From assembly GCA_021463145.1 (NCBI GenBank), contig JAJTWZ010000001.1:186001-250000 (forward strand): 64,000 nucleotides of DNA. Direction: 5' to 3'. Source of the stretch: Blastocatellia bacterium. Lineage in GTDB: Bacteria > Acidobacteriota > Blastocatellia > UBA7656 > JADIYM01. The notes under the pieces were generated by a model that did not search any database, had not been told where the DNA came from, and saw nothing but the letters and a program-made list of their open reading frames with translations. The position numbers and the translations under genes were made by a program. Positions within the stretch are counted from its first letter, which is position 1. Each line of letters begins with the position of its first letter. Of the stretch, positions 1 to 64,000 are shown in pieces.

Positions 1-2167
1 GATCGATGCCCTTCTCGGTAACGAGGTAATCGCGAGCGTTCTCGGCACGCTTGAGAGCGATACCGGCGCGCTCACCCTTCTCGGAGTGACCGTCGATCAC
101 CAACTGGTAGGTCGGATCCTGCTGGAGCCGGACCGCTGCTTCATCGAGACAGAGCTTGACGACGTTGTCGACACGAGCCGTGTTCCGCTTGAAGTACCGG
201 CGTCCATCAGGACAGATCTCCTCGATCTCCGCAACGCGCTTGGCATCGACGTTGACCGTAACGCGCTCGGTGCGAACGCAGTTCGGGTCGCCGTCACCAG
301 TCGTGACCGAAACCGTGATCGTCTTGCCGCCCATACCCGTGGTGTCGAGCGAGACTTCGCTGTCGCTGTTGCGACGGAGCGAGCCCTCGGACGAATTCCA
401 CTCGTACGTGACCGCGCTCGGGCCGTTGTCAGGATCCGAAGCGCTTGCCCGGAACGTGACGACCTCGCCCTCGGTGACCGAAGTAGAACTCGCCGAAAGC
501 GAGACGGTCGGGCACTGGTTCGGCCGCTTCTTCACGTTGACCGATACCGAGCAGTCAACCGCCGGATTGAATCCGTCGCTGACCTGCGCAGTCGCGGTGT
601 ACGAACCCTCGGCGAGTCCCGAAGCGTCGAACGTAACGTTCGCGCCCGAGCCGACGATGCGACCGCCCGTGGCCGACCAGCTGTAGGTCAGCACGTCGCC
701 GTCCGGATCGTTGGCATTCGCCATAAGCGCGACCGAGTCGCCGATGTAGACGTCCATACTGGCAGCGGAGACGCCCGAGCAGGTCGGCGGCTTGTTGGGC
801 GGAGGCGGCTCCTCGCACTCGTCACGCGTACCAATGCCAACGTACGCGATGAACCCGTTGTGATCGCCATTCTCGAACGTCTGGTCGACGAAGTTGTACA
901 CCGGAACCTGGATCACCGTCGGCGGAGCCGGGATGAACGTGAAGCCCTTCAGGTTGAGAACCGGGTACGTCTCGTTGTCGCCACCGTTCAGCAGCCGGCG
1001 ATAGGCACCGCCGACCGAGAAACGCCCGTCATAAAAGAAGAAACGAGCGCCCAGCGTAAGGTCGAGCGGATCGTTCTGGTTTACCACCGGCGTCTGACCG
1101 CCGATGAAGTTCGTCCAGTTGAGTTCGCCGATGAGCTCGGCGTGCTTGTTGACCGCATACGAAGCGCCAAGGCCGAGGCCCAGCTTGTTCGGACGGTCGA
1201 CCGTCTTGACGTCACCAACGTTCGGGTCGCCGACGACCGTGTAGCTGATGTTCTCGTAGAGACGGAAGTGGCCGTCGTTGAACTCGTGACCGAGGGCCAG
1301 GAAAGCGCCGTAATCGACCTCACCCGACGTGCGTCCGCGGGCAAGCGCATTCTGGTTGCGCGCCGTCGGAATTACGACGGTGCCACCGAGCGCGAGCGAG
1401 AAATGCGGATGCTCGTCCGGATCGATCACTTCGAACTTGGTACCAAGGGACGCATCGCCAATGCCGTTGCCGGACTGACGGGCGCCGAAAATCGGACGTC
1501 CCAGGTTGTCGAATCCGAGGAAATCCACCTGGCCGGCGAACGGAAGATCCGGGTAGTAAGCCGGACGGTCGGTCACGATGGCCGGGCCGAGGCCGACGGA
1601 TCCACCGGGGAGACCGAAGTTGTCCACGATCACCGTGCCCGCGGGAACGATCGGGTTGCCGAAACGTCCAAGCACAGGAAGGATGCCGCCACCAAGCGCT
1701 CCCGTTCCCGGGAAATAGGCAGCGCCGCCATCCGTGCCACCAAACGGCGGTCCAAAGAACACGTAAGGGGAGCGGCGATACGCCAGAACCGCGTTGTAGC
1801 CGGTTCCCGAAACCAGGAACGGCTGGCGGATGGTCGTCTGCTGCCACGTGTTGAGGTTGGCCCAGACTTCCCACCGATCGTGGAGACCGATAGTGAAGTT
1901 CACGGGAACCTGATTGATGTCGATGGCGCCCGGTTCGCGGTCGAAGTTATTCCAGAAGAACCCAACGCTCATTTCCCACTTGTTGAGGGTGCGCGTCGAA
2001 TACGTATTGAAAAGACCCGTTCCACCGTAAACCGTCGGCGCTTTCATGTGATGGAGCAGTTCGCACTCGTCACTGTCCAACTTGTCGCCGTCGTCGGCCG
2101 CCCAAGCCGTGCTGTTCAGCAAGAGCACTGCGAACACCAGCGCGAGAGCTTTGCGAAAATGACTCAT
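1..2167 (-). CDS. OmpA family outer-membrane protein with PKD-like repeats (3' end missing)
   Basis: The gene starts at ATG 2167 with an AGGAGG ribosome site at 2174-2179. It reads open to the left edge (about 722 residues), so only the C-terminal end is missing. The protein opens with a signal peptide (MSHFRKALALVFAVLLLNSTAWA would be cut after AWA). Next come about 380 residues rich in Gly and aromatic strands, as expected of a beta-barrel. Two PKD/Ig-like repeats follow (NKPPTCSG... and NQCPTVSL..., each with a DPD motif). Last is the start of an OmpA C-terminal peptidoglycan-binding domain, seen as YQLVIDGHSEKGERAG and LKRAENARDYLV. It probably anchors the outer membrane to peptidoglycan. 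The barrel size and its pore or adhesin role are inferred. Confidence 0.85.
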   Translation of the reverse strand, partial: MSHFRKALALVFAVLLLNSTAWAADDGDKLDSDECELLHHMKAPTVYGGTGLFNTYSTRTLNKWEMSVGFFWNNFDREPGAIDINQVPVNFTIGLHDRWEVWANLNTWQQTTIRQPFLVSGTGYNAVLAYRRSPYVFFGPPFGGTDGGAAYFPGTGALGGGILPVLGRFGNPIVPAGTVIVDNFGLPGGSVGLGPAIVTDRPAYYPDLPFAGQVDFLGFDNLGRPIFGARQSGNGIGDASLGTKFEVIDPDEHPHFSLALGGTVVIPTARNQNALARGRTSGEVDYGAFLALGHEFNDGHFRLYENISYTVVGDPNVGDVKTVDRPNKLGLGLGASYAVNKHAELIGELNWTNFIGGQTPVVNQNDPLDLTLGARFFFYDGRFSVGGAYRRLLNGGDNETYPVLNLKGFTFIPAPPTVIQVPVYNFVDQTFENGDHNGFIAYVGIGTRDECEEPPPPNKPPTCSGVSAASMDVYIGDSVALMANANDPDGDVLTYSWSATGGRIVGSGANVTFDASGLAEGSYTATAQVSDGFNPAVDCSVSVNVKKRPNQCPTVSLSASSTSVTEGEVVTFRASASDPDNGPSAVTYEWNSSEGSLRRNSDSEVSLDTTGMGGKTITVSVTTGDGDPNCVRTERVTVNVDAKRVAEIEEICPDGRRYFKRNTARVDNVVKLCLDEAAVRLQQDPTYQLVIDGHSEKGERAGIALKRAENARDYLVTEKGID

Positions 2168-2563
2168 CGTTCGCCTCCTGACGTTACCGTTGTTATCTGT
2201 CTAGTTTGAGGATACCGGACCAGCTTCGCGATCCTCACTGTGCGCTTTTTTGCCGGATACCTTGCCCAAGGAATCCGCTGCGCGAGGGTGTTCCCCCTCT
2301 ATGTCAACCCCTGCTCGCTGTCGTATCCCGCTACTTGATCGGAGGTGCATTTGAGGCGCTGCAACTCGTAAACATTCAATGCCCCGCCGCGCTATCCGTC
2401 GATCGAATCGACATCGGGAGTCACACGCCAGAGCGCAAAATAGATTGTGAAGACGTTGCCGTTATACACAGTTGAAAGAGTCGAGTCAACCCGAAACCCA
2501 ACCGTCCGTTCACTTTCCCGCGATCCGGGCCGCTCCGTCCGTCTCGGATTTGCTGGGCCGGCG
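2168..2563. other. Intergenic region without a recognisable gene
   Basis: About 400 bases separate the ompA-like start from the terminator hairpin after glutamate dehydrogenase. No reading frame here has a convincing start with a ribosome site or a recognisable product. It should contain the ompA-like promoter and leader on the minus strand, but I could not assign clear -35/-10 hexamers. Confidence 0.5.
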
Positions 2564-2602
2564 CCGGTCCCGCGAGCGTCTCACTGACGCTTGCGGGACC
2601 GG
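2564..2602 (-). terminator. Hairpin after glutamate dehydrogenase
   Basis: A 17-bp stem (one G-T wobble) with a 5-base loop lies just downstream of the GDH stop: 2564-2580 pairs with 2586-2602. There is no T-run on the minus strand, so it may be a weak intrinsic terminator or an mRNA 3'-end stabiliser. Confidence 0.55.
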
Positions 2603-2618
2603 CCTGCCCCGGATTCCC

Positions 2619-3902
2619 CTACGCGTAGATCCCGCGCATTCTCACGTCGGATCCCACCCGGTCGATCGCGAGCATATAACTGGCGATACGGGCATTCACG
2701 CTGTGCTTTTCGGCGAATCGGACCACATCGTTGAAACTGGCGACCATGATGTCCGCCAATCGCTCGTTGACGACGTCCTCACGCCAGAAATAGCCCATTC
2801 GGTTCTGGACCCACTCGAAGTAGCTGACCGTCACGCCGCCCGCATTCGCGAGAATGTCCGGAATGACGAAGACGCCAGCGTCGGCGAGGATCTTGTCGGC
2901 ATTCGCCGTCGTCGGCCCGTTCGCGCCCTCCGCAAGCACCTTGCAGCGGATCTTGTGCGCATTCTTGGACGTGATCTGGTTCTCCGTCGCGGCGGGCATG
3001 AGAATGTCGCACTCGAGCTCCAGAATCTCGGCGTTCGTGATGCGATCCGCGCCCTCGAACCCTTCCAGGGTCTTGTTTTCCCCGAGGTACTTGAGCACCG
3101 CCGGCACGTCCAGGCCCTTCTCGTTCACGATGCCGCCGTAGATGTCCGAGATTGCGGTCACCTTGTAACCGACTTCGTGCATAAGCCTGGCAGCCGTGCC
3201 GCCGACATTGCCGGAACCCTGGATGACGACCCGAGTGTCCGGAATGTTGAGCTTGAACTTCTTGACCGCCTCGTTGCTGACGATGAGCAACCCGCGCCCC
3301 GTCGCGTCGCGACGCCCGCGCGAGCCGCCGATGTCAACCGGCTTGCCGGTTACGACGGCCGTGACCGTGTGACGGGCGTGCATGGAGTACGTATCCATCA
3401 TCCACGCCATCACCTGCTCGTTCGTGTTCATATCGGGCGCGGGCACGTCGCGCTCCGGTCCGATGAAGTCGATCAGTTCAGCCGTGAAGCGGCGCGTAAG
3501 TCGCTCCAGTTCGCCTGGAGACATCTGGTGCGGATCGCAGATGATGCCGCCCTTGGCGCCTCCGAACGGCACGTTCACGACGGCACACTTCCAGGTCATC
3601 CACGCGGCCAGCGCGCGAACTTCGTCGAGGTTCACATCCGGTGAGTATCGGATTCCACCCTTCGCCGGACCGCGCGCGAAACTGTGCTGCACCCGATAGC
3701 CGACGAAGACCTCCACGTGGCCGTCATCCATGAATACGGGGACGTAGGTGGTGATCTCGCGGTTCGGCCACCGCATGATCGTGTACAGATTGGGATCGAG
3801 GTCGAGCAGCCGCGCGGCCTCGTCAAATCGCGACATCATGGACTCGAACGGATTGTCCTCTTTGATGTCGCGGGCGTCGTCGACATACGGACTTGGCGCC
3901 AT
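2619..3902 (-). CDS. gdhA: Glu/Leu/Phe/Val dehydrogenase (NAD(P)-glutamate dehydrogenase)
   Basis: A 427-aa cytoplasmic enzyme that interconverts glutamate with 2-oxoglutarate and ammonia. The family signature VPFGGAKGG lies at residues 111-119, preceded by the GGIRY...MTWK substrate and catalytic lysines. The Rossmann motif GSGNVGG near residue 230 binds the coenzyme. Length and the N-terminus ([16 protein letters not shown]) match the compact hexameric catabolic class. The gene stands alone, with a hairpin after its stop and larE 127 bases upstream. NAD versus NADP preference cannot be read safely. A leucine dehydrogenase is possible but less likely. Confidence 0.93.
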
Positions 3903-4029
3903 CGATTCTTGTTCTCCTGCCAGGCAGTTGTAGTGGGGTGATTCCCCGTGGTAGTGCGGCAGTATATACGCACGACTGCCGCGTGTCAGGGGAATGCGCC
4001 TGGAATCGCCCGCACGCTTGCCAGCGCGG

Positions 4030-4869
4030 CTATTCGCGGCTCCGGTAGCCGGCCGGATCGATGACGACTTCCTCGAATCCCGCCCCTTTCACGGCCGCGG
4101 CGATAGCGTCAGCCGTCGCCGGATCCTCAGCGCGGGGTAGTTCTTCGACTGCCAGCTCTACCCGGGCGTCCGTCTCGTGATGCCTGACTCTCAACTGCCT
4201 GAACCCGAGCGCACGAAGCGCGGCTTCGGCTCGCTCGACGCGTTGGAGCCTTCCTATCGTCACCGGGGTGCCGTGGGGGATCCTGGAAGACAGGCACGCC
4301 GATGCGGGCGCGTCCCAGACGGCAAGGCCTAGTTGGCGGGCGACGGCGCGAACGTCGCCCTTCCGGAAACCGAGCTCGACCAAAGGGCTCCTGACGTCGC
4401 ACTCCGCGGCCGCTATTCGTCCCGGCCGGTGGTCCGAAAGATCGTCGGAATTGGTGCCGTCGACGACGACGGCAAACCCCTCGTTCGAAGCGATCGAGGC
4501 GAGCTGACCGTAGAGCTCGCTCTTGCAGAAGTAGCATCGGTCTGGAGAGTTGCGAACGTATCGAGAGTCGTCGATTTCGTTGGTTTCGATCCATCGGTGC
4601 GCAAGGTTGAACCGCGCCACGATGCCTTCGACCATTTCGCGCTGAACGGCCGGATAACTTGGACTGATCCCGGTGACCACCAGTGCGCGAGGTCCGAGCG
4701 CGTGCGAACCGGACACCGCGAGCAACGCGCTGTCCACGCCGCCGGATAGCGCTACGACAACGGAGCCGGCGTCCACGAACCAACGGTCAAGGCGCCGACT
4801 CAGTTCGCAATGGCGCTCGCCGGCGGCCGCCGTTTCAGTTGTCTCCACGACTGAATTCAAGCTCGTCAT
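4030..4869 (-). CDS. larE: LarE-like ATP-dependent sacrificial sulfur transferase
   Basis: A 279-aa PP-loop enzyme. SGGVDS at residues 42-47 is the ATP-pyrophosphatase loop, and a Cys-rich stretch ([10 protein letters not shown]) lies near 111-120. The family hallmark [14 protein letters not shown] carries Cys192 at the position that gives up its sulfur in LarE enzymes. In Lactiplantibacillus LarE thiolates the nickel-pincer nucleotide cofactor made by LarB and LarC. Neither partner lies in this window. The start is next to a divergent TPR gene with about 74 bases between. Other ExsB/NadE-like PP-loop roles cannot be excluded, but the SRIP motif strongly favours LarE. Confidence 0.85.
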
Positions 4870-4943
4870 TGCAACAGTCCGTCGCGACTATAGCATCGGG
4901 CCGCTGTGGTAGCATGACACGCTTTCCGGGGGAGCACCGATCA

Positions 4944-6380
4944 ATGGGTCGCATTCGTTCGTTCGTCGTCTTTTCCGCAGTTGTCGTGAGCCTTCTCACG
5001 CTCACGGGCACAGGCAAGGGAGGCCAGCGTCCAGCGGAATCGGCGCCTGCGCCGCAACTGGATACGCGCGGGCTCGACGCATTCGAGGAAGGACAAAAGG
5101 CACATCAGCAGGGCCGCCTCCCCGAAGCGATCGCACTGTACGACAAGGCGATCGAGTTGGATGCCGAGTTGTGGGGCGCTCATTTCCAGAAGGGTGTCGC
5201 CTTGCTCCAGAGCGGCAGGCCTGCCGATGCCGAGCGCTCCCTGCGACGCGCCGTCGAAATCGAACAGGAATTCGCCGCAGCCCACGCGGCACTCGGCAAC
5301 GCCTTGCTTGCGCTCGATCGACCAGCCGACGCCATCGTAGAGTTCCGCAGGGCTTTCGCAATCGACCCGGCGCTCGTGCAAGCCCGCGCGAACTTAGCCG
5401 TTGCACTCTGGAGAACGTGCGCGTGGGCGGACGCAGAACGCGAATTGATACTGATCGAAACCCAGAACGCGGCCACCGCCGATACAGAGACGCTTCACGC
5501 CGAGGTCTGCCTGAAACTCGAGCGAAAGGCCGACGCTGCGCGTTACTACGACCTGGCCCTTGCCCGGAATCCGCGCCACTCGGATGCGTTAATCGGCCGA
5601 TCTCGCCTTCGAATGGCCGCCGGAGATCTCGAAGGCGCCGTTGCCGATCTGACGCTCGCAAATCAGGTTCAACCCTCGCCCGAACTGGCCTCCGAGCTTG
5701 CGGCGCTCTCGGCCCGCTCCAACGACCCGGAGCGGGCGCTTGGCCCGCTGCGCGAACGCGTGCGCGTCGAACCGGCGAGCCGGGCGGCCCGGCGCGACCT
5801 GGCAGAGATGCTCGTCCGTGCCGGCAAGCTCGATGAAGCGAAGTCTCAGACGGATGCGCTCGTCGCCCTGGCTCCGAACGATCCTGCGTCTCACGAGATG
5901 GCCGGCGACGTGTTCGCGGAAAGGGCGCCATTGGACGCCTCCCGGTACTACGTTTGGGCGGCGCGCCTCGCCCCGGAGGCCGTCACTGCGCGGCTGAAAC
6001 TCGGCACGGCGCTCGTGCGTGCCACGAAGTTCGCAGAGTGCGTCGAGCCTCTTGCGTTCGTCATAGCGAAACGGCCGAACGAGCGGGACGCGCACGCTGG
6101 GCTCGCGGCCGCCTACTACGCTCTTCATAAGTTCGCCGACGCCGCGCGCGAGTTCGGGTGGCTCGCCGAGCACGAGCCGGACGCGGCCTTCGTGCAGTTC
6201 TACCTCGGAGCGAGCCTCGATCGGACGGGCGAATGTTCCAAGGCGATTGCGGCGTTCGAACGCTTTCTCCAGCTGGCGGATGCTTCGGCCGATGGTGCGC
6301 GAATCGGTGAAGTGAATCTACGATTGCCCGGGCTCAGACGACAGGCCGAGCTTGGGTGCAAGAAAGGCGCAGGCAAGTAG
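4944..6380 (+). CDS. Secreted tetratricopeptide-repeat protein
   Basis: The start is taken at ATG 4944, which follows a GGGGGAG ribosome site and gives a clean signal peptide (MGRIRSFVVFSAVVVSLLTL); an in-frame ATG at 4914 is less likely. The 478-aa product is built almost wholly of TPR units (such as AFEEGQKAHQQGRLPEAIAL, AHAALGNALLALDRPADAIV and YFLGASLDRTGECSKAIAAF-type repeats), so it is a protein-binding scaffold in the periplasm. It overlaps no neighbour but leads a same-strand run with two small exported proteins, which may be its partners. No enzymatic domain is visible. Confidence 0.85.
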   Translation: MGRIRSFVVFSAVVVSLLTLTGTGKGGQRPAESAPAPQLDTRGLDAFEEGQKAHQQGRLPEAIALYDKAIELDAELWGAHFQKGVALLQSGRPADAERSLRRAVEIEQEFAAAHAALGNALLALDRPADAIVEFRRAFAIDPALVQARANLAVALWRTCAWADAERELILIETQNAATADTETLHAEVCLKLERKADAARYYDLALARNPRHSDALIGRSRLRMAAGDLEGAVADLTLANQVQPSPELASELAALSARSNDPERALGPLRERVRVEPASRAARRDLAEMLVRAGKLDEAKSQTDALVALAPNDPASHEMAGDVFAERAPLDASRYYVWAARLAPEAVTARLKLGTALVRATKFAECVEPLAFVIAKRPNERDAHAGLAAAYYALHKFADAAREFGWLAEHEPDAAFVQFYLGASLDRTGECSKAIAAFERFLQLADASADGARIGEVNLRLPGLRRQAELGCKKGAGK

Positions 6381-6387
6381 GGCCCCG

Positions 6388-6993
6388 ATGAGAAACGAGC
6401 GATTGTGGACACTCCCTGGCGAATTCTACTCGAAAGGCCGGATTTCGCGATTTGCACACCTTGCGGCAGCCGTGGTGTTTGGCGTTTCGGCGGCCTTCGG
6501 CCAACAGCGGCCTCCAGACGTTCCGATTCCGCCGCCGCCGTCGGAAACGTTCGTCCGTCTGACCGAGGCGGAGCTGATCAGGAAACTGCCGGAACGCGAG
6601 CAAGCGCTCATCGTGAACGTTCGCGACTCCCGTGACCGCTTCGACAAGTTGCTCGACATCAGCGACCTGAGGCTGGCCGCGATCGGATTCGAACTCGATC
6701 GCAATGCCGGGCCGGTTCGGGATCTGCTGCTTCTCTACGACGCAACGTTGCGCCTCGCGGACAAGCGCCTTCGCTCCTCCGAGACCAATGCCGGCCCGCG
6801 CGACAAGTTGTACAAGCGCCTCGAGCGTCGACTCTCGAAGCAGAAACTCATCTTCGACGCCATCCTGTCGGAGTTGCGGCCGGATGACACGCCTACCGGA
6901 CAATCCGTGTCCAACACGCTAGAGTCGATCCGCGTGCGCGCACTCAACTCCGCCCTCGACGCCGACATACTTGAAACGCCGAAGGAGCCTTGA
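6388..6993 (+). CDS. Exported protein of unknown function (201 aa)
   Basis: The start at ATG 6388 lies 8 bases after the TPR gene stop. An N-terminal hydrophobic segment (FAHLAAAVVFGVSAAFG) looks like a signal peptide, followed by a Pro-rich linker (PPDVPIPPPPSE). The rest is mostly charged helix with Arg/Asp/Leu heptad character (VRDSRDRFDKLLDI, RLERRLSKQKLIFDAI). No family recognised. Its stop overlaps the start of the next gene (TGATG), so the two are almost certainly co-translated and possibly interact. Confidence 0.7.
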   Translation: MRNERLWTLPGEFYSKGRISRFAHLAAAVVFGVSAAFGQQRPPDVPIPPPPSETFVRLTEAELIRKLPEREQALIVNVRDSRDRFDKLLDISDLRLAAIGFELDRNAGPVRDLLLLYDATLRLADKRLRSSETNAGPRDKLYKRLERRLSKQKLIFDAILSELRPDDTPTGQSVSNTLESIRVRALNSALDADILETPKEP

Positions 6994-7526
6994 TGCGCGT
7001 ACGATCGTTACGAGCTTGTGCTCTGACCCTTCTCGTATCCGTCTTGTTCGTGTTCGGGGCTTCCACGGCTTCCGCTCAACGCAAGGGAGAGTACCTCACC
7101 GGCAGCGAGCTGGATCTCGTTCGCGAGAACCAGATCATCGACGTCCGGGCCGAGATTTTTCTCAAGGTGGCGGACCGACGCCTGGTGGCGCTAACCGAAC
7201 CAGCCGGACCAACCGGCGATTCCCGCTCGAGAAAGTACGGGCCACTTCCGTCGGGTTCCCCCGTGGACTTGCTTGACGATTACCGGAAGACCGTCGAGGA
7301 ACTGATGGACAAGCTCGACGACGAGTTCGAGAGAACCGGTATGACGGACACGCTGAAGAAGGCGCTCGAGTCGTCGGTGTCCGAGATGGATCGCCAGCTG
7401 GCGGTCCTCGCGCAGATCAAGACGAAATCAACGGACCCGGCGTACGCTTCGTTCCATCGCCGCGCGGTCGAGGGCGCGACTCAGTTGCGTGACGGGGCCC
7501 GCGACGCGCTCGAGCCGGCTCCCTGA
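6993..7526 (+). CDS. Exported helical protein of unknown function (177 aa)
   Basis: ATG 6993 sits in a TGATG overlap with the preceding stop and has AAGGAG just upstream, which fixes the start. A signal peptide is clear (LTLLVSVLFVFGASTASAQ). The mature part is hydrophilic and helical (DDYRKTVEELMDKLDDEFER, SVSEMDRQLAVLAQI). It looks related in layout to the preceding gene: signal, short linker, helical bundle. No catalytic motif. With the TPR gene it forms a three-gene exported cassette, ending convergently 22 bases from the methyltransferase. Confidence 0.75.
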   Translation: MRVRSLRACALTLLVSVLFVFGASTASAQRKGEYLTGSELDLVRENQIIDVRAEIFLKVADRRLVALTEPAGPTGDSRSRKYGPLPSGSPVDLLDDYRKTVEELMDKLDDEFERTGMTDTLKKALESSVSEMDRQLAVLAQIKTKSTDPAYASFHRRAVEGATQLRDGARDALEPAP

Positions 7527-7548
7527 GCAACTTTCGCCGGCGAGTGTC

Positions 7549-8334
7549 TCAGCTGCGCAAAAGCGGTCCGACGAACAAGCGCGTCTCGTAAACGAACTCG
7601 ACGCGTCCATCCGACTCCGCGCGCTCGAACAGATCGGCCAGGCCGGCCAGGAGCGGGGCGTGCAGCGGGTGGCCAGGCTCAGGCGCATAGGATGCCGACT
7701 CCACCCGGCCGACGAGTCCCTCTAGATCGAAGAACTGAGAGTTCGGACACACGATGCGCTCGTAGCTCGAGTGACCGAACAGGTGCTCGAGCTCGGTATC
7801 GCCAACCCCTTCGTGGCTCACCGCAACATAGTCCAGGCCGTACTTCCGAAGCAGTTCTTCGTACTCGCGCATGAAATCGGACCGGGCGGTGTCTCGCACG
7901 TTCCAGACCAGGGCAGCCAGCCCGCCGGGTCTAAGGATGCGTGCCCATTCGGCGCGCGTCGCATCTCCGGCGAACCAGTGGTACGCCTGTGCCGCGGAAA
8001 CGACATCGACACTGCCGTCAGGCAAAGTCGTTGCGGCCGCCGAGCCGTCGACGCTATCGAAATTCTCGCACTCGCCAAGCAGCCGTTCCGCCGCGCCGCG
8101 CATTTCCGCGTTCGGCTCGATGCCCCAGACTCGGAAACCGCCGTCGAGGAGCGCGCGGGCAAAGATCCCGGTTCCGCAGCCGATGTCAGCAACGCGCGCC
8201 TGCCCGGCGCCGCTGCATCGATCGGCGATTGCTTTGACGACCGCCGCGGGATAACTCGGCCTGTAACGGACATAGTTGTCGACGCGCGACGAAAACCGCT
8301 CGCGGGGATCGCGTTCGAGTTCTGCCACGGTCAC
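7549..8334 (-). CDS. Class I SAM-dependent methyltransferase
   Basis: The start is GTG 8334, overlapping the DinB gene stop as GTGA; longer in-frame extensions run inside that gene and are not used. The 261-aa protein has the N-terminal ERFSSRVDNYVRYRPSYP signature, SAM motif I (VADIGCGTGIFARAL) and the acidic motif II end (IEPNAEM), followed by VDVVSAAQAYHWF. These belong to the methyltransferase-11 group that modifies small molecules. The substrate is unknown. It is translationally coupled to the DinB protein and lies downstream of the SNF2 helicase, so the three are likely one transcript. Confidence 0.85.
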   Translation of the reverse strand: MTVAELERDPRERFSSRVDNYVRYRPSYPAAVVKAIADRCSGAGQARVADIGCGTGIFARALLDGGFRVWGIEPNAEMRGAAERLLGECENFDSVDGSAAATTLPDGSVDVVSAAQAYHWFAGDATRAEWARILRPGGLAALVWNVRDTARSDFMREYEELLRKYGLDYVAVSHEGVGDTELEHLFGHSSYERIVCPNSQFFDLEGLVGRVESASYAPEPGHPLHAPLLAGLADLFERAESDGRVEFVYETRLFVGPLLRS

Positions 8335-8804
8335 CGCCCCATCCGTTCGCGAAGGTCTAGAATCTGCCGGCAGTGGTTCGTACCGTGCCTGGCATAGATT
8401 GCCACGAGCTCGTCGAGAGTAACTTCGCCCATCTCGGGATGGAAAGCCGATCGTCCAAACGCCTCGTCCGGTAGCGATCGCAGCATCCGGCCCCAGCGTT
8501 CGTGCAATCCATCCAGAATCGCGAGCGAAGGTGCGACCGGCAGCGTCGACGAGTCCGGAAGCGCGGCCCACGCGTCCTGGTCGTAGGGGCGGATCGTCGG
8601 GTGGTCCTCCGTGACGACGAGGCGCATCCGTATGAAGGAGTTCATATGCGAATCGGCGAGATGATGGATGACCTGCCGCACCGTCCAGCCACCTTCCCTG
8701 TACGGTGTGTCGAGCGCCGCGTCCTCGAGACCGGCGACGGCGTCGCGCGCCTGGATCGGGAGTCGCTCTATCGCCGAAAAGTACTCGAGTCTCTCTTCTG
8801 ACAT
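8331..8804 (-). CDS. DinB/YfiT-like four-helix metalloprotein
   Basis: A 157-aa protein of the DinB/BstA fold. RQVIHHLADSHMN and ARHGTNHCRQI supply the histidines that bind a divalent metal in this family. The family includes bacillithiol S-transferases and many uncharacterised members; this organism is unlikely to make bacillithiol, so a general thiol-transferase or hydrolase role is only a guess. It ends in a GTGA overlap with the methyltransferase. Length is typical. Confidence 0.8.
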   Translation of the reverse strand: MSEERLEYFSAIERLPIQARDAVAGLEDAALDTPYREGGWTVRQVIHHLADSHMNSFIRMRLVVTEDHPTIRPYDQDAWAALPDSSTLPVAPSLAILDGLHERWGRMLRSLPDEAFGRSAFHPEMGEVTLDELVAIYARHGTNHCRQILDLRERMGR

Positions 8805-8852
8805 TTACAGAAAGCCTCCACGATATCGGCCAAGGCTCGATCGGGCCCGCCC

Positions 8853-11800
8853 TCAGTCGTCAAGTGAGAACAGGTCCTCCAGGTCGGCACGCGTGAGCGT
8901 CTTTCCAAGCGATGCCTCGGCGCCCAGTACCCCGGCCACCAGTTCCCGCTTCTTAGACTGCAACTCGACGAGCTTGTCTTCGACAGTGCCCTTGGCGATA
9001 AGCTTGTACGCAAACACGTTTCGCGTCTGGCCGATGCGGTACGCACGATCCGTCGCCTGGTCCTCGACAGCGGGATTCCACCAGGGATCGTAGTGGATGA
9101 CGTAGTCGGCGCCCGTCAGGTTCAGGCCCGTTCCACCGGCCTTGAGGCTGATGAGGAAGAGCGGCACCGTCGGATCTTCGTTGAAATGACGGACCCTTTC
9201 GGCGCGATCCTTCGTCGAGCCGTCGAGGTACTCGTAGTCGATCTGCTCCGCATCGAGCCACTCACGCATGATCGCCAGCATCTCCGTGAACTGGCTGAAG
9301 ATGAGCGCCCGATGACCTTCCGAAACGAGCTCGTGCACCATCTCCTGAAGCAGTTCCATCTTCGCCGACACCAGCTTTTCTTCATCGACAGGCAGTTTCA
9401 GAAGCCGCGGATGGCAGCACACCTGCCGCAGCTTGAGGAGTGCGGCGAGGATCGAGATATGGCTCTTCTCGATCCCCTTCTCGTCGATCTGTTCGAACAG
9501 CGTCTTCCTCGTGAGTGCAAGGACGTCACGGTATAGCGCCCGCTGCTCGGGGAGCAGGTCGAAGTGGACCACCGATTCGAACTTCTCCGGCAGGTCGTCC
9601 GCCACCTCGTTCTTCATTCGGCGGAGAATGAATGGAAAGACGCGGCGCCGCAGTTTCGCTTCGGCTTCCCGGTCGCCGCGAGTGGTGATCGGAACCTCGT
9701 AGTGCTGACGGAATCGCGGAAGCGATCCGAGCAGCCCGGGAGTCAGAAAGTCGAAGATCGACCAGAGTTCGGAAAGCCGGTTCTCGATCGGAGTTCCGGT
9801 GAGTGCAAGCCTGTGATCCGAGCGAAGGCGCTTGCTCGCCCTTGCCGTCTGTGACTCCGGGTTCTTGATGTTCTGCGCCTCGTCGAGAATGACGTACCTG
9901 AACTCATGTTCCCCGAGCGTCTCGACGTCTCGCCGCAGAAGGGCATAGTTCGTGATGACGAGATCGTGCGACGCAATTTTCGCGAAGCGCTCGTTCCGTC
10001 CGGGACCGGTAAGGTCCAACACCTTGAGCGACGGCGCGAACTTCTCGGCCTCTTCCTGCCAGTTGACGACGACGCTGGCCGGCACGACGACGAGCGATGG
10101 TTTCTTGCCATCCTGCTTCTTGGTTTTCAGGAGTAGCGCGAGCGCCTGTACGGTCTTTCCGAGGCCCATGTCGTCGGCCAGCACCCCCGACAAGGAATAC
10201 CGGTTGAGGAACCAGAGCCAGTCGAGTCCACGCTGCTGGTAAGGCCGCAATGTCGCTTTCAGCGTCTTGGGCGGCTCGCTGCGGCCGACACCTTCGAAGC
10301 CCTGGAGACGCTTGATGAACTGCCTGAAGCCAACCGACGGCTTCAAACCGTCCTGTTCGCCAAGCCGCTCGGCCAGCTCGTTGGCCTCGAACAGGTTCAC
10401 CCGGAACTTCCCATCCGGTTCCGGCCGCGCCTGAACGGTATTCAGCGCTTCCGAAAGCTTCACGAGCCGGTCTCGCGGAATTTCCACGTGGCTGCCGTCC
10501 GCAAGCTGCATATAGCGCTCGCCGGAAACCAGGGCGTGCTGGAGCGTGACGATGTCGATGACGTGATCGCCCGCCTTGGCCGTGATGTCGAGAGTAAACC
10601 ACTCGATTCCGCTCGACGCATCGACGTTGATCGACAGATCGAACTTCTTGCGCGAGACACGAAAATCTCCGAGGCTCTCCGCGCCGTAAATCTTCCACTC
10701 CGCGCCAAGCCCCTTGAGTTCGGAGCTCACGAAATCCAGTGCTGCGTCGCCGAGAGCTACGAATGTGTCGCTCGAGGTGTATGTCGGAGAGAAGCCGAAA
10801 TCGAGGAGCTTCTGTCGAGCCAGCGCCTCGGACGAAGCCTCACGCTCTGCCCAGAGGCGCTCCCCGGCGCGAACGTACTTGGCGTCGCCTGTCACTCGAA
10901 GGCCGGCGTACTCGAAACCGAGACGAGCTTCGAGCGCGCCGAGCTGTCGAGGCGCAAGCGTGAGCACGACGGACGGCGAAACCTTCTTGAGCTCGACGGC
11001 GCTTGCCGCCGCCGACAAACGGATCTCGATACCAGGCGCAGGTTCCGGTGCAACGTCGAACAGAAATCGCGGGGTGTCGTCGCCGCCGATTCTCTGCTCG
11101 CCGCTCGATCCAAGCTGGCCCGCAAGTGCCGACGCCCGCGGTGTCACGCGACAAACGAGCGATCCCGCCCGGAGCCACGAGACGTCGCCTGCAAAGAGCC
11201 GGACGTCAGCGAGTGCGACGGCGCGATCCGAGTTCGGAAGCCGCCAGGTAGCCCGCATGGTCAGCTCATCCTCCGACGTCACGTCCGTCTCGAGCACGAG
11301 ACGCGCCGGTTCTGCCGAAAAGACGATGCGCTCTCCGGTCCAATCGTCGAACACACCGCCCGAAGCGCTCAACAGGTGCAGCAGCGTCGCGGCGTCCTCA
11401 TTCGTCAGCCGAAACACCTTCCTGCGCGTATCCGCCGTCCCGTGCTGCACGACGAACTGGAGCAGCAGTTCGTCGGACCGGCGTAAGCGGATCTCGTCGA
11501 CAGGCGCCGCCGGCGCAGGCGTCCTGCGACGGCGCGAGCGCCCCGCACGCGCGACTGTCTGCCCGGACAGGATCGGACGGAGGTTCGTAACGGGCTGGGT
11601 GGTCCTCGAGTCGACGATCGTCAACTCGAGGCCATCGTTGGCCTGGCGAACCCGGTATCGAAAGCGCTTCGCATCGGGGTCGCTGGCCTGCCGTGTGCCG
11701 CTTGCGCTGATGATGTTGAGAAGCGGAGAACCGAGGTCGACAGCCGCGCGGCCGACCGAAACCGGTGCGGGTATCGGGACAACGGCCGCTCCGCCTTCGC

Positions 11801-12332
11801 CGAGGAACGCGGCCGGATCGACGTGCGGCGCATCCTCGCCCGGCGTTCCGCGCCGGCGCCGGCGAGGGCGGCGTCGGCGCCGCTTCTGGGTGCGCTCGAC
11901 GGCTTCGCCTTCCGGCTTCGCATCGGCGGCCGGTTCGACCGCGTCATCCGGACTCGCGGCATCGGCATCGACACCGGCCGCACTGTTTGCAGCGCTCTCC
12001 GGATTCCCGTTGCGTGAAGATCGTCCGTTGCCGCGCGGCCTGGCGGCTGCCTGCTTCGAACCGTCGAGGCAGTACGACATTGCGACAGCCACAGCGTGCT
12101 TGCACCAGGGACCTACATTGAACGGGCACGTACAGCGAGCGCCAAACTTGCTCGGCCGCAGGTCGATCTCGACCCGGTACGGATACTGATCGCTTCCTTT
12201 GACCCGGCCGCGAACCGATCCATTGTCTGCCGTTACGCTGAGGACGCGGCCGGTACGGAAGTACTGCTGGCCGCGATCAAAAATGGACTCGCCTGCAAGA
12301 CTTGCAAGTCGCTCGATCGTCAGATCGCTCAT
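8853..12332 (-). CDS. SWIM zinc-finger SNF2-family DEAD/H helicase
   Basis: A 1159-aa protein. An N-terminal SWIM zinc finger (CTCPFNVGPWCKHAVA, about residues 68-83) is followed by a Lys/Arg tract (KRRRRRPRRRRRG near 150-165), a long middle region, and the SNF2 ATPase core. The core shows LADDMGLGKTVQALA (Walker A), ILDEAQNIKN (DEAQ box) and helicase C motifs (FSQFTEM, KAGGTGLNLTGAD, QATDRAYRIGQT). Bacterial members are RapA/HepA-like double-strand DNA translocases that remodel RNA polymerase or DNA complexes. The client here is unknown. DinB and methyltransferase genes follow on the same strand. The candidate RNA at 12376-12555 lies just upstream. Confidence 0.93.
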   Translation of the reverse strand: MSDLTIERLASLAGESIFDRGQQYFRTGRVLSVTADNGSVRGRVKGSDQYPYRVEIDLRPSKFGARCTCPFNVGPWCKHAVAVAMSYCLDGSKQAAARPRGNGRSSRNGNPESAANSAAGVDADAASPDDAVEPAADAKPEGEAVERTQKRRRRRPRRRRRGTPGEDAPHVDPAAFLGEGGAAVVPIPAPVSVGRAAVDLGSPLLNIISASGTRQASDPDAKRFRYRVRQANDGLELTIVDSRTTQPVTNLRPILSGQTVARAGRSRRRRTPAPAAPVDEIRLRRSDELLLQFVVQHGTADTRRKVFRLTNEDAATLLHLLSASGGVFDDWTGERIVFSAEPARLVLETDVTSEDELTMRATWRLPNSDRAVALADVRLFAGDVSWLRAGSLVCRVTPRASALAGQLGSSGEQRIGGDDTPRFLFDVAPEPAPGIEIRLSAAASAVELKKVSPSVVLTLAPRQLGALEARLGFEYAGLRVTGDAKYVRAGERLWAEREASSEALARQKLLDFGFSPTYTSSDTFVALGDAALDFVSSELKGLGAEWKIYGAESLGDFRVSRKKFDLSINVDASSGIEWFTLDITAKAGDHVIDIVTLQHALVSGERYMQLADGSHVEIPRDRLVKLSEALNTVQARPEPDGKFRVNLFEANELAERLGEQDGLKPSVGFRQFIKRLQGFEGVGRSEPPKTLKATLRPYQQRGLDWLWFLNRYSLSGVLADDMGLGKTVQALALLLKTKKQDGKKPSLVVVPASVVVNWQEEAEKFAPSLKVLDLTGPGRNERFAKIASHDLVITNYALLRRDVETLGEHEFRYVILDEAQNIKNPESQTARASKRLRSDHRLALTGTPIENRLSELWSIFDFLTPGLLGSLPRFRQHYEVPITTRGDREAEAKLRRRVFPFILRRMKNEVADDLPEKFESVVHFDLLPEQRALYRDVLALTRKTLFEQIDEKGIEKSHISILAALLKLRQVCCHPRLLKLPVDEEKLVSAKMELLQEMVHELVSEGHRALIFSQFTEMLAIMREWLDAEQIDYEYLDGSTKDRAERVRHFNEDPTVPLFLISLKAGGTGLNLTGADYVIHYDPWWNPAVEDQATDRAYRIGQTRNVFAYKLIAKGTVEDKLVELQSKKRELVAGVLGAEASLGKTLTRADLEDLFSLDD

Positions 12333-12375
12333 ATTCTGATGTTCGTTTCCTGCACTCTTCGATTCACTGCAACGT

Positions 12376-12555
12376 GTCTGGAGATCCTGCCTGCCGACTC
12401 CGCCGAAGATTACCCACGCTATCGGCTACCGAATACCTGGGCTGTTACCGTCTCAATCGTTCGGGCTGTCCGTCCCAGTGGACCGGGTGACCGGCACTTC
12501 CCTGCTGCGTCTTCGCCCCACGCCCGTTGGCAACCGGGGGAGCGACCCTCCAAAC
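12376..12555 (-). ncRNA. Candidate structured RNA, 6S-like
   Basis: On the minus strand a TATAGT box (12568-12563), with TTGCTT 18 bases upstream, would place the start of transcription at 12555. The RNA from there begins with GTTTGGAG, which pairs with CTCCAGAC at 12383-12376 (8 bp, one G-U) to close a 180-base unit. Inner helices include CGAAGA with TCTTCG and the local hairpin CCGG-TCAC-CCGG. Length, closing stem and promoter-proximal 5' end fit 6S RNA, which sequesters RNA polymerase. It lacks a terminator T-run. Alternatively it is simply the folded leader of the SNF2 gene, 44 bases downstream. Identity is inference. Confidence 0.35.
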
Positions 12556-12562
12556 GGCGGGC

Positions 12563-12594
12563 ACTATACCCCGTTTTGATTTGGAGAAGCAAGA
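12563..12594 (-). promoter_or_regulatory. Putative sigma-70 promoter for the candidate RNA / SNF2 gene
   Basis: Reading the minus strand: TTGCTT, 18-base spacer, TATAGT, then a 7-base discriminator before G at 12555. The -10 matches 5 of 6 consensus bases; the -35 matches only the TTG. Confidence 0.4.
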
Positions 12595-12603
12595 CTTCGT
12601 AGA

Positions 12604-13209
12604 ATGAGCGCGATGAGCGATCACGAACGTGAGCGGCGAGTCGCGGCAATCCTGCTTGCGGGGGGGCGATCGACACGAATGGGAGACTTCAAGCAGTGCA
12701 TGCACTTTCGAGGAACCACGATCGTCGAAGCCTGCGTCCGGACGCTGCTCGCAACGTCAGTGGACGACGTGGTCGTCGTGACTGGCCATCGATCCTCGGA
12801 CGTTGCCGCGTGCCTCTCTCCATATGGAGTCCGCCTGGTGCACAATTCGGCGTATGCTGACGGTATGTCGACAAGCGTTCTCGCGGGTGTATGCGCCATC
12901 GAGCCCGAAGATGCAATGATGATCTGCCTTTGCGACCAGCCTCATCTGCTGCCCGAGGTTTTCGAAACCGTCATTGGCGCTTACAGGTCCACTGGCGCCG
13001 CCATCGTAATGCCGGCGATCGCGGGCGACACGGGACATCCCGTCATCTTCGCCCCCTCCTTGCGATCCGAGATACTCGCCGTGGATCCGTCCGTGGGTCT
13101 TCGATCCGTCACGTATGCGAACCGCAGCCGGACACTGCGAGTTCCCGTGGATTCGCTCGGCGTCCTCGACGACATCGATACGCAGGAGGACTACGAGCGA
13201 TTGCGCTGA
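12604..13209 (+). CDS. MobA/MocA-like nucleotidyltransferase
   Basis: A 201-aa NTP-transferase. LAGGRSTRMGDFKQ near residues 18-31 is the nucleotide-binding loop shared by MobA and MocA, and CDQPHL near 110 is the metal-binding Asp motif. MocA attaches CMP, and MobA GMP, to molybdopterin; related enzymes act on other small molecules. No molybdoenzyme or moa/moe gene lies nearby, so the substrate is open. The start at 12604 has TTGGAG upstream at rather long spacing; ATG 12613 is an alternative. Followed after 22 bases by the penicillin-binding protein gene. Confidence 0.8.
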   Translation: MSAMSDHERERRVAAILLAGGRSTRMGDFKQCMHFRGTTIVEACVRTLLATSVDDVVVVTGHRSSDVAACLSPYGVRLVHNSAYADGMSTSVLAGVCAIEPEDAMMICLCDQPHLLPEVFETVIGAYRSTGAAIVMPAIAGDTGHPVIFAPSLRSEILAVDPSVGLRSVTYANRSRTLRVPVDSLGVLDDIDTQEDYERLR

Positions 13210-13231
13210 CGCATCGCCCGGCTTCCAAGAC

Positions 13232-15769
13232 ATGAGCGCGCCCTTGAAGCCCCAGAAGGTGCAGCCTCGATTCCGCCGCAAGAGCCTTTGGCGCCGAATC
13301 GTCACGCCGCGTAAGGTCGCTGTGCTCGGCATTTTCGCGGCGATCGGGCTCGGAGTGTTCGGTTACTTCTACGTGCAGTACAGCCGGATGCTCGACGCGA
13401 AGCTCCGTGGCGACGTCCTGATCCGTACGTCGGGCATTTACGCACAGCCTCGCACGATACGAGCCGGTCAGAGTGTATCGGTCGCGGAGCTCAAGTCTCA
13501 TTTCGACGATCTCGGATACGCCGAGACCGCGGAGGCGACGGATCCGAACCGCGGGCGATATTCATTCGACAGCAACGGAATGACGATCGTCCCCGGCACC
13601 GACGCCATCGTCGACGGGCAGAAGATCTTCCCTGCAGCGACTATCACGTTCACCAAGGACGGAAGCTCGATCGCCAGGATCGCGGAGCCGGGCACGAACA
13701 AGCCGATCTCGGCCATCACGATCGAGCCCGAACTTCTTACTACCGTCTCGAACCACAACCGCGAGAAGCGGAAGAACGTCGCCTACGACGACATTCCGAA
13801 GAACCTTGTCAATGCGATCGTAGCCATCGAGGATCGGCGGTTTCTCGAGCATCGCGGAATCGATTACCGGGGACTCGTTCGCGCCGTCTGGGTCAACGTG
13901 ACCAACGGCGAGATCACCCAGGGCGGGTCCACGCTCACGCAACAACTCGTCAAGAACCTCTTCCTGACGTCGGAGCGAACCTACAAGCGCAAGCTCCAGG
14001 AAGCATTTCTTGCGATCGTTCTCGAGACCCGTCTGACGAAGGATCAGATCATGCAGCTCTACTGCAACGAGATCTTTCTGGGTCAGCAGGGCACGTACTC
14101 GATAAATGGCGTGGGCGAGGCCGCAACCGTCTACTTCGACAAGGACGTCTCGAAGCTCGAGCTCCACGAGTGCGCGCTCATCGCCGGCATCGTGCGCGGT
14201 CCGTCGCTTTACTCCCCGTACTCGAATCCGGAAAAGGCCCTCGAGCGCCGCAACCAGGTGCTCGACGCCATGGTCGAAATGACGTTCGTTACGCCAGAGG
14301 AAGCGGCCGCCGCGAAGAGTCGCGACCTGGAGGTCGTGGCCAGGCGCGTGGTCGCGAACGCGGATGCTCCGTACTTCATCGACTACCTGCAGAAGGAGTT
14401 GCAGACCGTATTCCCCGGTACGGAACTCGCCAGTCAGTCGCTGCGGATCTATTCGACGATCGACATGGACCTGCAGCACGCGGCGGAGAGATCGGTGCGC
14501 GAAAATCTCGCCGCGCTCGACAAGGTGGTGCCCGACAAGAAGACGAAGCTCGCTAATCCCGACATGCAGGTTCAGGCGGCGCTCATCGCGTTGAACCCGA
14601 AAACCGGCGAGATCTACGCAATGGTCGGCGGACGGGACTACGAGGCGAGCCAGCTCAATCGGGCGACTGACGCGAAGCGGCAGCCGGGTTCCGTTTTCAA
14701 GCCGGTCGTTTACGCCGCCGCGATCGAATCGGCATACGGCGCGACCGGATTGCCGCAGCCGATCACGCCGGTCACGCCGTTCCTCGACGCGCCGGAGAAG
14801 TTCATCACACCGCAGGGCGACGTCTACGAGCCCGACAATTACGGAAAGTCCTACACCAAGAAGGAGCTTCCACTGCGCGAAGGGCTCGTGAAGTCCCTCA
14901 ACGTGATAACTGTCCGGGTGGCGGAGCGAATCGGCCTTTTCCAGGTTCAACAGGTAGCGACGAAACTCGGCCTGCCGAAGCCGCCGGCGTTTCTCTCTAC
15001 GGCGCTCGGCACGACCGAAGCCACACCGCTCGAGGTTGCCGAGGCGTACACGGCATTCGCCGATCTCGGTCAGCGCGCCAAGCCCACTGGACTTGCGCGC
15101 GTGACGAACGGTGAAGGAGCGACGGTTCGCGCTCTTCGTCCGGAGGTCCAACCCGCCATCCACCCGCAGACCGCCTTCATCATCACCGATTTCATGAAGG
15201 ACGTTATCAATCGCGGAACTGCGGCCGGCGCTCGGGCTCGTGGATTTTCCGCCGTTGCGGCAGGAAAGACCGGCACATCCCGGGACGGATGGTTCGCCGG
15301 ATACACTCCAAACCTCGTTTGCGTCGTGTATGTGGGCTTCGACAAGGGTGAGCAGCTCGGGCTCGAGGGCTCGAAGTCGGCGCTGCCGATCTGGACGGAT
15401 TTCATGAAGTCGGCGCTGAAATACCGGCCGGAACTGGGCGGCAGCGAGTTCGAGAAGCCCGCGGACGGATACGTCGAGGTGGACGTCGATCCGGAATCGG
15501 GCGGGCTCGCTACCCCACACTGCCTGTCGCACCGAGTCGAACTCTTCATCGCTGGCTCCGAACCGAAGGATCCCTGTCCGATTCACGACAGCAGCTTCGC
15601 CGAGCCGAACCCAGACGACGGGTCGGACCTCGACACTCCGCCGTACAAGGCGCCGCCGCAAGGCGATCGGCCGAAAAGCGACAAGAGCGGCGACAAGAAG
15701 GACCGAAAACAGAAGGACAAATCTGACCGGCCAAGACGCGTGAAGTCCGACGAAGACGACGACAACTGA
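13232..15769 (+). CDS. Class A penicillin-binding protein (PBP1B-like)
   Basis: An 845-aa bifunctional peptidoglycan synthase. Order: short cytoplasmic tail, one TM helix (VAVLGIFAAIGLGVFGYFY), a UB2H-like segment (YAQPRTIRAGQSVSVAEL), then glycosyltransferase GT51 with EDRRFLEHRGID and GGSTLTQQLVKN. The transpeptidase follows with SVFK (SxxK), SLN and KTGTS motifs. A charged, Lys/Asp-rich tail closes the protein. The UB2H-like part resembles PBP1B, where LpoB binds, rather than PBP1A. Start ATG 13232 follows the nucleotidyltransferase stop by 22 bases. All catalytic motifs are intact. Confidence 0.93.
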   Translation: MSAPLKPQKVQPRFRRKSLWRRIVTPRKVAVLGIFAAIGLGVFGYFYVQYSRMLDAKLRGDVLIRTSGIYAQPRTIRAGQSVSVAELKSHFDDLGYAETAEATDPNRGRYSFDSNGMTIVPGTDAIVDGQKIFPAATITFTKDGSSIARIAEPGTNKPISAITIEPELLTTVSNHNREKRKNVAYDDIPKNLVNAIVAIEDRRFLEHRGIDYRGLVRAVWVNVTNGEITQGGSTLTQQLVKNLFLTSERTYKRKLQEAFLAIVLETRLTKDQIMQLYCNEIFLGQQGTYSINGVGEAATVYFDKDVSKLELHECALIAGIVRGPSLYSPYSNPEKALERRNQVLDAMVEMTFVTPEEAAAAKSRDLEVVARRVVANADAPYFIDYLQKELQTVFPGTELASQSLRIYSTIDMDLQHAAERSVRENLAALDKVVPDKKTKLANPDMQVQAALIALNPKTGEIYAMVGGRDYEASQLNRATDAKRQPGSVFKPVVYAAAIESAYGATGLPQPITPVTPFLDAPEKFITPQGDVYEPDNYGKSYTKKELPLREGLVKSLNVITVRVAERIGLFQVQQVATKLGLPKPPAFLSTALGTTEATPLEVAEAYTAFADLGQRAKPTGLARVTNGEGATVRALRPEVQPAIHPQTAFIITDFMKDVINRGTAAGARARGFSAVAAGKTGTSRDGWFAGYTPNLVCVVYVGFDKGEQLGLEGSKSALPIWTDFMKSALKYRPELGGSEFEKPADGYVEVDVDPESGGLATPHCLSHRVELFIAGSEPKDPCPIHDSSFAEPNPDDGSDLDTPPYKAPPQGDRPKSDKSGDKKDRKQKDKSDRPRRVKSDEDDDN

Positions 15770-15805
15770 CGGCCATACTCCTGCGCAATGGCACGGAGTC
15801 ACCAG

Positions 15806-16465
15806 TCAGTCACCGGCGGGCGGACCAATACGCGGAACTTCGACAGCGTCTTCAATCTGAGTCAGCGAGTCGTCCTCCCGCTTCGGGGCGACCGTCTCGA
15901 ACGTCAAGCGGTCCAGTCGCTCACGGAACCCGTCCGCCTCCAGCCGTTTCCACATTGCGACTGCCGACCGGTAACTTTCGTGTCGCTGCCCGCGCATCTT
16001 GTTGATTGCGCCAAGCACGCCGGCGCGCTCCGAGCCCGCGGCACGTCTCGCCAGTTCCCGGCGGAACTTTTCGAACGTCATCGGACGTCGGACGGCCCGT
16101 GGACGCAACGCTCGTCGAGCAACGAGCAGTGCAGCGCTCGACGACATCTCGTCCAGCGATCTCTGAAAGTCCGGGATGAAGACATCGGCATCGTGGAGCT
16201 CGCCGAGATAGTCCTGTATCTCCGACAGCGCTTCCAGAATCGGGGCCACGAGCTCGCTCTCGTAACAGGGAGCGAAGAATTCGAGGCTGTACCGGAGCCG
16301 CTTGATCGAAATCCGAAGGTCGTGCATACCGTGCGAGTCGTGTGGATCGTCGAGCGCCGGAGCGTGCGCGTACACCTCCGCAATGCGCACGGACAGGGCC
16401 CGCGTAGCATTCCAGGCAAACGACTCGGCACAATCGACATCCTCGACGTTCCACATCTTCGCCAT
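15806..16465 (-). CDS. CHAD-domain protein, C-terminal half unit
   Basis: A 219-aa product that starts at ATG 16465, where an AAGGAG sits inside the end of the upstream gene. It carries MHDLRISIKRLRYSLEFF and LSEIQDYLGELHDADVF, the motifs typical of the second four-helix bundle of CHAD domains. CHAD domains bind polyphosphate through conserved His/Arg/Lys faces. A full CHAD has both bundles in one chain; here the first is encoded by the adjacent gene. Both begin MAKxWxV, suggesting an old half-unit duplication. Likely co-translated (4-base gap). Confidence 0.8.
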   Translation of the reverse strand: MAKMWNVEDVDCAESFAWNATRALSVRIAEVYAHAPALDDPHDSHGMHDLRISIKRLRYSLEFFAPCYESELVAPILEALSEIQDYLGELHDADVFIPDFQRSLDEMSSSAALLVARRALRPRAVRRPMTFEKFRRELARRAAGSERAGVLGAINKMRGQRHESYRSAVAMWKRLEADGFRERLDRLTFETVAPKREDDSLTQIEDAVEVPRIGPPAGD

Positions 16466-16469
16466 CGGA

Positions 16470-16943
16470 TCAGGACTCCTTCCACACAAACGCGAGAAAG
16501 CTGTCAGCGTACCGGTCGGAATCGAGTTGCACGAGCATCGCATCGAGAGGCACGCGCGCGATTCGGCGGTCGCGCCGGGCAACGCGAATGAGGTGACGGA
16601 CCCCCGCACGCTCAGCGGGGGCCGCGCGTGCGAGAAGGTCCTCGTACCAATCGATACGGACGTCCAGGTCCCGAACTGTGCCAAGCGTCGCGGCGATTTC
16701 GCGCATCCGGTCCGAGTGGTGCCGCATCGCCTCGGGATCGAAACAATCGCGGAAGTTGCGCATCGCGGACCTGAGCCGCCGCGAACTCACGCGCATCGAG
16801 TGCAACTGCTCGATATCGGCACCGAGCAGGGTGCCTTCACGGTACGACATCATCTCTCGAAACCTCGTCTCGAGGATGAGCCGGGCGCATCGGCCAAGCG
16901 GCACATCCGGACCGAGACCGGCCACTTCCCACGCCTTCGCCAT
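16470..16943 (-). CDS. CHAD-domain protein, N-terminal half unit
   Basis: A 157-aa protein with LHSMRVSSRRLRSAMRNF and ATLGTVRDLDVRIDWYE, the classic motifs of the first CHAD bundle. It stops at 16470, four bases before the gene for the second half. The N-terminus MAKAWEVAGLGPDVPLG is echoed in the next gene. The two products probably assemble into one polyphosphate-binding CHAD module. It follows the small 109-aa gene by two bases. Confidence 0.8.
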   Translation of the reverse strand: MAKAWEVAGLGPDVPLGRCARLILETRFREMMSYREGTLLGADIEQLHSMRVSSRRLRSAMRNFRDCFDPEAMRHHSDRMREIAATLGTVRDLDVRIDWYEDLLARAAPAERAGVRHLIRVARRDRRIARVPLDAMLVQLDSDRYADSFLAFVWKES

Positions 16944-16945
16944 GG

Positions 16946-17275
16946 CTACCTAGACGTGCGCGCCCCAAGCGCGCGCCGGATCGTCGAAACGAGGTCCTCC
17001 CGAGTGGCGATTGAACCCCACTCGACATCCAGTTCCTCGAGAATCCGGATAGCTACGGAAACGATCGCGGCCTCGTCGATCGCCGTGCCTCGCGTCGAAT
17101 GCGCCGCGTCTTCGAGAAATGCGCGCTGTGCGGCGGTCAGGCGAACCTTCAACCTGGCGCGCGATTCACGCCGCGGGGCGACGACGGCATCCTCTAGCAA
17201 CTTCCGAGGTTGTGACACCTCGAGGTCCCGCTGGCGGATCTCTTCGAGCAGATCGGAGTATCGGATGCGATTCAC
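16946..17275 (-). CDS. Small protein of unknown function (109 aa)
   Basis: The start is GTG 17275 in a GTGA overlap with the ATPase stop. The protein is Arg-rich with a central block, VRLTAAQRAFLEDAA followed by TRGTAIDEAAIVSVAIRILEEL, whose spacing recalls ribbon-helix-helix DNA-binding proteins. That resemblance is weak, and no firm family is claimed. Lying between an ExeA-like ATPase and the CHAD pair, it is almost surely part of the same translation unit. Confidence 0.65.
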   Translation of the reverse strand: MNRIRYSDLLEEIRQRDLEVSQPRKLLEDAVVAPRRESRARLKVRLTAAQRAFLEDAAHSTRGTAIDEAAIVSVAIRILEELDVEWGSIATREDLVSTIRRALGARTSR

Positions 17276-18144
17276 GAGGGTTCCTCCCGCGCATCCTTGG
17301 CCGCCGCCTCGACGATAGCCGGGGTTATCGTTGTCGCCCGGGACATCGCACCGGCAAGCAGTGCCGCTGTCGCAATCACGTTGATACGCCGCGGGTTCCC
17401 CTTCGAGCGAGAGACGATGCGAGCCGCCGCGCGAAGCGAGAACGGATCACGCTCGGCGCCAGCCACACGAAGCCGATGCGCGATGTACCTGTCGGCATCG
17501 GCCGTGCCGAGCGGTTCGAGAACAGCGCGCATTGTCACCCGATCCGCGAGCGACGGGTTCCGGCGAATCGACGAAAGCAGTTTCGGCTGCCCCGCCAGCA
17601 CGATATGGAGCAACTTTCGCTCGTTGGTCTCGATGTTCATCAGGCGGCGGATGGCCTCGAGTTGGGCCGCGCCCAGCGTATGAGCCTCGTCGATGAGCAC
17701 TACAGCTTCACGGCCCTCGCGCGCGAGGCCGGCGAGGAAGGAAATTGCCGCGTCGAACAGACCCGATCTCGTCCTGGGCAGCTTGCGCACGCCGAGTTCC
17801 TCGAGGATCAGCCGCAAGAGGCCCGCAACGGGCCGGGCCGGCTCGATTATCTGGCCGACGCAGAATGCCGACGGAGGCAGGGTCACGGCAATGCTCCGCA
17901 AGAGAGTCGTGACACCGGTTCCAGCGGCCCCGGTGACGACCGAGAGTCCGCCGCCGATCTCGACGATGTCGAAGAGCACTCTGGCGAGCGCCTCGCGGAA
18001 CGGCTCCGACTCGAATACGAAAGCAGGATCGGGCGACTGGCCGAAAGGATGCACGTACAGCTTCCAGTAACGTTCGACGATTCCGTCCGCAGTGTCCGCG
18101 GCGGGATCGAGCGTTGCCGTCGTTCCGATCCGTGAGCCAGTCAT
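17272..18144 (-). CDS. ExeA/GspA-like AAA+ ATPase with altered Walker A
   Basis: A 290-aa protein. The opening segment YWKLYVHPFGQSPDP matches the ExeA/GspA family (usually FYGLREKPFxLTPDP), as do LIDEAHTL (Walker B, about 150-157) and the C-terminal SRSKGNPRRINVIATAAL sensor. The P-loop reads GAAGTGVTT, so Val78 stands where the catalytic Lys should be. ExeA helps assemble secretin complexes or acts in transposition-related switches. Without the Lys, ATP hydrolysis may be lost, so a scaffolding role is possible. First gene of the CHAD operon. Confidence 0.8.
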   Translation of the reverse strand: MTGSRIGTTATLDPAADTADGIVERYWKLYVHPFGQSPDPAFVFESEPFREALARVLFDIVEIGGGLSVVTGAAGTGVTTLLRSIAVTLPPSAFCVGQIIEPARPVAGLLRLILEELGVRKLPRTRSGLFDAAISFLAGLAREGREAVVLIDEAHTLGAAQLEAIRRLMNIETNERKLLHIVLAGQPKLLSSIRRNPSLADRVTMRAVLEPLGTADADRYIAHRLRVAGAERDPFSLRAAARIVSRSKGNPRRINVIATAALLAGAMSRATTITPAIVEAAAKDAREEPS

Positions 18145-18180
18145 GACGCCGTCAGTTACCCGTTTGAATTACGAACCGCG

Positions 18181-19545
18181 CTAGTTCCGAAGACTCTGTA
18201 CAGGTGCCGGAATACGGCCACCCCGCCTGATGAATCCGTCCGGAGCGAATGAATTCACCGGCATAATCGGCGCACTGCCAAGCAGCCCGCCGAACTCGAC
18301 CCGGTCCCCTACCTTACCACCTGGTACCGGAATGATCCGTACGGCCGTCGTCTTGGTGTTCACTACGCCGATTGCCATCTCGTCCGCAAGGATGGCTGCT
18401 ATCGTCGCAGGAGACGTGTCGCCAGGAACTGCAACCATGTCGAGGCCGACCGAGCAAACGCTCGTCATCGCCTCGAGCTTCTCGAGCGTGAGGGCGCCCT
18501 CCTCCGCGGCCACGATCATAGCGCTGTCTTCCGACACTGGAATGAATGCCCCGCTCATCCCGCCAACATAGCTGGTGGCCATCGCGCCGCCCTTCTTCAC
18601 TGCGTCCGTCAGGAGTGCGAGCGCCGCTGTCGTCCCGGGCGCACCTACGCGTGCAAGGCCCATGAGCTCGAGTATCTCTCCAACGCTGTCGCCGATCGCG
18701 GGCGTCGGCGCCAGGCTGAGGTCGCAGATGCCGAATGGAACGCCGAGCCGGCGCGCCGCTTCTCGACCGACGAGCTCGCCGGCGCGCGTTACCTTGAAGG
18801 CCGTTCGCTTGATGATCTCCGCGATCTCGCCGAGGTCGCAGTCCGGACCAGCCTGCCGAACGGCGTGCGCGACGACACCAGGGCCGGACACGCCAACGTT
18901 GACAACCATCTCCGGCTCGCCGACGCCGTAGAACGCGCCGGCCATGAACGGGTTGTCCTCAACCGCATTCGCGAACACCACGAGCTTTGCGCAACCGATG
19001 CCGCCCCGGTCCGCAGTTCGCCGCGCCGCGTCGCAGATGATCCGCCCCATGGTCGCGACGGCGTCCATGTTGATTCCGGCGCGGGTCGTTGCGACATTGA
19101 CGGAGGAGCACATCCGCTCGGTCACGGCCAGCGCCTCGGGAATCGTCTCGAGGAAACGCGCCTCCGCGACTGTCGCACCCTTGTGAACCAGAGCCGAGTA
19201 ACCGCCGATGAAATCGACGCCGACTTCACGCGCCGCAGCGTCAACCGCCTTCGCGATCGAGATGTAGTCGACATCCCGGCAAGCCTCGCCGACAGAAGCG
19301 ATGGGAGTGATCGAGATTCTCTTGTTTGCGACGGGCATGCCGTATTCCGCACTGATCTCGTTGACGGTTGCCACCAGCCGTGCCGCGCGCCGAGTGATCT
19401 TTTCGTAGATCGAATCCGCTGTTTCCTGCGTTCGGCGGCTCGCGCAATCGGCCAGGTTCAGACCAAGTGTGACGGTCCGGATATCGAGATGCTCCATCTC
19501 GGTCATCCGGACGGTTTCGAGAATCTCTCGTTGCGAAAAATCCAT
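18181..19545 (-). CDS. UPF0210 / DUF711 family protein
   Basis: A 454-aa protein that matches the UPF0210 (PFL) family along its whole length: [14 protein letters not shown] at the start, [11 protein letters not shown] near residue 75, and [13 protein letters not shown] in the middle. The family is widespread and often encoded beside an ACT-domain protein, but no such neighbour exists here and no biochemical role is established. Length is normal. It is separated from upstream tRNAs by an intrinsic terminator. Confidence 0.88.
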
Positions 19546-19570
19546 TGCTTTCGACCGTACCGCGCGTTGG

Positions 19571-19611
19571 TTAAATAGAAAAGGGCCGCCCGCGTGCGTG
19601 GGCGACCCTTT
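19571..19611 (-). terminator. Rho-independent terminator after tRNA-Asp
   Basis: On the minus strand a 12-bp stem (AAAGGGTCGCCC with GGGCGGCCCTTT, one G-U) is followed by TTTCTATTT. It lies 12 bases beyond the tRNA-Asp 3' end and before the UPF0210 gene, so it ends the tRNA transcript. Confidence 0.85.
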
Positions 19612-19620
19612 GCTTCAAGA

Positions 19621-19699
<79 letters not shown>

Positions 19700-19742
19700 A
19701 CTCTTGAAAGACCGTGTGCGCCCGGCGTCGCGGCAATTGCAA

Positions 19743-19814
19743 TGGGCGGTACTGGATTCGAACCAGTGGCCCCCGGTGTGTAAGACCGAAGCTCTACCGC
19801 TGAGCTAACCGCCC
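19743..19814 (-). tRNA. tRNA-Val (UAC)
   Basis: A 72-base cloverleaf without an encoded CCA. The acceptor GGGCGGT pairs with ACCGCCC; the D arm is TAGCTCAGCGGTAGAGC; the anticodon loop CTTACAC carries TAC; the T arm is CTGGTTCGAATCCAG. The discriminator is A, followed by TTG rather than CCA, so tRNA nucleotidyltransferase must add the end. Probably co-transcribed with tRNA-Asp 43 bases downstream. Confidence 0.95.
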
Positions 19815-20026
19815 CCCATCCGGGACGCAAGGCGGGCAATATACAGAGCGACCACTGGAGTGTCAAGCCGGCGGTCCCGAGCGCCGAAGCTCGAATTGCA
19901 GCTTCCCGAGCGCGCTCCCGGCCAAGCCGATCCGGCGCGTAATCCGGGATGTCGCGGCCGGTGGTGTAAACTCGACTGCTCAGCCCCGCCATTCCGGGGC
20001 CAATTCAAAAAGAGGACACAGGACGA

Positions 20027-22204
20027 ATGTCAAAATGGATGCCGACGGGATTGCTCGTCTCTAGCATGCTGCTAACGACCGTCCATACATCGATGGCGCA
20101 GGCGCTGCCGAAGGAACGGAGGACGGACGTGAAAACCACCGAGTCGAAACTGGCATATCCAGAGTCTAAGAAGACTGACCAGGTGGACGACTATCACGGC
20201 ACGAAGATCGCCGACCCTTACCGGTGGCTCGAGGATCTGGACAGTGCCGAGACCAGTGCGTGGGTCGAAGCCCAGAACAAACTCTCGTTCGGCTATCTGG
20301 CTGGGATTCCCGAACGCAATCGGATACACGCCAGATTGAAGAAGCTCTGGAACTACGAGCGATATGCAGTGCCGTTTCGAGAGGGCGGCCGGTACTTCTA
20401 CTTCCGGAACGATGGTCTCCAGAATCAGAGCGTCCTGTTCACGATGTCGTCGCTGACGGCATCGCCGCGAGTGCTCATCGATCCGAACACGCTTTCTGCC
20501 GACGGGACCGTGGCGCTGACTTCCACCGTCGTTAGTCCTGACGGCAAGTACCTTGCCTACGGCGTGTCGGCGTCGGGCTCCGACTGGCAGGAGTGGCGCA
20601 TTCGCGACATCGAGACCGGCGCGGACACGAGCGACATTCTGAAGTGGATCAAGTTCTCCAGCGTTTCCTGGACCAAGGACGCGAAGGGCTTTTTCTACAG
20701 CCGCTACGACGAGCCGAACGCGGCGACGAAGATGGAGGACGCCAACTACTTCCCGAAGCTCTGCTACCACAGAATCGGCACTCCTCAGAACGAGGACGCC
20801 CTCGTGTACGAGAGAAAGGACCAGAAGGAGTGGAGTTTCGGCGGATCCGTCACCGAGGACGGCGCGTACCTCATCGTGACGATCGGGCAAGGGACCGAGA
20901 ACAAGTCCCGGGTGTATTTCAAACCGCTCGCCGACCCCGCGGCGGCGATCACGCCGCTTCTCGACGATTTCGACGCCGACTACACGTTCGTTGGCAACCA
21001 GGGCCCGGTTTTTCTGTTCAGAACGACTCTCGACGCGCCCCGCGGCCGGGTGATCGCAATCGATACGCGCAGTCCCGCACGCGAGAACTGGAAACAGATC
21101 ATTCCGCAGGCGGCCGAAACGCTGACGGACGTCACCCACGTGAACAACTCGCTGGTGGCGGAGTTCCTCAAAGACGCCCACTCCCAGGTGAAGGTTTACG
21201 GACTCGACGGGGCGTTCATTCGCGAGATCGAGTTCCCGGGCCTCGGTTCGGTCTCGGGGTTCGATGGAAAGCCCGGCGAGGCCGAGAGTTTCTACAGCTA
21301 CACGAGCTTCACGACACCGGCGACGATCTATCGCATCGATCTTTCGACGGGCAGGAGCACGGTCTTCCGCAAGCCGGACGTCGATTTCGACCCGAACCGC
21401 TACGAAACGAGCCAGGTCTTCTACACGAGTCCGGATGGGACTCGTGTGCCGATGTTCATCAGCCACAAGAAGGGACTGAAACGCGACGGTCAGAACCCGA
21501 CGATCCTGTATGGCTACGGTGGATTCAACATTTCGCTCACTCCGGAGTTCTCGGTGGTCAGCCTCGTCTGGATGGAGATGGGCGGGATATACGCCGTCGC
21601 AAACCTCCGTGGTGGAGGCGAGTATGGCGAGGCGTGGCACGAGGCGGGCACCAAGGCGAAGAAGCAGAACGTCTTCGACGACTTCATTGCGGGCGCCAAG
21701 TTCCTGATCGGGAACAAGTACACGTCGCCGGCCAGACTGGCAATCAGCGGCGGCAGCAATGGCGGGCTGCTCGTCGGCGCCTGCCTTCTGCAGCGCCCGG
21801 ACCTGTTCGGAGCGGCGCTTCCCGCCGTGGGCGTCATGGACATGCTTCGGTTCCACAAGTTCACGATCGGCTGGGCCTGGGTATCGGACTACGGTTCGGC
21901 CGACAATTCGGCCGACTTCAAGTCACTGCTGGCTTACTCACCGCTGCACAACGTCAGGCCGGGCGTGAAATACCCGGCAACACTGGTGACCACCGCCGAT
22001 CACGACGATCGCGTTGTACCCTCTCACTCGTTCAAGTTCGCCGCGGCGCTTCAGGCAGCGCAAGCGGGACCGGCTCCAATTCTGATTCGAATCGAGGTAA
22101 AGGCGGGACACGGTGCCGGCAAGCCCACGTCGAAGCGCATCGACGAGGCTGCGGACCGTTATGCATTCCTCGTTCGTGAACTCGGGATGACACTTCCGAA
22201 GTGA
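20027..22204 (+). CDS. Prolyl oligopeptidase (S9A), secreted
   Basis: A 725-aa serine peptidase that cleaves short peptides after proline. It begins with a signal peptide (MSKWMPTGLLVSSMLLTTVHTSMA), so it acts in the periplasm or outside. The N-terminal region (DPYRWLEDLDS...) and beta-propeller are followed by an alpha/beta-hydrolase domain with SGGSNGGLL (nucleophile Ser577), TADHDDRVVP (acid) and AGHGAGKP (His), a complete triad. AGAGGA upstream supports the ATG at 20027. It stands alone between the divergent tRNAs and the histidine-kinase gene. Confidence 0.93.
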   Translation: MSKWMPTGLLVSSMLLTTVHTSMAQALPKERRTDVKTTESKLAYPESKKTDQVDDYHGTKIADPYRWLEDLDSAETSAWVEAQNKLSFGYLAGIPERNRIHARLKKLWNYERYAVPFREGGRYFYFRNDGLQNQSVLFTMSSLTASPRVLIDPNTLSADGTVALTSTVVSPDGKYLAYGVSASGSDWQEWRIRDIETGADTSDILKWIKFSSVSWTKDAKGFFYSRYDEPNAATKMEDANYFPKLCYHRIGTPQNEDALVYERKDQKEWSFGGSVTEDGAYLIVTIGQGTENKSRVYFKPLADPAAAITPLLDDFDADYTFVGNQGPVFLFRTTLDAPRGRVIAIDTRSPARENWKQIIPQAAETLTDVTHVNNSLVAEFLKDAHSQVKVYGLDGAFIREIEFPGLGSVSGFDGKPGEAESFYSYTSFTTPATIYRIDLSTGRSTVFRKPDVDFDPNRYETSQVFYTSPDGTRVPMFISHKKGLKRDGQNPTILYGYGGFNISLTPEFSVVSLVWMEMGGIYAVANLRGGGEYGEAWHEAGTKAKKQNVFDDFIAGAKFLIGNKYTSPARLAISGGSNGGLLVGACLLQRPDLFGAALPAVGVMDMLRFHKFTIGWAWVSDYGSADNSADFKSLLAYSPLHNVRPGVKYPATLVTTADHDDRVVPSHSFKFAAALQAAQAGPAPILIRIEVKAGHGAGKPTSKRIDEAADRYAFLVRELGMTLPK

Positions 22205-22211
22205 GATCGAC

Positions 22212-22251
22212 GGGGGCGAACCACGGTGACGACAGTCGAGGTTTCGCCCCC
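22212..22251 (+). terminator. Hairpin after prolyl oligopeptidase
   Basis: GGGGGCGAA at 22212-22220 pairs with TTCGCCCCC at 22243-22251 just after the stop codon. There is no T-run, so it is a terminator-like hairpin of uncertain strength, 15 bases before the kinase start. Confidence 0.45.
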
Positions 22252-22265
22252 TCCATCGGCTCGAG

Positions 22266-25200
22266 ATGGCGTATTTCGACCTGACAAATCGCTTCTGGAC
22301 CTGGGGATGTCTTGCAATCGCGGTCTTCGTGGCCGTTCAGGCCGGCGTGGTGTTGTCGGAGGTTCGCGACTCGCAAGCGGCCTTACGCCAGGTCAGCGAC
22401 GTGTCGAGCAGCCTGATGCTCTTCGATCGTTCCGTTCGCGATCTGGAGCAGGCGCCGATCGAGAACGACCGAGACTGGGAATTGCTTTGCAACGCCGCCG
22501 AGTCGCGGCTGAATGACGTATCGACGGCGGCCGCGGGCACGGGTGGATCGGACGAGGCGATTGCAGGACTGGCTCAATCGCTTGCCTCGGTGCGCTCGGC
22601 TCACGATGGCCTCGCGGCGCGCGGGCGGGCGTCCTCGCGCGACCCGCACGCCCTTACTGGCGCTTTCGCGGCACTGGTCACAGCCATTGACATAGAACTG
22701 CTGCGAATTCGGGATATGAGGCTCGAACGGCTCTCGACCCTGGAGTCGCAACAGAGGTGGCTCTTCTGGCTCGTTCTCTTCGCTTGCCTGATGGCGATCG
22801 CCGCGGCCGTCGTGGCCATCCGGTTTCAGGGCGAGTTCTCGGATCGGTGGCGTCAACACGCAGCGACGCGGCAGAAGGACGAGCGATATCGGATGCTCGT
22901 GGAGCACGCATCGGACGGAATCTTCATCGTCGACCGGAACCTGGTCATCGTCGATGCAAATGCCAGCGGGTTCACCATGCTCGGCGCTCCGCCGGGGGAA
23001 CTCGAGGGTCATTCGTTCCGCGAGCTCATCGTCGCCGAGTCGTCGAGCGCAATGCTGCGATGCCTGCACGAGCTCAAGGTCGGAGAGACCGCCGTGACGG
23101 AGGGGCGATTGCGACGGCGGGACCGCTCGGAACTCATCGCCGAGGTGAGTCTGAAGGACCTGCCAGACGGCTCCTTGCAGATCGTCCTTCGCGACGTCAC
23201 GGCGCGCCACATGGCCGAAGAGACTCGTCGCGAGGCCGAGGAGACGGCCCGCAGGCACCAGGAAGCGCTGCTTCGGCTGGGCAAGCTCGAATCCCACAGC
23301 ATTGAAGGCATCCAGGCTGCGCTGGCCGAGACAACCGAGGTCGTCGCCGATGCAATGGGCTCGTCGCGAATCGGCGTGTGGCTGTTCGACGGGGTCGAGT
23401 CGAAACTCCGGTGCGCCGACGAGTTCGACCGGAAGGCGCGCCGCCACTCGAGCGGTATCGAGCTCGACTCGCAGAGCTATCCGGATTTCTTCAGGTCGCT
23501 TACGTCGTCGCGCATCATCGACGCGCACGAAGCAGTTCGCGATTCGCGAACGAGCGATCTGGCGGGCAGTTACCTCCAACCGCACGGTATCGCCTCCATG
23601 CTGGCGGCGGCGGTTCGGTCCGGCGGCCGTGTGCTCGGGGCCGTGTTCATCGAGCACGTTGGACCTGCGCGCCGCTGGAAGGCAGAGGAACAGTCGTTCG
23701 CATCGTCCGTGGCGGACCTCGTCTCGCTCACGCTCGAGCAGTGGGAGCGCATCCAGGCAGAGCAGGCTCTCCGGCTGAGTGAGAAGTACTTCCGGTCGCT
23801 CATCGAGAGCGCAACGGACATCATCACGATCATCGACTCCGGCGGGCTCATCCGGTACACGAGCCCGAGCATCGAGCGCATCATCGGCAGGACTCCCGAC
23901 TCGCTCGTCGGCCAATCGATACTCGACCTGGTACACGACGATGACGCCGATGTCTTTCGTTCCCTCTCGAACAATGCGGCGGCGAGTTCCGGGTCGTCCG
24001 AAGGATTCGAGTTTCGTCTGATTACGAAGTCCGGCGCCTACCGCGTCCTCGACGCCACGGTCAACAACCTGCTCGACGATCCTGCCGTCGCCGGCATCGT
24101 CGTCAATTCGCGCGACATCACGGACCGGATAGCGATGGAGCGAGAACTGGCGGAACGCGTGCGCCTCGCGAACTTCGGGCTGGAGGTCAGTTTTGCTCTC
24201 ACGCGAAGCGATTCGCTCGCGACCACGCTCCAACGCTCGGCTGACGCGATGGCCGAGCACCTCGGCGGCGCGTTTGCAGGCGTCTGGATGCGTTCGCCGG
24301 CATCGGACGGAATACTCGAATTGCAGGCCGCGGCGGGCACTCATCGGGCCCTGTTCCCCTCCCAGGCGCAAACGGCTATCGGCAAATCTGCCATCGGAGC
24401 CATCGCGCAGGAGCGCCGGCCCCGGCTGGTCGATTTTGCATCGACCAGCACCAGCGCCGAGGATCGCGAGTGGGCGGGCCGCGCCGGCATCGTTGCGTTT
24501 GCCGGGTATCCACTCATCGTCGAAGACCGCCTCGTTGGAGTGATGGCGATTTTTTCGCCGACACCACTCAGCAACACGACTCTCATCGCAATGGCTTCTG
24601 TCGCTGACGAACTGGCTCTCGGCATCGATCACGCCCACGCATCGGATGCCCTGCGCGCGAGCGAAGTCCGCTTCCGCTCGATAGTCACGAATGCCCTGGA
24701 CGGCATCATCACGTTGGACGACCAGGCTCGGATCGAATCGTACAACGACGCGGCGCGCGCTATCTTTGGCTACGAAGCTCGCGACATCACAGGGAGACCA
24801 CTGGAAGTCCTTATTCCAGACCTCGCTTCCGACGAGACAGTATCAGCCGTTGCGAACCTTCGCGAACGCGCCGTCGGCCGAGTAACGGAATGGGAAGGCC
24901 GCCGGAACGACGGCTCGGCGTTTCCGCTCGAGATCTCGCTTTACGAGTTCGAGATCCCGGATGGAATCTACATCGCGATGAGCGCGCGCGACGTCTCGGA
25001 ACGGCGCGAAGTGGACCGGATGAAGAGCGAGTTCATCTCGACCGTCAGTCACGAACTGAGGACGCCGCTCACGTCCATCCGCGGATCCATGAGCCTGCTG
25101 GCGGCCGGCGTGCTCGGCGACTTGCCGCCCGACGCGTCCGATGTGGTCCACGTGGCGGCGCGCAACACGGAGCGTCTGGTCACGCTGATCAACGACATTC

Positions 25201-26489
25201 TCGACCTGGATCGTCTCGCGCAGGGGAAGATGGAACTTGTGCTGACGGCTGTCCAGGTAAACACGATCTTCAGGCGATCAGTCGAGGCCGTGCGCGCCTT
25301 CGCCGAGCAGTCAGGGATTGCGATCAAGTTCGAGGAGTCTCCACTCAGGGTGACTGGTGATGGCGACCGGCTCGTGCAGGTCGTCGTCAACCTGCTGTCG
25401 AACGCCGTAAAGTTCTCGCCGAAAGGCGGCGCCGTCCGGCTGGTCGCGTTCGAGACCGACGGAATGGTCGAGATCCAGGTCGTCGATCGTGGACGAGGCG
25501 TCCCGAAGGCGTTCCACGAGACGATTTTCGAGCCTTTCCACCAGGTCGAAGGCACTGACGCCCGCGAGAAAGGCGGAACGGGACTGGGTCTCGCCATCAG
25601 TCGCGCGATAATCGAGCAGCACCAGGGTTCGGTCGGCGTGACGAGCGAAGAAGGCGTCGGCAGCACTTTCTGGTTCCGTGTGCCTATTGTCGTGGACGAC
25701 CAGACCGAGTTTGCGATCGTCGAATGCTCGAGCGTGCTGGTCCTGTCGCCGGATGCATCGGCGCGTGCCACGATCACCGAGATTCTCTCGATATCCAGCC
25801 TGCACTCGGTGAGCGCGGCAACCGTCGAGGAAGCGCGCGAAGCCCTCGATCAGGCATCGATCTCGATCATCGTGCTCGACGCCAGTGCTCCGAATCTCAG
25901 CGCGTTCTCGATTCTCAACCAGCTCCGGTCCGACGGCCGGCTCAGTTCGATTCCCGTAGTTTGCATCGACGACGGCGTCGGACCGCGACTGGCCGACGAG
26001 CGGACGGTATTCGCGGCGGCGCCGATCAACGACGACCGGCTGCTAACGGCGATTCAGCGCGCGTCCGCGACCCAGGGATTGGGTGACATCCTGCTTGTCG
26101 ACGACGACGAGGCGCTGCTCGACGTCATGCAGCGCCAGTTGCAACGCGAGGGGATTGCATCGAGGACTGCGGTCTCGGGCCGCGAAGCCCTGCAGCTCGC
26201 GCGAAGCGGGACTCCGGGGGTGCTCGTCCTCGACATCGGATTGCCGGAAGGAGACGGCTACGAGGTCGTCGAAGCGTTGCGTCGCGAACCGCGATTGAAT
26301 CGGATTCCATTGCTAATCTACACTGGGCGCGACTTGTCGGGCTTCGAACGACACCGTCTCCAACTCGGGCCGACGCGTTACCTCACCAAATCGAAAGCCA
26401 CGAACGAAGACTTCCGCGAACTGGTGGTCGGCCTGTTGCACAACTTCGATCAATCCGGAACCGGCCGTGAAGATACTCATCATCGATGA
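22266..26489 (+). CDS. Hybrid sensor histidine kinase with PAS and GAF domains
   Basis: A 1407-aa membrane kinase. Order: TM1 (about 10-30), a periplasmic helical part, TM2 (about 167-190), PAS, GAF, PAS, GAF, PAS, then HisKA with VSHELRTPL (phospho-His929). The ATPase domain follows (LLSNAVKFSP, VDRGRGVP, GGTGLGLAI). Two receiver domains end the protein. The first lacks the acidic pair and the Lys (SPDASARA at its start), so it is degenerate. The second (ILLVDDDEALL, LDIGLPEGDG, YLTKSK) looks active. The signal is unknown; GAF domains suggest small-molecule or redox input. It heads a phosphorelay operon with a response regulator and an Hpt protein. No strong ribosome site is visible. Confidence 0.9.
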   Translation: MAYFDLTNRFWTWGCLAIAVFVAVQAGVVLSEVRDSQAALRQVSDVSSSLMLFDRSVRDLEQAPIENDRDWELLCNAAESRLNDVSTAAAGTGGSDEAIAGLAQSLASVRSAHDGLAARGRASSRDPHALTGAFAALVTAIDIELLRIRDMRLERLSTLESQQRWLFWLVLFACLMAIAAAVVAIRFQGEFSDRWRQHAATRQKDERYRMLVEHASDGIFIVDRNLVIVDANASGFTMLGAPPGELEGHSFRELIVAESSSAMLRCLHELKVGETAVTEGRLRRRDRSELIAEVSLKDLPDGSLQIVLRDVTARHMAEETRREAEETARRHQEALLRLGKLESHSIEGIQAALAETTEVVADAMGSSRIGVWLFDGVESKLRCADEFDRKARRHSSGIELDSQSYPDFFRSLTSSRIIDAHEAVRDSRTSDLAGSYLQPHGIASMLAAAVRSGGRVLGAVFIEHVGPARRWKAEEQSFASSVADLVSLTLEQWERIQAEQALRLSEKYFRSLIESATDIITIIDSGGLIRYTSPSIERIIGRTPDSLVGQSILDLVHDDDADVFRSLSNNAAASSGSSEGFEFRLITKSGAYRVLDATVNNLLDDPAVAGIVVNSRDITDRIAMERELAERVRLANFGLEVSFALTRSDSLATTLQRSADAMAEHLGGAFAGVWMRSPASDGILELQAAAGTHRALFPSQAQTAIGKSAIGAIAQERRPRLVDFASTSTSAEDREWAGRAGIVAFAGYPLIVEDRLVGVMAIFSPTPLSNTTLIAMASVADELALGIDHAHASDALRASEVRFRSIVTNALDGIITLDDQARIESYNDAARAIFGYEARDITGRPLEVLIPDLASDETVSAVANLRERAVGRVTEWEGRRNDGSAFPLEISLYEFEIPDGIYIAMSARDVSERREVDRMKSEFISTVSHELRTPLTSIRGSMSLLAAGVLGDLPPDASDVVHVAARNTERLVTLINDILDLDRLAQGKMELVLTAVQVNTIFRRSVEAVRAFAEQSGIAIKFEESPLRVTGDGDRLVQVVVNLLSNAVKFSPKGGAVRLVAFETDGMVEIQVVDRGRGVPKAFHETIFEPFHQVEGTDAREKGGTGLGLAISRAIIEQHQGSVGVTSEEGVGSTFWFRVPIVVDDQTEFAIVECSSVLVLSPDASARATITEILSISSLHSVSAATVEEAREALDQASISIIVLDASAPNLSAFSILNQLRSDGRLSSIPVVCIDDGVGPRLADERTVFAAAPINDDRLLTAIQRASATQGLGDILLVDDDEALLDVMQRQLQREGIASRTAVSGREALQLARSGTPGVLVLDIGLPEGDGYEVVEALRREPRLNRIPLLIYTGRDLSGFERHRLQLGPTRYLTKSKATNEDFRELVVGLLHNFDQSGTGREDTHHR

Positions 26490-26835
26490 CGAAGCCGACA
26501 TCAGGCAGATCGCCAGGCTGAGCCTTTCGCGTGTTGGACGGATGGAAGTGGTCGAAGCCGGAAGCGGCTTCGAGGGCGTCGAGTTGGCGGCAAGCGAGTC
26601 GCCAGACTGCATCCTCCTCGACGTGATGATGCCGCAGATGGACGGCCCGACGACGCTCGCAAGACTTCGGAGCACGGCCGCCACTGCGAACATCCCGGTG
26701 ATTTTCCTGACCGCGAAGGCCATGACGCCGGAGGTAAAGGGCCTGATGGAGACGGGGGCTGCCGGCGTGCTCACGAAACCGTTCGATCCACTGACGCTGG
26801 CGGACCAGGTCCGTCAGATCCTGAGAATCTCGTGA
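26467..26835 (+). CDS. Single-domain response regulator (CheY-like)
   Basis: A 122-aa receiver domain. IIDDEAD is the acidic pocket, Asp52 in LLDVMMPQ is the phosphoacceptor, Thr82 lies in FLTAK, and Lys104 in LTKPF. No output domain, so it passes phosphate on or binds a partner like CheY. GTG 26467 overlaps the end of the kinase by 23 bases, and its own end overlaps the Hpt start, marking tight co-translation. Confidence 0.9.
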   Translation: MKILIIDDEADIRQIARLSLSRVGRMEVVEAGSGFEGVELAASESPDCILLDVMMPQMDGPTTLARLRSTAATANIPVIFLTAKAMTPEVKGLMETGAAGVLTKPFDPLTLADQVRQILRIS

Positions 26836-27158
26836 CGGACGAGTCGTTCGAAGATACGTTCTTGCGGCTGCGCCGGCGTTACCGCGAGAAGGCGCACGAA
26901 CGTTTGACGATGCTCGAGTCACGGCTCGATGAACTGGCGCGCCCGGAATCCTCGGAGGCTCTGGAAGAAATGCGCCAGGCGTTCCACAAGTTCTCCGGTT
27001 CGGGCGCGACGTACGGATTCGCCCGCGTCAGCGAACTTGGGCTCGAGGGCGAACTGCATTGCGACGCAATGCAGAAACGCGGTGGCCCGGTCGAAAGCAC
27101 GGACGTCGAACGCCTGCGAAATCTCGTGGGAATGCTGCGTCGGGAGTTCGCGGAGTAG
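26832..27158 (+). CDS. Hpt-domain phosphotransfer protein
   Basis: A 108-aa four-helix Hpt protein. AFHKFSGSGATYGF carries phospho-His52 in the usual HxxxG context (His-Lys-Phe-Ser-Gly), and RVSELGLEGE fits the second half of the motif. It starts at GTG 26832 in a GTGA overlap with the response regulator. It can shuttle phosphate between the kinase receiver and the stand-alone receiver. The output of the relay is not in this window. Confidence 0.85.
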   Translation: MTDESFEDTFLRLRRRYREKAHERLTMLESRLDELARPESSEALEEMRQAFHKFSGSGATYGFARVSELGLEGELHCDAMQKRGGPVESTDVERLRNLVGMLRREFAE

Positions 27159-27211
27159 AAGCGTTCGCCCTCATTCCGCGCTCTTCGGCAGACGGATCCC
27201 CCTTCCTCCCG

Positions 27212-28384
27212 CTACCCGCCGAGACGTCTGAGAAAGCTCTCTCCCGCATCTGTAGCGGTCCCGAAGACCTCCGCTATCGTCTGCCCGATGTCGGCCAGGG
27301 ACGAACGTGTGCCCAGCGAAATCGGCCCCGCCACCCGCTCGCCACAGGCAAGAATGGGCACGTACTCGCGCGAGTGATCCGTCGAAGGAGTTGTCGGATC
27401 GCAACCATGGTCCGCCGTGATGACGAAAAGATCGCCGGGTTTCATTGCCCGCAGCAGTTGCGGCACCCGCGCGTCGAACGCCTCCAGTGCGGCAGCGTAG
27501 CCTTCGACGTCATTCCGGTGGCCGTACAACATGTCGAAGTCGACGAGGTTGCTGAAGATGAGCCCGCGCGTGTCCGCCCGCATTGCGTCGATCGTCCGGT
27601 CGACGAGCGCCATGTTCCCAGATGCCGGCAATTCGGAGGTAAGGCCACGATGGCAGAAAATCGACGGCACTTTCCCGACGCCGACGACGTCGAGTCCCAG
27701 CGACTTCAACCTGTCCAGAAGCGTTTCCGAGGGAGGATCGACGGCGTAATCGTTCCGTCTCGACGTGCGGACGTATTCGCCGGTACTGCCTGTGAACGGC
27801 CGGGCGATGACCCGGCCCACCTCATCGGGTCCGCGGAGCAGTTCGCGCGCCGTTTCGCAGATCGCATAGAGGCCGGCGACCGGGATGACATCCTCGTGCG
27901 CGGCAACCTGGAAGACCGAGTCGGCGGATGTGTAGACGATTGGCGATCCGGTCCGCACGTGTTCGTCTCCGAGTTCACGGATGATATCGGTGCCGGAAGC
28001 CGCGACGTTGCCGAGGATTCGCCTGCCGATTGCACGCTCGAATGCCTCGACGATGCGGTCCGGAAAGCCATCGGGAAAGGTCGGGAAAGCGACCGGAGTC
28101 AACAGTCCGGCCATTTCCCAGTGGCCGGTGGTCGTGTCCTTTCCCGCGGAGGCGAGCGCGGCCTTGCCATACGCGCCGGCAGCACGGTCGGTGGGGCTCA
28201 CCCCCGTCAGCGGGCGAATGTTGCCAAGTCCGAGTGCGCCCAAGTTGGGAAGCGTCGTCGGGCGCGCCGCAAGAATGTTCCCGAGCGTGTCACTGCCGGT
28301 ATCGCCGAACTCCGCTGCGTCCGGCATGGCGCCGATGCCCACACTATCGAGGACGAGAAGGATCACGCGATCGAATCGATTCAT
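27212..28384 (-). CDS. deoB: Phosphopentomutase
   Basis: A 390-aa enzyme that converts ribose-1-phosphate or deoxyribose-1-phosphate to the 5-phosphate in nucleoside salvage. The start MNRFDRVILLVLDSVGIGAMP is the DeoB signature with the metal-binding Asp and the GAMP motif; FVITADHGCDPT supplies the C-terminal metal ligands. ATG 28384 gives the usual length; an in-frame ATG 54 bases upstream is less likely. It faces the Hpt gene convergently. No nucleoside phosphorylase is adjacent. Confidence 0.93.
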   Translation of the reverse strand: MNRFDRVILLVLDSVGIGAMPDAAEFGDTGSDTLGNILAARPTTLPNLGALGLGNIRPLTGVSPTDRAAGAYGKAALASAGKDTTTGHWEMAGLLTPVAFPTFPDGFPDRIVEAFERAIGRRILGNVAASGTDIIRELGDEHVRTGSPIVYTSADSVFQVAAHEDVIPVAGLYAICETARELLRGPDEVGRVIARPFTGSTGEYVRTSRRNDYAVDPPSETLLDRLKSLGLDVVGVGKVPSIFCHRGLTSELPASGNMALVDRTIDAMRADTRGLIFSNLVDFDMLYGHRNDVEGYAAALEAFDARVPQLLRAMKPGDLFVITADHGCDPTTPSTDHSREYVPILACGERVAGPISLGTRSSLADIGQTIAEVFGTATDAGESFLRRLGG

Positions 28385-28545
28385 CTGGCGATAATACGGA
28401 TCGGGTTTCAGGTCTGCCAATGTGGGCCGGACGGCCATCGAACCGAAAGCGATCGGCGGGAACCGATCGGCGACTGTATGACTTCCTCACGACGGACTCG
28501 ACGGCCCTTGCGTCATCGGCGAGGCGTTCGGAGTATGATCCGGCC

Positions 28546-29214
28546 ATGGCGACGCACGTGATCGGCGATGTCCACGGGTGCATCGAGGAATTGTCGGAAC
28601 TGCTCGACGTGCTCGGCCCCACGTCGGAGGACCGGCTCATTTTCGTCGGCGATCTGGTCATCCGCGGTCCCGACAACGCCGGCGTGGTCAGGCGTTTTCT
28701 CGATGGCGATCTTTCCGGCGCCGACGTGATACTCGGCAACAACGAGGACAAGTTGCGTCCAACGCTGGACGGAGATCCGGCCTATGCGACTCCCGCCGTC
28801 TTCGAGACTATCCGGCAACTGAGAGCGGCCGGCATCCTCGAAGCTGCGCTCGCGCTGTTCGACTCCTTTCCCCTATACATCGACCTCGACGAAGTGGCGA
28901 TCGTGCACGCGGGCATCCGTCCGGGCGTCTGCCTGCGAGACCAGAGCCGCGAGGACCTGCTTAAGATCAAGGCCACCGACGGTGCGCCTGACGGGCCGAT
29001 GTGGTGGGACGCGCACAAAGGCGCTCCGACCGTCGTCTTCGGTCATCACGTGATGCGCGACCCGCTGCGCCTGGATCACGCGATCGGCATCGATACGGGC
29101 TGCGTTTACGGGGGGCGTCTCACCGCGTGGACCATGGAGACCGGCGCGTTCACATCGGTCCGCGCCCGGCGGACCTACTACCGCCACCCTGGCAAGGCGC
29201 ACCTGTTCGAATAG
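28546..29214 (+). CDS. Metallophosphoesterase of the PPP/ApaH type
   Basis: A 222-aa phosphatase. GDVHGC near residue 7, GDLVIRGPDN near 36 and GHH near 165 are the metal-ligand blocks of the PPP family, and HAGI is also present. The GNHE motif reads GNNE, so the proton-donating His is replaced by Asn. Relatives include bacterial Ser/Thr phosphatases (PrpE-like) and symmetric Ap4A hydrolase. The substitution makes activity uncertain. It ends ten bases from the convergent tyrS stop. Confidence 0.8.
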   Translation: MATHVIGDVHGCIEELSELLDVLGPTSEDRLIFVGDLVIRGPDNAGVVRRFLDGDLSGADVILGNNEDKLRPTLDGDPAYATPAVFETIRQLRAAGILEAALALFDSFPLYIDLDEVAIVHAGIRPGVCLRDQSREDLLKIKATDGAPDGPMWWDAHKGAPTVVFGHHVMRDPLRLDHAIGIDTGCVYGGRLTAWTMETGAFTSVRARRTYYRHPGKAHLFE

Positions 29215-29223
29215 GAGACGGGC

Positions 29224-30468
29224 CTAGACGGCAAGCAGCCGATGTCGGGACTTCTTGCCGACGCGAAGCACGGCGTGCCCCGCGGCAAAATCGTCGTTCG
29301 TGAGGACGCGACGGGCGTCGGTAACGATGCCGTCATTGAGGTAGATCCCCTTCTCGTCGATCTTTCGGCGCGCTTCCTTCCTGGATGGCAGCAGTCCAGT
29401 CTCGACGAGCAGTTCGACGACCGAGATTCCGCCAGCCAATCGCTCGAGCCCAATCTCGGTCGTCGGCGCATTCGAGAGGTCCCCGCCGCCGCCGAACATC
29501 GCCCGGGCGCTGTCGCGAGCCTTCATCGCGGCCTCTTCACCATGCACGAGCGTCGTGATTGCAACGGCGAGTGTCTCCTTGGCCGCGTTGATCTCATCGA
29601 CAGACTTGCCTTCGATCCGGCCCAGCTCTTCGATCTCGTCCAGATCGATGAACGTGAGGATCTTCGCGAATCGTCCGATGTCGCGATCGTCGACGTTTCG
29701 CCAGTACTGGTAGAAATCGTAGACGGGTGTGCGCTCCGGTGACAGCCAGAGCGCACCGGCGGCCGTCTTGCCCATCTTCTCACCGGTCGACGTCGTTATC
29801 AGCTCGACGGTGATGGCGTGCGCGCCGACTCCCGCAACCCGCCGGACCAGGTCGCAGCCCGCGACGATGTTCCCCCACTGGTCGGCCCCGCCCATCTGAA
29901 GACGGCATCCATACTTCTGGTGAAGGAGGAGGTAATCGTAAGCCTGAAGTATCTGGTAGTTGAACTCGATGAAAGAAAGGCCCTGTTCACGCTCGAGGCG
30001 TTCGGCGTAGCCCTTGGCCTTGATCATTTGATTCACGGCGAAGTAACGGCCGATATCGCGGAGAAACTCGATGTAGTTGAGTTTCGTGAGCCAATCCGCG
30101 TTGTTGACGATCAGCGCACCCGAATCGGAATCGTCGAACTCTATGAACTGGGCGAGCTGGTTGCGGATTCCGGCCAGATTCGAGTCGATCTGCTCGGGCG
30201 TCAGCATCTTCCGCATTTCGGTACGGCCGGAGGGATCGCCTACCAGGGCCGTTCCACCTCCGACGAGCCCGATTGGACGGTGGCCGGCCCTCTGCAGATG
30301 CGCGAGCATCATGATTGTCACGAGGTTTCCGGCGTGCAGGCTCTCCGCTGTCGGATCGTATCCGACGTAAACCGTCGCACGTTCACCGTCGAGCAACTCT
30401 CGAATCTCGGTTTCGTCGGTTGACTGGTAAACGAACCCGCGCTTCTTCAGAACATCGAAAACTGACAT
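29224..30468 (-). CDS. tyrS: Tyrosyl-tRNA synthetase
   Basis: A 414-aa class I synthetase. HAGN (HIGH variant) near residue 46, QMGGADQWGN for tyrosine binding, and KMGKT (KMSKS variant) near 228 are present. The C-terminal S4 RNA-binding domain (SRKEARRKIDEKGIYLN) is complete. Length and motifs fit the bacterial TyrRS. It is the last gene of a long minus-strand block, 78 bases after the GAF protein. Confidence 0.96.
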   Translation of the reverse strand: MSVFDVLKKRGFVYQSTDETEIRELLDGERATVYVGYDPTAESLHAGNLVTIMMLAHLQRAGHRPIGLVGGGTALVGDPSGRTEMRKMLTPEQIDSNLAGIRNQLAQFIEFDDSDSGALIVNNADWLTKLNYIEFLRDIGRYFAVNQMIKAKGYAERLEREQGLSFIEFNYQILQAYDYLLLHQKYGCRLQMGGADQWGNIVAGCDLVRRVAGVGAHAITVELITTSTGEKMGKTAAGALWLSPERTPVYDFYQYWRNVDDRDIGRFAKILTFIDLDEIEELGRIEGKSVDEINAAKETLAVAITTLVHGEEAAMKARDSARAMFGGGGDLSNAPTTEIGLERLAGGISVVELLVETGLLPSRKEARRKIDEKGIYLNDGIVTDARRVLTNDDFAAGHAVLRVGKKSRHRLLAV

Positions 30469-30546
30469 TCGCTCACTCGAACGCGCCGATGCCAGGCAGA
30501 CGATGACCTCGCGCCTGTATCGCCGCTCCCTGGTCCAGGAGTCCCG

Positions 30547-32307
30547 CTAGACGGTCGGCCCCGGGCAATCCGGTCCGAGCTTCACGGGCTCGCCTTCGGC
30601 AAGCGTATTCATCAGCTCGTCGAAGAAATAATCGAATCGATCCGCCACGGCCGCCGCTACTCGCTTGTCGTACATCTGGCGGCTACGGTCGATATCGTCC
30701 TTGAGACGCTCGTAGAGGTCGTTGTTTGTCCGCCCCTCGGCGACTGCCTGTTCGTTGTACAACTTGATCTCGCTCACCAGCAGCCGCGCGAACCTGCGAG
30801 CGTCGTTGTGCAGCTTTTCATCTTCGGGCGTGAGCTCTCCCGCAGCCGGAGGCCTGCTTGCCGTCAGTGGCGCGGACGCCGAGACGACGGGCGCAGGTGT
30901 CCACGGCACGGTCGGGCTTTCGTCGGTGAACCCGAACGGCGCCGCCGCTGGCTCCGGTTCCGGCTCAGGCTCCGGTTCAGGCGCTGGTTCCGAAAAGACC
31001 GGTATCGTTCGATCGTCGAACGACGGCTCGGCCGAAGCCGGTTCCACGGTGAGCTCGAACGGCGATATTGCAGGTGAAGCCGGTTCGGCTTCCGGTGGAA
31101 TCGTAATCTCGTATTCGGGTTCGGCGGATCGTTCCGGTTCCGGCTCGAATACGGGGGCCGGTTCGACTCTCAACTCGAATGGGCTCGGCGCGTCGACGAC
31201 GACTTCGGGCTCTGCCCAGGCGTCCGGCTCGGCCACTACCTCCGCCGGCGTGGAAGCGAACGGCTCGACGGAAGCCGGTTCGGGTTCGGGCTCGGGTTCG
31301 GGCGCGGGTTCGATCACGGGTTCCGGCTCCGGTTCGGCAGACCCTGCGATCACGGTTTCCGACTCGACATCGGGCGCGGGCTCGTCTACTCCCTGCCGAT
31401 ATTCCGGCGAGCCGCCGACTACGGTCTCTTCGGTCTCCCCGGCCTGCGGGGTTTCCTCCACGACGGCAGCCGGGACGGGCTCGGCCGGCGGCGGAGGCAC
31501 TGTCACCTGGCGGGCAACCGCCGACAGCGGTGCCGTCGCGCCGGATCCAAGGGGCCGGCCGCCCGGCTCGCCTATCCGTTGCCGAAGCGATGCGAGCTCC
31601 ACAATGATGCCGGCGGAGTGCACCAGTAGTTCCAACGCTTCGATACCGATCGAACCGACGCTAGTGTCGTAGGAGTCGGCGTACAGGATACCGACCGTCT
31701 TCGACCGCACGCGAAGGGGAATCCCCGAAATCCGCTCCGGCTTGATCGAGCCGAGCCGGTCGAGCAGCACGCCGTTGTCCTTCTGATCGAGCGGCTCCCC
31801 GAGAAACGTCGTCTGGCCGTTCAGCACGGCGCCAAGCATCGTGTCGGACCCTAGTGCTACTGTCAGCCCGCGCACCGCGTCATCGCCCTGTTCGTCGTCG
31901 AATCCTCGAGCAGCCCAGGCGATCGCATCGTCGCCCTTCACGACGAACAGCACCACGCGGGGTGCGAAGTTGTAGGCGCGCTCGACCAGGGCGTTGAGCA
32001 CATCCGCCTGCGACGACTGGCTATCGATGTCGACGACGGAATCGCGCAGCAGAGCCAGATCCCCGCTCAGCCGACTCGACTCGGCTGCAGCCTGTCCAAC
32101 CTGTGCGGCGATCTCGGCTGAAATCTGATCGAGCGCCGGACTCTCCTGCAGATTGAACGAGGTCCCGGATGTGGATCCGTGAAGTCGTTCGAGGACGGAT
32201 CCGATCTCTTCGCGGGCGGAAGCGACCGCGCCTTCCATCTCGGCCATTCGAGCGCGGACGAGTCCCTCTACCCGCTCGCGGAGCACGTCCTTGAAATCGC
32301 TGCTCAC
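30547..32307 (-). CDS. GAF-domain protein with acidic Pro/Glu-rich linker
   Basis: Start GTG 32307 has AAGGAGGACGTC upstream, a strong ribosome site. The 586-aa protein has a coiled-coil-like N-terminus (1-95) and a GAF domain (about 100-240, VLFVVKGDDAIAWAARGF and RSKTVGILYADS). A long Pro/Glu-rich linker (260-490, with runs such as EPEPEPEPEP) leads to a conserved helical C-terminus (EKLHNDARRFARLLVSEIKLYN). The GAF likely senses a small ligand or protein; the rest looks like a hub. It ends the LC7/DUF4388 cluster. No catalytic residue seen. Confidence 0.75.
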   Translation of the reverse strand: MSSDFKDVLRERVEGLVRARMAEMEGAVASAREEIGSVLERLHGSTSGTSFNLQESPALDQISAEIAAQVGQAAAESSRLSGDLALLRDSVVDIDSQSSQADVLNALVERAYNFAPRVVLFVVKGDDAIAWAARGFDDEQGDDAVRGLTVALGSDTMLGAVLNGQTTFLGEPLDQKDNGVLLDRLGSIKPERISGIPLRVRSKTVGILYADSYDTSVGSIGIEALELLVHSAGIIVELASLRQRIGEPGGRPLGSGATAPLSAVARQVTVPPPPAEPVPAAVVEETPQAGETEETVVGGSPEYRQGVDEPAPDVESETVIAGSAEPEPEPVIEPAPEPEPEPEPASVEPFASTPAEVVAEPDAWAEPEVVVDAPSPFELRVEPAPVFEPEPERSAEPEYEITIPPEAEPASPAISPFELTVEPASAEPSFDDRTIPVFSEPAPEPEPEPEPEPAAAPFGFTDESPTVPWTPAPVVSASAPLTASRPPAAGELTPEDEKLHNDARRFARLLVSEIKLYNEQAVAEGRTNNDLYERLKDDIDRSRQMYDKRVAAAVADRFDYFFDELMNTLAEGEPVKLGPDCPGPTV

Positions 32308-32317
32308 GACGTCCTCC

Positions 32318-33595
32318 TTACCGCTTCCTGAGTCGCTCGATTGCCTGTTTGAGCGAGATGCGCATTCGGTCCAGCGATTCGGCCAACGTGCCGATCTCGT
32401 CCTGCGACTGCACCGCGATCGGCGCATCCAGTTCGCCAAGACTGATCCGGTTGGCAGCCTCCGTCAGTTCGACGATGGGTCTGGTCAGTTTCTGCGCTCC
32501 GATCACGGCTCCTACAATCGCCAGCGCGAGCGCGACGAGAGTGACAACGAGGATCGTCAACTGCACGCGGCGGACGATTGACGTGAACCAACCTTCCTTG
32601 ATGGCTACGCCGATCTTGCCAATGGTCTTGGCTCCTTCCTTGGTCGCAACACCCTCGATCGGAACGAAGCTGGTCTTGTAGGTTCCAGCGCCAGCGAAAT
32701 CCTGGGTATTCAGGCTGGGCTTCTCGAACGTCCCGCCGGCGTCGACGGCCTGAATCCCCGTCGCCACGCCGCCCTGCGCACTGCCCACGAGATTCGTGGA
32801 CACGATCGTGTTCGTGCCGTCCTTGGTCGTGGCTATTACGACCGAAGCCTCGTCGAGCATGTCACGATAGACGGTCTGCTTGATTTCGTTGACGATCGAG
32901 GCCTGTTTGTCGCTTTCGACTACTACGTCGTTGTTGACGAGCTGACCGAGGACGACGATTCCGGAAACCGTTTCTCCTGTCAGCACGGGCGCGGCGGCCT
33001 CGAGGAACAAACCGGAGTCGACGCCGGCAACCTCCGCGCGCTTGGTAAGGCCCACGCCTTCCAACATCGCCGGACCCTCGAGCGCTGCCCCCGAAAGAGC
33101 CTCCGGCTTGCCCTGCTGGGCCAGGTTCGAAACGTCCACGAAGAGTTGATTGGCCGAGAAGTACCCGCCGTCGCCGGCCGGGGCGCCGTTGTGCTGCGCC
33201 ACGACCTTGCCTTTCGGATCCAGAAGCACCGCGAAGCTGAGCTTGCTGGCCTCGAGTTGCCGCTTGAGGACTTCCGAGGCGCCGGCCGCTGGTGCCGGCG
33301 TACCGGCCGCCGGTGCTGCGGCGGCTCCTCCCGCAGGCGCGGGCGTCGCCGGTCGCGCCGCGCCACGGCCGCTGGCGAGACTGGCTGCCAGCGACTGGGC
33401 CGCGGCACGCAGGTTCTCCTGTCGCTTGGAAAAGATCGATTTCGCAACGCGCGCGTCAGACAGGATGCGCTCGGTCGAACGCTGATCCGTATAAGTCGTG
33501 AGCTGAATCAGAATGATCGCGGCCGAAATCCCGAGCGGAACGATGATGGCCAGGAAGGCGAAGATGATCAGCTTGTTCCGGATGTTCAACTTCAT
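32318..33595 (-). CDS. Membrane sensor with extracytoplasmic domain and HAMP
   Basis: A 425-aa protein. TM1 (about 10-30), an Ala/Pro/Gly-rich stretch (83-110), a Cache-like extracytoplasmic domain (FAVLLDPKGKVVAQHNG and later strands), TM2 (about 345-368), then HAMP (LTRPIVELTEAANRISLGEL) and a short coiled-coil end. It lacks a kinase or chemotaxis output domain, so it must act through partners, probably the GAF and LC7 proteins encoded next to it. Its ATG lies in a TAATG overlap with the upstream DUF4388 gene. Confidence 0.8.
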   Translation of the reverse strand: MKLNIRNKLIIFAFLAIIVPLGISAAIILIQLTTYTDQRSTERILSDARVAKSIFSKRQENLRAAAQSLAASLASGRGAARPATPAPAGGAAAAPAAGTPAPAAGASEVLKRQLEASKLSFAVLLDPKGKVVAQHNGAPAGDGGYFSANQLFVDVSNLAQQGKPEALSGAALEGPAMLEGVGLTKRAEVAGVDSGLFLEAAAPVLTGETVSGIVVLGQLVNNDVVVESDKQASIVNEIKQTVYRDMLDEASVVIATTKDGTNTIVSTNLVGSAQGGVATGIQAVDAGGTFEKPSLNTQDFAGAGTYKTSFVPIEGVATKEGAKTIGKIGVAIKEGWFTSIVRRVQLTILVVTLVALALAIVGAVIGAQKLTRPIVELTEAANRISLGELDAPIAVQSQDEIGTLAESLDRMRISLKQAIERLRKR

Positions 33596-34398
33596 TAGTA
33601 CAAGTTCCTCATTCGTTCCAGCATCGCTTCCTGGAACTTCGTGCGCCGTGCCGGGTCGGGAATTTCGTTCGCAAGCCGCTCGACGAGCTCCGGAACGGAT
33701 TCCTTTGGAATGCTGCCACGCCCGTGACCCATCTGTTCCGCACAGTCCTCGACGACGATTGCAGCCATGGGTCCGATTGCTTGAATCAAATCCGCCTCGA
33801 CGGCCGCGATGAACGCGTCGTCAACGAGGTCAGCAGCGGGCGCGGGCTCAGCCATCTGCACCGCAACCAGCTCGATAAGTCCGAGTTCGTGCAACCGGCT
33901 GATTATCTTGGAAGTAAAGAGCTCGTTGAGCTGAGACGCCTCGGCGATCTCCAGAATCGTCTTCTCGCCGTCGAGCTGGGTAAGCACCGACCAGTCTTCG
34001 GCACGGAGCTGGACGTCGGCACTCGGCCGTGCGGCGAGCCGGTAAATGGCGTTCGACGACGGAACGACAGCCCGAATCCGCTCCCATTCGGTAGCGTAGG
34101 TGGCTGCTTCCTCGATTATCTGGTCAGTGGCGAGCGAAACCGTTCTTTCGTCGGTGGTCTCGTCCGAGTGGAAGCGGAAAGTGCCCTCACCCCAAGAAAA
34201 AAGACCATAAACGGCCTCCTCCCCAATCCATTCCTCGTAAAGAGCGTGTGACACGATGCCGCCAACAAGATAGATCTCGCCGAACTTTCCGTCTTCCGTG
34301 GTCAGTTCGAGCTGGCCGGTCCGGCCGCTCAAATGGAGCAGCCGAAGGATATCGATCAGCTTCAACTGCGCCAGATTTCCCGATAACGCTTCAGCCAT
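33595..34398 (-). CDS. DUF4388-domain protein
   Basis: The start is taken at ATG 34398 (MAEALSGNLAQLKLIDIL), the usual N-terminus of DUF4388; a GTG at 34461 would add 21 residues. The 267-aa protein has one DUF4388 domain (about 1-105, GQLELTTEDGKFGEIYLVGG), then a winged-helix-like part (KTILEIAEASQLNELFTSKIISRLHELGLI) and a helical tail. DUF4388 occurs with response regulators and gliding proteins in Acidobacteriota and Myxococcota; its ligand is unknown. Overlaps the HAMP gene, so co-translated. Confidence 0.8.
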   Translation of the reverse strand: MAEALSGNLAQLKLIDILRLLHLSGRTGQLELTTEDGKFGEIYLVGGIVSHALYEEWIGEEAVYGLFSWGEGTFRFHSDETTDERTVSLATDQIIEEAATYATEWERIRAVVPSSNAIYRLAARPSADVQLRAEDWSVLTQLDGEKTILEIAEASQLNELFTSKIISRLHELGLIELVAVQMAEPAPAADLVDDAFIAAVEADLIQAIGPMAAIVVEDCAEQMGHGRGSIPKESVPELVERLANEIPDPARRTKFQEAMLERMRNLY

Positions 34399-34580
34399 TC
34401 CCGTATCGTGCCCTTCGTTGTAGAGGTGGCCTGAAACGCCTGCCGTGGTCGTATTTGACACACGGCGCCGACGTCCCTGACGCCTTGAGGTCCCGCCTGC
34501 CGAAAATTTAGTGGAGCGAAGAGAAAGTTGCGAAAAAGGAGCCGGACCCTGGCCCGACTGATAGACCCGGACGCTTCGGT

Positions 34581-35066
34581 TCAGGCGCGGACGAGGGCTT
34601 TTATCATTTCGAGACTCGCCTCGTCAAGGTAGTTCTTCTGTAAGAGGTTACGGCGATCCACCTGAGCGCTGACCGTCAGTCCGCGAACCGTCGGCTCGGA
34701 CTTCAACTTGGTTGCGGCGACCTTCACAGTCATCCGAAGCATCGACGGATTGATCTTTGGCGAAGCAACGACTGCCAGAAAGACCTCTTCGACTCCATAC
34801 TTGGTTTCCAGGACCAGCGCGAGGTGGGCGTAAAGCATCACGTAGCCCTGATCGAAATTCAGCGTAACTTCTTCGGCAGAACCGTCTGTCATTTCGAGCG
34901 CAGCGAACATCTGCATGAGCCGCAGCGCAAGCTGGCCCGACTGCTCCGGCGTCACTCTCTGGGCCAGGCTCATCAATACCTCTCCACGATTGTTGATCAG
35001 GTACGAGGCATTCACGCCTGGAACGTTGTTTACCGCTTGCAGAAAGGCTTCGTGGGCTCGCGACAT
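34581..35066 (-). CDS. Roadblock/LC7-like protein
   Basis: A 161-aa protein with an AGAGGA ribosome site. The opening AHEAFLQAVNNVPGVNASYLINNRGEVLMS fits the roadblock/LC7 fold, as in MglB. Such proteins regulate or scaffold small Ras-like GTPases such as MglA. No GTPase gene is in the window, so its partner must be elsewhere, or it dimerises with the other LC7 proteins of this cluster. Confidence 0.65.
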   Translation of the reverse strand: MSRAHEAFLQAVNNVPGVNASYLINNRGEVLMSLAQRVTPEQSGQLALRLMQMFAALEMTDGSAEEVTLNFDQGYVMLYAHLALVLETKYGVEEVFLAVVASPKINPSMLRMTVKVAATKLKSEPTVRGLTVSAQVDRRNLLQKNYLDEASLEMIKALVRA

Positions 35067-35130
35067 CGGTTCCTCTCAAAAACGCCGGGGACTTTCAACT
35101 GATCGGGCGAGAATCGCCCCAAACCTGCCC

Positions 35131-36306
35131 TCAACCGTGCTCGACGGTTTCCACTGGCTCCGAATCCGTCTCGCCAGCGTCCGAAATGAACGCCAGCATG
35201 CCAAAGAGGCCATAAGCATCGAACGCTTCGCGGCGATCCGCGTAGAGTTGCGTGAGCGCATCCGAAACTCGTTGACGCAGCCGGTCGCCCTCCACGCCGT
35301 CGCGACGGGAAAGCCCCGCAACCGCCACGTGAAGCGCCTCGGCAAGGCCGGCAGCAAATTCCTCCGGATCGACATTTCCAACGAAAGCGATCTCGCCTGC
35401 GTGGTACTCGAATTCGGCGGCAAACGGGTCCAGGAACGGGTAACGGTCCGCCACTTCCAACTGGCCGGCCCGAAGCTCTATTGCAAATCCGTTGGTTCCA
35501 TCGCGCGATCCAACCGCCTCCTCGATGACCGCAACTACCTCGCTCATCAGCAGCACGAGTGGCGAGATGGACTCTCGACTGTCAGTTGCCATATCGCCGG
35601 CAACGGCAGCCGTCACAGGCTGCGCCTCCGGCCCTCGAGGAGGCTCCTCCTCGGATGGACGAACGATCGAAAGCTTCGGAGCTTCGGCGACAGGCTCGGC
35701 GACGGGAGCTACCGGCACGTCGACCGGAATCGAATAGACGTTGAAGACGGCGCCGAACGCGTCCGAAACTTCGAGCATTGCCTTCAACGCAGCCTGACCA
35801 GAAAGCGTCGCACCATCGAACGGCGAGTAAACGCCGTCAGGCTGACCGCCGTGAATGTAGACGACGCCGACGCCAAGATCTTCCGCCGCAACGACTTCAA
35901 CGTACCAGATCGATTGCCGGTCGAGCGCGAGTTTTCTGATGAGCTTGTCGAGATCCGTGAAGTCCGACGACAACCCCTCGTACACCGGTTGCCCATCGAC
36001 GATGCCTGCAAGCGCCTCGATCGTCGGCGCCGAGTGCTCGTAGATCGAAACCGATCCATCGCGATTCTCGCTTCGCACGAGCAATCCGTCGATGGCATCG
36101 GAACCGGTCCGCACCGCCGTTTCGGTCTGCTCGATAGCGCCGATGATCGATCCCTCGTCGATGAAGACGTGGGCATCGTAATTTCGAAAAGCAATGTGCA
36201 CGGAGCCCGTGAACTGACGGACCTGCAAGTCGGCAAGCAACGCCCCCACCTTGAGGTAGGAGGTACCGAGATTCTCGTGAACGGGTTTGCCCTTGGGTAC
36301 TCGCAT
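35131..36306 (-). CDS. DUF4388/PATAN-like protein of unknown function
   Basis: The start is set at ATG 36306; an upstream TTG would add 13 residues. The 391-aa protein begins with a beta-rich region (TGSVHIAFRNYDAHVFIDEGSIIGAI) that resembles DUF4388/PATAN segments. It continues with a second globular part (SIWYVEVVAAEDLGVGVVYI), a Pro/Glu-rich linker (about 205-240), and a helical C-terminal region. The domain call is by resemblance and tentative. It lies between two LC7 genes in the same orientation. Confidence 0.6.
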   Translation of the reverse strand: MRVPKGKPVHENLGTSYLKVGALLADLQVRQFTGSVHIAFRNYDAHVFIDEGSIIGAIEQTETAVRTGSDAIDGLLVRSENRDGSVSIYEHSAPTIEALAGIVDGQPVYEGLSSDFTDLDKLIRKLALDRQSIWYVEVVAAEDLGVGVVYIHGGQPDGVYSPFDGATLSGQAALKAMLEVSDAFGAVFNVYSIPVDVPVAPVAEPVAEAPKLSIVRPSEEEPPRGPEAQPVTAAVAGDMATDSRESISPLVLLMSEVVAVIEEAVGSRDGTNGFAIELRAGQLEVADRYPFLDPFAAEFEYHAGEIAFVGNVDPEEFAAGLAEALHVAVAGLSRRDGVEGDRLRQRVSDALTQLYADRREAFDAYGLFGMLAFISDAGETDSEPVETVEHG

Positions 36307-36352
36307 ACGCAGTACTATGAGAGAAGCCGGCGGGTGCCGCGACAACGATGGC

Positions 36353-37072
36353 CTAGCCGAGCGGCCCGGTGAGCCCGCCCGTACTCAAGGACCCCGTCGA
36401 GCGCCGCGCCCGGAGCTTCTTGAAAGCGCGCTGGATCTGAGGCTCGAGCGCCTCGTCCCGCTGCGACGTGGAGTAGACGAGGGCAACGACGAACTCCATC
36501 TGATCGATTACTACCGTCTTGCGGTCGCCGTTGAACAGCGCCACGCGCTGCAGGCGACCGGCATTCGCCGGGGTTCCGGCGATGATTCCGTTGGCGACCA
36601 GAAACGACGACAGTGCCGCCATCCGATCCGGTGCCTTGATGTTTACACTTGCCTGCAAAGCGCCGTCCGAAGTCGCAACCAATGCGCCTTCGATGCCGCG
36701 AACTTTCACCAGATCGTTCACGAGCGCCTGATACTGCGTCTGGCTGACCGCCGATCCGGAGTGGCGCGCCTCGTCGATCAGGCGCATGCCCTCCATCAGG
36801 ATTCCGGCCCACGGTTCGAAAATCGTGCGTGTTGGCGACGTCACGCCAGCATCGATCCGAAAAGATCCTTCTTCCATCCCAAGCGCGCGGTGCACCGCGT
36901 CGATCCCGACAAGGTTTCCAAGCCGGGCATCGACGACTTCGCCGTCCTGAAAGAAGAAGACTCCCTCACCCGTCGGATAATTCACGGTCAACCGCGCCAG
37001 ATTCCGTCCAACGCAATTGATCTGGATGATATCGACGAGTGCGAGGTCTTTCAGATCACCAACGAGAGCCAT
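36353..37072 (-). CDS. DUF4388 plus roadblock/LC7 fusion protein
   Basis: The start is ATG 37072 after AAGGAG. The 239-aa protein has an N-terminal DUF4388 (ALVGDLKDLALVDIIQIN, VFFFQDGEVVDARLGN) and a C-terminal LC7-like domain (about 115-220, ALVNDLVKVRGIEGALVATSDGAL). Fusing the two domains implies that the DUF4388 and LC7 proteins of this cluster work in one complex. It is the first gene of the six-gene minus-strand run, facing a divergent mqnA. Confidence 0.75.
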   Translation of the reverse strand: MALVGDLKDLALVDIIQINCVGRNLARLTVNYPTGEGVFFFQDGEVVDARLGNLVGIDAVHRALGMEEGSFRIDAGVTSPTRTIFEPWAGILMEGMRLIDEARHSGSAVSQTQYQALVNDLVKVRGIEGALVATSDGALQASVNIKAPDRMAALSSFLVANGIIAGTPANAGRLQRVALFNGDRKTVVIDQMEFVVALVYSTSQRDEALEPQIQRAFKKLRARRSTGSLSTGGLTGPLG

Positions 37073-37506
37073 ACCCGCTCCTTCCAAGATCGTCAAACAG
37101 GCGAGCAGCGTATCTTACCTGGACTCGAGTTCGTCGCAAACCGGACCGCACGACTGGGTCGCCCGACCCGCGTCCGCAACAACCTTCAACTAGCTAACTT
37201 CTCAATCCAAGTGAGGTTAGCCGCATCGTAACAACTCCCTTATCGGCTGTCAACGCAGTTTCCTTTAGCGGATTTTCACTTGTCAGAGTCCCATTTCGCC
37301 CACTAGATTCCACCGGTCGGCGGGCCGGTTTGGCCCGTTCCGCACCACCGATTGGAACTCGAATTGTTCACGAATGTAACCCTTCAGCCTCGAATCTGGA
37401 GCCTGGATGCGGAAGGCTGCGTGCCTTCCAACGGGCGCGAACCAGTCGTGTCCTACTGGCTCGCGGAAGCCAGCGGGATGTCGCTCCGCGTACTCTCGTG
37501 GGTCTA
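37073..37506. other. Intergenic region between divergent genes
   Basis: About 430 bases between the DUF4388-LC7 gene and mqnA. It holds a putative plus-strand promoter (37280-37309) and a small hairpin CGGGCC/GGCCCG at 37321-37337. The part around 37195-37310 is richer in A/T than its surroundings, as expected for a divergent promoter region. No other gene is apparent. Confidence 0.55.
37280..37309 (+). promoter_or_regulatory. Putative sigma-70 promoter upstream of mqnA
   Basis: TTGTCA at 37280-37285, an 18-base spacer, then TAGATT at 37304-37309 (5/6 and 4/6 consensus). It would start a leader of about 190 bases before mqnA. Confidence 0.35.
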
Positions 37507-38307
37507 GTGCTCCCGAGGCTCGCGGCGTCGAGTTACCTCAACTCGGCACCCATCGTGTGGGCTTTCTCCGATGGTTCCCAGCGGACGCGGTGCGTACTCG
37601 AACCCGATCCAGCGCCGTCGGCGTGCTCACGGCTGCTCGCGGGCGGCAACGTCGACGGAGCACTGATACCTTCCATAGAAGTCCAGAGGATCGCCGGCAT
37701 CTCGGTCGCTCGCGGAGTCTGCGTCGCGGCGCGCGATCGAGTCCGAAGCGTCTTGCTCGTTGCGACTGTCCCACTCGAACGCATCCGGTCGGTAGCCCTC
37801 GACTCACACTCGAGGACGTCCGTCGCGCTGATTCGAGTCCTGCTAGGCCGCTTTCGCAAACTGAATCCGGTGTACGCCCCTGCACAACCCGATCTGAAAT
37901 CCATGCTCGCCTCGGCGGATGCGGCGCTACTGATCGGCGACCCGGCCATGAAGGCGGATACTTCCGGTTGCGACGTCTACGATCTGGCCGAACTCTGGAG
38001 GGATGCGACCGGGCTACCGTTCGTGTTCGCCGTCTGGGGATTGCGGGGGGATCGCTTCATCGACGGCGGACCTGACTTTCTCGAGGCCCTGGACGAAGGA
38101 CGCGCCGCCATCGACATCATCGCTTCGCGAAATGCCGAGTCGCTCGGAATCGGCAAAGCCGAGATCGTCGAGTATCTGACGGCCAACATCCACTACGATC
38201 TCGACGCCGGATGCCTGGCGGGGCTCAACCTGTTCTACGAGCTTGCCGCGGAAGAGGGACTGATCGAGAAACCGTCCCCCCTCGCCTTCTGGCCAGCTCG
38301 AGACTAG
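37507..38307 (+). CDS. mqnA: Chorismate dehydratase (menaquinone, futalosine route)
   Basis: About 266 aa. SYLNSAPIVW near the start is the MqnA signature; MqnA dehydrates chorismate in futalosine-dependent menaquinone synthesis. GTG 37507 puts that motif at the expected distance; GTG 37498 is an alternative, and further upstream the frame is unlike the family. A 9-codon reading frame from ATG 37478 ends as TAGTG on this start, perhaps coupling translation. Other mqn genes are absent from the window. It ends by sharing CTAG with the stop of the convergent small gene. Confidence 0.85.
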   Translation: MLPRLAASSYLNSAPIVWAFSDGSQRTRCVLEPDPAPSACSRLLAGGNVDGALIPSIEVQRIAGISVARGVCVAARDRVRSVLLVATVPLERIRSVALDSHSRTSVALIRVLLGRFRKLNPVYAPAQPDLKSMLASADAALLIGDPAMKADTSGCDVYDLAELWRDATGLPFVFAVWGLRGDRFIDGGPDFLEALDEGRAAIDIIASRNAESLGIGKAEIVEYLTANIHYDLDAGCLAGLNLFYELAAEEGLIEKPSPLAFWPARD

Positions 38308-38549
38308 GCGCCGCTCGCTTCCGCAATTGCTGCCGGTTCGTCGATCTCGTGCGTGCCGAGAATGGCCTTGCCTTCGTGGCTACGCGGATCGATCGTCCGC
38401 AGATGCTTGCGGCCCTTCATCTCCCAGATCGCCGTCACGTGTCCGTCCTTCTCGACGGCGTGATACGAGATCTCCTCTTCCAACTCCTCGGCAACAATGC
38501 TCTCCAGAACCGGCTCTGCCGTCTCGGTGGTGCTCAACTCTTCGGTCAT
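38304..38549 (-). CDS. Small acidic protein of unknown function (81 aa)
   Basis: An 81-aa protein with a good AGAGGA ribosome site. The N-terminus is Glu-rich (LESIVAEELEEEISYHAV), followed by GHVTAIWEMKGRKHLRTID, which looks like two short strands. No family recognised and no signal peptide. Its TAG and the mqnA TAG overlap within the palindrome CTAG, so the genes are strictly convergent with no spacer. Confidence 0.65.
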   Translation of the reverse strand: MTEELSTTETAEPVLESIVAEELEEEISYHAVEKDGHVTAIWEMKGRKHLRTIDPRSHEGKAILGTHEIDEPAAIAEASGA

Positions 38550-38672
38550 TCGGTCTCCTCTTGTAATTGACGTCCAGCGCAGACTGCTTATGAAATGGAC
38601 GGGCTTCGAAACGCGGCATTAAATCACGCGCCAGACGAGTCTGTCCAGACTCGCACACCGGTCCGAACGGCA

Positions 38673-39752
38673 CTACGGGCGCGAATGCAACTGCGGCTTA
38701 CGATCGCCCGCCGCGGGCGAATCATCCCGCCAACCGTGCCACTGGCGCCGGCGACGATCGCGAAACGCCGCCGCCTGCTCCGGGGTAAGGATGTCGCGCA
38801 TTCCCGCTTCGGATTCGAAGCGCAGTAACTCACGCTCGGTATCTGCGGCGCCGAGTTCGCTCGCGAGCGTGCGCACGAGCGCCGAGTCGATTGCATCGGC
38901 CACGAGAAGATCGTCGATGCGCGCCTGAAGATCGCGATAACGCATGGCCGCCTGCCTGGCCGCGGGGGCGTGCTGCCGCCTGAGCTGCCTCATGCGGGCA
39001 AGCTGCTCGCTCGTGACATTCAAGCCGGCCAGAAGCTCCGGAGTCCCGCCAGCTCCCCCCGGCGGCCCCCCGCGCTCGCCACCCGAGCCGGGGCGCTCGC
39101 CAGGCACCGGGTCCGGCTCGACTGTCCCGGGCGTCCGGCCGGCGGAACCCTGACCATCGCCGCGGCGATCCATGCGCTCGCGCACGGCCTCGCGCATTCG
39201 GGCCTTCTGGGCCTCACGCGCCGCGCGAAGCTCAGCTCGCTGAGAGGGAGTCAGGGTTTCGAACACCGTGAGTTCAAGGAGGGTCCGATCCGACGTCCTC
39301 GCGCCAACCGTCGCAGCAAGCTCGCGTCCCCTCCCGCGGGCATCGTCGGGACGATATTCGGGACCGAAAAGGTCGGACTCGATCTGACGCCGAAGATCCA
39401 ACACGCGCCGGCCGTGCTGCCTCATACGTTCGTCGCTGCGCTCTCGAATCTGCCGCAGCGAGTTCCGCTGTTCCGGCGTCAGCGTCAGAAGACCAAGTGC
39501 GCGGCCAATTACCGCCCCTCGTCCCGGCATATCGCCGCGCCCACCACCCCCGCGCTCGTGCTGGCTCTTCATATCGCGACGAATATCGCGTTTGGCGTCG
39601 CGGCGATCCTGCCGACGCATCGACCTGTCGAAGGATCCTTTCGATCCACCGCCACCGCGCTGGGCCTCGGCCGTCGCGGGCACGAGTACGAGCACCAACG
39701 CGAAGACCACAACAGGCCGGAGGCGAAAAATCCAGGTCACGAGCATCGTCAT
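38673..39752 (-). CDS. Exported LTxxQ-motif protein (Spy/CpxP-like)
   Basis: The start is ATG 39752 (or ATG 39746), giving a signal sequence of about 30 residues (FRLRPVVVFALVLVLVPATAEA). Of 359 residues most are Arg, Asp, Gln and Gly in long helices. LTPEQRNSLRQI, LTPSQRAEL, VTSEQLARM and LTPEQAAAFRD are four LTxxQ-type units. Spy and CpxP carry two and act as periplasmic chaperones or stress sensors. A Gly/Pro-rich linker separates two pairs of units, so the gene may be a fused duplication. The RDxRR-rich start may bind nucleic acid or polyanions. Confidence 0.7.
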   Translation of the reverse strand: MTMLVTWIFRLRPVVVFALVLVLVPATAEAQRGGGGSKGSFDRSMRRQDRRDAKRDIRRDMKSQHERGGGGRGDMPGRGAVIGRALGLLTLTPEQRNSLRQIRERSDERMRQHGRRVLDLRRQIESDLFGPEYRPDDARGRGRELAATVGARTSDRTLLELTVFETLTPSQRAELRAAREAQKARMREAVRERMDRRGDGQGSAGRTPGTVEPDPVPGERPGSGGERGGPPGGAGGTPELLAGLNVTSEQLARMRQLRRQHAPAARQAAMRYRDLQARIDDLLVADAIDSALVRTLASELGAADTERELLRFESEAGMRDILTPEQAAAFRDRRRRQWHGWRDDSPAAGDRKPQLHSRP

Positions 39753-39847
39753 CACACAATCCTGTCCGGAAATGCAACCGGTCGCGAGGCTTAGAGGTCC
39801 TCCGCGCCGCCAAAAGTTTGACGAATGTCCCGCACGGCCCGCACTCC

Positions 39848-41335
39848 TCAGCCCGATCGCGCCAGCAGCTGAATCACACGGTCCATCGTCGGAATCGCGG
39901 ACCATGTGCGACCGCCAGGATCGTTGTAGATCATCGTGACTACGAATCGCCTTCCGGATTGCGCGGTCACGACACCCGAGATCGACTTTGCCGTTGCAAG
40001 CGAGCCGGTCTTTGCCCAGACCGCGATTCCACCCAGGCGATGTTTCATCGTGCCGTCCACGCCGGCGATCGGCAACGAGTCGATGAATGCCGCCCTGCTC
40101 TCGTGAATCGTCATGGTCCGCATAACGGCGTCAAGATTCGACGCCGAGACCCGGTCGAGTCGCGACAACCCCGAGCCGTCACGCAGGACCATTCCTTCGC
40201 TTGCTCCGCCTATCCTCTCGAGGAATCCGCGAACGACAGAGAGTCCTGCCTCGTCGCAAGGCACCCCAGCCGGGCCTGCCTCGCGCCCCATGATCCTCAG
40301 TATCAGCTCGGCGTGCAGGTTCTGCGACAGCTTGTTCGTCGTCCGGACGAGGTCCGCGAGCGGACGCGACTCGAGCGACGCGACCTCGTGCAAACGTGCA
40401 AGCTCGAGCTCGCCAGGTCTCTCGTCGTAAGCGTTGAGGACCCGGATACCGCCCTCGATCGTCACGCCAGCCTCGGCGAGCGCCTGACGGAAGGCCTCGG
40501 CCGCATACGCCGGCGGATTGTGGACGGCGATCTCGACCGTTACCCCTGGATGACCCACGGGCAGCGAACCCGCTACCTCCACAACCGAGCTGTCGACCCC
40601 GCGATGCACAGAGATCCGCGCCGATCCTCCGGTCGTCGCGGTGTTCTGAATCCGGACGTGCCCGACATCCGGCGTGACTGTCACGAGGCAGGACGAACCC
40701 GCTTCGGCGGGCAACACGTTTATCGAGGCGAGATTGTCGTTGAACGAAAGCGCGCTGACTTCCGTGCCGAAATGCCACTGCAGGTCCTGCCAGGCCCAAC
40801 CCGAGCCATGCGGCGGTCCCGACAGGTAGCTGGCATCTGCGACCAGATCGCCAGTGACGCGCACCAGGCCGCGTGCGCGAACCGATGCGGCGAGTTGACG
40901 GAACGGTTCGAGCACGTCCCCGGTTTCCGACAGGCGCCCCGACAGATTCGGGTCGCCCCGGCCGTAGAGCACGATGCTGCCATCGACAGTCCCGTCTTCA
41001 GCGGGCTCAGCCGTTGCATAGACTGACGTCCTGGTAGTCCATCCCGGACCGAGCGCATCAAGTGCCGCAGCCGTCGTCAAAACCTTCATGTTCGACGCCG
41101 GCTGCAGGTGCAGGTCCGGGTTGTGTTCGTAGACGACATTCCCTTCAATCGAGCGCACCAGAACGCTCCAGCGGTCCGATTCGGGAGCGATCATCGACTC
41201 GATCTGCATCCGGATCGGGAGCCCCGAGACCGCGTCGCCAGGTTGCCGCGAAACTGACCGCCAATCGGGCCGTCCGGCAGCCACCACAACGAACGCGACC
41301 GCGACCATCACCGAAATTACGGACCGCGCCAGCAC
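39848..41335 (-). CDS. dacB: D-alanyl-D-alanine carboxypeptidase/endopeptidase (PBP4 family)
   Basis: A 495-aa periplasmic enzyme. SNMK (SxxK) near residue 81, the SGLS motif (SxN-like, DGSGLSRLD) and KTGS near 440 form the active site of the S13/PBP4 family. It trims or cleaves peptide cross-links in peptidoglycan. It starts at a GTG, with an N-terminal signal (RSVISVMVAVAFVVVAAG). Divergent from aconitase, with about 130 bases between. Confidence 0.92.
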   Translation of the reverse strand: MLARSVISVMVAVAFVVVAAGRPDWRSVSRQPGDAVSGLPIRMQIESMIAPESDRWSVLVRSIEGNVVYEHNPDLHLQPASNMKVLTTAAALDALGPGWTTRTSVYATAEPAEDGTVDGSIVLYGRGDPNLSGRLSETGDVLEPFRQLAASVRARGLVRVTGDLVADASYLSGPPHGSGWAWQDLQWHFGTEVSALSFNDNLASINVLPAEAGSSCLVTVTPDVGHVRIQNTATTGGSARISVHRGVDSSVVEVAGSLPVGHPGVTVEIAVHNPPAYAAEAFRQALAEAGVTIEGGIRVLNAYDERPGELELARLHEVASLESRPLADLVRTTNKLSQNLHAELILRIMGREAGPAGVPCDEAGLSVVRGFLERIGGASEGMVLRDGSGLSRLDRVSASNLDAVMRTMTIHESRAAFIDSLPIAGVDGTMKHRLGGIAVWAKTGSLATAKSISGVVTAQSGRRFVVTMIYNDPGGRTWSAIPTMDRVIQLLARSG

Positions 41336-41466
41336 CTTGCAACTCTAACACGGTGTTCAGCTTGCGGTGAGAAAGGCAAGCCTCTTCACGAGCCTTCGAC
41401 GGTGAATTGGCGCACAGGCCCCTTCCTTGACGGCAGCCTATGCCGCTTCTACACTCCATCACCGTT

Positions 41467-44181
41467 ATGCCACACAACCTGTTCGATACCCTGCAGTCCT
41501 TCTCCTACGGTCAAGACAAGAAACAGCAGTTCTACTCGCTTCCGCAACTCGAGGCCGCGGGCGCTGGCCCGGTCTCGCGCCTGCCCGTCAGCATCCGGAT
41601 CGTCCTGGAGTCGGTGCTACGGAACTGCGACGGAAAGCGAGTCGCCGAGCGAGACGTTCGAGCGCTCGCGAACTGGAATCCGACGGCCGAGCGAACCGAC
41701 GAGATCCCGTTCGTCGTGGCGCGCGTCGTCCTGCAGGACTTCACCGGGGTTCCATTGCTCGTCGACCTCGCGGCGATGCGGTCGGCAGTCGCCCGGATGG
41801 GAAAAGATCCTGCTGTCATAGAGCCCCTGGTGCCGGTGGATCTCGTCGTCGACCATTCCGTGCAGGTAGATCATTTCGGCTCTCCCAATGCCCTCCGGCA
41901 GAACATGGAGATCGAGTTCCAGCGGAATCGCTCGCGCTACGAGTTCCTGAAGTGGGGCATGCAGGCGTTCGACACTTTCAGCGTAGTCCCGCCTGGAATA
42001 GGCATCGTCCATCAGGTCAATCTGGAGTATCTGGCGCACGGCGTCCTTTCGCGGGACGGTGTCTGCTACCCCGATACCCTCGTCGGCACGGACTCGCACA
42101 CGACGATGATCAACGGCCTTGGCATCGCCGGATGGGGCGTTGGCGGCATCGAGGCCGAGGCCGCGATGCTCGGGCAACCAGTGTACTTCCTCACGCCCGA
42201 TGTCGTCGGCGTTCACATGTCCGGAGCGCTTCGCGAAGGCGTCACGGCGACCGACCTCGTCCTCCACGTCACCGAGATGCTGCGCAGGGCGAAGGTAGTC
42301 GGAAAATTCGTGGAATTCCACGGCGAGGGCGCGTCGAGCCTTCCCCTGACCGACCGCGCGACGGTGGCGAACATGGCGCCGGAGTACGGCGCCACGATGG
42401 GCTTCTTCCCGTTCGACGAGGCGTCGGCGTCCTACCTGCGCTCGACCGGGCGCTCCGACGAGCACGTCGACATGGTCTGCAGCTATTACAAGGCACAGGG
42501 GCTCTTCGGGATCCCCTCCTCGGGCGAATGCGACTACAGCACCCTGCTCGAGCTCGACCTCGGCTCGGTTACCCCGAGCGTGGCCGGCCCCAGGCGTCCG
42601 CAGGACCGCATCGAGCTGTTCGATCTGAAATCCAGATTCGAGTCGCTGCTTGCATTGCCCGTCTCTGACGGCGGGTTCGGCAGGGCCGGAGACGAGCCAG
42701 GCGCCACCTATGCGACCGGGCTCGGCTCGAACGCCGACGGTGCGGTCGGACACGGAGACGTCGTGATCGCCGCCATTACATCCTGCACCAATACATCGAA
42801 CCCCGGTGTCATGCTGGGCGCTGGCATCCTGGCGAGAAAGGCCGTCGAACGCGGCCTGAGAGTGCGCCCGACGGTGAAGACCTCGCTCGGACCTGGATCG
42901 CGCGTCGTCACGGAATATCTCGAAAAGACCGGGCTCGCGACTTCCCTGGACGCACTGGGCTTCAATACGGTCGGCTACGGCTGCACGACCTGTATCGGCA
43001 ACTCTGGCCCTCTGGACGACGGGCTCGAGCGGGCCGTCGTGGACAACAATCTCGTCGTGGCGAGCGTGCTGAGCGGCAACCGCAATTTCGAGGCTCGTAT
43101 TCACCAGAACGTCCGGGCCAACTTCCTCATGAGCCCTCCACTCGTCGTCGCTTTTGCGCTGGCGGGCACCGTGGACATCGACCTCGGAAAGGATCCCATC
43201 GGTACGGGCAGCGACGGCAACCCCGTTTACCTGCGCGACATTTGGCCATCGCTATCGGAGGTCGAAGCTTACATGCGCGACGCGATGGACCCGGATACGT
43301 TCAGGAAGCTCTACGGCAGCTTTGCTGGACAGAATCCATTGTGGGAAGAGATCCCGACGTCGGCAGGGCTCGTCTACGCGTGGGACTCGACGTCCACCTA
43401 CATTCAGGAACCGCCGTTCTTCACGGACTTCTCGATGGAAACCGGGACGGCGGCCGACATCCGCGGTGCACGCCTGCTCGCGCTTTTCGGCGATTCGGTG
43501 ACTACGGATCACATCAGTCCTGCCGGCGCGATCAAACCGGCATCGCCGGCCGGCAAGTTCCTCGTCGAGCACGGTGTCGAGCCGCAGGACTTCAACAGCT
43601 ACGGCTCGCGACGCGGCAACGATCGGATCATGACGCGCGGTACCTTCGCGAACGTCCGCATCAAGAACCTGCTCGTCCCCGGCACCGAAGGCGGCGTCAC
43701 CGTCCATCAGCCAAGCGGCGAACAGATGGCGATCTACGACGCCGCGATTCGTTACCAGGAGACGTCAACGCCGCTCGTTGTGATCGCCGGACAGGAGTAC
43801 GGCACCGGCAGTTCGCGCGACTGGGCCGCGAAGGGTACTCAGCTTCTCGGCGTGAGACTCGTCGTCGCCGAGAGCTTCGAGCGAATTCACCGCAGCAACC
43901 TGGTCGGAATGGGGGTGCTGCCGTGCCAGTTCGAGGCGGGCACGACCGGCGCTTCACTTTCGCTGGACGGCACCGAGACATTCGACCTCGAGGGTATCTC
44001 TGGCGGCATCACTCCACGTCAACAAGTCGAAATGGTCATTCACCGCGCGTCTGGATCGATCGATCGAGTGCCGCTGCTGCTGCGGATCGATACTCCGATC
44101 GAAGTCGATTACTACGTGCACGGCGGCATTCTTCCGTTCGTACTGCGGCAGCTGATCTCGGGAGCTGCGGCGACTGCGTAG
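41467..44181 (+). CDS. acnA: Aconitate hydratase
   Basis: A 904-aa iron-sulfur enzyme of the TCA cycle. SCTNTSNP and [12 protein letters not shown] hold the three cluster cysteines, and [16 protein letters not shown] is the swivel-domain signature. Length and single-chain layout fit AcnA rather than AcnB. ATG 41467 is preferred because [12 protein letters not shown] matches family N-termini; an in-frame ATG at 41440 is possible. A hairpin follows the stop. Confidence 0.95.
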
Positions 44182-44189
44182 GCCCTCAG

Positions 44190-44225
44190 GCGCGAAATTC
44201 CGTCTCACCAATCGGGATTTCGCGC
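44190..44225 (+). terminator. Hairpin after aconitase
   Basis: GCGCGAAAT at 44190-44198 pairs perfectly with ATTTCGCGC at 44217-44225, extended by TCCG/CGGG. It lacks a T-run, so termination may be partial. Confidence 0.55.
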
Positions 44226-44308
44226 GCGGGTTGAACGCGGATCTCGATCTTGCCCATACTGCCCCGTAAGCAGAAACTCGTTTCTTTTCAACCATTTGCG
44301 GGTGACGT

Positions 44309-44338
44309 TTGACTTCGTGCGCGGCGACGGTCCATACT
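44309..44338 (+). promoter_or_regulatory. Putative promoter of the post-aconitase transcript
   Basis: TTGACT at 44309-44314, an 18-base spacer and CATACT at 44333-44338 (5/6 and 4/6 consensus). Transcription would begin near 44345 and could end at the terminator at 44671. Confidence 0.35.
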
Positions 44339-44443
44339 GCCGGCGGTCCGGTACGCGACATCGTGTCGTGTGGCCTGCGCCTCTATTGACGAGCCCTCGG
44401 GACCGGATGGCCCCAGGAGCCTTAACCAAGGAAGTTCGACGGT

Positions 44444-44608
44444 ATGTCAAAGAAATCCGAACCTCCCAGTAGCGTGCCGGCCGAGGGCTCAGCCCTCTTG
44501 CCGGATAGACACGCAACGAACCCTGGGAGGGTGCGCGTTCTGACAACGCGTACAGGAATCGGGTCGCCGAGCGACCCCGGCACGTCGAGCAGGCTCAGTC
44601 GCGAGTAG
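44444..44608 (+). CDS. Possible 54-aa protein, or the body of a structured RNA
   Basis: ATG 44444 has AAGGAA 10 bases upstream and reads 54 codons (MSKKSEPPSSVPAEG...). The product would be hydrophilic, rich in Ser, Pro and Arg, without a known family. The same DNA holds nested perfect repeats: CCTCCCAG/CTGGGAGG, GCGTG/CACGC, CCGGC/GCCGG, GAGGGC/GCCCTC, GGGTCG/CGACCC and GTCGCG/CGCGAC. That density of hairpins is more typical of a folded RNA. I cannot decide between small ORF, ncRNA, or both. Confidence 0.3.
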   Translation: MSKKSEPPSSVPAEGSALLPDRHATNPGRVRVLTTRTGIGSPSDPGTSSRLSRE

Positions 44609-44636
44609 TTCCGCGACCCCAGGCGCTGATATTCAG

Positions 44637-44671
44637 GGCCGGCCTGCTCGAGAGAAGCAGGCCGGCCTTTT
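44637..44671 (+). terminator. Strong Rho-independent terminator
   Basis: A perfect 12-bp stem (GGCCGGCCTGCT with AGCAGGCCGGCC) and 7-base loop, followed by TTTT at 44668-44671. It ends whatever is transcribed from the interval after aconitase, 42 bases before the next small gene; read-through control of that gene is possible. Confidence 0.85.
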
Positions 44672-44713
44672 GACGTTCGCGTCAATTGGCCTCCGAAGAC
44701 GAAGGAGGCAGCC

Positions 44714-44920
44714 ATGAAGAAGCTCTTTGGCTTTGTAAAGGCGAATGGCACCCAGGCGGCGCGGATCGTTCGGGTCGAGACGTCGGGACAGATGCCGCGC
44801 GAAGAACTGCAGCGAAAACTCAAAGCTCTGGCCGCTAGAAAGCGGCGCGTTAGTGGCAGCGCCCATACACTGCGCGCGGAGGCGCGCGACGAACAACCTC
44901 CGAGTCGTCTGGCGGCGTAG
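44714..44920 (+). CDS. Small basic protein of unknown function (68 aa)
   Basis: A 68-aa product with a strong AAGGAGG ribosome site directly upstream. It is Lys/Arg- and Ala-rich (MPREELQRKLKALAARKRR), probably helical and basic, without a signal or TM segment. It could bind nucleic acid or a partner protein, but no family is recognised. It lies between a strong terminator and a long convergent hairpin, so it is a separate unit. Confidence 0.6.
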   Translation: MKKLFGFVKANGTQAARIVRVETSGQMPREELQRKLKALAARKRRVSGSAHTLRAEARDEQPPSRLAA

Positions 44921-44941
44921 CGGCCAGACTGCACTTCCGAA

Positions 44942-45003
44942 CGAAGCGAGGGGCCGGCCGAAATTTCCGCACCGGCGGAGGTTTCGGGCGGCCCCTCACT
45001 TCG
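44942..45003. terminator. Long bidirectional hairpin between convergent genes
   Basis: A 62-base inverted repeat: CGAAG, GAGGGGCCG, CCGAAA and TCCGC on the left pair with GCGGA, TTTCGG, CGGCCCCTC and CTTCG on the right, with single unpaired bases between blocks. It lies between the 68-aa gene and the S46 peptidase, and may end both transcripts. Confidence 0.6.
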
Positions 45004-45023
45004 TTCAGGTGTTACTGACGCCG

Positions 45024-47108
45024 CTACCGACGCGTAATCTCGGCGACGATCTCCTTGGCGCCGTATACCTTCGAGAGTGCCTCGAGTATCAACCGCGAGT
45101 CTACCGACACGGAGCGGTTCTGCGTTCCGTCGTAGATGAACGCCCCGACCAGCGACTGGATATTGCCGTCGAACACAAGACCGACGATCTCGGCATTCTT
45201 GTTGATCACGGGCGAACCCGAGTTCCCGCCGATGATGTCGTGCGTCGAAACGAAGTTGAACGGCGTCGACATCTTGAGCCGCTCCTTCGCCTTCGTCCAC
45301 TTGTCAGGCATCCGATACGGATCCTTGTCGCCAGCCGCCGCCGAACGGGCAAACGCGCCCGAAATAGTCGTGAACGGCGCGACCGGTTTTCCTCCCTCGG
45401 TGTAGCCGGCAACCTTGCCGTAGGAGAGCCGGAGGGTGAACGTGGCGTCCGGATAGAGCTTCTCCCCTTCCACCTCGAAGATCGCCTTGGAGATCTTCGC
45501 GTACGCGGCCCGCTCCGGCCCCACCACTTCGTCCTCGTAGCGCTTCCGCAACGAACGGGATTCCTCATCGACGGCAATCGCCAGTTTGATCATCGGGTCC
45601 GTGGACGCGGCAATTGCCGCCGACCCACCTTCGACCAACGACTTGCGATATGCCGCGTCGCCGAGCTTAGTTCCCTGCACCAGTTCGCGCGCTCGCTCGG
45701 CCGGCGACTTTCCGTCGAGCACGAGCTTGACCGTCGCATCGGATGCCCCCAGAAGCTCCGCCGCCACCGCGAGCGAGTCGGCGAGCTTCGCCTCCTCGTA
45801 TACCGGGTGGACCGGAACCTGCGTAAAGATCCGTTCCTCCAGCGGACCGCGCGCGGCGTCCGAATACTCGCGCAACCGCTCGGCGTTCGGCTTGGCGGAC
45901 TCGGCCGCGAGCCTGACGATGAGACGCGCATACGAGAAGAGCGATGTATTGAACGCCCCGGCGCTGTCGATCATCTTTCGGCGAAGCGCATAGCTCCTGA
46001 ACGAATCCCGCGCCTTCGCGATCGAATCCCAAGCGTCGCCGTAAGCGTCCTTCATTCGCTTGTCGGCGGATACCTTCGCGCGAACGTCGGCCTCGAAAGC
46101 CCGCTTCCGGGCGAGAATCGACTCGTCCCTGAGTCCCTCGAGACGGCCCTTGAGCGCCTTGTAGGAGTTCTGGTAACCGAACAGGTCGTCGTGCGACTGT
46201 CGCTCCTGCTCCTCTCCGAGCGCCCCGTACCTCTTCGCGACGTCAATGCTGCGTTCCAGCATCTTCAGCGAGAGCGGCAGGTCTTCGTCGCGCAGGAACT
46301 CGAGGTGCGCAATCGTGTTGAGCCGCTGTGTCGATCCTGGATGGCCGGACACAAAAGCGAGCTCGCCGGCCTTCGCGCCCTTCCGTGACCACTTGAAGTA
46401 GCTCGGCACCTTCACCGCCGCATCGTTTTCGTACACGCGGAAAAGCGCGATATCGAAACAGTAGCGGGGAAACGTGAAGTTGTCGGGATCGCCGCCGAAA
46501 AACGCGATATCGAACTCGGGCGCGAAGACCAGCCGCACGTCCGTGTACTTCTTGTACCGGTGCAGGCTGTACTTGCCACCCTGATAGAGAACCACCACCT
46601 CGCTGCGAAGTCCCGTGGACGCGACCGACTCCTTCTCGATCTCCGATATCGCCGCTCGCCGGGCCGCGTTTGCAGCCGAGGCGTCAAGTCCGGCCGTCGC
46701 CGCCGCGTTCACGCGATCGGTAACGTCCTCGATACTCATCAGGACATTGAGCTCGAGGTCGGGGACCTTCGCCTCGTCGGCTCGCGTTCGCGCAAGGAAA
46801 CCTTCCTTGTAGAGATTCCGATCTGGCGTGCTCAGCTTGTCCAGCGCATCGGACGCGACGTGATGGTTCGTCATCACGAGTCCGTCGGCCGATATGAACG
46901 AGCCCGACCCGCCGTTGTTGAACCGGACCGATGCAAGGCGGACCTTGTCCAGCCACGGGTCAGTCACCTGAAAGCCGAAACTCTTCTTGATGTCGGCGCG
47001 CGGAACGTTCGAAAACGTCCACATACCTTCGTCGGCGCGTGCTGCCGGAACGGCTCCCACGAAAAAGCTGGCCGCGAGCGCGGCCGTTGCAATGGTCTTA
47101 AGATTCAT
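45024..47108 (-). CDS. S46 family dipeptidyl-peptidase (DPP7/DPP11-like)
   Basis: A 694-aa secreted serine exopeptidase with a signal peptide (MNLKTIATAALAASFFVGAV) and a chymotrypsin-like fold split by a helical domain. TNHHVA near residue 82 gives the His, FDIAFFGGDPDNFTFPRY the Asp region, and GGNSGSPV near 630 the Ser. Family enzymes release dipeptides from peptide N-termini. Whether it prefers hydrophobic (DPP7) or acidic (DPP11) P1 residues cannot be judged. AGAGG supports the start. Confidence 0.92.
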   Translation of the reverse strand: MNLKTIATAALAASFFVGAVPAARADEGMWTFSNVPRADIKKSFGFQVTDPWLDKVRLASVRFNNGGSGSFISADGLVMTNHHVASDALDKLSTPDRNLYKEGFLARTRADEAKVPDLELNVLMSIEDVTDRVNAAATAGLDASAANAARRAAISEIEKESVASTGLRSEVVVLYQGGKYSLHRYKKYTDVRLVFAPEFDIAFFGGDPDNFTFPRYCFDIALFRVYENDAAVKVPSYFKWSRKGAKAGELAFVSGHPGSTQRLNTIAHLEFLRDEDLPLSLKMLERSIDVAKRYGALGEEQERQSHDDLFGYQNSYKALKGRLEGLRDESILARKRAFEADVRAKVSADKRMKDAYGDAWDSIAKARDSFRSYALRRKMIDSAGAFNTSLFSYARLIVRLAAESAKPNAERLREYSDAARGPLEERIFTQVPVHPVYEEAKLADSLAVAAELLGASDATVKLVLDGKSPAERARELVQGTKLGDAAYRKSLVEGGSAAIAASTDPMIKLAIAVDEESRSLRKRYEDEVVGPERAAYAKISKAIFEVEGEKLYPDATFTLRLSYGKVAGYTEGGKPVAPFTTISGAFARSAAAGDKDPYRMPDKWTKAKERLKMSTPFNFVSTHDIIGGNSGSPVINKNAEIVGLVFDGNIQSLVGAFIYDGTQNRSVSVDSRLILEALSKVYGAKEIVAEITRR

Positions 47109-47363
47109 CGGGTACCTCTAGTAATGAGTTCGTCAAGCTACGGAACCTCGGAGCCTACGGGCGCCTTACGGCGGCGTCAAGCGCCCGGTCAGACGCGCCA
47201 CGGCCAACCACCGCCCCGGAGACTGGTTCATTGTTCTCCAGGGTGAAGAACCTGAGGCTTCCGCATTTCGAGGCCCCCTGTTCCACCCGATTGCAATTCC
47301 GGAGAGGCATGCCTACCATTGCGGCGGCTTGGTCACGACCTGCTGCCGGGCCGATCACGCACT

Positions 47364-47999
47364 ATGCCTGGAAAGAGACTCATCGGGATCGGTGACTTCG
47401 TCGAGCGACTCCGCGACTTCGAAGCTGGAGTGATCACGCGCGACAGCGTGCTCGATTTCTGCGAAGGAGTCCAGATCACGGATACCTCGCTCGCACCCTA
47501 CGTTCACTACGACGGGAACTACTACACGCGTAATCTCATCTACCGCGACCACCTGTTCGAAGTAATGGCGATATGCTGGGAGCCCGGCCAGCGGACTGCC
47601 GTACATACGCACAACGGACAGCTCTGCTGGATGCTCACCCAGCGGGGGAACCTTCGCGTGGTGGATTACAAGTGGCTTGGCTGCGACCATCCGGAGAATC
47701 AGAACGTGGTCGACATCGACTGCACCGCAGGTTCGGACCACATCAGGCTCGACCGCATTCGCGAGGCCGACGCGATCGCTGGCGGCCCGGTTCTCACCGC
47801 TGACAAGCTCCAGACCATCCATCAGCTCTTCAACGAAGGCGAGCGTTCGATCAGTATCCACGTCTACTCGAGGCCGATCGATTCGTGCGTGGCCTTCGAC
47901 ATGACGGCCAACCGGTGCTACCGGCGCGAGTTGAGTTACTTCAGCACCGACGGAGAGATCGTCCGCGATCGGAAAGTACTTCCGGTGCTCGGCAGATAG
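47364..47999 (+). CDS. Cysteine dioxygenase-type cupin
   Basis: A 211-aa non-haem iron enzyme. TAVHTHNGQLCWML supplies the HxH ligands and the cysteine that can cross-link to tyrosine in cysteine dioxygenases; SIHVYSRPIDSC gives the third His. It probably oxidises cysteine to cysteine sulfinate; 3-mercaptopropionate dioxygenase is an alternative. Start ATG 47364. No sulfur-metabolism gene is adjacent. Confidence 0.85.
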   Translation: MPGKRLIGIGDFVERLRDFEAGVITRDSVLDFCEGVQITDTSLAPYVHYDGNYYTRNLIYRDHLFEVMAICWEPGQRTAVHTHNGQLCWMLTQRGNLRVVDYKWLGCDHPENQNVVDIDCTAGSDHIRLDRIREADAIAGGPVLTADKLQTIHQLFNEGERSISIHVYSRPIDSCVAFDMTANRCYRRELSYFSTDGEIVRDRKVLPVLGR

Positions 48000-48057
48000 T
48001 GCGGCATTTCCGCATCGAGGCGTCGCGCCGCGGCCGGTGTGCTACACTCGGCGCACG

Positions 48058-49362
48058 ATGATGCTTGGCGTTGATCTGGCGCTTGCAGCCGGAGCCGTCT
48101 TTCTGCTGGTTCTGCTTGCGACGATCGAGACGTCGTATGTGCTGATGAGCGACGTTTCCCTCGCAATGCTTCGGGGTGGCGCGAAGTCCGAGAAGAGACT
48201 CGTCTTTTTCGACGAGCTTATGGAAGACAGGGAGCGATTCCACGACACGCTGCGTGTCGGCATCGACGCACTTTCGCTGGCAATCGCGGTCGTGGCCGTC
48301 GACGTCGTTCGGCGCCTGTCGGTGGGTCGGCCGATCATGCTCGGTTTCGTGGCGGCGCTGGCGATCGTCCTGCTCTGCCGGATGGCGCTTCCCAGACTCA
48401 TCGCTCAGAACGCTCCCGAGAAGGTTCTGCTTCGCCTGCTCCCGGTGTTCCGCCCCTACTTCCGGATCGTGTCGATTCTCGTTGCGCCGTTTACCATCCT
48501 GCTTTCCTCGCTGAGGCGCGCACCGATCGAATCGGCCCGAGTCGAAGCCGGTTCGGAAGATGAACCGACGATGAGCGACATCCAGGCATTGATCGATGTC
48601 GGCGAAGAGGAGGGTATTCTCGAGGAAGCCGAGGGCCAGATGATCCAGTCGATCGTCGAACTGAGCGACACGCGGGTGAGCGAGGTGATGACTCCCCGTC
48701 CTCAGATCGACGCCATTCACGACACAGCTACCGTCCTTGCCGCCCGCGATGTCATGGTCGCTGCCCGCCACTCTCGACTGCCAGTCTTCAGCGAGCAACT
48801 CGACAACATCGAAGGCGTCGTATACGTGCGCGACGTGCTGACCGCCTGGAGCGAGGGGCGGGCCGAAGCCCCGGTGACGGACATAATGCGGCCGGCCTAT
48901 TTCGTGCCGTCGGTGAAGGCCGTTGCCGACCTCCTCGAGGAGATGCGCAAGTCGGCGGTCCAGATCGCGGTTGTCATCGACGAGTACGGCGCCCTTGCAG
49001 GCGTGGTCACGATCGAAGACCTCCTCGAGGAAATCGTCGGCGAGATCGAGGACGAAGACGTCGTCGTGAGCGACGACGCGGCTACGGACGAGTCCGGCGC
49101 GGCGCTCGTCAAAGGCTCGACCGAGATCCGGAAACTTGAACTGCTCTTCGGTACCGAGCTCGAAACTGACGACTTCACTACCGTCGCGGGCCTCGTCATC
49201 AACGAACTGGGCAGGGTGCCGGCTCAGGGTGAGCGAATGGAATTTCGCGGCCTCGAGTTCGAAGTGCTCGAATCGGACGACCGGCGCGTCAAGCTCGTGA
49301 GAGCCCGGCGCGTTTCCGGCAATGATCGCAACGCCGCTCAGGAGGCGACGCCGCACGGATGA
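48058..49362 (+). CDS. CNNM/CorC-like membrane protein with CBS domains
   Basis: A 434-aa protein. Three N-terminal hydrophobic spans (about 5-25, 70-90, 95-115) form a DUF21/CNNM-like part. Tandem CBS domains follow (VSEVMTPRPQIDAI and VTDIMRPAYFVPS), with VIDEYGALAGVVTIEDLLEEIVGEIEDE-type motifs cut here for length. A C-terminal CorC/HlyC domain (TTVAGLVINELGRVP) ends it. The family is linked to Mg2+/Co2+ efflux. It overlaps era by ATGA, a neighbour arrangement common in bacteria. Confidence 0.88.
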   Translation: MMLGVDLALAAGAVFLLVLLATIETSYVLMSDVSLAMLRGGAKSEKRLVFFDELMEDRERFHDTLRVGIDALSLAIAVVAVDVVRRLSVGRPIMLGFVAALAIVLLCRMALPRLIAQNAPEKVLLRLLPVFRPYFRIVSILVAPFTILLSSLRRAPIESARVEAGSEDEPTMSDIQALIDVGEEEGILEEAEGQMIQSIVELSDTRVSEVMTPRPQIDAIHDTATVLAARDVMVAARHSRLPVFSEQLDNIEGVVYVRDVLTAWSEGRAEAPVTDIMRPAYFVPSVKAVADLLEEMRKSAVQIAVVIDEYGALAGVVTIEDLLEEIVGEIEDEDVVVSDDAATDESGAALVKGSTEIRKLELLFGTELETDDFTTVAGLVINELGRVPAQGERMEFRGLEFEVLESDDRRVKLVRARRVSGNDRNAAQEATPHG

Positions 49363-50336
49363 ATGACGACAGAGACAGCCCCGTACTCGACATCGCAGGC
49401 GACGCGCCCGCCAGCGACTCCGAATCGTCGCGAGCGCTCGACACTCCACCCGGGTACCGCTCAGGCTTCATCGCACTCGTTGGCAGGCCGAACGCCGGGA
49501 AATCCACGCTCCTGAACCGGCTGGTCGGCGAGAAAGTCGCGATCGTATCGAACAAGCCGCAGACGACCCGGACCCAGATTCGCGGCGTGCTGTCGCGGCC
49601 TGACGGTCAGGCCATCCTCGTGGACACGCCTGGCATTCACAAGCCGGGATACGCGCTCAATCGCCGGATGATGCAGGTCGTCACGGAAGCCCTGCACAGC
49701 GTCGACCTGATCCTACTTCTCGTCGACGCGGAGTCCCGGCCCGGTGCGGGTGACCGCTTCACCCTCGACATGGTCGCCGGTGCCGGGAAACCGGTGATGC
49801 TCGTGCTCACCAAGGTCGATCGTGTTCGGCGCAAGACTGACCTGTTCAAGATCATCGAGTCACGCTCGGCCGCGCACCCGTTCGAGGAGATCGTCCCAGT
49901 CTCGTCCAAGACCGGCGTGAACATCGACCGGCTCGCCGATCTGATTTTTGCCCGGCTTCCCGAAGGACCGAAGTACTTCCCGGACGACGAATACACCGAT
50001 CAGCCGATGCGCCTGCTGGCCGCGGAACTCGTGCGCGAACAGATTCTTCACGCCACCGGAGAAGAACTCCCATACGTGACAGCCGTCATCGTCGAGCGCT
50101 GGGAAGAGGCCGAGGCGCTGTCGAAGATCTACTGTCTGATACTCGTGGAGCGAAGTTCGCAGCGCGGCATTATCGTCGGCAAGGGCGGCCTTCAGCTGAA
50201 GGACATCGGTTCGAGGGCCCGCGCCGAGATAGAGACGATTCTCGGCAGGAAGGTCTTCCTGCAGCTCCACGTCGCCGTGCGCGAACACTGGCGAAACGAC
50301 GAACGAGCCCTCGACGAAATGGGGTTAGAGGGATGA
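49359..50336 (+). CDS. era: GTPase Era
   Basis: A 325-aa essential GTPase for 16S rRNA maturation and 30S assembly. GRPNAGKS (P-loop), a DTPG motif (VDTPGIHKP), TKVD and the KH domain (RGIIVGKGGLQLKDIG) are all present. About 30 extra residues precede the usual start; ATG 49359 overlaps the preceding stop as ATGA, which supports it. Second gene of the operon CNNM-era-prmA-rsmE. Confidence 0.96.
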   Translation: MNDDRDSPVLDIAGDAPASDSESSRALDTPPGYRSGFIALVGRPNAGKSTLLNRLVGEKVAIVSNKPQTTRTQIRGVLSRPDGQAILVDTPGIHKPGYALNRRMMQVVTEALHSVDLILLLVDAESRPGAGDRFTLDMVAGAGKPVMLVLTKVDRVRRKTDLFKIIESRSAAHPFEEIVPVSSKTGVNIDRLADLIFARLPEGPKYFPDDEYTDQPMRLLAAELVREQILHATGEELPYVTAVIVERWEEAEALSKIYCLILVERSSQRGIIVGKGGLQLKDIGSRARAEIETILGRKVFLQLHVAVREHWRNDERALDEMGLEG

Positions 50337-50343
50337 TCCGGCG

Positions 50344-51234
50344 ATGAGCGAATCCGCGCCGCGTACCGAATGGCCGTACGTCGAGGTCGACGCGGCTGCC
50401 AGCGACGCCGAAAACGTTGCGTCGGCCCTCATCGACTGTGGATCGACCGGAGTCGAAGAGCGACCGGCGGCACACGGAGCGGTGAAGGTCGTCGCGTGGT
50501 TTTCCGCAACTCCGGACATCGCGGATCTGGCGCGATCGCTTGCGTCGGCCCCTGGGCTGCCAGCCGAAGTCGCTCGGGCTGCCGCGTCCTCCCTTCGAGC
50601 CGGTTCGACGCCGGACGACGACTGGCTGCGTCTCTGGAAGCGTGGGTTCGAGCCGACCGCGGTTGGCAGGCGCCTGCTCGTGTTCCCGTCCTGGAAGCGC
50701 GAAGAAGCGATGAGCGTCCCCGATCGGGTGCGGATCGAAGTGGATCCCGGAATGGCATTCGGAACCGGCACTCACGAAACGACGAGACTCTGCATGGAAT
50801 GGCTGGACGCCAACTGGCGGGGCGGGAGCCTTTTCGACGTCGGCACGGGAACCGGTCTGCTCGCAATCGCCGCCGTGATGCTCGCTCCGCGTACCAGAGC
50901 CGTCGCCTGCGACGTGGACCCGGTCGCAATCGACGTTGCGCGCGAAAACGCCCTGCGCAATGGACTGGGTGAGGTCATCGACTTTCGCGTCTCTGGGCCG
51001 GACGCAGTCGGCGGCTCGTTCGACCTCGTGCTCGCCAATCTCACTGCGGACGTCATCCTTCAGGTTCGCGACGCGCTCGTCGCGCGCACGCGGCCGGGCG
51101 GAATGCTCGTACTCTCGGGCGTCCTGGTCGAACAGGCCGAAGGTCTCGTCGCCGAGCTGGCGCCGGCCGGACTCGAACTCGACTGGCGCTCCGACGCTGG
51201 CGAGTGGACTGGCCTGGCGATGCGAAGGCCGTGA
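50344..51234 (+). CDS. prmA: Ribosomal protein L11 methyltransferase
   Basis: A 296-aa SAM enzyme that methylates L11. DPGMAFGTGTHETTRL near residue 136, DVGTGTGLLAIAAV for SAM, and LANLTADVI near 230 are the PrmA signatures. It follows era by seven bases and overlaps rsmE by GTGA. Complete and normal in length. Confidence 0.94.
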   Translation: MSESAPRTEWPYVEVDAAASDAENVASALIDCGSTGVEERPAAHGAVKVVAWFSATPDIADLARSLASAPGLPAEVARAAASSLRAGSTPDDDWLRLWKRGFEPTAVGRRLLVFPSWKREEAMSVPDRVRIEVDPGMAFGTGTHETTRLCMEWLDANWRGGSLFDVGTGTGLLAIAAVMLAPRTRAVACDVDPVAIDVARENALRNGLGEVIDFRVSGPDAVGGSFDLVLANLTADVILQVRDALVARTRPGGMLVLSGVLVEQAEGLVAELAPAGLELDWRSDAGEWTGLAMRRP

Positions 51235-51968
51235 CGGAGCGCCGATTTTACGTCGCTCCCGCCGACGTCGCCGCTGCACATCTCACCCTGCGCGAGGATG
51301 AGGCTCACCACGCCAGGCGCGTGCTCAGATTGCGAGCCGGCGCCGCCGTCACCTGCTTCGACGGCGAAGGCCGGGGGTGGCACGGCCGGATCGATCGTTA
51401 CTCTGGCGACCTTGCCTTCGTTACAGTGGAGTGCACCGTCGCCCCGGAACCTGTTCTGCGGCCGGCCTTGACGCTCGCCCAATCGATCGTGAAGGGCGAC
51501 CGGATGGACGTCATCGTCCAGAAAGCAACCGAGCTTGGCGTGAACCGCGTGATTCCCATCGCCGCCGATCGATGCGACGTTCGCCTGGAGACGGACCGGA
51601 CGGCGAGGCGAGCACAGCGCTGGAGACGAATCGCGGTGGAGGCCGCCAGACAGTCCGAGCGTCTATCCGTGCCGGCAATTGGAGAACCGGTCGGATTGCA
51701 ACGGCTGATCTCGGAGGCCCGTTGCCCCGTCCTTGCTCTGGTTGAGCGCGAGGCGAGGCCTGTCCGTGAAGTACTGGGAACGATCGGAAGCCCGGACGAG
51801 CTGGTGATTGCCATAGGACCCGAAGGCGGATGGTCCGAGGAGGAGCGCCGGTATTTCGCGTCGTCCAACGTGCCGTGCGTCTCGCTTGGCGCGGGGATCC
51901 TGCGTACCGAGACTGCCGCCATCGCAGGCATTTCGATCGTCCGATACGCGCTTTCCAACCGGGCGTGA
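51231..51968 (+). CDS. rsmE: 16S rRNA (uracil-1498-N3)-methyltransferase
   Basis: A 245-aa SPOUT enzyme that methylates U1498 of 16S rRNA. EDEAHHARRVLRLRAG at the N-terminus, KATELGVNRVIPI, and the C-terminal knot IAIGPEGGWSEEE and LGAGILRTETAA are clear. GTG 51231 overlaps the prmA stop as GTGA. The prmA-rsmE pair is a common bacterial arrangement. It ends convergently near the lipoprotein gene. Confidence 0.94.
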   Translation: MTERRFYVAPADVAAAHLTLREDEAHHARRVLRLRAGAAVTCFDGEGRGWHGRIDRYSGDLAFVTVECTVAPEPVLRPALTLAQSIVKGDRMDVIVQKATELGVNRVIPIAADRCDVRLETDRTARRAQRWRRIAVEAARQSERLSVPAIGEPVGLQRLISEARCPVLALVEREARPVREVLGTIGSPDELVIAIGPEGGWSEEERRYFASSNVPCVSLGAGILRTETAAIAGISIVRYALSNRA

Positions 51969-52041
51969 AAACAGGAACCCTGGCACGCGTACGAGCCGCT
52001 ACGACGAACCGAAGGCCGGGGCCGAATGGTGAGGAGCGCCT

Positions 52042-52521
52042 CTATTTGCGATTCGACGCGGCTGGCGCCTGCTGAGCCGGTGCCGGATCGGCACCGGGAC
52101 CGTCGATGTCCTTGCCTAGCTTCCTGGCTGCATCGGCAATCTGGTCAGCGGTCCAGTCCATTGCGTGCTCGATAGCGGCCGGGTCGCCGAGCCGATACAC
52201 CTTGCCATCGCGCATCACTACACGGATGACTTTCGTAGATCCGTCCTTCACGCGCTTGGTGACTTTCTTGACCGCGCCAGACTCCCAGCGGCGCACCGAC
52301 ACCTCGTCTCCATTCTCCAACTGACGGACGACGATTCGCGATCCATCAGGTCCGGCTTCGTCTTTGAGAATCTTCGGCTCGACCTTCGCCGTATCGCGAT
52401 TGGTCGAACCAAGGTTGCCGTTCGACGGCGATGCGGGGCTCGCTGGGCCCGAACCGCCGCATCCGACGGCCGCAAAGGCCGCAAAGAGCAAGGCCGCAAC
52501 TAGTGTGTTTCGAATATTCAT
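52042..52521 (-). CDS. Putative lipoprotein (159 aa)
   Basis: The N-terminus ends in AAFAAVGC, a lipobox with Cys21 as the acylation site, followed by a Gly/Ser/Pro linker. The mature part has charged strands (SRIVVRQLENGDEVSVRRWESG, shortened by hydrophobic repeats) and an Ala/Pro-rich tail. No family recognised. It lies 31 bases after ddl and ends the long minus-strand run. Its job in the envelope is unknown. Confidence 0.75.
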   Translation of the reverse strand: MNIRNTLVAALLFAAFAAVGCGGSGPASPASPSNGNLGSTNRDTAKVEPKILKDEAGPDGSRIVVRQLENGDEVSVRRWESGAVKKVTKRVKDGSTKVIRVVMRDGKVYRLGDPAAIEHAMDWTADQIADAARKLGKDIDGPGADPAPAQQAPAASNRK

Positions 52522-52552
52522 CAGTGCTTTTTCCCTTCCGGTTGTTCCAGAC

Positions 52553-53659
52553 TCATCCGACGGATCGCTCGGAGCGAGCAGTTTCCTTATGCCGGTCGAA
52601 GGCCAGTTCGATCAGCCGGTCGATCAGTTGACCGTAAGTCAATCCCGAGGCCTCCCACAGCTTCGGATACATTGAAATCTTGGTGAATCCCGGCATCGTG
52701 TTGATCTCGTTGACGAACACGCGGCCGGTCTCACGCTCGACGAAGAAGTCGACACGGCCGAGACCCGCCGCATCGACGGCAAGGAACGCCCGAACGGCGA
52801 GATCGCGGATGATCGCGGCCTGATCGTCTTCGAGCGCCGCGGGAATCGCGTACTCGGCAACATCGCTCACGTACTTCGTGGCGTAGTCGTAGAAGTCGGC
52901 GTGCGGAATGATCTCGCCGGGCACACTCGCCGAAGGTGCGTCGTTTCCAAGGACCGCAACCTCTATCTCTCGAGCATCGATTCCCTGCTCGACGACTATC
53001 CGGCGGTCGAAGCGCGCGGCCTCGTCGATCGCAGCGCCGAGCGACGTGCGGTCGACCGCCTTTGTGATACCCACCGATGACCCGAGATTCGCGGGCTTGG
53101 CGAACACCGTATATCCCAGTTCGCGGCCGATGCCATCGAGCACGGTCTCGCGATCCGCCTCCCATTGGGTCCGTGTGAAATGAACGAAGGGAACGATCGG
53201 AAGTCCGGCATCGCGAAACAGCATCTTCATGACGATCTTGTCCATGCCCGCCGCCGAGCCCAGGACGCCGCTGCCGACATACGGCAAACCTGCGAGTTCG
53301 AGAAGTCCCTGGATCGTGCCGTCTTCGCCATATGTGCCGTGGAGCACCGGAAAGACCACGTCGAGCCGGCCGAGAGCAATCGGCCCTGGCCCGTGGTCCA
53401 GACGCACCAATTCACCCCTCGTCGGATCGCCGACGATGGCCACGTCGGTGTCGCCCTCGTCGATTACGGCTTGTGGGAGGAGTTGCGTCGCGTCCGAAGA
53501 AGCAAGCCACCTTCCCTGTTTCGTGATTGCGATCGGCACGATGTCGTATCGCTCCCGGTCCATCGCGTCTATCACCGACTTTGCCGACCTCAGAGAGACT
53601 TCGTGCTCACCTGACCGCCCTCCGAACATGACGCCGACACGGATCTTCGAACTGGTCAC
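52553..53659 (-). CDS. ddl: D-alanine--D-alanine ligase
   Basis: A 368-aa ATP-grasp ligase that makes the D-Ala-D-Ala end of peptidoglycan stems. GTG 53659 follows AAGGAG and gives the usual start [49 protein letters not shown] and [11 protein letters not shown] are the substrate and metal motifs. A longer frame upstream is not needed. Tyr in place of Phe near the active site would affect vancomycin-type specificity, but I cannot judge it. Confidence 0.94.
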
Positions 53660-53699
53660 TTGCGCTCCTTGGATCTTCGAGAATCTACAGTCGGGCAAT

Positions 53700-54611
53700 T
53701 CAGAGGATGCTCTTGCCAAGAGCCGAGAGAAGCAGTTCGACGCCGACCTCGGCACTCTGGTTGCGCACGTCGAAAATCGGGTTCAGCTCGGCGTACTCAA
53801 GAGACAGCATCCCGCCGTGGTCGGCCACTCGCTCCATTGCGAGGTGGCTTTCCCGATACGTTGCACCCCCCGGCACGGGTGTGCCGACACCGGGAGCGAA
53901 ACGCGGATCGATGAAGTCGACGTCAAGGGTCACGTGGTAGCCCGCCGTGCCATTCGACGCAATCTCGAGCGCTTCGTCCATTATCGAATTCATCCCCCGC
54001 TCGTCCATCTCGCGAGCAGAGAACGCGCGAACGCCGAGCTCCCTGATGAGCGCGCGCTCTCCCGGATCGATGTCGCGAATGCCGATCAGGGCGACGTTGC
54101 GCGGGTCGATCTTGGGCGCGAACCCGCCGATTTCGACCAGTTCCTTAGGACCACGCCCCATCAGGCACGCGAGCGGCATGCCGTGAATGTTGCCGGAGAT
54201 CGTCGAGTCGGGCGTGTTCATGTCGGCGTGCGCATCGAACCAGACCACGCCAATGCGTTCGCCGCGGTCGTGATGGTGCATCGCCACGCCCGAGGCGCTG
54301 CCGATGGCAATCGAATGATCGCCGCCAAGGACGAGCGGCATTCCCCCACCGTCGAGTGCCTCCCTGGTCTTGTTGGCCAGACGCACCGACGCGCCTGCAA
54401 TCTCGTCGAGGTAGCGCGCCTTGCTGTTCTCGCTGTCGAGTCGCTCGACCAGTTCGACGAAGATGTTGCCTTCGTCCGTCACGGGATATCCCAGTTCCGC
54501 GACCTTTGCTCCGAGTCCTGCGACGCGCAAAGCCGACGGACCGATGTCAACTCCCCGCCGGCCTGCGCCGAGATCCATTGGAACGCCGATTATATGGATG
54601 TGCTTCTTCAT
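53700..54611 (-). CDS. rocF: Arginase
   Basis: A 303-aa ureohydrolase that splits arginine into ornithine and urea. [20 protein letters not shown] and SLDVDFIDP-type (here TLDVDFIDP) are the manganese-binding motifs, and the start [20 protein letters not shown] is typical of true arginases rather than agmatinases. It lies between the DDAH-like gene and ddl with gaps of 56 and 40 bases, so it probably shares their transcript. Confidence 0.93.
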
Positions 54612-54667
54612 TTTGGGAACAGTGCCTTTGACCGATCGCAGGCTCGCGCCCGCTGCGCGGAGATCCT

Positions 54668-55573
54668 TCAGTACACCATCATCTTCATACAGAAGACCGA
54701 GCCGCCACTCTTGATGAACTCGCCCGTCTCGACTTCGACGATGTCGAACCCATTGGCTCGGAGTGCGGCCACGACCTCGGGCGAGCCGGACTGAATAACC
54801 ACGGTCCTTCCGTCGAGAACGTGCGCGTTACATGCGAAACCCGATGTCGCCTCCGGTTCCGACGCCTCGATCACGCGATCGAATCCACGCCGGATCAGCG
54901 CCATGCCCTCATCCGAGAACGCGGCCGGATAGACGAGAACCGCGTCTTCGGAGAGAGCGCAGAACGCCGTGTCGAGGTGGTAGAAGCTCGGGTGCACGAG
55001 TTCGAGCACCACGACCGGCGTTTCTATCAATTCAGAAAGCGCCTCGTACGCCTCTACTGCCGTACGCTGGCCGTAGCCACCCCAGAGAAGCCGCCGGCCC
55101 GGATGCCATATTGCATCGCCCTGTCCCTCGAAGTACGGGACCGACTCGGGCAACTCCAGAATTCTGTACCCACGTTCTTCGAACCAGGCGCGAATTGCGG
55201 GAACTTCGCGACGGCGCGACGGATGGCGCATGTGGCTGGGCACGACGTAGGGACGGCCGTCGTCGCCCATTCCCGGCAGCACCTGGTTTGCCGCGAAGAC
55301 CATGTCCTCGCACCCCTCGACGCCGGGCAGTGTCAGCACCTCATGGCCTGCCGATTCGAATGCCCGAGCCAGTGCGTCCCATTGTTCACGCGCTTTCAAC
55401 CGGTCGACGCTTCCGATGTTGCCGTGCATGAATGCGTTCTTCACGTCGACGACATCGAAATAGTCGGGCGTACACATAAGAATGTGCCGCGGCTCCACCC
55501 GCGATTCGAGCGGCCCCTCCCCCAGCAGCGACTCCAGCTCGGCCGTCGTTCGAATGACGCGGGCAGGAGTCAC
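54668..55573 (-). CDS. DDAH / arginine deiminase-family amidinohydrolase
   Basis: A 301-aa guanidine-modifying enzyme. GTG 55573 overlaps the upstream stop as GTGA, which fixes the start. CEDMVFAANQVL near residue 82, GQGDAIWHPG near 153, HPSFYHLDTAFC near 205 and the C-terminal SGGSVFCMKM with the catalytic Cys match dimethylarginine dimethylaminohydrolases. Related enzymes hydrolyse arginine or other guanidines to citrulline or ureido products. The arginase next to it suggests arginine or a derivative as substrate. Confidence 0.85.
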   Translation of the reverse strand: MTPARVIRTTAELESLLGEGPLESRVEPRHILMCTPDYFDVVDVKNAFMHGNIGSVDRLKAREQWDALARAFESAGHEVLTLPGVEGCEDMVFAANQVLPGMGDDGRPYVVPSHMRHPSRRREVPAIRAWFEERGYRILELPESVPYFEGQGDAIWHPGRRLLWGGYGQRTAVEAYEALSELIETPVVVLELVHPSFYHLDTAFCALSEDAVLVYPAAFSDEGMALIRRGFDRVIEASEPEATSGFACNAHVLDGRTVVIQSGSPEVVAALRANGFDIVEVETGEFIKSGGSVFCMKMMVY

Positions 55574-56895
55574 GCGTGGCGCTCCAGAAATTCCGATAGA
55601 ACCTGGCGCATCGTAGGCTCGCCGATCTCCGCCAATTCGTAACCAACGCGCATCGAGGGCCTGGCGATGTCGACAACCCGCCGAAGGTCGATCGGGGTCG
55701 CAATGAGCACCAGATCGCAGTCGATGGAGTTGATCGTCGAGGCGAGGTCGTCCATCTGCTTGCGGCCATACCCCATCGCCGGAAGGAGTGCCCCGATGCC
55801 CGGATAATGCTCGAACGTCCCGGCGATCTCGCCCACGACGTATGGACGGGGGTCGACGATTTCCGCGGCCCCGTGCTGACGAGCCGCAATGACTCCGGCT
55901 CCGTAAGTCATCTCTCCGTGAGTCAGCGTCGGACCGTCCTCGACGACGAGCACGCGTTTGCCTGCGATTGCCGCCGGGTCCTCGCACGTGATCCGCATGT
56001 CTGCGTTCATGATCCGCGCGCCCGGATTCACCGACGCGGCCGACCGCTTGACGGCCTCGATCCCCTCCGGCGTCGCCGAGCCCTGCTTCCCGATCAGGAT
56101 CAGGTCTGCGCGGCGGAAGTTCGCCTCACCCGGGAAATAGAGCAACTCGTGGCCAGGACGATGAGGGTCGGCAACGACTATCTCGAGATCCGGCCTGTAG
56201 AACGGCAGGTCGTTGTTGCCGCCATCCCAGACGATTACGTCGGCCTCCCGCTCGGCCGCTCGAAGGATTCGTTCGTAGTCCACACCTGCGTACACGATGA
56301 CGCCGTTTGCGATGTGAGGTTCGTACTCCTCCATTTCCTCGATCGTGCATTTATTGGCCTCGAGATCGTCCAGGGTCTCGAATCGCTGAACCGCCTGTTT
56401 CACGAGGTCGCCGTACGGCATCGGATGGCGAATCGCGACCACGCGCTTTCCGAGTTCGATCAGGGTCTTCGCGACGCACCTGCTCGTTGGGCTCTTGCCG
56501 GCTCCGGTACGCACCGCGCAGATCGATACGACCGGTTTCGACGATGCGATCATCGTCCGCTCCGGACCAATGAGCCGGAAGTCGGCTCCCGCGGCCACCA
56601 CGCGCGACGCGAGGTGCATGACGTACTCGTGCGACACGTCGCTGTAGGCAAAGACGACCTGCTCCACTTCCAGTTCGCCAATCAGCCTTTCGAGATCGTC
56701 CTCTGCGTGGATCGGAATGCCGTCCGGATAATGCTCGCCGGCAAGCTCCGGGGGATAGCGGCGATCGTCGATGTTCGGGATCTGCGTCGCCGTGAACGCG
56801 ACGACGTCGGTTTCCGCATCGTGCCGAAACACGGTGTTGAAGTTGTGAAAGTCTCGCCCTGCAGCGCCGAGTATCAGTGTTTTCGTTCTGCTCAC
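55570..56895 (-). CDS. Cyclic 2,3-diphosphoglycerate synthetase-like GTPase
   Basis: A 441-aa P-loop protein starting at GTG 56895 behind AAGGAG. GTGAGKSPTSR near residue 135 is the P-loop, preceded by a Rossmann-like N-terminus (LILGAAGRDFHNFN). WDGGNNDLPFYRPDL and the Cys/Asp-rich middle match the cpgS family. In methanogens this enzyme makes cyclic 2,3-diphosphoglycerate, but bacterial members have no proven product. It is co-translated with a DDAH-like hydrolase, so a role in arginine or guanidine metabolism is plausible. Confidence 0.8.
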   Translation of the reverse strand: MSRTKTLILGAAGRDFHNFNTVFRHDAETDVVAFTATQIPNIDDRRYPPELAGEHYPDGIPIHAEDDLERLIGELEVEQVVFAYSDVSHEYVMHLASRVVAAGADFRLIGPERTMIASSKPVVSICAVRTGAGKSPTSRCVAKTLIELGKRVVAIRHPMPYGDLVKQAVQRFETLDDLEANKCTIEEMEEYEPHIANGVIVYAGVDYERILRAAEREADVIVWDGGNNDLPFYRPDLEIVVADPHRPGHELLYFPGEANFRRADLILIGKQGSATPEGIEAVKRSAASVNPGARIMNADMRITCEDPAAIAGKRVLVVEDGPTLTHGEMTYGAGVIAARQHGAAEIVDPRPYVVGEIAGTFEHYPGIGALLPAMGYGRKQMDDLASTINSIDCDLVLIATPIDLRRVVDIARPSMRVGYELAEIGEPTMRQVLSEFLERHA

Positions 56896-56939
56896 GGTAA
56901 TGCTCCTTCGAAGTGGCGATACGTCGGATATCGGCAGCT

Positions 56940-58235
56940 TCAGGGCTTCGTGCGATAGATCGTTCGCGGAAACGGAATGGCCTCCCGAATGTGCTCGATT
57001 CCGCACATCCACGCCACACATCTCTCGATACCCATGCCGAATCCGGCGTGAGGCACCGACCCGTACTTCCGAAGATCGAGGTACCAGTCGAACGCCTCCT
57101 CCGGCAACTCATGCCTTGCGATCTGATCGCGCAGGAACTGCAGGTCAGACGCGCGTTCGCCTCCGCCGATTACCTCGCCGTAGCCTTCCGGAGCCAGCAC
57201 GTCCACGCCGAGCGCCTTCGTCGGATCCATCGGATCGGGCTTCATATAGAAAGCTTTCACGGCCGCCGGATAGCGATGGACCATCACAGGCCGGTCAAAC
57301 TTCGACGAAATGAACGTCTCGTCGGGCGCGCCGAAGTCGCCGCCGTACTCGAAAGCCTGGCCGCCGTCGACGAGCATCCTGGCCGCTTCGTCATAGCTGA
57401 TGCGCGGGAAAGGCTTCTGAATCGCCTCGAGTTTCGACAGGTCGCGGCCAAGCGTCTCGAGTTCGGGCCGCCGGTTTGCCAGAACCCTGGCCGCGACAAA
57501 GCAGAGGAAGTCCTCGGCGAGATCCATGATGTCGTCGAGCGTGGCATAGGCCACCTCCGGCTCCACCATCCAGAACTCCGTCAGGTGTCGCCGCGTCTTC
57601 GACTTCTCGGCACGGAACGTCGGACCGAAAGCATACGCACGACCGAGCGCGGCAGCCGTCGCTTCGTTGTAGAGCTGACCGGACTGCGTCAGGTATGCCT
57701 TTTCGTCGTCGAAGTAGTTCACCTCGAAGAGGCTCGTGGTTCCCTCGCAGGCAGCCGGCGTGAAGATTGGCGTGTCCGCCAGGATGAATCCGTTCGAATC
57801 GAAGTAATCGCGCACGGCACGGATCACCTCGTGGCGCACGCGCAGAATGGCGTGCTGCAACTTCGATCTGATCCAGAGGTGCCTGTGGTCGAGCAGGAAC
57901 TCGGGCCCGTGCTCCTTTGGCGTGATCGGGTATGGCTCGGCGATGCTAACGACCTCGAGGTTCGTGACGTCCATCTCGAATCCACCGGGCGCACGGTCGT
58001 CAGCGCGCACGGCGCCGGTGACGATGACCGAAGACTCTTGCGTGAGCGTCTGGCACGCATCCCAGACTTCTTCAGGGACGGCTTTCTTGAAAACGACGCA
58101 CTGCAGGATTCCCGAGCCGTCGCGGATCTGGGGGAAAATGAGCTTGCCGCTCGATCGAATGTTGTAGAGCCACCCCTTTATGACGATGGTCTCGCCAACG
58201 TGCCGTGCTATGTCTTCGATATAGGTCTGCGTCAT
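56940..58235 (-). CDS. asnS: Asparaginyl-tRNA synthetase
   Basis: A 431-aa class II synthetase. OB-fold anticodon domain ([19 protein letters not shown]), motif 2 ([20 protein letters not shown]) and motif 3 ([13 protein letters not shown]) are all present. Motif pattern favours AsnRS over AspRS. ATG 58235 overlaps the AmgK-like stop as ATGA. Its presence means Asn-tRNA can be charged directly here. Confidence 0.94.
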
Positions 58236-59377
58236 GCGGTCTCGAAACTGGCCGTCTCGAGACGCGTTGCGCACTCGAGAAGAGCCGGAAAGTCGCCAAG
58301 GCGCCCGAGTGCCGGGATTGCCGACGCGAGGGCAGGCGCAATGAACGGCAGGTAGCGGCGCGTGCCACGAGCCGACGCCTGATTCGTGAATGTGCCAACG
58401 GCCTTCAGCATCCGCTGCGCCGTAGCGAGGTCATATTGCACGCCGAACTCGGTGTCGCCGGGCCACGACCCGTCGGCCAACGAGAGCTCGCGGAATCGCG
58501 AAACGAGCCGCTGGCGGAGCCAGTTCTCGAGTTGCGCGTACGGGTCTTCGACCAGCGAGACCAGGTCGTAGGTCAACGGTCCCATACGTCCGTCCTGGAA
58601 GTCGATGACCACGACACTGTCTGCCGGCGGCCCGCCGGGACGTATCATCAGGTTCCGCGCGTGGTAATCGCGATGACAGAGGTATCGGGGACGATCCGAC
58701 AGCGCGTCCGCGAGCGATCGGCTCTCGCGCCGCACCGCCGCATCTGCCTGCGCATCCAGCGGGGCGCCGAGGAAGCGATCGAATGTGTTGACACGGAAAA
58801 ATTCGAGCTCCCAGAAGAGCTTGTCGCCGTCGAGCGCGAGCCGTGCCCCGGCTCCTCCGGCTTCCTGAATCGACCGAGTCGCGAATCGAATGGCGGCTAC
58901 GAGATCGACGGCACGCTCGAAAACGGCGATGACGTCTGCCGGAGCTGCAGTCGACATCCAGGTCTGAACGAGCCCGTCGCCGACGTCCTCGAGAAGAATT
59001 ACGCCCGCTCGATCGTCGACGGCTACGATCTCCGGCACGGGAACGCCAGCGCGCGCCAGCAGCGCGGTCATCTCGATATGACAGACCGGATCGTTTGCAA
59101 ACGTCATGATGCCCTCGGCCCCGTGATCCCTGCACCAGCGCTCGATCTGGAGTGTCGACGCGTCGCCGCGATCGAACGGTCGCGGGTACCGAACGCCGAC
59201 CAGCGCACCCCCGTCGCGGCGGATCCGAACGTACGAGCGCGACGACGCATCGCCGGCAAGCAACTCGGCCGAGAGCGATTCCGGTGACACGCGAAGCTCG
59301 CGTGCCGCCGACTGCAGGACCACGTCTTCGACACTTGCCTCGTAGGACGGATCAACGGAAGTAGGTTCTGCGGGCAT
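58232..59377 (-). CDS. amgK: AmgK-like sugar kinase (aminoglycoside phosphotransferase fold)
   Basis: A 381-aa kinase. [13 protein letters not shown] is the catalytic loop (HxDxxxxN), and [17 protein letters not shown] the metal-binding DFQD block. AmgK phosphorylates N-acetylmuramic acid and GlcNAc at C1 in a peptidoglycan-recycling bypass. The gene directly upstream encodes a MurU-like uridylyltransferase seven bases away, the classic partner, which makes the assignment likely. Stop overlaps asnS as ATGA. Confidence 0.8.
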
Positions 59378-59384
59378 TGGCGCG

Positions 59385-60356
59385 TCAGTCTAGCACCGGC
59401 CCAATCGGCGCCACAAGCAGGTCACCCATGAGGCTCCCGCGCTCGATTTTCCTAACGATTTCGGCCTTCACCACGACCGAATCGACGATCCGAATCCCCG
59501 GCGGAACGCGCACGCCATCCCCCAGAATCGAGCCACGCACGACGGCGCCGGCCTCCACTCGGACGTCCCGCCAGAGCACGGATTCCTCCACTTCGGCGGC
59601 GGCATCGATGAAACTTCCCTGCCCAACGACGTTTAGCTCGCCACGTAAAGCGGCCGCGGCGATCGACTCGCCGAGATAGCGTGAGAGGGTCGACATCTCC
59701 TTCCACGCACCGGCTGCAACGTGACCAACGACTGGCCGTCCGTCCGCTATCGCCGCCGGGAACACATCCGCAGTCGTGTGCGAGAAACGGCCGGCGGGGA
59801 TGTACTCGAACAACCTGGGGGACAGGATCTGGATTCCAGTGAACATCAGTGGCGCCGCGCCAGCCCGGCAGCCGGGTTCCGGGAACCCGGCGAATCTCCT
59901 GACCAGTCCACTCTCGTCACATTCGACGATTCTGAAGTGCTCGTACGAAATGTTCTGCAACAGGACGAGCGTCGCGATCGCATCGCGCTCCCGGTGTTCG
60001 GCAATCCCCGGGGCCAGATCGATATCCGTGACGATCTTTCCATTCACGACGATGAAATCGTCATCCTCCAGCCAGGGCTTCGCGCGATCCAGTGCGCCGC
60101 CAGTGCCTAGAATCTGGTCCTCCAACGAGTAACGGACTCGGCAGCCGAACGCAGTTCCGTCGCCGAGCGCCTCACGCACCGAGTCGCCGCGATGATGCAG
60201 ATTGACTACGACGTCGACCGCCCCGAACGCGCGAACGTACTCGAGCGCGTAAACGACAAGCGGCTTACCCAGAAACGGCACTGCCGGTTTCGTCCGGTCC
60301 TCGGTGAGCGGCCAGAGCCGTGTCCCGAAGCCCGCGGCAAGGATCATCGCCTTCAT
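59385..60356 (-). CDS. murU: MurU-like sugar-1-phosphate nucleotidyltransferase
   Basis: A 323-aa enzyme. LAAGFGTRLWPLTEDRTKP is the nucleotidyltransferase loop, with NLHHRGD and a Gly-rich GTGGAL further on. MurU joins UMP to N-acetylmuramate-1-phosphate. This protein is about 80-90 residues longer than typical MurU, ending in short repeats (WRDVRVEAGAVVRGSILGDG) like a left-handed beta-helix of GlmU-type enzymes. It starts at ATG 60356. A mannose-1-phosphate guanylyltransferase is the main alternative. Confidence 0.75.
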   Translation of the reverse strand: MKAMILAAGFGTRLWPLTEDRTKPAVPFLGKPLVVYALEYVRAFGAVDVVVNLHHRGDSVREALGDGTAFGCRVRYSLEDQILGTGGALDRAKPWLEDDDFIVVNGKIVTDIDLAPGIAEHRERDAIATLVLLQNISYEHFRIVECDESGLVRRFAGFPEPGCRAGAAPLMFTGIQILSPRLFEYIPAGRFSHTTADVFPAAIADGRPVVGHVAAGAWKEMSTLSRYLGESIAAAALRGELNVVGQGSFIDAAAEVEESVLWRDVRVEAGAVVRGSILGDGVRVPPGIRIVDSVVVKAEIVRKIERGSLMGDLLVAPIGPVLD

Positions 60357-60538
60357 CCGGCCTCGCGCGCCAGCCGTGCCATTGAACTGCGTCCCATCAG
60401 ACGGCCAGTCTCGACGACAGGAATTCGGCGTGTCAACCGGCGTCCAGCGGTCGCCCAATCCATCGCTTCCATTCCGTTGGGTTTGTTTTCGGCAATCCGG
60501 AGTGATACACAGGCTGCAAGCCTTGGGAGGGCCGTCGC

Positions 60539-63500
60539 TTGGACCGGTTTATCTCCCATTATCGCCTCTTGGAATGCCTCGGCAAGGGCGGCGCCGGAGC
60601 CGTTTACAAGGCCGAGGATACCCGGCTCGGCCGAACGGTGGCGCTCAAGCTGCTCGACGGCCCGATGGATGGCCTGCTCGACGAGGCGAGAGCCGCGGCT
60701 TCCATCTCGCATCCGAACGTCGCGGCCGTCTACGATGTCGGTGAAGTCGACGGACAGCCGTTCATCGCGCTCGAATACGTTGCCGGAGAAACTCTGGCGT
60801 CCCGCCTGACCCACGGGCCGCTCGAGCTCACGGAAGCGCTGGGCATTGCAATCGGCGCCCTTCGCGCGCTCGCAGCCGCGCACGGCGCGGGTCTCGTCCA
60901 CGGTGACGTTACGCCGTCGAATATTGCAATCGGCGCCAATGGCGTCGTCAAGGTGCTCGACTTTGGACTGTCGAGGCGCGCGCGGGAGGTAACCGGACCT
61001 GCGGGAACTCCCGGTTACCTCGCTCCCGAGCAGCTCCTGATCGGCCCGGTGGACGCGCGTTCGGACCTCTTCTCCCTCGGCGTGGTGTTGTACGAGTCGA
61101 TCGCCGGGACGCTGCCGTTCGGCCGTCAGTCCTGGCGCCGCGAGTTGTTCGAGGGCGAACCGGTACCGATATCGTCATTACGGCAGGATGCTCCCCTCGA
61201 GTTGGAGCGCATTCTCCGCCGGTCCCTCGAGCGCGACCTCAGCACGCGTTACGCATCGGCGATCGAGTTTGCCACGGATCTCGAACGCCTGCGGGACTCG
61301 TTCGGCGCCGGCTCCGAGCCTGCAAACGTCGAGGCCTTGCGCGACGAACCGGCGTTTCGCGGCCTCCTGCCGTTTCAGGAGGCCGATCGGGGCTGCTTCT
61401 TTGGAAGAGCGGCCGAAACTGCTTCGCTCGTAAAGCTCGTCTCCCACGCGGACTTCAGGTTCGGCGTGCTGTTCGGCGAATCGGGCACCGGCAAGTCCTC
61501 GCTGCTTCGGGCGGGGTTGATTCCGGCCCTTTGGGAAGCCGGATTCGCGCCGCTCTACCTCAGGCCGCGGTCCGATCCGATCGAAGCGCTCGTGGCGGAG
61601 GCGCGGCGCGTAAGCGGTGTCGTTCAATGCGACGGCGAAACAATTGGTGACTACCTGCTGCGCCTCATCGCGACGCTTGGGACGCCCGTGGTGGTAATTC
61701 TGGATCAGTTCGAGGAGTTCTTCGTCGCCCACAAGTCGCCGGCGGCAAGAGCGCCTTTCCTCGATTCACTGGCTGCGTTGCATGAAGATCGGAAGCTGAA
61801 CGTGCGCATTCTGGTATCGATGCGCTCCGACTCGTTGCACTGGGTGGGTTCCGAACTGGTCGATCGCATCCACGAGCCCCTCGCCAGCTCGCGGCTCTTC
61901 CACCTCCGCGCTTTCGACGAAGACTCGGCGACGGATGTACTCCGTAGATCGGCCCAACGCGCAGGACTGCCGATAGAACCTTCCCTCTGCCGGCACATTG
62001 CGGCCGACCTCGCAATCGAGGGCTCCGTCCTTCCGTCCGAGCTGCAGATCGTTGGCGAGCGCCTGCAGGGAAAACGGCTCTTCTCGATGCGGGAGTATCG
62101 GCGCGCCGGCGGTAAGGAAGTGCTCGTCTACAGTTTTCTCGAGGACGTCATCCGCGCCTGCGGAGACAGAGAGGCGGCCTCGCTCGTTTTGCGCAGCCTG
62201 GTCTCCGACGAGAATGCCCGGCTGTCGCTCTCCGCTACCGACATCTCGCGTCGAACGCAGCGTGAAGGCGCCGTCGTCGCCCGCTTGCTCAGGCTCTTCG
62301 TCGAGGCAAGGCTGATCAGGGAGCTTCAGCACGAGCAGCCTTGGCGCTACGAGCTCGTGCACGAGTACCTGATCGACAAGATCAACCGAGTTACCGGTGG
62401 CGTGTTCGATGCGACGCACCGCGCGAACCGGCTCCTCCGTCAATTCTCGGCCGGGTACGCGGACGATCCGCGCACGCGGATTCCTCTCAGAAAGCTGTAC
62501 TTCATACGCCGACACACGGACCGGGCGATCGGCGACCGCGAGCGCGCGCTGTTCCGGAAGAGCCTTCGAACTGGATTGATCCGCTCGGCGGCGTTCCTCC
62601 TCGTATTCGCGGTGGTTGGCTTCGCGACCGCCGCAGCATTCTCGATAAGGGAGACCTGGGACGGAGTGCGGTTCACCGATGGTCATACTGCCGCAGTGCG
62701 ACGGGCTGCGTTTTCTCGCGACGGACGTCTGCTGGTGACAGGCGGAGAAGACGGCATGGTGATCGTCTGGGACTTCGCCCGAAGACAGAGGATTGCAACT
62801 CTGGACGGACACGCGACCTGGGTAACCAACCTGGCCTTCGCGCCGGACGATTCCGTGTTGGCAACCGGTGGCAGCGATGGAAACGTCTGCGTCTGGAGCA
62901 CGAAGGATTTTTCGCTCGAGAAGTTGCTGCCTGGCGCGGGATCGCCAGTCGGCGCTATGGGCTTCTCGCCGGATGGAAAGAGACTCGTGACGGCAACGGC
63001 CGGTGTTCAAGGCGCAATCGTCTGGCGAGTGGAAGACTGGTCAATCGAAAACGAATTGCCGGGCGAGTTCAGTTCCTGGAACAGCATCGTGTTTCTGTCG
63101 AATGAAGTTGCAGTCTTGCGCACGACCTCCTGGAACGTGCGAACCGGTAAATCAGTCGCAAGTCTCGAGGAGCCGCTTGTCGACGTAACGTGGCTGGCAA
63201 CCTCACCGGATCGGCAAAGGTGGATGGGGATCGGCCCCGACGGGGTGGTTCGATTCGGCGAACTTGCCGATTTCGGACAGTCGGCTGCCATCCCGGCGCA
63301 CCACGATCACGGCCGGGCGGCCGCATTCTCCCCTGACGGCCAGCTTGCGGCTTCTGGCGCCGAGGACGTTGTACTGTGGAATGCCGCGACCGCTACCAAG
63401 CTCTGTCGTCTTCAGCACACGTCTATCGTGTGGAGCGTGGCGTTTTCTCCCGACGGCAAGTGGCTTGTTTCGACCCACGGCGACGGCTCCGTGCTGATCT

Positions 63501-64000
63501 GGGACACGGCCGAACGCGAGCGCGTGGCGAATCTCAACGAGCACAGCGCACCGGTTCGCGGCATTGCATTCTCGCCGGACGGAAGCCGGATGGTGACCAC
63601 GAGCGAGGACGGATCGGCGATAGTCTGGGGTATCGACGACGGGCGCAAGGAATTGACGCTAATCGGGCATCGCACACGGGTAGCCGGGGCAGCGTTCTCC
63701 GCCGACGGACTGCAGGTCGCAACGGTGGATCAGTCGGCGAACGTCAACCTGTGGGACTCGGTTACCGGGCAGCTTCTCAGGCAATGGGAGCCGCCCCCCA
63801 GCCGCATTTCGACGAACGGGTTACTGTGTGGCGATTTCGCCCGATGGCGCCAGAATCGTCTCGTCGACCTTCGTCATCGACAGCCGCACCGGCCAGCCGG
63901 CCATCGATCGCTTCGAACCGGCAGGCACTTGTTACTACTCGATCGCGTTCACGCGAGATAGAAGGCTTATGGTCGGAGTGGCGCCCACGGATTCGACGCT
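60539..64000 (+). CDS. Ser/Thr kinase-STAND NTPase-WD40 protein, frameshifted near 3' end and cut by window edge
   Basis: TTG 60539 lies 8 bases after GGGAGG. Residues 1-270 are a kinase with Lys37, HGD (121-123, in place of HRD), DFG (141-143) and APE. About 275-640 is a novel-STAND NTPase (GESGTGKSSLL, VVVILDQFEEFF). A TM helix lies near 680-702, then WD40 repeats. The frame closes at 63961. After the six-C run at 63794-63799 a further WD40-like segment (YCVAISPDGARIVSST) continues in the next frame to the right edge. One C fewer restores it. This is either a sequencing indel or a true frameshift. Confidence 0.85.

Follow-up and report, generated by a model that had tools for sequence, protein, structure and literature searches.

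A conserved five-gene operon of Acidobacteriota combining a Cache-HAMP sensor with DUF4388 and roadblock proteins, a candidate input to MglA or type IV pili

A membrane sensor that ends with its HAMP domain, encoded together with roadblock proteins in a cluster with no GTPase gene, raises the question by which protein its signal is read and on which partner this signal acts. The genes of PATAN, roadblock, and MglA proteins are known as neighbours, and signal input into these proteins is mostly unknown. The operon described here constitutes a conserved candidate for such an input; it is a variant of PATAN-roadblock signalling, which is itself already known.

Gene order and its conservation

Within the 64-kb window (i.e., the whole stretch of DNA analysed), positions 30547-37072 contain six genes, all on the minus strand:

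g1, 36353..37072, minus strand: fusion of DUF4388 (PATAN-like) and roadblock/LC7, 239 aa
g2, 35131..36309, minus strand: two predicted tandem DUF4388-like folds, a disordered linker, and a helical C-terminal domain, 392 aa
g3, 34581..35066, minus strand: stand-alone roadblock/LC7 protein, 161 aa
g4, 33595..34398, minus strand: DUF4388, a winged-helix-like middle region, and a C-terminal domain, 267 aa
g5, 32318..33595, minus strand: single-Cache sensor with two transmembrane segments and a cytoplasmic HAMP, without output domain, 425 aa
g6, 30547..32307, minus strand: GAF, a Pro/Glu-rich linker, and a conserved C-terminal domain; adjacent to, and outside, the conserved module

The six same-strand genes of the original prediction were thus confirmed in their order and coordinates, and both of its tight junctions are exact: a TAATG overlap joins g4 and g5 at 33595, and 10 bases (32308-32317) separate g5 from g6. 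Upstream of g1, a sigma-70-like match (TTGACA-17-TACGAT) is situated at 37225-37253, with 3 such matches observed versus 1.4 expected; a terminator scan of the locus gave matches at chance level.

The operon is present in 15 of the 162 genomes of the class and, elsewhere in Acidobacteriota, in 8 genomes from four families. The order of g1-g5 is constant in every operon-bearing genome checked, including those of distant Acidobacteriota, and is kept far beyond chance. Within the class, order and strand were followed in the window genome and 13 relatives as far as their contigs reach, and partially in a 14th (G025). Both are also fixed in the 8 genomes outside the class, in which the identity of g4 amounts to 34-36% and the intergenic gaps often to 0-25 bases. 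A dispensable member is g2, which is missing from some operon copies. The conserved unit consists of the five genes g1-g5, with g6 outside, such that synteny across Acidobacteriota retains the larger part of the cluster originally described and removes its sixth gene (see below). That g1-g5 form one sensing unit, i.e., a module receiving its signal via a HAMP protein in the membrane, as had been proposed, is well supported by this gene order.

Concerning g1, g2, and g3, DUF4388, the name under which Pfam lists the PATAN-like domain, is matched in g1 with E=1.8e-18. The roadblock half of g1 matches Pfam with E=0.0017 (3e-4 in the best ortholog), it has PDB profile matches to roadblocks, and a Foldseek search with this half of the AlphaFold model retrieved MglB and Ragulator structures (E 1e-5 to 1e-4, probability 1.00); the DUF4388 half of the model was of low confidence and left unused. 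For g3, Robl_LC7 of Pfam is matched with E=0.0013 and by 8 of 13 orthologs (best 1.5e-4), and all 14 of its PDB profile matches, which are weak, are roadblock or LAMTOR2 proteins. The DUF4388 match is weak in g2 itself and is found in 9 of the 10 members of its family (best 8.6e-5). The AlphaFold model of g2 (pLDDT 76.8) exhibits an alpha/beta unit occurring twice, a topology that points to tandem DUF4388-like folds. A search of the PDB with the fold of g2 gave no significant match, and a sliding-clamp fold was rejected, its TM-scores of ~0.13 being taken as noise from the repeated alpha/beta units. Compared as profiles from shallow alignments, g2 resembled g1, g3, and g4 only weakly, and the same held for g3 and the roadblock half of g1. 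In the literature searched, DUF4388 is mentioned only in the context of nitrite reductase, and DUF4388 together with roadblock was not found.

The sensor and its candidate reader

The HAMP domain of g5 is matched with E=2.3e-13, and a single-Cache sensor (sCache) is found in 12 of the 13 members of its family (best 6e-12). The claim of a HAMP protein without output domain is borne out, as g5 and all of its orthologs stop directly past HAMP. The most conserved part of g5 is its C-terminal end (RMRISLKQAIERLRKR): mean identity is 0.31 in the sensor, 0.60 in HAMP, and 0.81 in the last 16 residues, the latter owing in part to the general HAMP consensus. Since g5 has nothing beyond HAMP, its signal would have to be read in trans. 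An external cue sensed by the periplasmic Cache domain would change the HAMP helices, and the C-terminal domain of g4 would, most likely, recognise this change at the conserved tail.

Besides its DUF4388 domain (Pfam E=1.7e-20), g4 possesses a conserved C-terminal domain of ~70 aa without a Pfam name; an alternative upstream start of the gene is a GTG at 34461. As reader of the HAMP signal, this C-terminal domain is the strongest candidate, because two remote lineages, genome G013 and family f72, pair its carrier with a HAMP-only protein. In G013, a g4-like gene and a HAMP-only gene form a second pair. In f72, a REC-kinase is accompanied by a carrier of the domain and, 8-10 bases from the latter, by a HAMP-only protein, the pairing persisting there without the DUF4388-HTH part. 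A profile of the domain, built leaving out both lineages and searched against 4929 ORFs, recovered nothing but g4 orthologs, the protein of G013 (1e-5), and one protein of f72 (0.03).

The arrangement suggests that a HAMP domain can signal to a separate protein and not to a fused output domain. Rather tentatively, it may represent a class of split receptors, in which a Cache-HAMP protein without output would signal via its constant HAMP tail to the C-terminal domain of g4, couplable to PATAN, roadblock, or kinase partners, such that the output half acts in trans. With a membrane sensor of short, fixed cytoplasmic end and g4 as a specific candidate reader, the route from an environmental signal to MglA or to the pilus motor becomes testable with few proteins.

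Partners encoded elsewhere and alternative readings

Concerning the output of the operon, we infer that g4 would assemble with g1 and g2, both DUF4388/PATAN-like, and with the roadblocks contained in g1 and g3, and that the resulting complex would act on a partner encoded elsewhere, namely on an MglA-type GTPase via the roadblocks, on PilB via the PATAN-like domains, or on both, by which surface motility or polarity would be adjusted. That g1-g5 encode one conservon-like signalling complex, with MglA and/or the pilus motor as its target in trans, is given about an even chance.

The original statement that a GTPase is lacking holds for the operon: none is encoded within any operon copy, and no MglA gene was seen beside it in the loci read. 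The window genome encodes type IV pili and, besides MglA/MglB, a further MglA and two Ras-like GTPases; every GTPase found is situated on a contig other than that of the operon. An MglA homolog exists in all 23 operon-bearing genomes (in G234, the sole one found is a 48% identical copy within a longer frame), and PilM in 22 of them, the exception being an 82% complete assembly. Among genomes of the class, MglA is found in 15/15 with the operon versus 113/147 without it (Fisher p=0.04), an association that is statistically weak, as the genomes are related and the genes near-universal, and co-occurrence of MglA and PilM was therefore rejected as functional proof. Seven genomes of the window's own taxonomic order lack the operon and keep both genes, so that the operon is dispensable for either. 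The direction of polarity or pili is favoured by two further operons: in G001, of the same taxonomic order, a REC-DUF4388-roadblock-like protein, two roadblock-like proteins, and an MglA-like GTPase follow in a row, and in G005 a g1-like DUF4388 gene lies within a CheY-CheW-MCP-MCP-Hpt operon.

The lack of a GTPase in all operon copies is also consistent with a GTPase-free scaffold, in which the roadblocks no longer serve a GTPase and act through protein contacts alone, e.g., serving the pilus machinery as an adaptor of chemosensory type. Ragulator-type roadblocks do act as scaffolds, and the chemosensory operon of G005 fits such a role; however, the presence of MglA in every operon-bearing genome and the DUF4388-roadblock-like-GTPase operon of G001 argue against it, and we consider it unlikely.

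Distinctly less probable is a control of transcription, in which g5 would sense and g4, modulated by the roadblock and DUF4388 proteins, would bind DNA via its winged-helix-like region. It is this region that makes a transcriptional output conceivable: the middle of g4 matches HTH_47 (0.0011), MarR_2 (0.0018, in an ortholog), and HTH_27, all below Pfam cut-offs, and its top PDB profile match is a MarR-type regulator (E=0.013). While wHTH-like proteins occur in group 3 MglA systems (PMC4316618), family f72 pairs the C-terminal domain with a HAMP-only protein in the absence of the DUF4388-HTH part.

Returning to g6, its GAF assignment was right, as GAF_2 is found in 9 of the 12 members of its family (best 5e-7), g6 itself having no Pfam match. 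Homologs are widespread (46 of 58 relatives), and g6 is probably co-transcribed with g5 here, because it starts only 10 bases downstream. That it is the hub of a conserved six-gene system, as originally claimed, is nevertheless very improbable: although conservons can have GAF accessory proteins, e.g., CvnF8 (PMC13343842), and G020 has a DUF4388 gene near its g6 ortholog, g6 lies away from g1-g5 in 14/14 relatives inspected, operon-bearing ones included, where it usually precedes a transglycosylase-like gene, and sucC-like, TPR, or Hsp70-like genes take its place downstream of g5. Synteny thus rules out g6 as a member of the module and contradicts the six-gene system in general, although within this family g6 may have a link of its own to the operon.

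Comparison with known systems

A link to the chemosensory (Chp/Pix-like) operons of type IV pili is the g1-like DUF4388 gene in the chemosensory operon of a relative (L128), whereas CheA, CheW, CheY, and the MCP signalling domain are all absent here. The PATAN-domain regulators of type IV pili in Synechocystis, PixE, PixG, and LsiR, represent a further related group. Such pilus regulators possess a receiver (CheY-like) domain, which none of g1-g5 contains; here, a HAMP-only membrane protein serves as putative input, and the roadblock is fused or alongside. Genes of PATAN-roadblock signalling were reportedly described by Makarova in 2006 and Wuichet in 2014. Both of their features are found here, DUF4388 with E <= 2e-18 in g1 and g4 and weak in g2, and a nearby MglB/roadblock homolog in the g1 fusion and g3. 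Genes of PATAN proteins neighbour those of MglA/MglB (PMC4316618), the PATAN domain binds PilB (PMC10519157), and the pilus regulator SgmX co-occurs with two Myxococcus PATAN proteins (PMC11580455).

Equally to the MglA/MglB/RomR system of Myxococcus xanthus, the operon has roadblocks of the MglB fold and MglA in the same genomes; however, its locus is separate from mglBA, and the roadblock sequences of g1 and g3 are weakly similar to known ones. The actinobacterial conservon consists of CvnA (a sensor histidine kinase with TM, HAMP, and HATPase), CvnB (an MglB-type roadblock), and CvnD (an MglA-type GTPase), with CvnF as accessory. Common to both are the fixed operon, the HAMP sensor in the membrane, the MglB-type roadblock, and additional small proteins that are conserved, the counterpart of CvnB being the roadblock fold in g3 and the C-terminal half of g1. 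Despite this similarity, the kinase of CvnA is absent, g5 and its orthologs ending past HAMP, and no GTPase corresponding to CvnD lies in the operon, MglA being encoded elsewhere in the genome, whereas DUF4388/PATAN-like proteins are present here and the hosts are Acidobacteriota.

Layout and conservation of the five-gene operon

All six genes of the original prediction are present on one strand and in the predicted order:

36353-37072, minus strand: g1, DUF4388 (PATAN-like) domain and roadblock half
35131-36309, minus strand: g2, tandem DUF4388-like
34581-35066, minus strand: g3, roadblock
33595-34398 (or to 34461 with an upstream GTG), minus strand: g4, DUF4388 and a weak winged-helix region
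32318-33595, minus strand: g5, single-Cache-HAMP without an output domain
30547-32307, minus strand: g6, GAF by family

From g1 to g6, the genes are separated by 43, 64, 182 (119 with the upstream g4 start), -1, and 10 bases. The predicted domains of g1, g3, g4, and g5 are right in outline. The roadblock calls for g1 and g3, weak in Pfam (E about 1e-3 to 1e-4), were cross-checked by profile searches of solved structures and by structure model comparison (Foldseek): g3 weakly matched solely roadblock or LAMTOR2 chains, the top two matches of g1, also weak, were roadblock chains, and the model of the C-terminal half of g1 resembles Ragulator subunits, Asgard roadblocks, and MglB (1j3w, 3t1s, 6hjm, 6izw; E 1e-5 to 1e-4, probability 1.00).

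Orthologs of g4 occur in 15 of the 162 genomes of the class (window genome counted). In the 13 relatives read, g1, g2, g3, g4, and g5 keep identical order and strand to the contig limits, likewise in G025 where seen; g2 is missing in G029 alone among the class relatives read. A phylum-wide sample of 396 genomes yielded 8 further full-length g4 homologs (34-36% identity, four further families); each of them sits in this operon, where neighbouring genes are often 0-25 bases apart, and two copies (genomes G230 and G281) lack g2. Named copies include those of Chloracidobacterium and other Blastocatellia, which makes this class the likeliest origin of the window. The genes 3' of g5 in relatives are unrelated (by resemblance sucC-like, TPR, or Hsp70-like). 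Gene order, which the original prediction asked to have checked across Acidobacteriota, is conserved for g1-g5, a real, well-conserved five-gene signalling operon; given this gene order, we judge that its products likely form one complex.

Further g1-like genes (43-66% identity) exist outside the operon, at L140:7278-8093, L141:7838-8650, and L142:7791-10244 (genomes G013, G009, and G033); the 817-aa product of the last has the DUF4388 part alone in common with g1.

The GAF gene

The GAF assignment of g6 holds by family (GAF_2 match in 9 of 12 members), though g6 itself gave zero matches in the Pfam search. Its supposed membership in the cluster has to be abandoned: homologs in 46 of 58 relatives lie at loci other than g1-g5, orthologs usually just 5' of a transglycosylase-like gene (L087, L088, L090, L092, L093, L095, L096, L097, L100; SLT domain confirmed by Pfam in L087). 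Among the loci read, g6 directly follows g5 solely in the window genome, where it may be co-transcribed with g5, since the gap is 10 bases. In three loci (L092, L093, L097) a gene for an FHA-like protein precedes the g6 ortholog, and together with the transglycosylase-like neighbours this suggests a separate cell-envelope role.

G020 lacks the five-gene operon, yet close to its g6 ortholog, and on the strand of that ortholog, it has a gene for a DUF4388 protein with 45% identity to the N-terminal half of g1 (L096:8068-9159); the proximity may or may not be meaningful. The C-terminal region of g6 (30547-30855) encodes a domain of ~95 aa (HNDARRFARLLVSEIKLYNEQ...) that Pfam does not name. Within the class its identity is mostly 60-76%, and the window genome has it at two more places (contigs C68 and C8).

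The g5 tail and the C-terminal domain of g4

Orthologs of g5 (366-425 aa) always end just past HAMP. Among 16 distant copies, mean pairwise identity is 0.31 in the sensor, 0.28 in TM2, 0.60 in HAMP, and 0.81 in the last 16 residues (RMRISLKxAIERLRxR), part of this tail conservation being general HAMP consensus. Its invariant end and its contrast with the sensor mark the tail as a putative docking surface, with g4 as the best partner candidate; whether g4 reads g5 we consider an even call. G013 carries a second, diverged pair, made up of one g4-like and one HAMP-only protein and nothing else. In family f72, to which the HAMP-only protein led, a gene lies 8-10 bases upstream whose product lacks DUF4388 but has the final ~70 residues in common with g4 (hhalign E=9.8e-6); this gene is itself preceded by a REC-protein kinase gene. 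Besides g4 orthologs, a g4 C-terminal profile built from class orthologs alone matched just two of 4929 ORFs: the protein from G013 (1.1e-5) and, of the two in f72, one (0.032). At 8 loci whose DUF4388-HTH proteins do not have this domain, a g5-like neighbour is absent; the loci being a non-random sample, the pairing with HAMP-only proteins is a lead, not proof.

At L179:3763-6813 and L180:3832-6757, three genes are closely spaced: the first encodes a REC-Ser/Thr kinase, the second a small protein that carries the C-terminal domain of g4, and the third a HAMP-only membrane protein. This may be a kinase variant of the split receptor proposed for g5 and g4.

Possible output and comparison with known systems

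As predicted, no GTPase is encoded within g1-g5, and the MglA-type GTPase sought elsewhere in the window genome was found:

contig 152: mglB-mglA
contig 24: second MglA homolog
contig 101: two Ras/Roc-type GTPases, L003 (G000:C101:4940-5410) and L004 (G000:C101:33905-34396)
contig 131: type IV pilus genes, pilM and a pilQ-like gene followed by a roadblock gene

One of the Ras/Roc-type genes follows that of an OmpA-like protein and the other precedes that of a cyclase-resembling protein, neighbourhoods resembling Group 1 Rup systems (PMC4316618).

An MglA homolog is present in 23 of 23 operon-bearing genomes, and 22 of them, all but an 82% complete assembly, also have PilM; with MglA in 113 of 147 operon-free class genomes, the association is weak (Fisher p=0.04, relatedness ignored). 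Six of the operon-bearing genomes, from families f24 and f40 (G213, G234, G201, G176, G189, G224), have MglA homologs (47-49% identity) within long open frames (750-787 aa), where MglA seems to be joined to a second large region.

Gene neighbourhoods are better leads to the output than these co-occurrences. In G001, from the same order as the window genome, genes for a REC-DUF4388-roadblock-like protein, two roadblock-like proteins, and an MglA-like GTPase are consecutive, the roadblock-like calls coming from sequence resemblance and one weak LAMTOR3-family match; in G005, a g1-like DUF4388 gene precedes genes for CheY, CheW, two MCPs, and an Hpt protein. Both agree with published PATAN links: genes for PATAN proteins lie close to those for MglA and MglB (PMC4316618), PilB, the pilus motor, is bound by the PATAN domain (PMC10519157; PMC7690835), and in Myxococcus, PATAN proteins and SgmX, a pilus regulator, occur together (PMC11580455). 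That the operon acts on MglA and/or type IV pili has, in our judgement, about equal chances of being right or wrong. At L126:5373-9520, in a genome of the order of the window genome, an operon encodes a REC-DUF4388-roadblock-like protein, two roadblock-like proteins, and a 616-aa protein that starts with an MglA-like GTPase domain.

A literature search of incomplete coverage found no published description of the g1-g5 operon. Like the actinobacterial conservon, it combines a membrane HAMP sensor, roadblock, and small conserved proteins; however, the kinase module and the in-operon GTPase, both defining features of the conservon, are absent from g1-g5, which therefore is not a conservon. It may work like one whose GTPase is supplied in trans. 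The operon falls among the PATAN-roadblock genes, a loosely known group, to which it adds a conserved, kinase-free membrane input.
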